From a bacterium (GTDB lineage Bacteria > Patescibacteriota > Saccharimonadia > Saccharimonadales > Saccharimonadaceae), in the NCBI GenBank assembly GCA_030428585.1, contig JAUIDL010000014.1:1-13577 (forward strand): a stretch of 13,577 bases of DNA. Direction: 5' to 3'. The notes beneath the pieces were generated by a model. That model saw only the letters and a list, made by a program, of their open reading frames with translations. It ran no database searches and was not told the origin of the DNA. The position numbers and the translations under genes are program-made. Shown one piece after another: positions 1 to 13,577 of the stretch (its first letter is position 1; the number at the start of each line of letters is the position of its first letter).

Positions 1-26
1 CGGCTTAGAGAAAAGCGAGACTTGCA

Positions 27-47
27 TTATACCCCTGTGGGGTATAA
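27..47. promoter_or_regulatory. CsoR-type operator overlapping the csoR promoter
   Basis: The sequence contains 9-bp inverted arms TTATACCCC and GGGGTATAA separated by TGT. This matches the known CsoR operator style, a run of C and a run of G flanked by TATA. It ends 9 nt before the csoR ATG. The right arm carries TATAAC (43-48), a good -10 box, so CsoR bound here would block RNA polymerase. The -35 is weak (TTGCAT at 22-27, only 15 bp away). No second copy was found by eye in the window. Confidence 0.88.
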
Positions 48-56
48 CATGAAGCT

Positions 57-341
57 ATGATAGCTGACATTAAGAAGCGGGCGATACACCGCTCAAAGAT
101 TATAGAAGGACAATTTAAGGGGCTTGAGAAAGCCATCGAGAACGAGACGTACTGCATGGACATTCTGACGCAGAGCCTTGCTATTCAAAAATCGCTCGCT
201 TCGCTCAATAAGCTCATCTTGGAGAACCACCTACGCACCCACATGGCTCACTCGCTGGAGTCGCACAGTCCCGACGAGCAGGATAGGGCCGTCGATGAAA
301 TGCTCAGACTATACGAACTAAATAATATACGGGGGAAATAG
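57..341 (+). CDS. csoR: CsoR-family copper-sensing repressor (DUF156)
   Basis: This 94-aa all-helical DUF156 protein has the usual family length. Members bind operator DNA as tetramers and let go when Cu(I) is bound. The visible metal site is Cys33 in TYC, His58 in NHLRT and His62. Classical CsoR has Cys-His-Cys, so the third ligand is His here. A C-H-H site is known in Thermus CsoR and resembles RcnR, but the RcnR His3 is absent (Ala3). The gene directly follows a CsoR-type operator, so it should be autoregulated. Its stop abuts the ATG of the ATPase gene with no gap, implying one transcript and coupled translation. There is no Shine-Dalgarno sequence, and the -10 box lies about 8 nt upstream, so the mRNA may be leaderless. 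The copper context argues for Cu/Ag sensing over Ni/Co; the exact metal is unproven. Confidence 0.9.
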   Translation: MIADIKKRAIHRSKIIEGQFKGLEKAIENETYCMDILTQSLAIQKSLASLNKLILENHLRTHMAHSLESHSPDEQDRAVDEMLRLYELNNIRGK

Positions 342-2474
342 ATGGATCACTCACACCACACCCACACGCAGCCTGATCACGAGCAACATGGCAAAAATAC
401 ACAGTACGCCTGCCCGATGCATCCCGATGTCACCTCAGACAAACCAGGCATGTGTCCGAAATGTCACATGGCACTCGAAAAAGTAAAACAGTCACCAGAG
501 CAGCACGATCACGACCATGACAAACACGCTGGTCATAGCCCCAATATGTTCAAGCAAAAGTTTTGGTTGAGCCTACTGCTGACCGTGCCGACACTGGTAT
601 TTTCGCACACCGTACAAAGTTGGTTTGGCCTTGATTTCATGTTCACCGGCAGCGAGTACATTCCGGCCGTGTTCGGTACAATCATTTTCCTCTATGGCGG
701 CTTGGTATTCCTCAAGAGCGCCAGAGGTGAACTAGCTGCCCGTCAGCCTGGTATGATGACGCTGATCTCAATGGCGATTTCCGTTGCGTTCGTCTATAGT
801 CTACTTGTCACATTCAAGGTAGTGAGCGGTATGGACTTCTGGTGGGAGTTGGCAACGCTAGTGACGATCATGCTGCTCGGCCACTGGCTCGAAATGGCAT
901 CTGTCCAAAATGCGCAGGGAGCGCTCAATGAGCTTGCCAAGCTACTCCCCGATGAGGCAGAGGTAGTTGATGGTGATGCAACGAAAAAAGTCCTGATTAG
1001 CGAGCTAAAAGTCGGTGATTTACTGCTCATTCGTCCAGGCGCACAAGTGCCGGTTGATGGCGTGGTCGTCAAAGGCTCGTCCGAAGTCAATGAGTCTATG
1101 CTAACCGGCGAATCAAAGCCAGTAGCCAAAAGGCCAAATAGCGAAGTGATTGGTGGCACAATCAATACTAGCGGCGCACTCACGATCAAAGCGACAAAAG
1201 TCGGTAATGATACGGCACTCGCTGGTATTATGAAACTCGTCGAAGAAGCGCAGACCAGCAAGTCAAATACTCAGATACTAGCCGATAAAGCCGCGTTTTA
1301 CTTAACTTTTGTTGCCCTTGGCGCAGCGCTGATTACTTGGATTGCGTGGTGGATTGCGGGCGCATCGGCCGGATTTATTTTAGAGCGTATTGTAACGGTG
1401 CTAGTAATCGCCTGTCCGCACGCCCTTGGCCTCGCCGTACCACTTGTCACGGCCATCTCGACCACATTGGCCGCCAAGAACGGCCTACTTGTTAGGCAAC
1501 GCATGGCACTTGAAGCAGCGCGAAATATCGACGTGATACTGTTTGATAAAACCGGCACGCTTACGAAAGGCGAACAAGGTGTTGTTGATGTCGTGGCGAA
1601 AGACAAGACCCGCATGTTGAGTCTCGCTGCTGCACTAGAGCGCGAATCAGAACATCCAATTGCGAAAGCTATTTTCCAGTATGCACGCGGTCAAAATGTG
1701 CCGGAAATTCACACCACTGACTTTTCGGCACTTTCTGGTCGTGGTGTACGAGCAACGATCAACGGCAAGTCTGTCTATATTGGCGGCCCACGAATCCTCG
1801 AAGAACGCGCCGTCCGGCTTGATGCCACGCTGCGAGCGGCAACCAAAAAAGCCTCAGACGATGGTAAGACGGTTGTGTATGTCATCGAGGGCAGAAATGT
1901 CTTAGGTGCGATCATGCTGGCCGATGTGATACGCAAAGAATCAAGAGAAGCCGTGGCAACGCTGCATAGTATGGGCAAGCGCGTCGCTATGCTGACCGGT
2001 GATAGTAAGGGTGTGGCCGCATGGGTAGCCAAGGAACTTGGTATCAAAGAATACTTTGCCGAGGTACTACCTGAAAACAAAGCCGAAACCGTCAAGAAAT
2101 TACAAACAGACGGCAGCCGCGTGGCAATGGTCGGCGATGGCGTCAATGACGCGCCTGCCCTGACGCAAGCCGATATTGGTATTGCGATTGGCGCTGGTAC
2201 TGATGTTGCTATTGAATCAGCCGGTATCGTACTGGCAAGCAGTGACCCACGCGGGGTTGCTAAAATCGTCACGCTCTCGAAAAAGACGTATAGCAAAATG
2301 GTACAGAACCTTGCGTGGGCAACCGGTTACAACGCCCTCGCAATTCCGCTTGCGGCAGGTGTGACATCAGCACTCGGCTTTGTATTGTCACCAGCGTTTG
2401 GCGCGGTACTGATGTCGCTATCGACCATCGTTGTTGCTATAAACGCGCAGTTTTTACGAAAAGTACGGTTGTAA
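342..2474 (+). CDS. copB: CopB-type P1B-3 heavy-metal-exporting ATPase
   Basis: This 710-aa ATP-driven pump probably exports copper or silver from the cytosol. The N-terminus is His-rich and holds a heavy-metal-binding domain at about residues 22-46 (YACPMHPDV, then CPKCHM), followed by a second His/Asp cluster (55-65). Four membrane helices follow (about 74-183). The actuator motif is TGES 255-258, the intramembrane metal motif CPH 358-360, the phosphorylated aspartate D402 in DKTGT, the HP pair H438-P439, and the hinge GDGVNDAP 598-605. The last two helices carry QNLxWAxGYN (from 655) and MSLST (from 691). CPH plus these two signatures mark the P1B-3 (CopB) class rather than CopA (CPC). No N-terminal CxxC MXC-type domain is seen. 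The gene begins directly after csoR and is followed after 10 nt by the YHS-reductase gene. The subgroup is confident; the transported ion is inferred. Confidence 0.94.
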   Translation: MDHSHHTHTQPDHEQHGKNTQYACPMHPDVTSDKPGMCPKCHMALEKVKQSPEQHDHDHDKHAGHSPNMFKQKFWLSLLLTVPTLVFSHTVQSWFGLDFMFTGSEYIPAVFGTIIFLYGGLVFLKSARGELAARQPGMMTLISMAISVAFVYSLLVTFKVVSGMDFWWELATLVTIMLLGHWLEMASVQNAQGALNELAKLLPDEAEVVDGDATKKVLISELKVGDLLLIRPGAQVPVDGVVVKGSSEVNESMLTGESKPVAKRPNSEVIGGTINTSGALTIKATKVGNDTALAGIMKLVEEAQTSKSNTQILADKAAFYLTFVALGAALITWIAWWIAGASAGFILERIVTVLVIACPHALGLAVPLVTAISTTLAAKNGLLVRQRMALEAARNIDVILFDKTGTLTKGEQGVVDVVAKDKTRMLSLAAALERESEHPIAKAIFQYARGQNVPEIHTTDFSALSGRGVRATINGKSVYIGGPRILEERAVRLDATLRAATKKASDDGKTVVYVIEGRNVLGAIMLADVIRKESREAVATLHSMGKRVAMLTGDSKGVAAWVAKELGIKEYFAEVLPENKAETVKKLQTDGSRVAMVGDGVNDAPALTQADIGIAIGAGTDVAIESAGIVLASSDPRGVAKIVTLSKKTYSKMVQNLAWATGYNALAIPLAAGVTSALGFVLSPAFGAVLMSLSTIVVAINAQFLRKVRL

Positions 2475-2484
2475 AGGAGGGATT

Positions 2485-3417
2485 ATGCACGACCATCACG
2501 ATCACGAACATCATCACCATCATCATGGCGATGCGCCAGCCGTTGACCCAGCGACGCTCGACGATACGCAGGCGATTTGTCCAGTGACAGGCGATGTCGT
2601 CGTCAAAGCCGAGTCAGAGGCGCTTGGTCATAGCCGCCAACATGACGGACAGACCTACTATTTCTGCTGCGCGACGTGCGTACAACTGTTCGATAAAAAC
2701 CCTGAAAAATATACCCATCAAACCCATAGCACCGATACCCTCACGCTCACAAGCAAAGAGAACCTAGCAGATAATGTCTGGGCGTTTCGATTCGAGGCGG
2801 ACACACCGATCTCATGGACACCAGGCCAATTCATTCGTATTGAGTTGCCTCATGATAATCCTGATGATGAGGGAACGAAACGCTGGTTTACAATCTCATC
2901 GACGCCCCATGACGGCTATATTCAGATTACAACTCGCGTTACCGATACCACCTTTAAGCAGGCGCTCGCTGCGCTGCCAATCGGCAGCACGATCAATCTT
3001 GTTGAGCAGCCGGATGGTGATTTTGTCTGGCAAGAGAGTGAAAAGCCGCTGGTATTTATCGCGGGTGGCATCGGTATCACCCCGTTCTACAGTATGCTCA
3101 AAGCCAGAGGCCATAGCGGACAGCCGGTGTCGGCAACGCTTATTTATAATGGTCGAACTGATGAGTTACCATTCAAAGTGGAGTTTGAAGAAGCCAGCAG
3201 GCGACATCCAGAGTTTAAGGTGCACTATGTTATCGGAGAGCAGCTCACTACCGAAAAACTCACAGAACTCGTGCCCAATATTAGTTCGTCACAGGTTTAT
3301 ATTTCAGGTGCCGAGTCAATGGTGGAGGCCCTCGGTAAGCAATTAGAAGAGAGTGGGCTTGCTAATGATAATCTCCATCAAGACTTCTTCCCTCACTACA
3401 ACGAAGAGAGCTACTAG
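2485..3417 (+). CDS. His-rich YHS domain fused to NAD(P)H/FAD oxidoreductase
   Basis: This 310-aa protein has three parts. Residues 2-14 are a His/Asp tract including six consecutive His. Residues 30-76 are a YHS-like metal-binding domain (CPVTG at 32-36, YYFCCATC with Cys61, 62 and 65, then NPEKY). Residues about 82-310 are a ferredoxin-NADP-reductase-type module with the FAD motif RWFTISS (133-139), the pyridine-nucleotide motif GGIGITP (194-200), and the C-terminal SGAESMV and DFFPHY segments. There is no 2Fe-2S ferredoxin domain, no signal peptide and no membrane helix, so it is probably cytosolic and needs another electron acceptor. A strong Shine-Dalgarno (AGGAGG, 2475-2480) sits 4 nt before the ATG, fixing the start. 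Position in the csoR-copB operon suggests metal-linked electron transfer or metal reduction. NADH versus NADPH cannot be told. YHS domains often accompany copper genes; this fusion is uncommon as far as I know. Confidence 0.85.
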   Translation: MHDHHDHEHHHHHHGDAPAVDPATLDDTQAICPVTGDVVVKAESEALGHSRQHDGQTYYFCCATCVQLFDKNPEKYTHQTHSTDTLTLTSKENLADNVWAFRFEADTPISWTPGQFIRIELPHDNPDDEGTKRWFTISSTPHDGYIQITTRVTDTTFKQALAALPIGSTINLVEQPDGDFVWQESEKPLVFIAGGIGITPFYSMLKARGHSGQPVSATLIYNGRTDELPFKVEFEEASRRHPEFKVHYVIGEQLTTEKLTELVPNISSSQVYISGAESMVEALGKQLEESGLANDNLHQDFFPHYNEESY

Positions 3418-3421
3418 AAAT

Positions 3422-3450
3422 ATGACTCTTGGGACAAATTACGGTAAAAT
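3422..3450 (+). promoter_or_regulatory. Putative promoter for the 3457 gene (leaderless)
   Basis: ATGACT (3422-3427, four of six matches to the -35 consensus) lies 17 bp before TAAAAT (3445-3450, a good -10). The ATG at 3457 begins 7 nt after the last base of the -10, about where transcription would start. No good Shine-Dalgarno is present. The promoter starts just after the stop of the YHS-reductase gene (3417) and no CsoR-type palindrome is visible, so the downstream genes could be partly independent of CsoR. Confidence 0.45.
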
Positions 3451-3456
3451 AGAGAT

Positions 3457-3831
3457 ATGAAACGAGTGTTCCAAGGCGCTGTTTACGTGCTCATGGTTTC
3501 AGTACTAAGCGTACTGTCCTTAGGTATATATGCAGCTGCCGCACAGACTATGAACATGGGGCACTCAATGGGTGGTGCATCTCATCAAGTAAGTTCATCG
3601 AATTGTTTTACTGCTTGTACGACGGCAACTCTTCGCAAAGACGAGTTCATCAAAGATACCGAGAAAGACGAGGATGGCAAGCCGCAGCCTCCATTTTATG
3701 TTCAGTTCCAGACATCACCCCTTTTGGCCCTTGAAGAAAAGCATAGTCAAGAGACAAGAGCTGCCGGGGATAGAGAACCACCCCCTGGTGGCGTACCCGC
3801 CTACATTGGTTTGACCGTCTTTCGTGCTTGA
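3457..3831 (+). CDS. Small secreted Met/His/Cys-rich protein, unknown
   Basis: I do not recognise the family of this 124-aa protein. It starts with a positively charged end (MKR), a hydrophobic helix at about residues 8-25 and an Ala-rich stretch ending AAAAQ, which looks like a cleavable signal peptide (cut near 29/30) or an anchor. Right after comes a Met/His cluster (MNMGHSMGGASH, 32-43) and a Cys-x3-Cys pair (Cys50, Cys54) in NCFTAC; Met, His and Cys are typical Cu(I) ligands. The rest is charged and Pro-rich with no further Cys. It sits between the CsoR-controlled operon and the DUF305 cluster, so a small extracytoplasmic copper/silver-binding protein is the likeliest role. That role is inferred from composition and place, not homology. 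Confidence 0.6.
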   Translation: MKRVFQGAVYVLMVSVLSVLSLGIYAAAAQTMNMGHSMGGASHQVSSSNCFTACTTATLRKDEFIKDTEKDEDGKPQPPFYVQFQTSPLLALEEKHSQETRAAGDREPPPGGVPAYIGLTVFRA

Positions 3832-3833
3832 GA

Positions 3834-3865
3834 TTTAGCTGTTTACGTTTTACTAAATAGCTAAA
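3834..3865 (+). other. AT-rich stem-loop before the first DUF305 gene
   Basis: TTTAGCTGTTT (3834-3844) pairs with AAATAGCTAAA (3855-3865) in RNA, with one G-U pair and a 10-nt loop; A3833 and T3866 extend it to 12 bp. It starts 3 nt after the stop of the 3457 gene, and the Shine-Dalgarno AGGAG (3868-3872) follows 2 nt after its 3' arm. There is no U-run, so it is not a standard terminator. An RNA-stability element or a control of translation start for the DUF305 gene fits better. Confidence 0.55.
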
Positions 3866-3878
3866 TTAGGAGTACTTT

Positions 3879-4532
3879 ATGAATAAAAAGAATAAACAAA
3901 TGCTAATTGTGGGTCTTGTCGCTTTTGTAGTTGTAGTGGGTGTTGCGACTTTTGTGTTCCGTGACCAACTATTCCGAAGCGTTTCAGTCCAGCCGCCATC
4001 AGAGATGGCACAAGTCGATACAACGTCAGATACATACAAGCAATATGCTGCCATGACCGGCGAAACCTATGACCGCAACTTTATCGCTAATATGATCGCC
4101 CATCACCAAGGTGCGGTTGATATGGCGAAGTTGGCATTAACGAGCGCCAAGCACCAAGAGCTGAAAGATATGGCGAACGACATCATCTCGGCTCAAGAGG
4201 GTGAGATTAGTCAGATGACGGCTTGGCAAAAAGAATGGGGTTATCCATCGACAAGTGCCGACAACATGATGGATCACAGTGCTATGGGTATGATGGATGA
4301 GATGGCTGGTATGAACAGCGCCCTGGAGGGAAAGACGGGTGATGAGTTTGACAAAGCTTTTATCGAGCAGATGATCATGCACCACCAGTCGGCTATCGAC
4401 ATGGCTGCTCCTGGTGAGAAAAACGCACAGCACCAAGAACTAAAAGATCTTACCAAAGCTGTCGTTTCTGCTCAGACACAAGAAATCAAGCAAATGAAGC
4501 AGTGGCAGCAAGAGTGGGGTTATGACAATTAG
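3879..4532 (+). CDS. Membrane-anchored double-DUF305 putative metal-binding protein A
   Basis: This 217-aa protein has Lys-rich residues 1-7 and then one membrane helix (about 8-27), which should leave the rest outside the cell membrane. It carries two DUF305 (ferritin-like helical) repeats. Repeat 1 is about residues 64-125 with MIAHHQGAVDMA (HH at 75-76) and WQKEWGY at its end. Repeat 2 is about 157-217 with MIMHHQSAIDMA (HH at 168-169) and WQQEWGY. The linker is Met/His/Asp-rich (NMMDHSAMGMMDEMAGM). DUF305 includes cyanobacterial CopM, a periplasmic copper binder, so metal binding via the HH and Met residues is a fair inference. The Shine-Dalgarno AGGAG sits 6 nt before the ATG. The 3' end overlaps the next gene by 11 nt, indicating coupled translation. 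Confidence 0.88.
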   Translation: MNKKNKQMLIVGLVAFVVVVGVATFVFRDQLFRSVSVQPPSEMAQVDTTSDTYKQYAAMTGETYDRNFIANMIAHHQGAVDMAKLALTSAKHQELKDMANDIISAQEGEISQMTAWQKEWGYPSTSADNMMDHSAMGMMDEMAGMNSALEGKTGDEFDKAFIEQMIMHHQSAIDMAAPGEKNAQHQELKDLTKAVVSAQTQEIKQMKQWQQEWGYDN

Positions 4533-5040
4533 ACCATTTCCTGTTGCATTAGCGACTGTCGTAGTTGGCTTTATAGCGGTTATTATAGTCAGCAAGATAA
4601 CCGCTCCGCCAGAACCACCACGTCCAGGCATTGAACAAGCCGATCATGGCCGTGAACACGTGAGCAGCAAGGAGTATGGCGGTGACCAACCGCCTACTTC
4701 TGGCTCGCATGCTAATCCCGTTGCATGGGGCGTTTACGATACTGAAGTTCGTGACGACCAAGTGATACACAATATGGAGCATGGCGGAATCTATGTCTCG
4801 TACCAACCCGATTTACCACAAGATCAAATTGAGAAGCTCAAAAAGCTGCTCTCTGAACCGTTCTCTAACCCAGAGTTCCAACCGAAAAAAATAGTGCTTG
4901 CACCAAGAGCTGCAAATAAATCACCTATAGAGCTGAGTTCGTGGCGTCGGAGTGAGTCGCTAGCAAGCTATGACCAGAAGAAAATAGAAGAGTACATAAC
5001 GAGGAATCTGGGTAAAAGCCCGGAGCCACTTGCACGGTAG
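4522..5040 (+). CDS. DUF3105 membrane-anchored protein
   Basis: This 172-aa protein has one N-terminal membrane helix (about residues 7-24), a Pro-rich spacer, and a DUF3105 domain. Family marks seen are GDQPPTSGSHA (54-64), WGVY (69-72) and the HNMEHGGIYVSY block (83-94). The clustered His (63, 83, 87) and Glu86 could form a metal site, but this is inference, as the DUF3105 function is unknown. The domain should lie outside the cell membrane. Its start overlaps the end of DUF305 gene A by 11 nt and it ends 16 nt before DUF305 gene B, so all four genes are probably translated from one message. The placing inside a DUF305 cluster suggests a shared task in metal handling. Confidence 0.8.
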   Translation: MTIRPFPVALATVVVGFIAVIIVSKITAPPEPPRPGIEQADHGREHVSSKEYGGDQPPTSGSHANPVAWGVYDTEVRDDQVIHNMEHGGIYVSYQPDLPQDQIEKLKKLLSEPFSNPEFQPKKIVLAPRAANKSPIELSSWRRSESLASYDQKKIEEYITRNLGKSPEPLAR

Positions 5041-5056
5041 GCTGGAAGGTAAAGAT

Positions 5057-5680
5057 ATGCGAAAGACAGTAACAACAATTGCCGTTGTGCTAGTGTTTGG
5101 AGGAGCAGCTTTTGGTTGGTGGCTTTTGCAAAACCAGCCAGCTTCAGCTCCACCAAAAACAGCGCCTCCTGTAAGTAGCAATCAAAACAAACCCGATCCA
5201 AACAAACATGATTTTTCTGATGTAGACTTCTCTCGAAAAATGATTGTCCATAACCAACAAGCTATAGAGATGACAGAGGCTATTTTAGCGGTATCAACTA
5301 ACCAAGCTGTCCGTGAAATAGCTGCAGAGATACAACAGGAGCAAAAAAGCACCGAAAATCAGTATAAAAATTGGCTCGGCGAGTGGAACGAAACATACAC
5401 AAACTTGTCCGATTTTCCTGAAATGGACGGTCATGACATGTACCCTACCTATCTTGGCCTCGCGTCAGCGACAAACATGGCGGCACTCAAAACCGCAACC
5501 GGTAGTGACGCAGACAGGCTTTTCATTAGTCTGATGATTGCGCACCACGAGGGAGCGATTCAGGACAGCGGTGTGGTTAGCGATCTTCAATATGGCAAGT
5601 TGATCGAGTTCAAAAATAAAAGCCTCACCAGCTACAAGAACTATATTAAAAGATTAGAAGACTTACAAAAGGAAGAGTAA
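5057..5680 (+). CDS. Membrane-anchored DUF305-like protein B, diverged
   Basis: This 207-aa protein has a membrane helix (about residues 6-24), a Pro/Lys/Asn spacer, and two DUF305-like units. Unit 1 (about 58-118) has MIVHNQQAIEM, with His65-Asn66 in place of the usual HH pair. Unit 2 (about 154-207) keeps MIAHHEGAI (HH 163-164), but the following helix is diverged (QDSGVVSD) and the end lacks the WQxxWGY signature. The Met-rich linker of its siblings is reduced to MDGHDMYP. The ATG at 5057 is chosen over an in-frame TTG at 5030 because GGAAGG (5044-5049) sits 7 nt before it. Its stop overlaps the next ATG by one base (TAATG). It is probably a paralogue that has shifted in metal affinity or role, perhaps as a partner subunit. 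Confidence 0.8.
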   Translation: MRKTVTTIAVVLVFGGAAFGWWLLQNQPASAPPKTAPPVSSNQNKPDPNKHDFSDVDFSRKMIVHNQQAIEMTEAILAVSTNQAVREIAAEIQQEQKSTENQYKNWLGEWNETYTNLSDFPEMDGHDMYPTYLGLASATNMAALKTATGSDADRLFISLMIAHHEGAIQDSGVVSDLQYGKLIEFKNKSLTSYKNYIKRLEDLQKEE

Positions 5681-6345
5681 TGAAAATAACGAAGAACAAG
5701 CTGTTTGCCGTTATCATCATCGTGTTGGTGGCTTTTGCGGCCGCCATTTGGTACTTTGGGGTCTTTTCGATTAAACCCGAAAAGACAACATTTAATACCG
5801 AAAACACGAAGAGTAGCCAGCAGGCAGCAACTACCGAAAAAACCACAGATAGCAAGTACGCTACTCTTAAGGGTGACGCTTTCGACGAAGCATTTATAGC
5901 TGATATGATCGCTCACCATGAAGCAGCGATAAACATGTCGGAGCAGGCGCAGGCTATGACGGCACATGATGAAATTCGTACCCTTGCTAGTTCGATCATG
6001 GAAACGCAAACAACGGAAATGGTACAGATGCGGGAATGGCAGCAAGCATGGGGCTTCGAGATTACAAATAGTGGTGGTCACATGAGTCATGGTGGTGGAG
6101 GTGCGGAAATGGCGGGTGACATGGTCGAAATGCAAAATAAGTTGAAGGACTTGAAGGGCGAAGCATACGATAAAGAGTTTCTTAAGCAAATGATTGTTCA
6201 TCATGAGCAAGCTGTAGATATGGCAAAATATGCGGCCGACAATGCCAAGCGTCAAGAAATAAAAGACCTCGCAAGTAGTATCATTAAAGCTCAAAATGAG
6301 GAAATCAGACAGATGAAACAGTGGCAAAAGGCCTGGAGGTATTGA
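5680..6345 (+). CDS. Membrane-anchored double-DUF305 putative metal-binding protein C
   Basis: This 221-aa protein has Lys-rich residues 2-7, a membrane helix (about 8-27) and a Thr/Ser/Lys spacer to about 60. It then has two DUF305 repeats, each with an intact HH: MIAHHEAAINM (HH 79-80) and MIVHHEQAVDMA (HH 174-175). They end in WQQAWGF and WQKAWRY. The linker GGHMSHGGGGAEMAGDM is rich in Met and His. It is closest in layout to protein A, so A and C look like duplicates with diverged B between. The start overlaps the stop of B by 1 nt and AAAGGAAGAG upstream is a good ribosome site. It ends 3 nt from the convergent stop of the - strand membrane gene, with no terminator between them. A metal (Cu/Ag) binding role outside the membrane is inferred from family and context. 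Confidence 0.88.
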   Translation: MKITKNKLFAVIIIVLVAFAAAIWYFGVFSIKPEKTTFNTENTKSSQQAATTEKTTDSKYATLKGDAFDEAFIADMIAHHEAAINMSEQAQAMTAHDEIRTLASSIMETQTTEMVQMREWQQAWGFEITNSGGHMSHGGGGAEMAGDMVEMQNKLKDLKGEAYDKEFLKQMIVHHEQAVDMAKYAADNAKRQEIKDLASSIIKAQNEEIRQMKQWQKAWRY

Positions 6346-6348
6346 TTA

Positions 6349-6963
6349 TTACTTACGAGGTAGCGTCTGAAAGTCACGAATAACTTGCAAAACAAGGCAT
6401 GGTGCAAGTACAGCACCCAAAGATAGCCACCACATGAAGAAAGTGCTGCTATACATATTTGTCCCAAGGGCTAGACTATGTATAAAAATTGCCACCATTG
6501 CCAATGCTTGAAGTAAGCTTACATACGGCCAGAGCCCTTTTGCAGTGAGTTTATGACGGAAGCACTTTAAGATATCGTAGAGCAAAAAGGTTGCTAGTGC
6601 GGCAAAAGCTAAAGCTACCGCCCATACGCGCAGCGGGCCAACATAGGTTACGTAGCTCTCTGGGGGCAACAGACCCGTATCGAGAAATCGCTGTACTAAA
6701 AAAATACCAGGGTGCATAAGGATCAACAGAAGAATGAAGCGCCCCGTCCATTTAATATACTGTTTGCTAATCCTGGACACACTGATAACACCCATGATGT
6801 AATATGTCCACATCGTCGTCCATGCAAGTACTCCTAGTATGGGGAAGAATTGATACATTGACATAACGTCACCCGACAATGTCATGAACCATAGAGCGAC
6901 GCTAATAATGGATACGTAGCCGAGTAAAATCCAAGCCAGATGTTGTTTTGCAAAGCGATACAT
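6349..6963 (-). CDS. Ferric-reductase/MsrQ-like heme membrane protein
   Basis: This 204-aa protein has about six hydrophobic helices: near residues 9-29, 40-60, 74-92, 110-130, 146-166 and 174-193. The layout recalls the ferric-reductase-like/YedZ-MsrQ fold, which carries heme b between helices. His84 (TGRF...LMHPG) and His162 (AIFIHSLALG) sit where E. coli MsrQ has His91 and His164. The position of MsrQ His151, 13 residues before the last His, is Ser149 here, so one heme may be lost. The assignment is by motif and shape and is not certain. The gene runs divergently from the cytochrome b5 gene, 42 nt apart, with a shared -10 box. Its 3' end faces the DUF305 cluster at 3 nt. Its job is probably to pass electrons across the membrane, perhaps between the YHS-reductase and cytochrome b5. 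Confidence 0.6.
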   Translation of the reverse strand: MYRFAKQHLAWILLGYVSIISVALWFMTLSGDVMSMYQFFPILGVLAWTTMWTYYIMGVISVSRISKQYIKWTGRFILLLILMHPGIFLVQRFLDTGLLPPESYVTYVGPLRVWAVALAFAALATFLLYDILKCFRHKLTAKGLWPYVSLLQALAMVAIFIHSLALGTNMYSSTFFMWWLSLGAVLAPCLVLQVIRDFQTLPRK

Positions 6964-6972
6964 TCTAGTTTC

Positions 6973-6980
6973 ATTATAAT
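6973..6980. promoter_or_regulatory. Shared symmetric -10 box of a divergent promoter
   Basis: ATTATAAT is its own reverse complement, so TATAAT reads on both strands: 6975-6980 on + and 6978-6973 on -. On -, the ATG at 6963 begins 9 nt after the box, giving an almost leaderless transcript. On +, transcription from about 6987 would leave a short leader with AAAGGA before the ATG at 7006. No clear -35 was seen on either side. On +, TATACT (6996-7001) is another possible -10. Confidence 0.45.
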
Positions 6981-7005
6981 CGAAGAAAGGATAAATATAC
7001 TTATC

Positions 7006-7407
7006 ATGAAAAAAAGTACAGTTATATTTTCGGTAGTCATTTTGCTGCTACTAAGTGCTATCGGTGTGGGTGTTTGGGCGACGCTTAATAATCGTCAAAC
7101 TCAACCATTCCTTAACAAGCAGACCTCCGACCAAGCTAAGACGTATACGCTAAGTGAGGTTGCACGGCACGCATCAAAAGACGACTGCTGGGCAATTATT
7201 TCTGATGATGTGTACGATCTGACGGAGTTTATAAATCGTCACCCTGGAGGCGATGAGATTCTTCGAGCGTGTGGCACGGACGCGACGACGCTATTTAACT
7301 CTCGGCAGACTCAAGATGGCCAATGGGTAGGTTCGGGAACACCACATAGTCAAGCAGCAATGGAGCAATTAGCAAAACTAAAAATTGGAACAGTAAACAA
7401 GAACTAA
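7006..7407 (+). CDS. Membrane-anchored cytochrome b5-domain protein
   Basis: This 133-aa protein has MKKS, then a membrane helix (about residues 6-24), a short spacer and a cytochrome b5-like heme-binding domain (about 45-125). Family marks are YTLSEVARH, CWAIISDDVYDLTEF, HPGG (79-82, first heme ligand His79) and a second His, His114 in TPHSQAA. The positive N-terminus should stay inside, placing the heme domain outside. The ATG at 7006 is preferred over an in-frame TTG at 6940, because the longer form has no ribosome site and would give a poor N-terminus. It lies back-to-back with the heme-type membrane protein and 5 nt before a broken HxlR gene. It is likely a one-electron carrier, though its partners are not shown by sequence. 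The assignment to the b5 fold is firm. Confidence 0.9.
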   Translation: MKKSTVIFSVVILLLLSAIGVGVWATLNNRQTQPFLNKQTSDQAKTYTLSEVARHASKDDCWAIISDDVYDLTEFINRHPGGDEILRACGTDATTLFNSRQTQDGQWVGSGTPHSQAAMEQLAKLKIGTVNKN

Positions 7408-7412
7408 ACACA

Positions 7413-7755
7413 ATGAAAAATGACCAAACACAACTCGTCTTAGATATCCTTAGCAGCAAATGGGCAACTCGAATTGTTAAAGCACTCGATGATGGCACAA
7501 GACGATTCAGCGAAATTCAGAAAGCGTTGCCAGATACAAAGCAAAAGGTACTCACTGAAACTTTACGAAAACTAGAACGCAACGGCATTATTGATCGTAG
7601 AGCATACCCAAATACCACCACAAGTAGAATACAAACTAACACCCATTGGCCTCAATTTACTTAAGTTGTCTGGTGTTTTGTCCGAGTGGGTTGATATTCA
7701 CGCTAACGATATAGAACGAGCGCAAAAATCATATGATCGTCGTAATAGATCGTAG
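7413..7755 (+). pseudogene. HxlR-family regulator broken by a frameshift
   Basis: The first part (7413-7610) reads as a clear HxlR winged helix: LVLDILSSKWATRIVKALDD, RRFSEIQKALP, LRKLERNGIIDRRAYP. After the codon CCA at 7608-7610 the frame fails, and the open frame continues only to 7664 with unrelated residues. Reading from 7612 restores the family tail PPQVEYKLTPIGLNLL and on to a stop at 7753-7755. Family members have one residue between YP and the hydrophobic residue before PP, so two bases were lost (or one gained) near 7610-7612. The repaired protein would be about 113 aa, the normal size. HxlR proteins often sense redox or aldehyde stress. It lies 5 nt after the cytochrome b5 gene and may have controlled that pair. 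A sequencing error is the alternative. Confidence 0.85.
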
Positions 7756-7825
7756 CCGTATCTCACTTTAATTTTTCTTTAGAAAAGTCAAAGTTACACT
7801 AAAACTTGTTTTTGGTGGCTTGCAG
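7756..7825. other. Short AT-rich gap, nothing recognised
   Basis: This gap is AT-rich and lies between the broken HxlR gene and the next scraps. TTTTC and GAAAA (7785-7798 region) form only a weak short hairpin. No gene, promoter pair or clear terminator was seen. Confidence 0.4.
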
Positions 7826-7933
7826 CTAAAGGTGTTTTTGTTGCTCGATCGCCTTCAAGACTTCACGGTGGCGCAATTTCTCTTGCTTGCGCTTGCGGCT
7901 GCCTCGGCGTAACAGTCGATAAAGAATTAGTCC
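7826..7933 (-). pseudogene. Possible C-terminal gene scrap, basic helical, unknown
   Basis: On the - strand an open stretch of about 36 codons ends at a TAG (7828-7826) and is closed upstream by a TAG at 7936-7934. It has no ATG. It encodes a very basic, helix-like tail (LYRLLRRGSRKRKQEKLRHR, then a short acidic/Gln end). I do not recognise it. It lies just where the + strand scrap begins, so it could be the last part of a gene whose front was deleted. Chance coding is quite possible. Confidence 0.25.
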
Positions 7934-8234
7934 CTACATTGAACAGGGCGAGATAAGTAACCTACCAGCCTTTAACTTTTACGCCAAGTTGTCGGCCGTC
8001 AAAGCCCAGGAGCCACTATCGGGACAGACATTGCTTCTCTCAGACGATGGCGATATCAAGATACGAACTGCTATCGTCGAACACTCGCGGTCGGTGTTTG
8101 CAAAAAAGCAAGAAGTGATAGAGCAAGAACAAGAGCAGCCAAAATCTAGCAAGCCAAAGGCTGAAAAGAACAAAAAAGGAGGGGCTAAACCAAAGCCCCA
8201 ACCTACAAGTGAACCAATGATTGACGAACTTTAG
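7923..8234 (+). pseudogene. C-terminal remnant of a probable T4SS/HerA-type ATPase
   Basis: The frame is open from just after a stop at 7920-7922 to the TAG at 8232-8234, about 103 codons, with no ATG near its start; the first usable start is a TTG at 7989. The segment GEISNLPAFNFYAKLSAVKA followed by EPLSGQTL resembles the C-terminal end of VirD4/VirB4/HerA-like conjugation ATPases, where an NLP-x-F/Y-x-FY/IY-x-KL block is followed by P-x-S-x-x-TL. After it comes a Gln/Glu stretch and a Lys/Pro-rich tail typical of a disordered C-terminus. The Walker motifs and most of the protein are missing, so this should be a truncated relic. Its last 4 nt overlap the convergent stop of the small - strand gene. 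A free-standing small protein from the TTG is less likely. Confidence 0.5.
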
Positions 8235-8446
8235 CTGTTGTTACGAGACTCGGCAAACTCGTCGTATAGCTGCCTCATCTCATCGTCAGTCAATACTGTG
8301 CCGAGCTGATGGAACTTCTCTTGATACTGCGTCAAGAAGTCGATAGCATCTTGAGATGTGGCGTGTTCGGGGTCGATTGTCTTCAAGTAGGCAGCGACCT
8401 TATCAATATCTTCTTGGCTTGCTTCGTATTCTTTGAAATCTGTCAT
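8231..8446 (-). CDS. Small acidic protein, unknown
   Basis: This is a 71-aa soluble, acidic, mostly helical protein (Asp/Glu-rich, no Cys, no membrane helix, no signal peptide). I do not recognise the family. An ATG at 8446 is chosen over an in-frame upstream start because GAGGAG (8460-8455) lies 8 nt before it, inside the end of the PLD-like gene. It begins 1 nt after the stop of that gene, so the two are surely co-transcribed and translation is probably coupled. It could be a partner or inhibitor of the PLD-like nuclease, an idea resting only on the tight pairing. Its stop overlaps the tail of the T4SS-like remnant by 4 nt, tail to tail. Confidence 0.65.
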   Translation of the reverse strand: MTDFKEYEASQEDIDKVAAYLKTIDPEHATSQDAIDFLTQYQEKFHQLGTVLTDDEMRQLYDEFAESRNNS

Positions 8447-8447
8447 T

Positions 8448-8897
8448 TTATTTACTCCTCGCATATCGGTCGATAGCGATAAACGCACATAGCTTTTTAG
8501 CCGCTTTCTCCGATGCTATTTTCCTCATTATCTCACAACTGTCATTAAACGATAATATGTTGAGGCTGCCCTCATACACTACTTTGCGGTCAAGTATTGC
8601 TAACTTGCGATGATGACCGGCGGTATATAGCACCGTAACGCCCAGCGCTTGTAGCTCGTAGATAGCGTTGAGTGCTTGGTAATAGTAATCGCCGTCATGT
8701 TCGTTTGGATTACGAGTGTTTATGACTATCCGTACATTACGACTGCGTAGCTTAGTAAAGATAGGTAGAAGTGTCCTCATGCGCTTTTCCGTGATGAACG
8801 GACTCTCGATAATCACTTCGTCTTTACTGTGTAGCAGGTCGCGCATAAACGCCCTATAGAACGTGTCCTGGTCGTAGAGAGTGCTTTCACTAAACAT
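8448..8897 (-). CDS. PLD-like (single HKD) nuclease-type protein
   Basis: This 149-aa protein has a phospholipase-D-superfamily fold. It shows EVIIESPFITEKR (about residues 27-39), a Rossmann-like strand VRIVINTR (about 55-62), and one catalytic HKD motif: His96, Lys98 and Asp103 in HRKLAILD, followed by GSLN (110-113). One HKD per chain implies a homodimer, as in Nuc-type endonucleases. There is no signal peptide, so it acts in the cytosol, more likely on DNA or RNA than lipid. The ATG at 8897 is preferred over a TTG at 8930 because GAGGAG (8913-8908) lies 10 nt before it. It leads a two-gene - strand unit with the small acidic protein. Neighbouring conjugation-type debris suggests a mobile-element origin. 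Confidence 0.8.
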   Translation of the reverse strand: MFSESTLYDQDTFYRAFMRDLLHSKDEVIIESPFITEKRMRTLLPIFTKLRSRNVRIVINTRNPNEHDGDYYYQALNAIYELQALGVTVLYTAGHHRKLAILDRKVVYEGSLNILSFNDSCEIMRKIASEKAAKKLCAFIAIDRYARSK

Positions 8898-8959
8898 GGT
8901 GCTTACTCTCCTCTGTTTCAGGCTCGACAATATGGATTTCTCCGTTATAATATACCCAG

Positions 8960-9000
8960 CCTAGATCAGTTAGTTTTTGATGCATCAAAACTAAACTAGG
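8960..9000. promoter_or_regulatory. Large imperfect palindrome in a divergent intergenic region
   Basis: The core TTTTGATGCATCAAAA (8975-8990) is a perfect 16-bp palindrome. TTAG/CTAA arms (8970-8973 and 8991-8994) and outer CCTAG/CTAGG arms (8960-8964 and 8996-9000) widen it to 41 bp, with small asymmetries. It lies between the - strand PLD-like gene and the + strand DUF3592 gene. TATAAC on - (8949-8944) may be a promoter for the PLD-like gene. An operator for a dimeric regulator fits; a recombination or element-edge site is also possible. Confidence 0.5.
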
Positions 9001-9064
9001 TTCTAGAGTGTTCCACGACAAGTCGATGTGGCGCACCAGAATTTATTGTTATAGAGGGGGTGTG

Positions 9065-9874
9065 ATGAACGACAAGCAATCTTTCGGCTCGACCATATTT
9101 GGACGCCCCAGGAGACAGCGGTTCTCTTTGGGTGGCATGCTCTTTACGGTTGTCTTTGGCGTCGTCTTTGTCGGCATTGGGACGTGGGTACTGACCCAGG
9201 CAACACAAATCAGCCCCGATTGGGTACGCGTGCAAGGAGAAGTAACTGACGCTCAGTCGAGCCGTGGTGACAGTACGATACAGTACTCGCCAGTTATCTC
9301 GTATGAAGTCGACGGAATGATTTACGAAGTGCTCGGCGGCTATACCTCGTCCACGAGACCAGCCATAGGGCAGGCGTATGAGGTTGCCTATAATCCCGCC
9401 GACCCTAGTAACGCTAAGCCAATCCATACGCTAGGTGTCACGTGGTGGTTGTGGCCCTTCCCAATTCTCGGGGTATTGATTGCGTTTGCGGGTGTCTGGG
9501 CGTATATGAAGGGCCTTCGCCGGGGTTCTGTGATTAATCACTTGAAAGCCACTGGGCTAAAGGTAGAGGGGGTCGCGGTTGGAACTGAATCCTCGACTAT
9601 GCGACGGACCGGTCAAGCAACGGCGCTCCGACTCGTTGTGGCAGCGACTGACAATCAGGGAACGGTGCGGCAGTATGTTAGCGATCCGCTCGACGGTGCT
9701 TCGTCACTCCTGGTCGAAGATTTTAAAACAAACCCAGTTGCCGTCGATGTCTACATTGACCCACAAGACCCAGAGCGATATTACGTTGATATCGACGATA
9801 TTCCGCAGCTCAGTACAGATAGAATCAAGCAGCTGCTTGAACAGGCGAAAAATGGGGTAAAACAGAGCAAATAA
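9065..9874 (+). CDS. DUF3592 two-helix membrane protein
   Basis: This 269-aa protein has a basic N-terminus, a membrane helix (about residues 25-45), then a DUF3592-type segment (about 50-120) with WVRVQGEVTDAQ, YSPVISYEVDG and YNPADPSNA, and a second membrane helix (about 124-148). A second domain after that (about 155-260) repeats the theme with VYIDPQDPERYYVDI. DUF3592 has no known activity; the extracytoplasmic loop looks like a small beta fold. ATG at 9065 is preferred because GAGGGGG (9054-9060) precedes it closely; a GTG at 9008 in frame lacks support. It ends 64 nt before lemA, with a stem-loop across its stop, and may be a separate transcript. It seems to be chromosomal rather than mobile. 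Confidence 0.8.
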   Translation: MNDKQSFGSTIFGRPRRQRFSLGGMLFTVVFGVVFVGIGTWVLTQATQISPDWVRVQGEVTDAQSSRGDSTIQYSPVISYEVDGMIYEVLGGYTSSTRPAIGQAYEVAYNPADPSNAKPIHTLGVTWWLWPFPILGVLIAFAGVWAYMKGLRRGSVINHLKATGLKVEGVAVGTESSTMRRTGQATALRLVVAATDNQGTVRQYVSDPLDGASSLLVEDFKTNPVAVDVYIDPQDPERYYVDIDDIPQLSTDRIKQLLEQAKNGVKQSK

Positions 9875-9900
9875 ATGGCTTTTTCACCTTATTATTTGCT
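9866..9900. other. Stem-loop across the DUF3592 stop and the lemA promoter
   Basis: AGCAAATAA (9866-9874) is the exact reverse complement of TTATTTGCT (9892-9900), a 9-bp stem with a 17-nt loop. The left arm includes the stop codon of the DUF3592 gene. The right arm holds the TGC of the extended -10 and the first T of TATAAT. The loop, not the 3' side, holds the T-run, so it is a weak terminator at best; an operator overlapping the lemA promoter is also possible. Confidence 0.4.
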
Positions 9901-9905
9901 ATAAT
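9897..9905 (+). promoter_or_regulatory. Extended -10 promoter of lemA-htpX
   Basis: TGCTATAAT (9897-9905) is a consensus extended -10. Transcription would start near 9912 and give a leader of about 27 nt that holds AAGGGA (9923-9928), 10 nt before the lemA ATG. No clear -35 is present, as is usual for extended -10 promoters. Confidence 0.6.
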
Positions 9906-9938
9906 TAAGACAGTAATAAAACAAGGGATTACACGTAT

Positions 9939-10502
9939 ATGATAGCAGTATGGATTATTATCGGCATTGTCGCCATTATCGGAATTTTTATCTGGGCGAC
10001 GTACAACAGCCTGGTGACGCTTCGTTTGCGGGTTGATGAAGCCTGGAGCGATATCACTGTGCAATTAAAGCGACGTTTAGACTTGATTCCGAACTTGGTC
10101 GAAACTGTCAAAGGTTACGCCAAGCACGAATCTGGTGTCTTCGAACAAGTCACTGAAGCGCGCAGCCAAGTGGTTAACGCAAAAGGTGTCAAAGAGACTG
10201 CCGCTGCTGAGAACCAATTTGAAGCAACTTTGAAGAGTCTGTTTGCGGTTGCTGAAGCGTACCCTGACCTAAAAGCCAACACGAACTTCATCGAACTACA
10301 AAAAGAGTTGGTTGACACTGAAGACAAGATTCAAGCAGCTCGCCGTTTCTACAACAACGGTGTCATGTCGCTGAATACTAAAATCCAAATGTTCCCACAA
10401 AACGTGGTCGCGGCCATGTTTAGCTTTAAACAACGTGACTTCTTTGAACTCGAAGCCGACGAACAAGCCAAAGCTGACAAACCAGTCGACGTAAAGTTCT
10501 AA
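9939..10502 (+). CDS. lemA: LemA family membrane protein
   Basis: This 187-aa protein has the usual family length. One N-terminal membrane helix (about residues 3-21) is followed by a long helical domain outside or along the membrane. Family marks are NSLVTLRLRVDEAWSDI, the RRLDLIPNLVETVKGY block (about 45-60), YPDLKANTNF (about 109-118), LQKELVDTEDKIQAARRFYN and FPQNVVA. LemA proteins are often encoded next to the protease HtpX, as here (20 nt apart). Their exact job is unknown, but they are linked to envelope stress. The ATG at 9939 has AAGGGA upstream and an extended -10 promoter. Confidence 0.95.
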   Translation: MIAVWIIIGIVAIIGIFIWATYNSLVTLRLRVDEAWSDITVQLKRRLDLIPNLVETVKGYAKHESGVFEQVTEARSQVVNAKGVKETAAAENQFEATLKSLFAVAEAYPDLKANTNFIELQKELVDTEDKIQAARRFYNNGVMSLNTKIQMFPQNVVAAMFSFKQRDFFELEADEQAKADKPVDVKF

Positions 10503-10522
10503 TTTAGGTAGGAGCGGGTTGA

Positions 10523-11378
10523 ATGTATAAAGCTATCGCTGCCAACAAGCGAAACACTGTTCTGATTATGGCAGTGTTTGTTGGTCTGATTGCCGGTATT
10601 GGCTACTTGGTTAGCCTATTCTATAGTGAGCCGTCGATTACTATCTGGGTACTGGTCGGCGCGCTGATTTACGCCTTTATTCAGTACTGGTTCGCTGACA
10701 AATTCGCCGCCGCGATGACCGGCGCACATCAGATTGAAAAACGTGATAATCCTCGTCTGTATCGTATCGTCGAAAATCTATCGATTACGCTCGGCCTGCC
10801 GATGCCAAAAGTCTATGTTATCGATGACCCAGCACCAAATGCCTTCGCTACCGGTCGTAACCCACAGCATGCCTTAGTTGCGGCAACGACAGGATTGATG
10901 GAAATTATGGACGACAACGAGCTCGAAGCGGTGATGGCTCACGAAATGGGGCACGTTCAGAATTATGACATTCGTGTCAGTATGATTGCCTTTGGGCTGG
11001 TCAGCGTCATCGGTATTATGTCCGATATCGTGCTGCGTATGTTGTTCTGGGGAGGGCGACGCGAAAATGTGCATCCGATTGTGTATGTTGTCGGTGTGGT
11101 CATCGTGATTCTGGCACCGATTGTTGCAGCAATTGTTCAAATGGCGGTCAGTCGCCAGCGTGAGTATTTGGCCGATGCGTCAGGAGCGCTCACGACACGT
11201 GATCCTGAATCACTCGCCAAAGCTCTCGAAAAGTTACAAAAATTCTCTCAGCCGATGCGTCATCAAAACACCGCGTCAGCCCACTTATTTTTTTCGAACC
11301 CATTGAAAGCTGGCGTATTTGCGAAATTATTCAGTACCCATCCACCTCTCGAAGAACGTATCGCGAGACTCCGTGACA

Positions 11379-11395
<17 letters not shown>
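10523..11395 (+). CDS. htpX: HtpX-like zinc metalloprotease
   Basis: This 290-aa M48 membrane protease degrades damaged membrane proteins in envelope quality control. Two N-terminal membrane helices (about residues 15-35 and 42-62) precede the catalytic domain. The zinc site is HEMGH with His140, Glu141 and His144; the third ligand should be Glu214 in REYLADASG. Two more hydrophobic stretches (about 155-175 and 185-208) separate these motifs, as in other HtpX proteins, and the C-terminal STHPPLEERI is a family mark. The length is normal. AGGAG (10510-10514) sits 8 nt before the ATG. The gene follows lemA by 20 nt and overlaps the next gene by 17 nt. Confidence 0.96.

Positions 11396-13577
<2,182 letters not shown>

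Follow-up and report, generated by a model that had tools for sequence, protein, structure and literature searches.

The window, a 13,577-nucleotide stretch of a Saccharimonadaceae genome, opens with a csoR-copB unit followed by genes for metal-binding and redox proteins (Table 1). All the parts named in a first-pass annotation of this DNA are present among the open reading frames and profile matches. That annotation had placed a csoR-copB unit, a cytosolic YHS-FNR protein, a cytochrome b5, and several metal-binding proteins near each other, and the Pfam and NCBIfam matches, together with a simple hydropathy scan, bear this out. The same gene order is found again in other Saccharibacteria, arguing that the arrangement is not due to chance. 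The gene for a 204-aa membrane protein, TM204, lies between the last DUF305 gene and the b5 gene on the strand opposite to its neighbors, and thus outside the copper operon. A scan of the window for promoters and terminators found sites no more often than in shuffled sequences (13 versus 10.5 and 5 versus 9.0).

Table 1. Features of the window, with the evidence for each.
Feature	Position	Strand	Evidence
csoR-copB unit	57-2474	+	PF02583; TIGR01511; CPH motif
CsoR-family metal-sensing repressor, metal triad C-H-H	57..341	+	PF02583, E 1.4e-20; triad from alignment
P1B copper ATPase, CopB-like, His-rich, with N-terminal heavy-metal-binding domain	342..2474	+	TIGR01511, 604 bits (cutoff 397); PF19335; CPH motif
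YHS-FNR: FAD/NAD(P)H reductase with a fused His-rich and YHS metal domain, candidate donor	2485..3417	+	PF04945, PF00970, PF00175 over cutoffs
124-aa protein, one N-terminal hydrophobic segment, contains Met/His/Cys	3457..3831	+	No Pfam/NCBIfam match; hydropathy
DUF305/CopM-type anchored copper-binding protein	3879..4532	+	PF03713, E 9e-41; NF049983 (CopM), 115 bits (cutoff 90)
DUF3105 protein, N-terminal anchor	4522..5040	+	PF11303, E 1e-23; hydropathy
DUF305 protein	5057..5680	+	PF03713, E 1e-29; 67.3 bits, under CopM cutoff of 90
DUF305/CopM-type protein	5680..6345	+	PF03713, E 1.5e-51; CopM, 96.4 bits (cutoff 90)
TM204: six-helix, FRD-like, predicted single-heme membrane protein (H84, H162)	6349..6963	-	
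Membrane-anchored cytochrome b5, predicted outward-facing	7006..7407	+	PF00173, 70.0 bits (cutoff 23.7)
HxlR-type regulator, downstream of b5, frame broken here	7413..7755	+	PF01638 in two frames, 7413-7664 and 7591-7755

Two of the three DUF305 proteins pass the CopM cutoff (NF049983), and the hydropathy scan finds a single N-terminal hydrophobic segment in each of the three. The 124-aa protein is a conserved part of the copper island.

TM204 has no match in Pfam or NCBIfam. With E below 1e-20 as the threshold, we counted 48 TM204 loci in 47 of the 197 genomes of the order; PF01794 matches at 3 of these loci, below its cutoff, and has no match at E up to 1 in the window's own genome, TM204 included. 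The structure model has six long helices (the simple hydropathy scan gives five, missing the second), and the loop charges agree with an N-in/C-in topology. SpNOX, b561, and STEAP are the top-ranked fold matches, SpNOX being the best, and the model forms the six-helix bundle of the ferric-reductase-domain (FRD) superfamily (NOX/FRE/STEAP/MsrQ). In alignments to FRD proteins, H84 in TM3 and H162 in TM5 fall on the outer heme pair, providing the conserved TM3/TM5 His pair of which such proteins have at least one; the inner pair is missing. Both histidines are kept at all 48 loci of the order and are present in 27/27 and 41/41 aligned TM204 sequences and at 9/9 further loci, and M156 is almost invariant. 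The TM204 profile finds no solved-structure chain at E up to 1; its four-His relatives match STEAP4 at E 0.0038. By alignment and modeled fold, TM204 is distantly related to FRD proteins and conserves a TM3/TM5 His pair, and we infer that it binds heme. The "heme-type membrane protein" of the first-pass annotation exists as a six-helix FRD-like protein, and the heme in its label comes from a pair of histidines, remote homology, and the predicted fold, with no family match.

The listed b5 frame begins at 6940. Its relatives use the ATG corresponding to 7006-7008, which is therefore the likely start of the gene. The heme ligands are H81 and H116 (counting from the codon at 7000), and both His and both Cys residues (C63/C91) are kept in 31 of 31 aligned sequences. 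Both Cys positions can be aligned with PDB 1cxy, a bacterial cytochrome b5; unlike 1cxy, the window b5 is membrane anchored, and its loop ahead of the second His is longer.

The first-pass annotation had named a lack of co-occurrence in related genomes as evidence against its proposed chain; TM204 and b5 do co-occur. Among the 197 genomes of the order, b5 is found at 40 loci in 33 genomes, and TM204 adjoins it at 10 of the 40 loci (0.09 expected), in 10 of the 33 genomes. Another 8 b5 loci have an FRD protein no more than 3 kb away, as counted with 88 of the 91 rows of the FRD table; the 3 excluded rows are TM204 loci (G176, G165, G038). When window-type TM204 (E below 1e-50) was sought in 305 genomes of the family, b5 was adjacent at all 10 loci. 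Seven TM204-b5 pairs (L102, L120, L121, L122, L148, L152, L157) have no copper-island gene in the stretch examined (3.4 to 19 kb), and a cupredoxin-like gene lies near 15 of the 48 TM204 loci of the order. The pairing of TM204 with b5 is thus well supported by genome comparison; since TM204 is also related to FRD proteins and conserves their outer His pair, the proposed step from membrane heme to b5 finds good support in homology and context, and TM204 probably passes electrons to b5. In the literature searched on Saccharibacteria and Patescibacteria, which covered few subscription journals, we found no account of this pairing.

The TM204 search matched 61 genomes, 14 of them by weak matches only, which are outside the counts above. 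Eleven proteins from 13 such stretches (L126-L138) were aligned; they have four invariant histidines and so are FRD proteins rather than TM204. They lie near FNR genes in an apparent FNR-ApbE-FRD operon; Pfam confirms ApbE in L127 alone, and there PF01794 falls below its cutoff. L128 is different, having an RnfD-like-FNR gene alongside. A 573-aa frame around TM204 in another genome (G094, L101) was considered as an FNR fusion and rejected because Pfam matches no part of the chain.

YHS-FNR has the FAD- and NAD-binding domains of an FNR flavoprotein, with the motifs RWFTIS (FAD) and GGIGITP (NAD) read directly from the sequence. Residues R133, T136, S139, G194, G195, G197, T199, and P200 are invariant in 29 aligned sequences. 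The simple hydropathy scan finds no hydrophobic segment, and SpNOX chains are among the best solved relatives (E 5.6e-14). YHS-FNR is the sole PF00175 match in its own genome (87% complete) and hence the only FNR-type donor seen there. It occurs in 12 of the 305 family genomes; 7 of the 12 have window-type TM204 and 5 do not (G154, G562, G618, G630, and G668 lack the island TM204), TM204-b5 is found without YHS-FNR in G672, and PF00175 finds no match in 14 of the order's 47 TM204 genomes. YHS-FNR is therefore a looser member of the set than TM204 and b5. In addition, the absence of the inner His pair would make the transfer from FAD to heme longer than in NOX. The proposed first step, from FAD to membrane heme, is thus favored by the 7 genomes that have both proteins and weakened by the remaining genomes and the long gap; YHS-FNR is a plausible electron donor to TM204.

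STEAP proteins hold a single outer heme. Judged from its alignment to four-His FRD proteins and its loop charges, TM204 likewise has only one TM3/TM5 His pair, located at the outer site, where it is predicted to bind heme. With its inner pair missing, TM204 is closer to single-heme STEAP1 than to NOX: both have six helices and lack a reductase domain of their own. A soluble FNR-type flavoprotein can also reduce STEAP1 from the cytosolic side, and the reported reduction of STEAP1 by cytochrome b5 reductase is a precedent for a separate donor (PMC10659578). TM204 differs in being bacterial, in having a profile that matches no solved chain, and in its probable acceptor, b5 or a cupredoxin, whereas STEAP1 passes electrons directly to metal. 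SpNOX and NOX/FRE resemble the set through the fold of TM204 and the sequence of the FNR part. However, NOX has four heme histidines and TM204 two, and NOX joins FRD and FNR in one chain, whereas here they are encoded by two genes; the FAD motif of YHS-FNR is RxFT, compared with the HPF[TS] type given for NOX (PMC5676040). Escherichia coli MsrQ/Fre/MsrP (YedZ), as described in the same source, similarly combines a separate FRD protein, a cytosolic flavin reductase, and an extracytoplasmic redox partner. This likeness is one of description rather than sequence comparison, and the MsrP partner is a molybdoprotein rather than a b5 or cupredoxin-like protein. Vampirococcus (Absconditabacteria), from another Patescibacteria lineage, also has a b5 and a transmembrane flavocytochrome-like part tied to FNR; the latter, however, is a single fused 8-TM protein with rubredoxin, and copper genes are not noted in the available part of that account (PMC8080830).

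The premise that Patescibacteria mostly lack respiratory chains and heme synthesis agrees with this genome, in which neither COX1 nor ferrochelatase was found; its 87% completeness bears on these calls as it does on PF00175. This bacterium, a very small one, apparently cannot make heme and, with no ferrochelatase found, would need to take it up. According to one survey, none of the Patescibacteria genomes covered has a complete electron transport chain (PMC7507113). Some soil Saccharibacteria, however, are described as encoding a cytochrome bo3 oxidase, and heme scavenging has been suggested for one of them (PMC6031116, PMC8407418).

We propose that TM204 and b5 form a dedicated pair that would carry electrons outward across the cell membrane. 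TM204 would be a stripped-down FRD protein with one b-type heme near the outer face, held between H84 and H162, and supplied from inside by a cytosolic flavin reductase, in the copper island most likely YHS-FNR. The three proteins would then amount to a NOX/STEAP-like enzyme split into separate genes around a single-heme FRD chain. Outside, b5 would accept the electron and hand it to an extracytoplasmic acceptor, for which Cu(II) or an oxidized, copper-loaded DUF305/CopM protein is our best guess. As for the claim that copper or another metal is reduced outside the cell, the copper-island genes do adjoin the pair, and it is these neighbors that suggest the acceptor. We give this explanation as a whole a probability of about 0.5.

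Two separate modules could instead be present: YHS-FNR, whose gene comes right after copB and which has a metal domain, might be a cytosolic copper or flavin reductase that serves CopB and holds metal in its YHS/His-rich part, while another flavoprotein or quinol feeds TM204-b5. The genomes in which YHS-FNR and TM204 occur apart and the TM204 genomes without PF00175 fit this arrangement, but 7 of the 12 YHS-FNR genomes have window-type TM204 and YHS-FNR is the only FNR-type donor seen here; we regard it as unlikely, if still worth serious thought. The end of the chain might also be oxygen or superoxide. The system would then be NOX-like or oxygen scavenging, and its place near copper genes would reflect the coupling of copper stress to oxygen stress. 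In favor of this, the top fold match of TM204 is SpNOX, a bacterial NADPH oxidase that also ranks among the closest sequence matches to the FNR part, and some TM204-b5 pairs have no copper-island gene in the stretch examined. However, TM204 lacks two of the four heme histidines of NOX, and a dedicated b5 or cupredoxin neighbor points to protein acceptors, making an oxygen-directed chain improbable. Finally, TM204 might bind no heme, its histidines and Met156 handling copper in the membrane beside an unrelated b5. Copper and cupredoxin-like neighbors, the almost invariant M156, and the lack of a Pfam family would suit such a role, but the His positions and predicted fold match those of heme FRD proteins, and b5, itself a heme protein, adjoins TM204 even where no copper gene is seen; we consider this very improbable.

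The outward TM204-b5 relay may belong to a wider pattern, which we suggest only tentatively, at less than even odds: Saccharibacteria, generally regarded as mostly lacking electron transport chains, would own a family of minimal single-heme membrane cytochromes that export electrons to exchangeable carriers (b5 or cupredoxin) and that, in the copper island with YHS-FNR, form an outward copper-linked reductase chain on scavenged heme. TM204 represents an unannotated membrane protein family in 47 of the 197 genomes of the order, and its pairing suggests a function that can be assayed. If the proposal is true, a conserved heme relay with interchangeable outside partners could let these cells dispose of electrons, render metal harmless, or act on the surface of a host, and would give them a reason to take up heme.

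The window is contig C54 of a genome of 697,248 bases in 87 contigs (87.49% complete), and where relatives of its proteins are named, they belong to Saccharibacteria/Saccharimonadales. From left to right it carries csoR, a CPH-type copper ATPase gene, YHS-FNR (a cytosolic fusion of a YHS part and an FAD/NAD(P)H reductase), a 124-aa protein, DUF305/CopM, DUF3105, two DUF305 genes, TM204 on the opposite strand (a six-helix protein resembling the ferric-reductase domain, FRD, with a single predicted heme), b5 (a membrane-anchored, predicted outward-facing cytochrome b5), and a broken HxlR frame. The genes that the first-pass annotation assigned to a candidate electron chain are confirmed. Three bases separate the end of TM204 from the last DUF305 gene, and 42 separate its start from b5; with this placement on the opposite strand, TM204 and b5 form a divergent pair, and TM204 and the copper operon converge.

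Features of the window and of compared loci (L numbers)
Feature	Source	Coordinates (strand)	Remarks
CsoR	window	57-341	Triad C-H-H instead of C-H-C, leaving the sensed metal open; as read from the alignment, C-H-H in 7 of 8 copies and C-H-C in L169
YHS-FNR	window	2485-3417 (+)	
124-aa protein	window	3457-3831	N-terminal hydrophobic segment; no known family; kept across the copper island
TM204	window	6349-6963 (-)	
b5	window	7006 (most likely start)	
HxlR-type regulator	window	7413-7755	3' of b5; spread over two frames by either sequencing error or decay; intact at 115-117 aa in L002, L003, and L005
Extended TM204	L101	9617-11335 (-)	TM204 domain continues into ~350 more residues without Pfam match; cupredoxin gene adjoining
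FNR/ApbE/FRD set, example	L127	6577-10014	The one locus of this set checked against Pfam
RnfD/NqrB-like fusion	L128	9888-11390 (-)	Membrane part carrying an FNR domain in the same chain; FRD-like and ApbE-like genes adjoining

Among 197 genomes of the order, 33 contain b5 loci, 40 in all, and 10 of these have a strong TM204 locus no more than 500 bases away; placing b5 at random in an 850-kb genome would give ~0.09 at 1.5 kb. Nine pairs are divergent and one (G076) is same-strand. G053:C2 (L123) and G058:C43 (L122), from genomes of different families, are one and the same contig, with 99.99% identity across 7,433 bases; this suggests cross-binning and reduces the independent pairs from 10 to 9. 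Genome-level co-occurrence is modest (both genes in 14 genomes; Fisher P = 0.008, uncorrected for kinship). In the family search, b5 adjoins all 10 loci of window-type TM204, defined by a cutoff of our choosing (E < 1e-50). A TM204 from another family, found in the order search (G192; E = 2e-56, 37% identity), has a cupredoxin-like gene three genes off, and a search of that genome gave no PF00173/b5 match. The pairing supports the part of the earlier interpretation in which electrons move from the membrane heme to b5, a step to which we assign a probability of about 0.7.

The whole island, with TM204 and b5 in place, is found on single contigs in G093 (L139), G583 (L007/L213), G612 (L008/L214), and G625 (L002/L215); it is divided between two contigs in G675 (C23, C25) and G576 (C6, C11) and interrupted by contig ends in G611 and G665. 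G672 (L006/L207) has TM204, b5, and DUF305 genes without full YHS-FNR. The island retains b5 without TM204 in G154 (L159) and without both TM204 and YHS-FNR in G158 (L160); G618 and G630 have YHS-FNR and b5 with no adjoining TM204, and G562 and G668 have YHS-FNR with neither partner within the fetched stretch.

The other 30 b5 loci include 6 within 1.5 kb of a PF01794 (FRD) protein (0.13 expected) and 8, in seven genomes, within 3 kb. Long FRD-FNR proteins (417 to 453 aa) directly adjoin b5 in L161, L164, L165, L166, and L178; a domain scan of L161 found FRD, FAD, and NAD domains on a single chain, and the genomes of the other four match the PF01794 search at the same place. These NOX/ferric-reductase-like proteins are a one-chain counterpart of the candidate window system. 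Neither TM204 nor a PF01794 protein occurs within 3 kb of 22 of the 40 b5 loci, among them the two copper islands lacking TM204 (G154, G158). Six of the 22 (L168, L170, L172, L173, L174, L176) have another conserved neighborhood in common, whose phosphodiesterase-like, thioredoxin-reductase-like, and glutaredoxin-like genes, named by reading sequences, are not all present in each locus.

TM204 also keeps other company. A cupredoxin-like gene lies within six genes of 15 of the 48 strong TM204 loci (E < 1e-20), directly adjoining in 13; these genes were clustered by single linkage, with stray-looking members L148 and L175 excluded from the 15. Two were scanned against Pfam: L101 scored 30.6 bits, above the Cupredoxin_1 cutoff of 27, and L100 scored 26.2, just below. 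A plastocyanin-like Cys-x-x-His end was seen by eye in five of the 15 (L140, L142, L143, L147, L150), four of which a pattern search recovered, and is absent in the others. Four of the 15 distant TM204 loci from the family were fetched (L216 to L219), and all four adjoin a cupredoxin-like gene. Separately, 11 loci of the order (L126, L127, L129 to L135, L137, L138) carry FNR, an ApbE-like gene, and a four-His FRD protein, often with a Big_14-like protein; the set resembles a system for electron export linked to flavinylation (cf. PMC8238504).

YHS-FNR carries flavin and nucleotide domains and is the only PF00175 match in its genome. Its best solved relatives are two 221- to 222-residue "Oxidoreductase" chains (8qq5, 8qq1; E = 1e-14), which neighboring entry codes suggest are probably the SpNOX domain in isolation. 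SpNOX itself comes next (E = 5.6e-14, residues 203 to 388), and then flavohemoprotein, BenC, flavin reductase, and cytochrome b5 reductase. The full-length protein, with its YHS part, is rare: 3 of 197 order genomes and 12 of 305 family genomes (E up to 1e-120). Window-type TM204 occurs in 10 of the 305, 7 of them with YHS-FNR (Fisher P = 2e-9), mostly reflecting one inherited island. With distant copies included, 10 of the 12 YHS-FNR genomes carry some TM204, but such distant copies are common in genus g10 regardless. At the thresholds used, YHS-FNR-bearing G154 and G562 have no TM204; window-type TM204 is present without a YHS-FNR match in G672, G611, and G665, the latter two having cut contigs. 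PF00175 has no match in 14 of 47 TM204 genomes, including 4 of the 10 with b5 adjoining, and several are 97 to 99% complete. Since each gene thus occurs without the other, YHS-FNR cannot be the general donor of the TM204 family. The earlier interpretation as a whole is partly supported.

In the most likely mechanism for the window itself, NAD(P)H would reduce the FAD on YHS-FNR, which would dock at the inner face of TM204; an electron would then cross to the single outer heme and pass through b5 to an outside acceptor. STEAP1, which lacks a reductase domain, receives its electrons on the inner face from soluble b5 reductase or from free reduced FAD (PMC10659578). We give the chain with YHS-FNR included even odds at best. 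On heme supply and respiration, b5 is the sole PF00173 match in this genome, and searches there for PF00762 and PF00115 gave no match, an absence left unproven by the missing one eighth or so of the genome; heme scavenging has been proposed for another Saccharibacterium, one with a cytochrome bo3 oxidase (PMC6031116).

Copper, one of the acceptors named by the first-pass annotation, is suggested by the neighbors only (a CopB-like ATPase, CopM-type proteins, and CsoR), and we consider it less likely than not. Because the TM204-b5 pair is also found where copper genes were not seen, and TM204 occurs with cupredoxin-like genes, these findings suggest that the TM204 system is a general outward relay that was drafted into a copper island.
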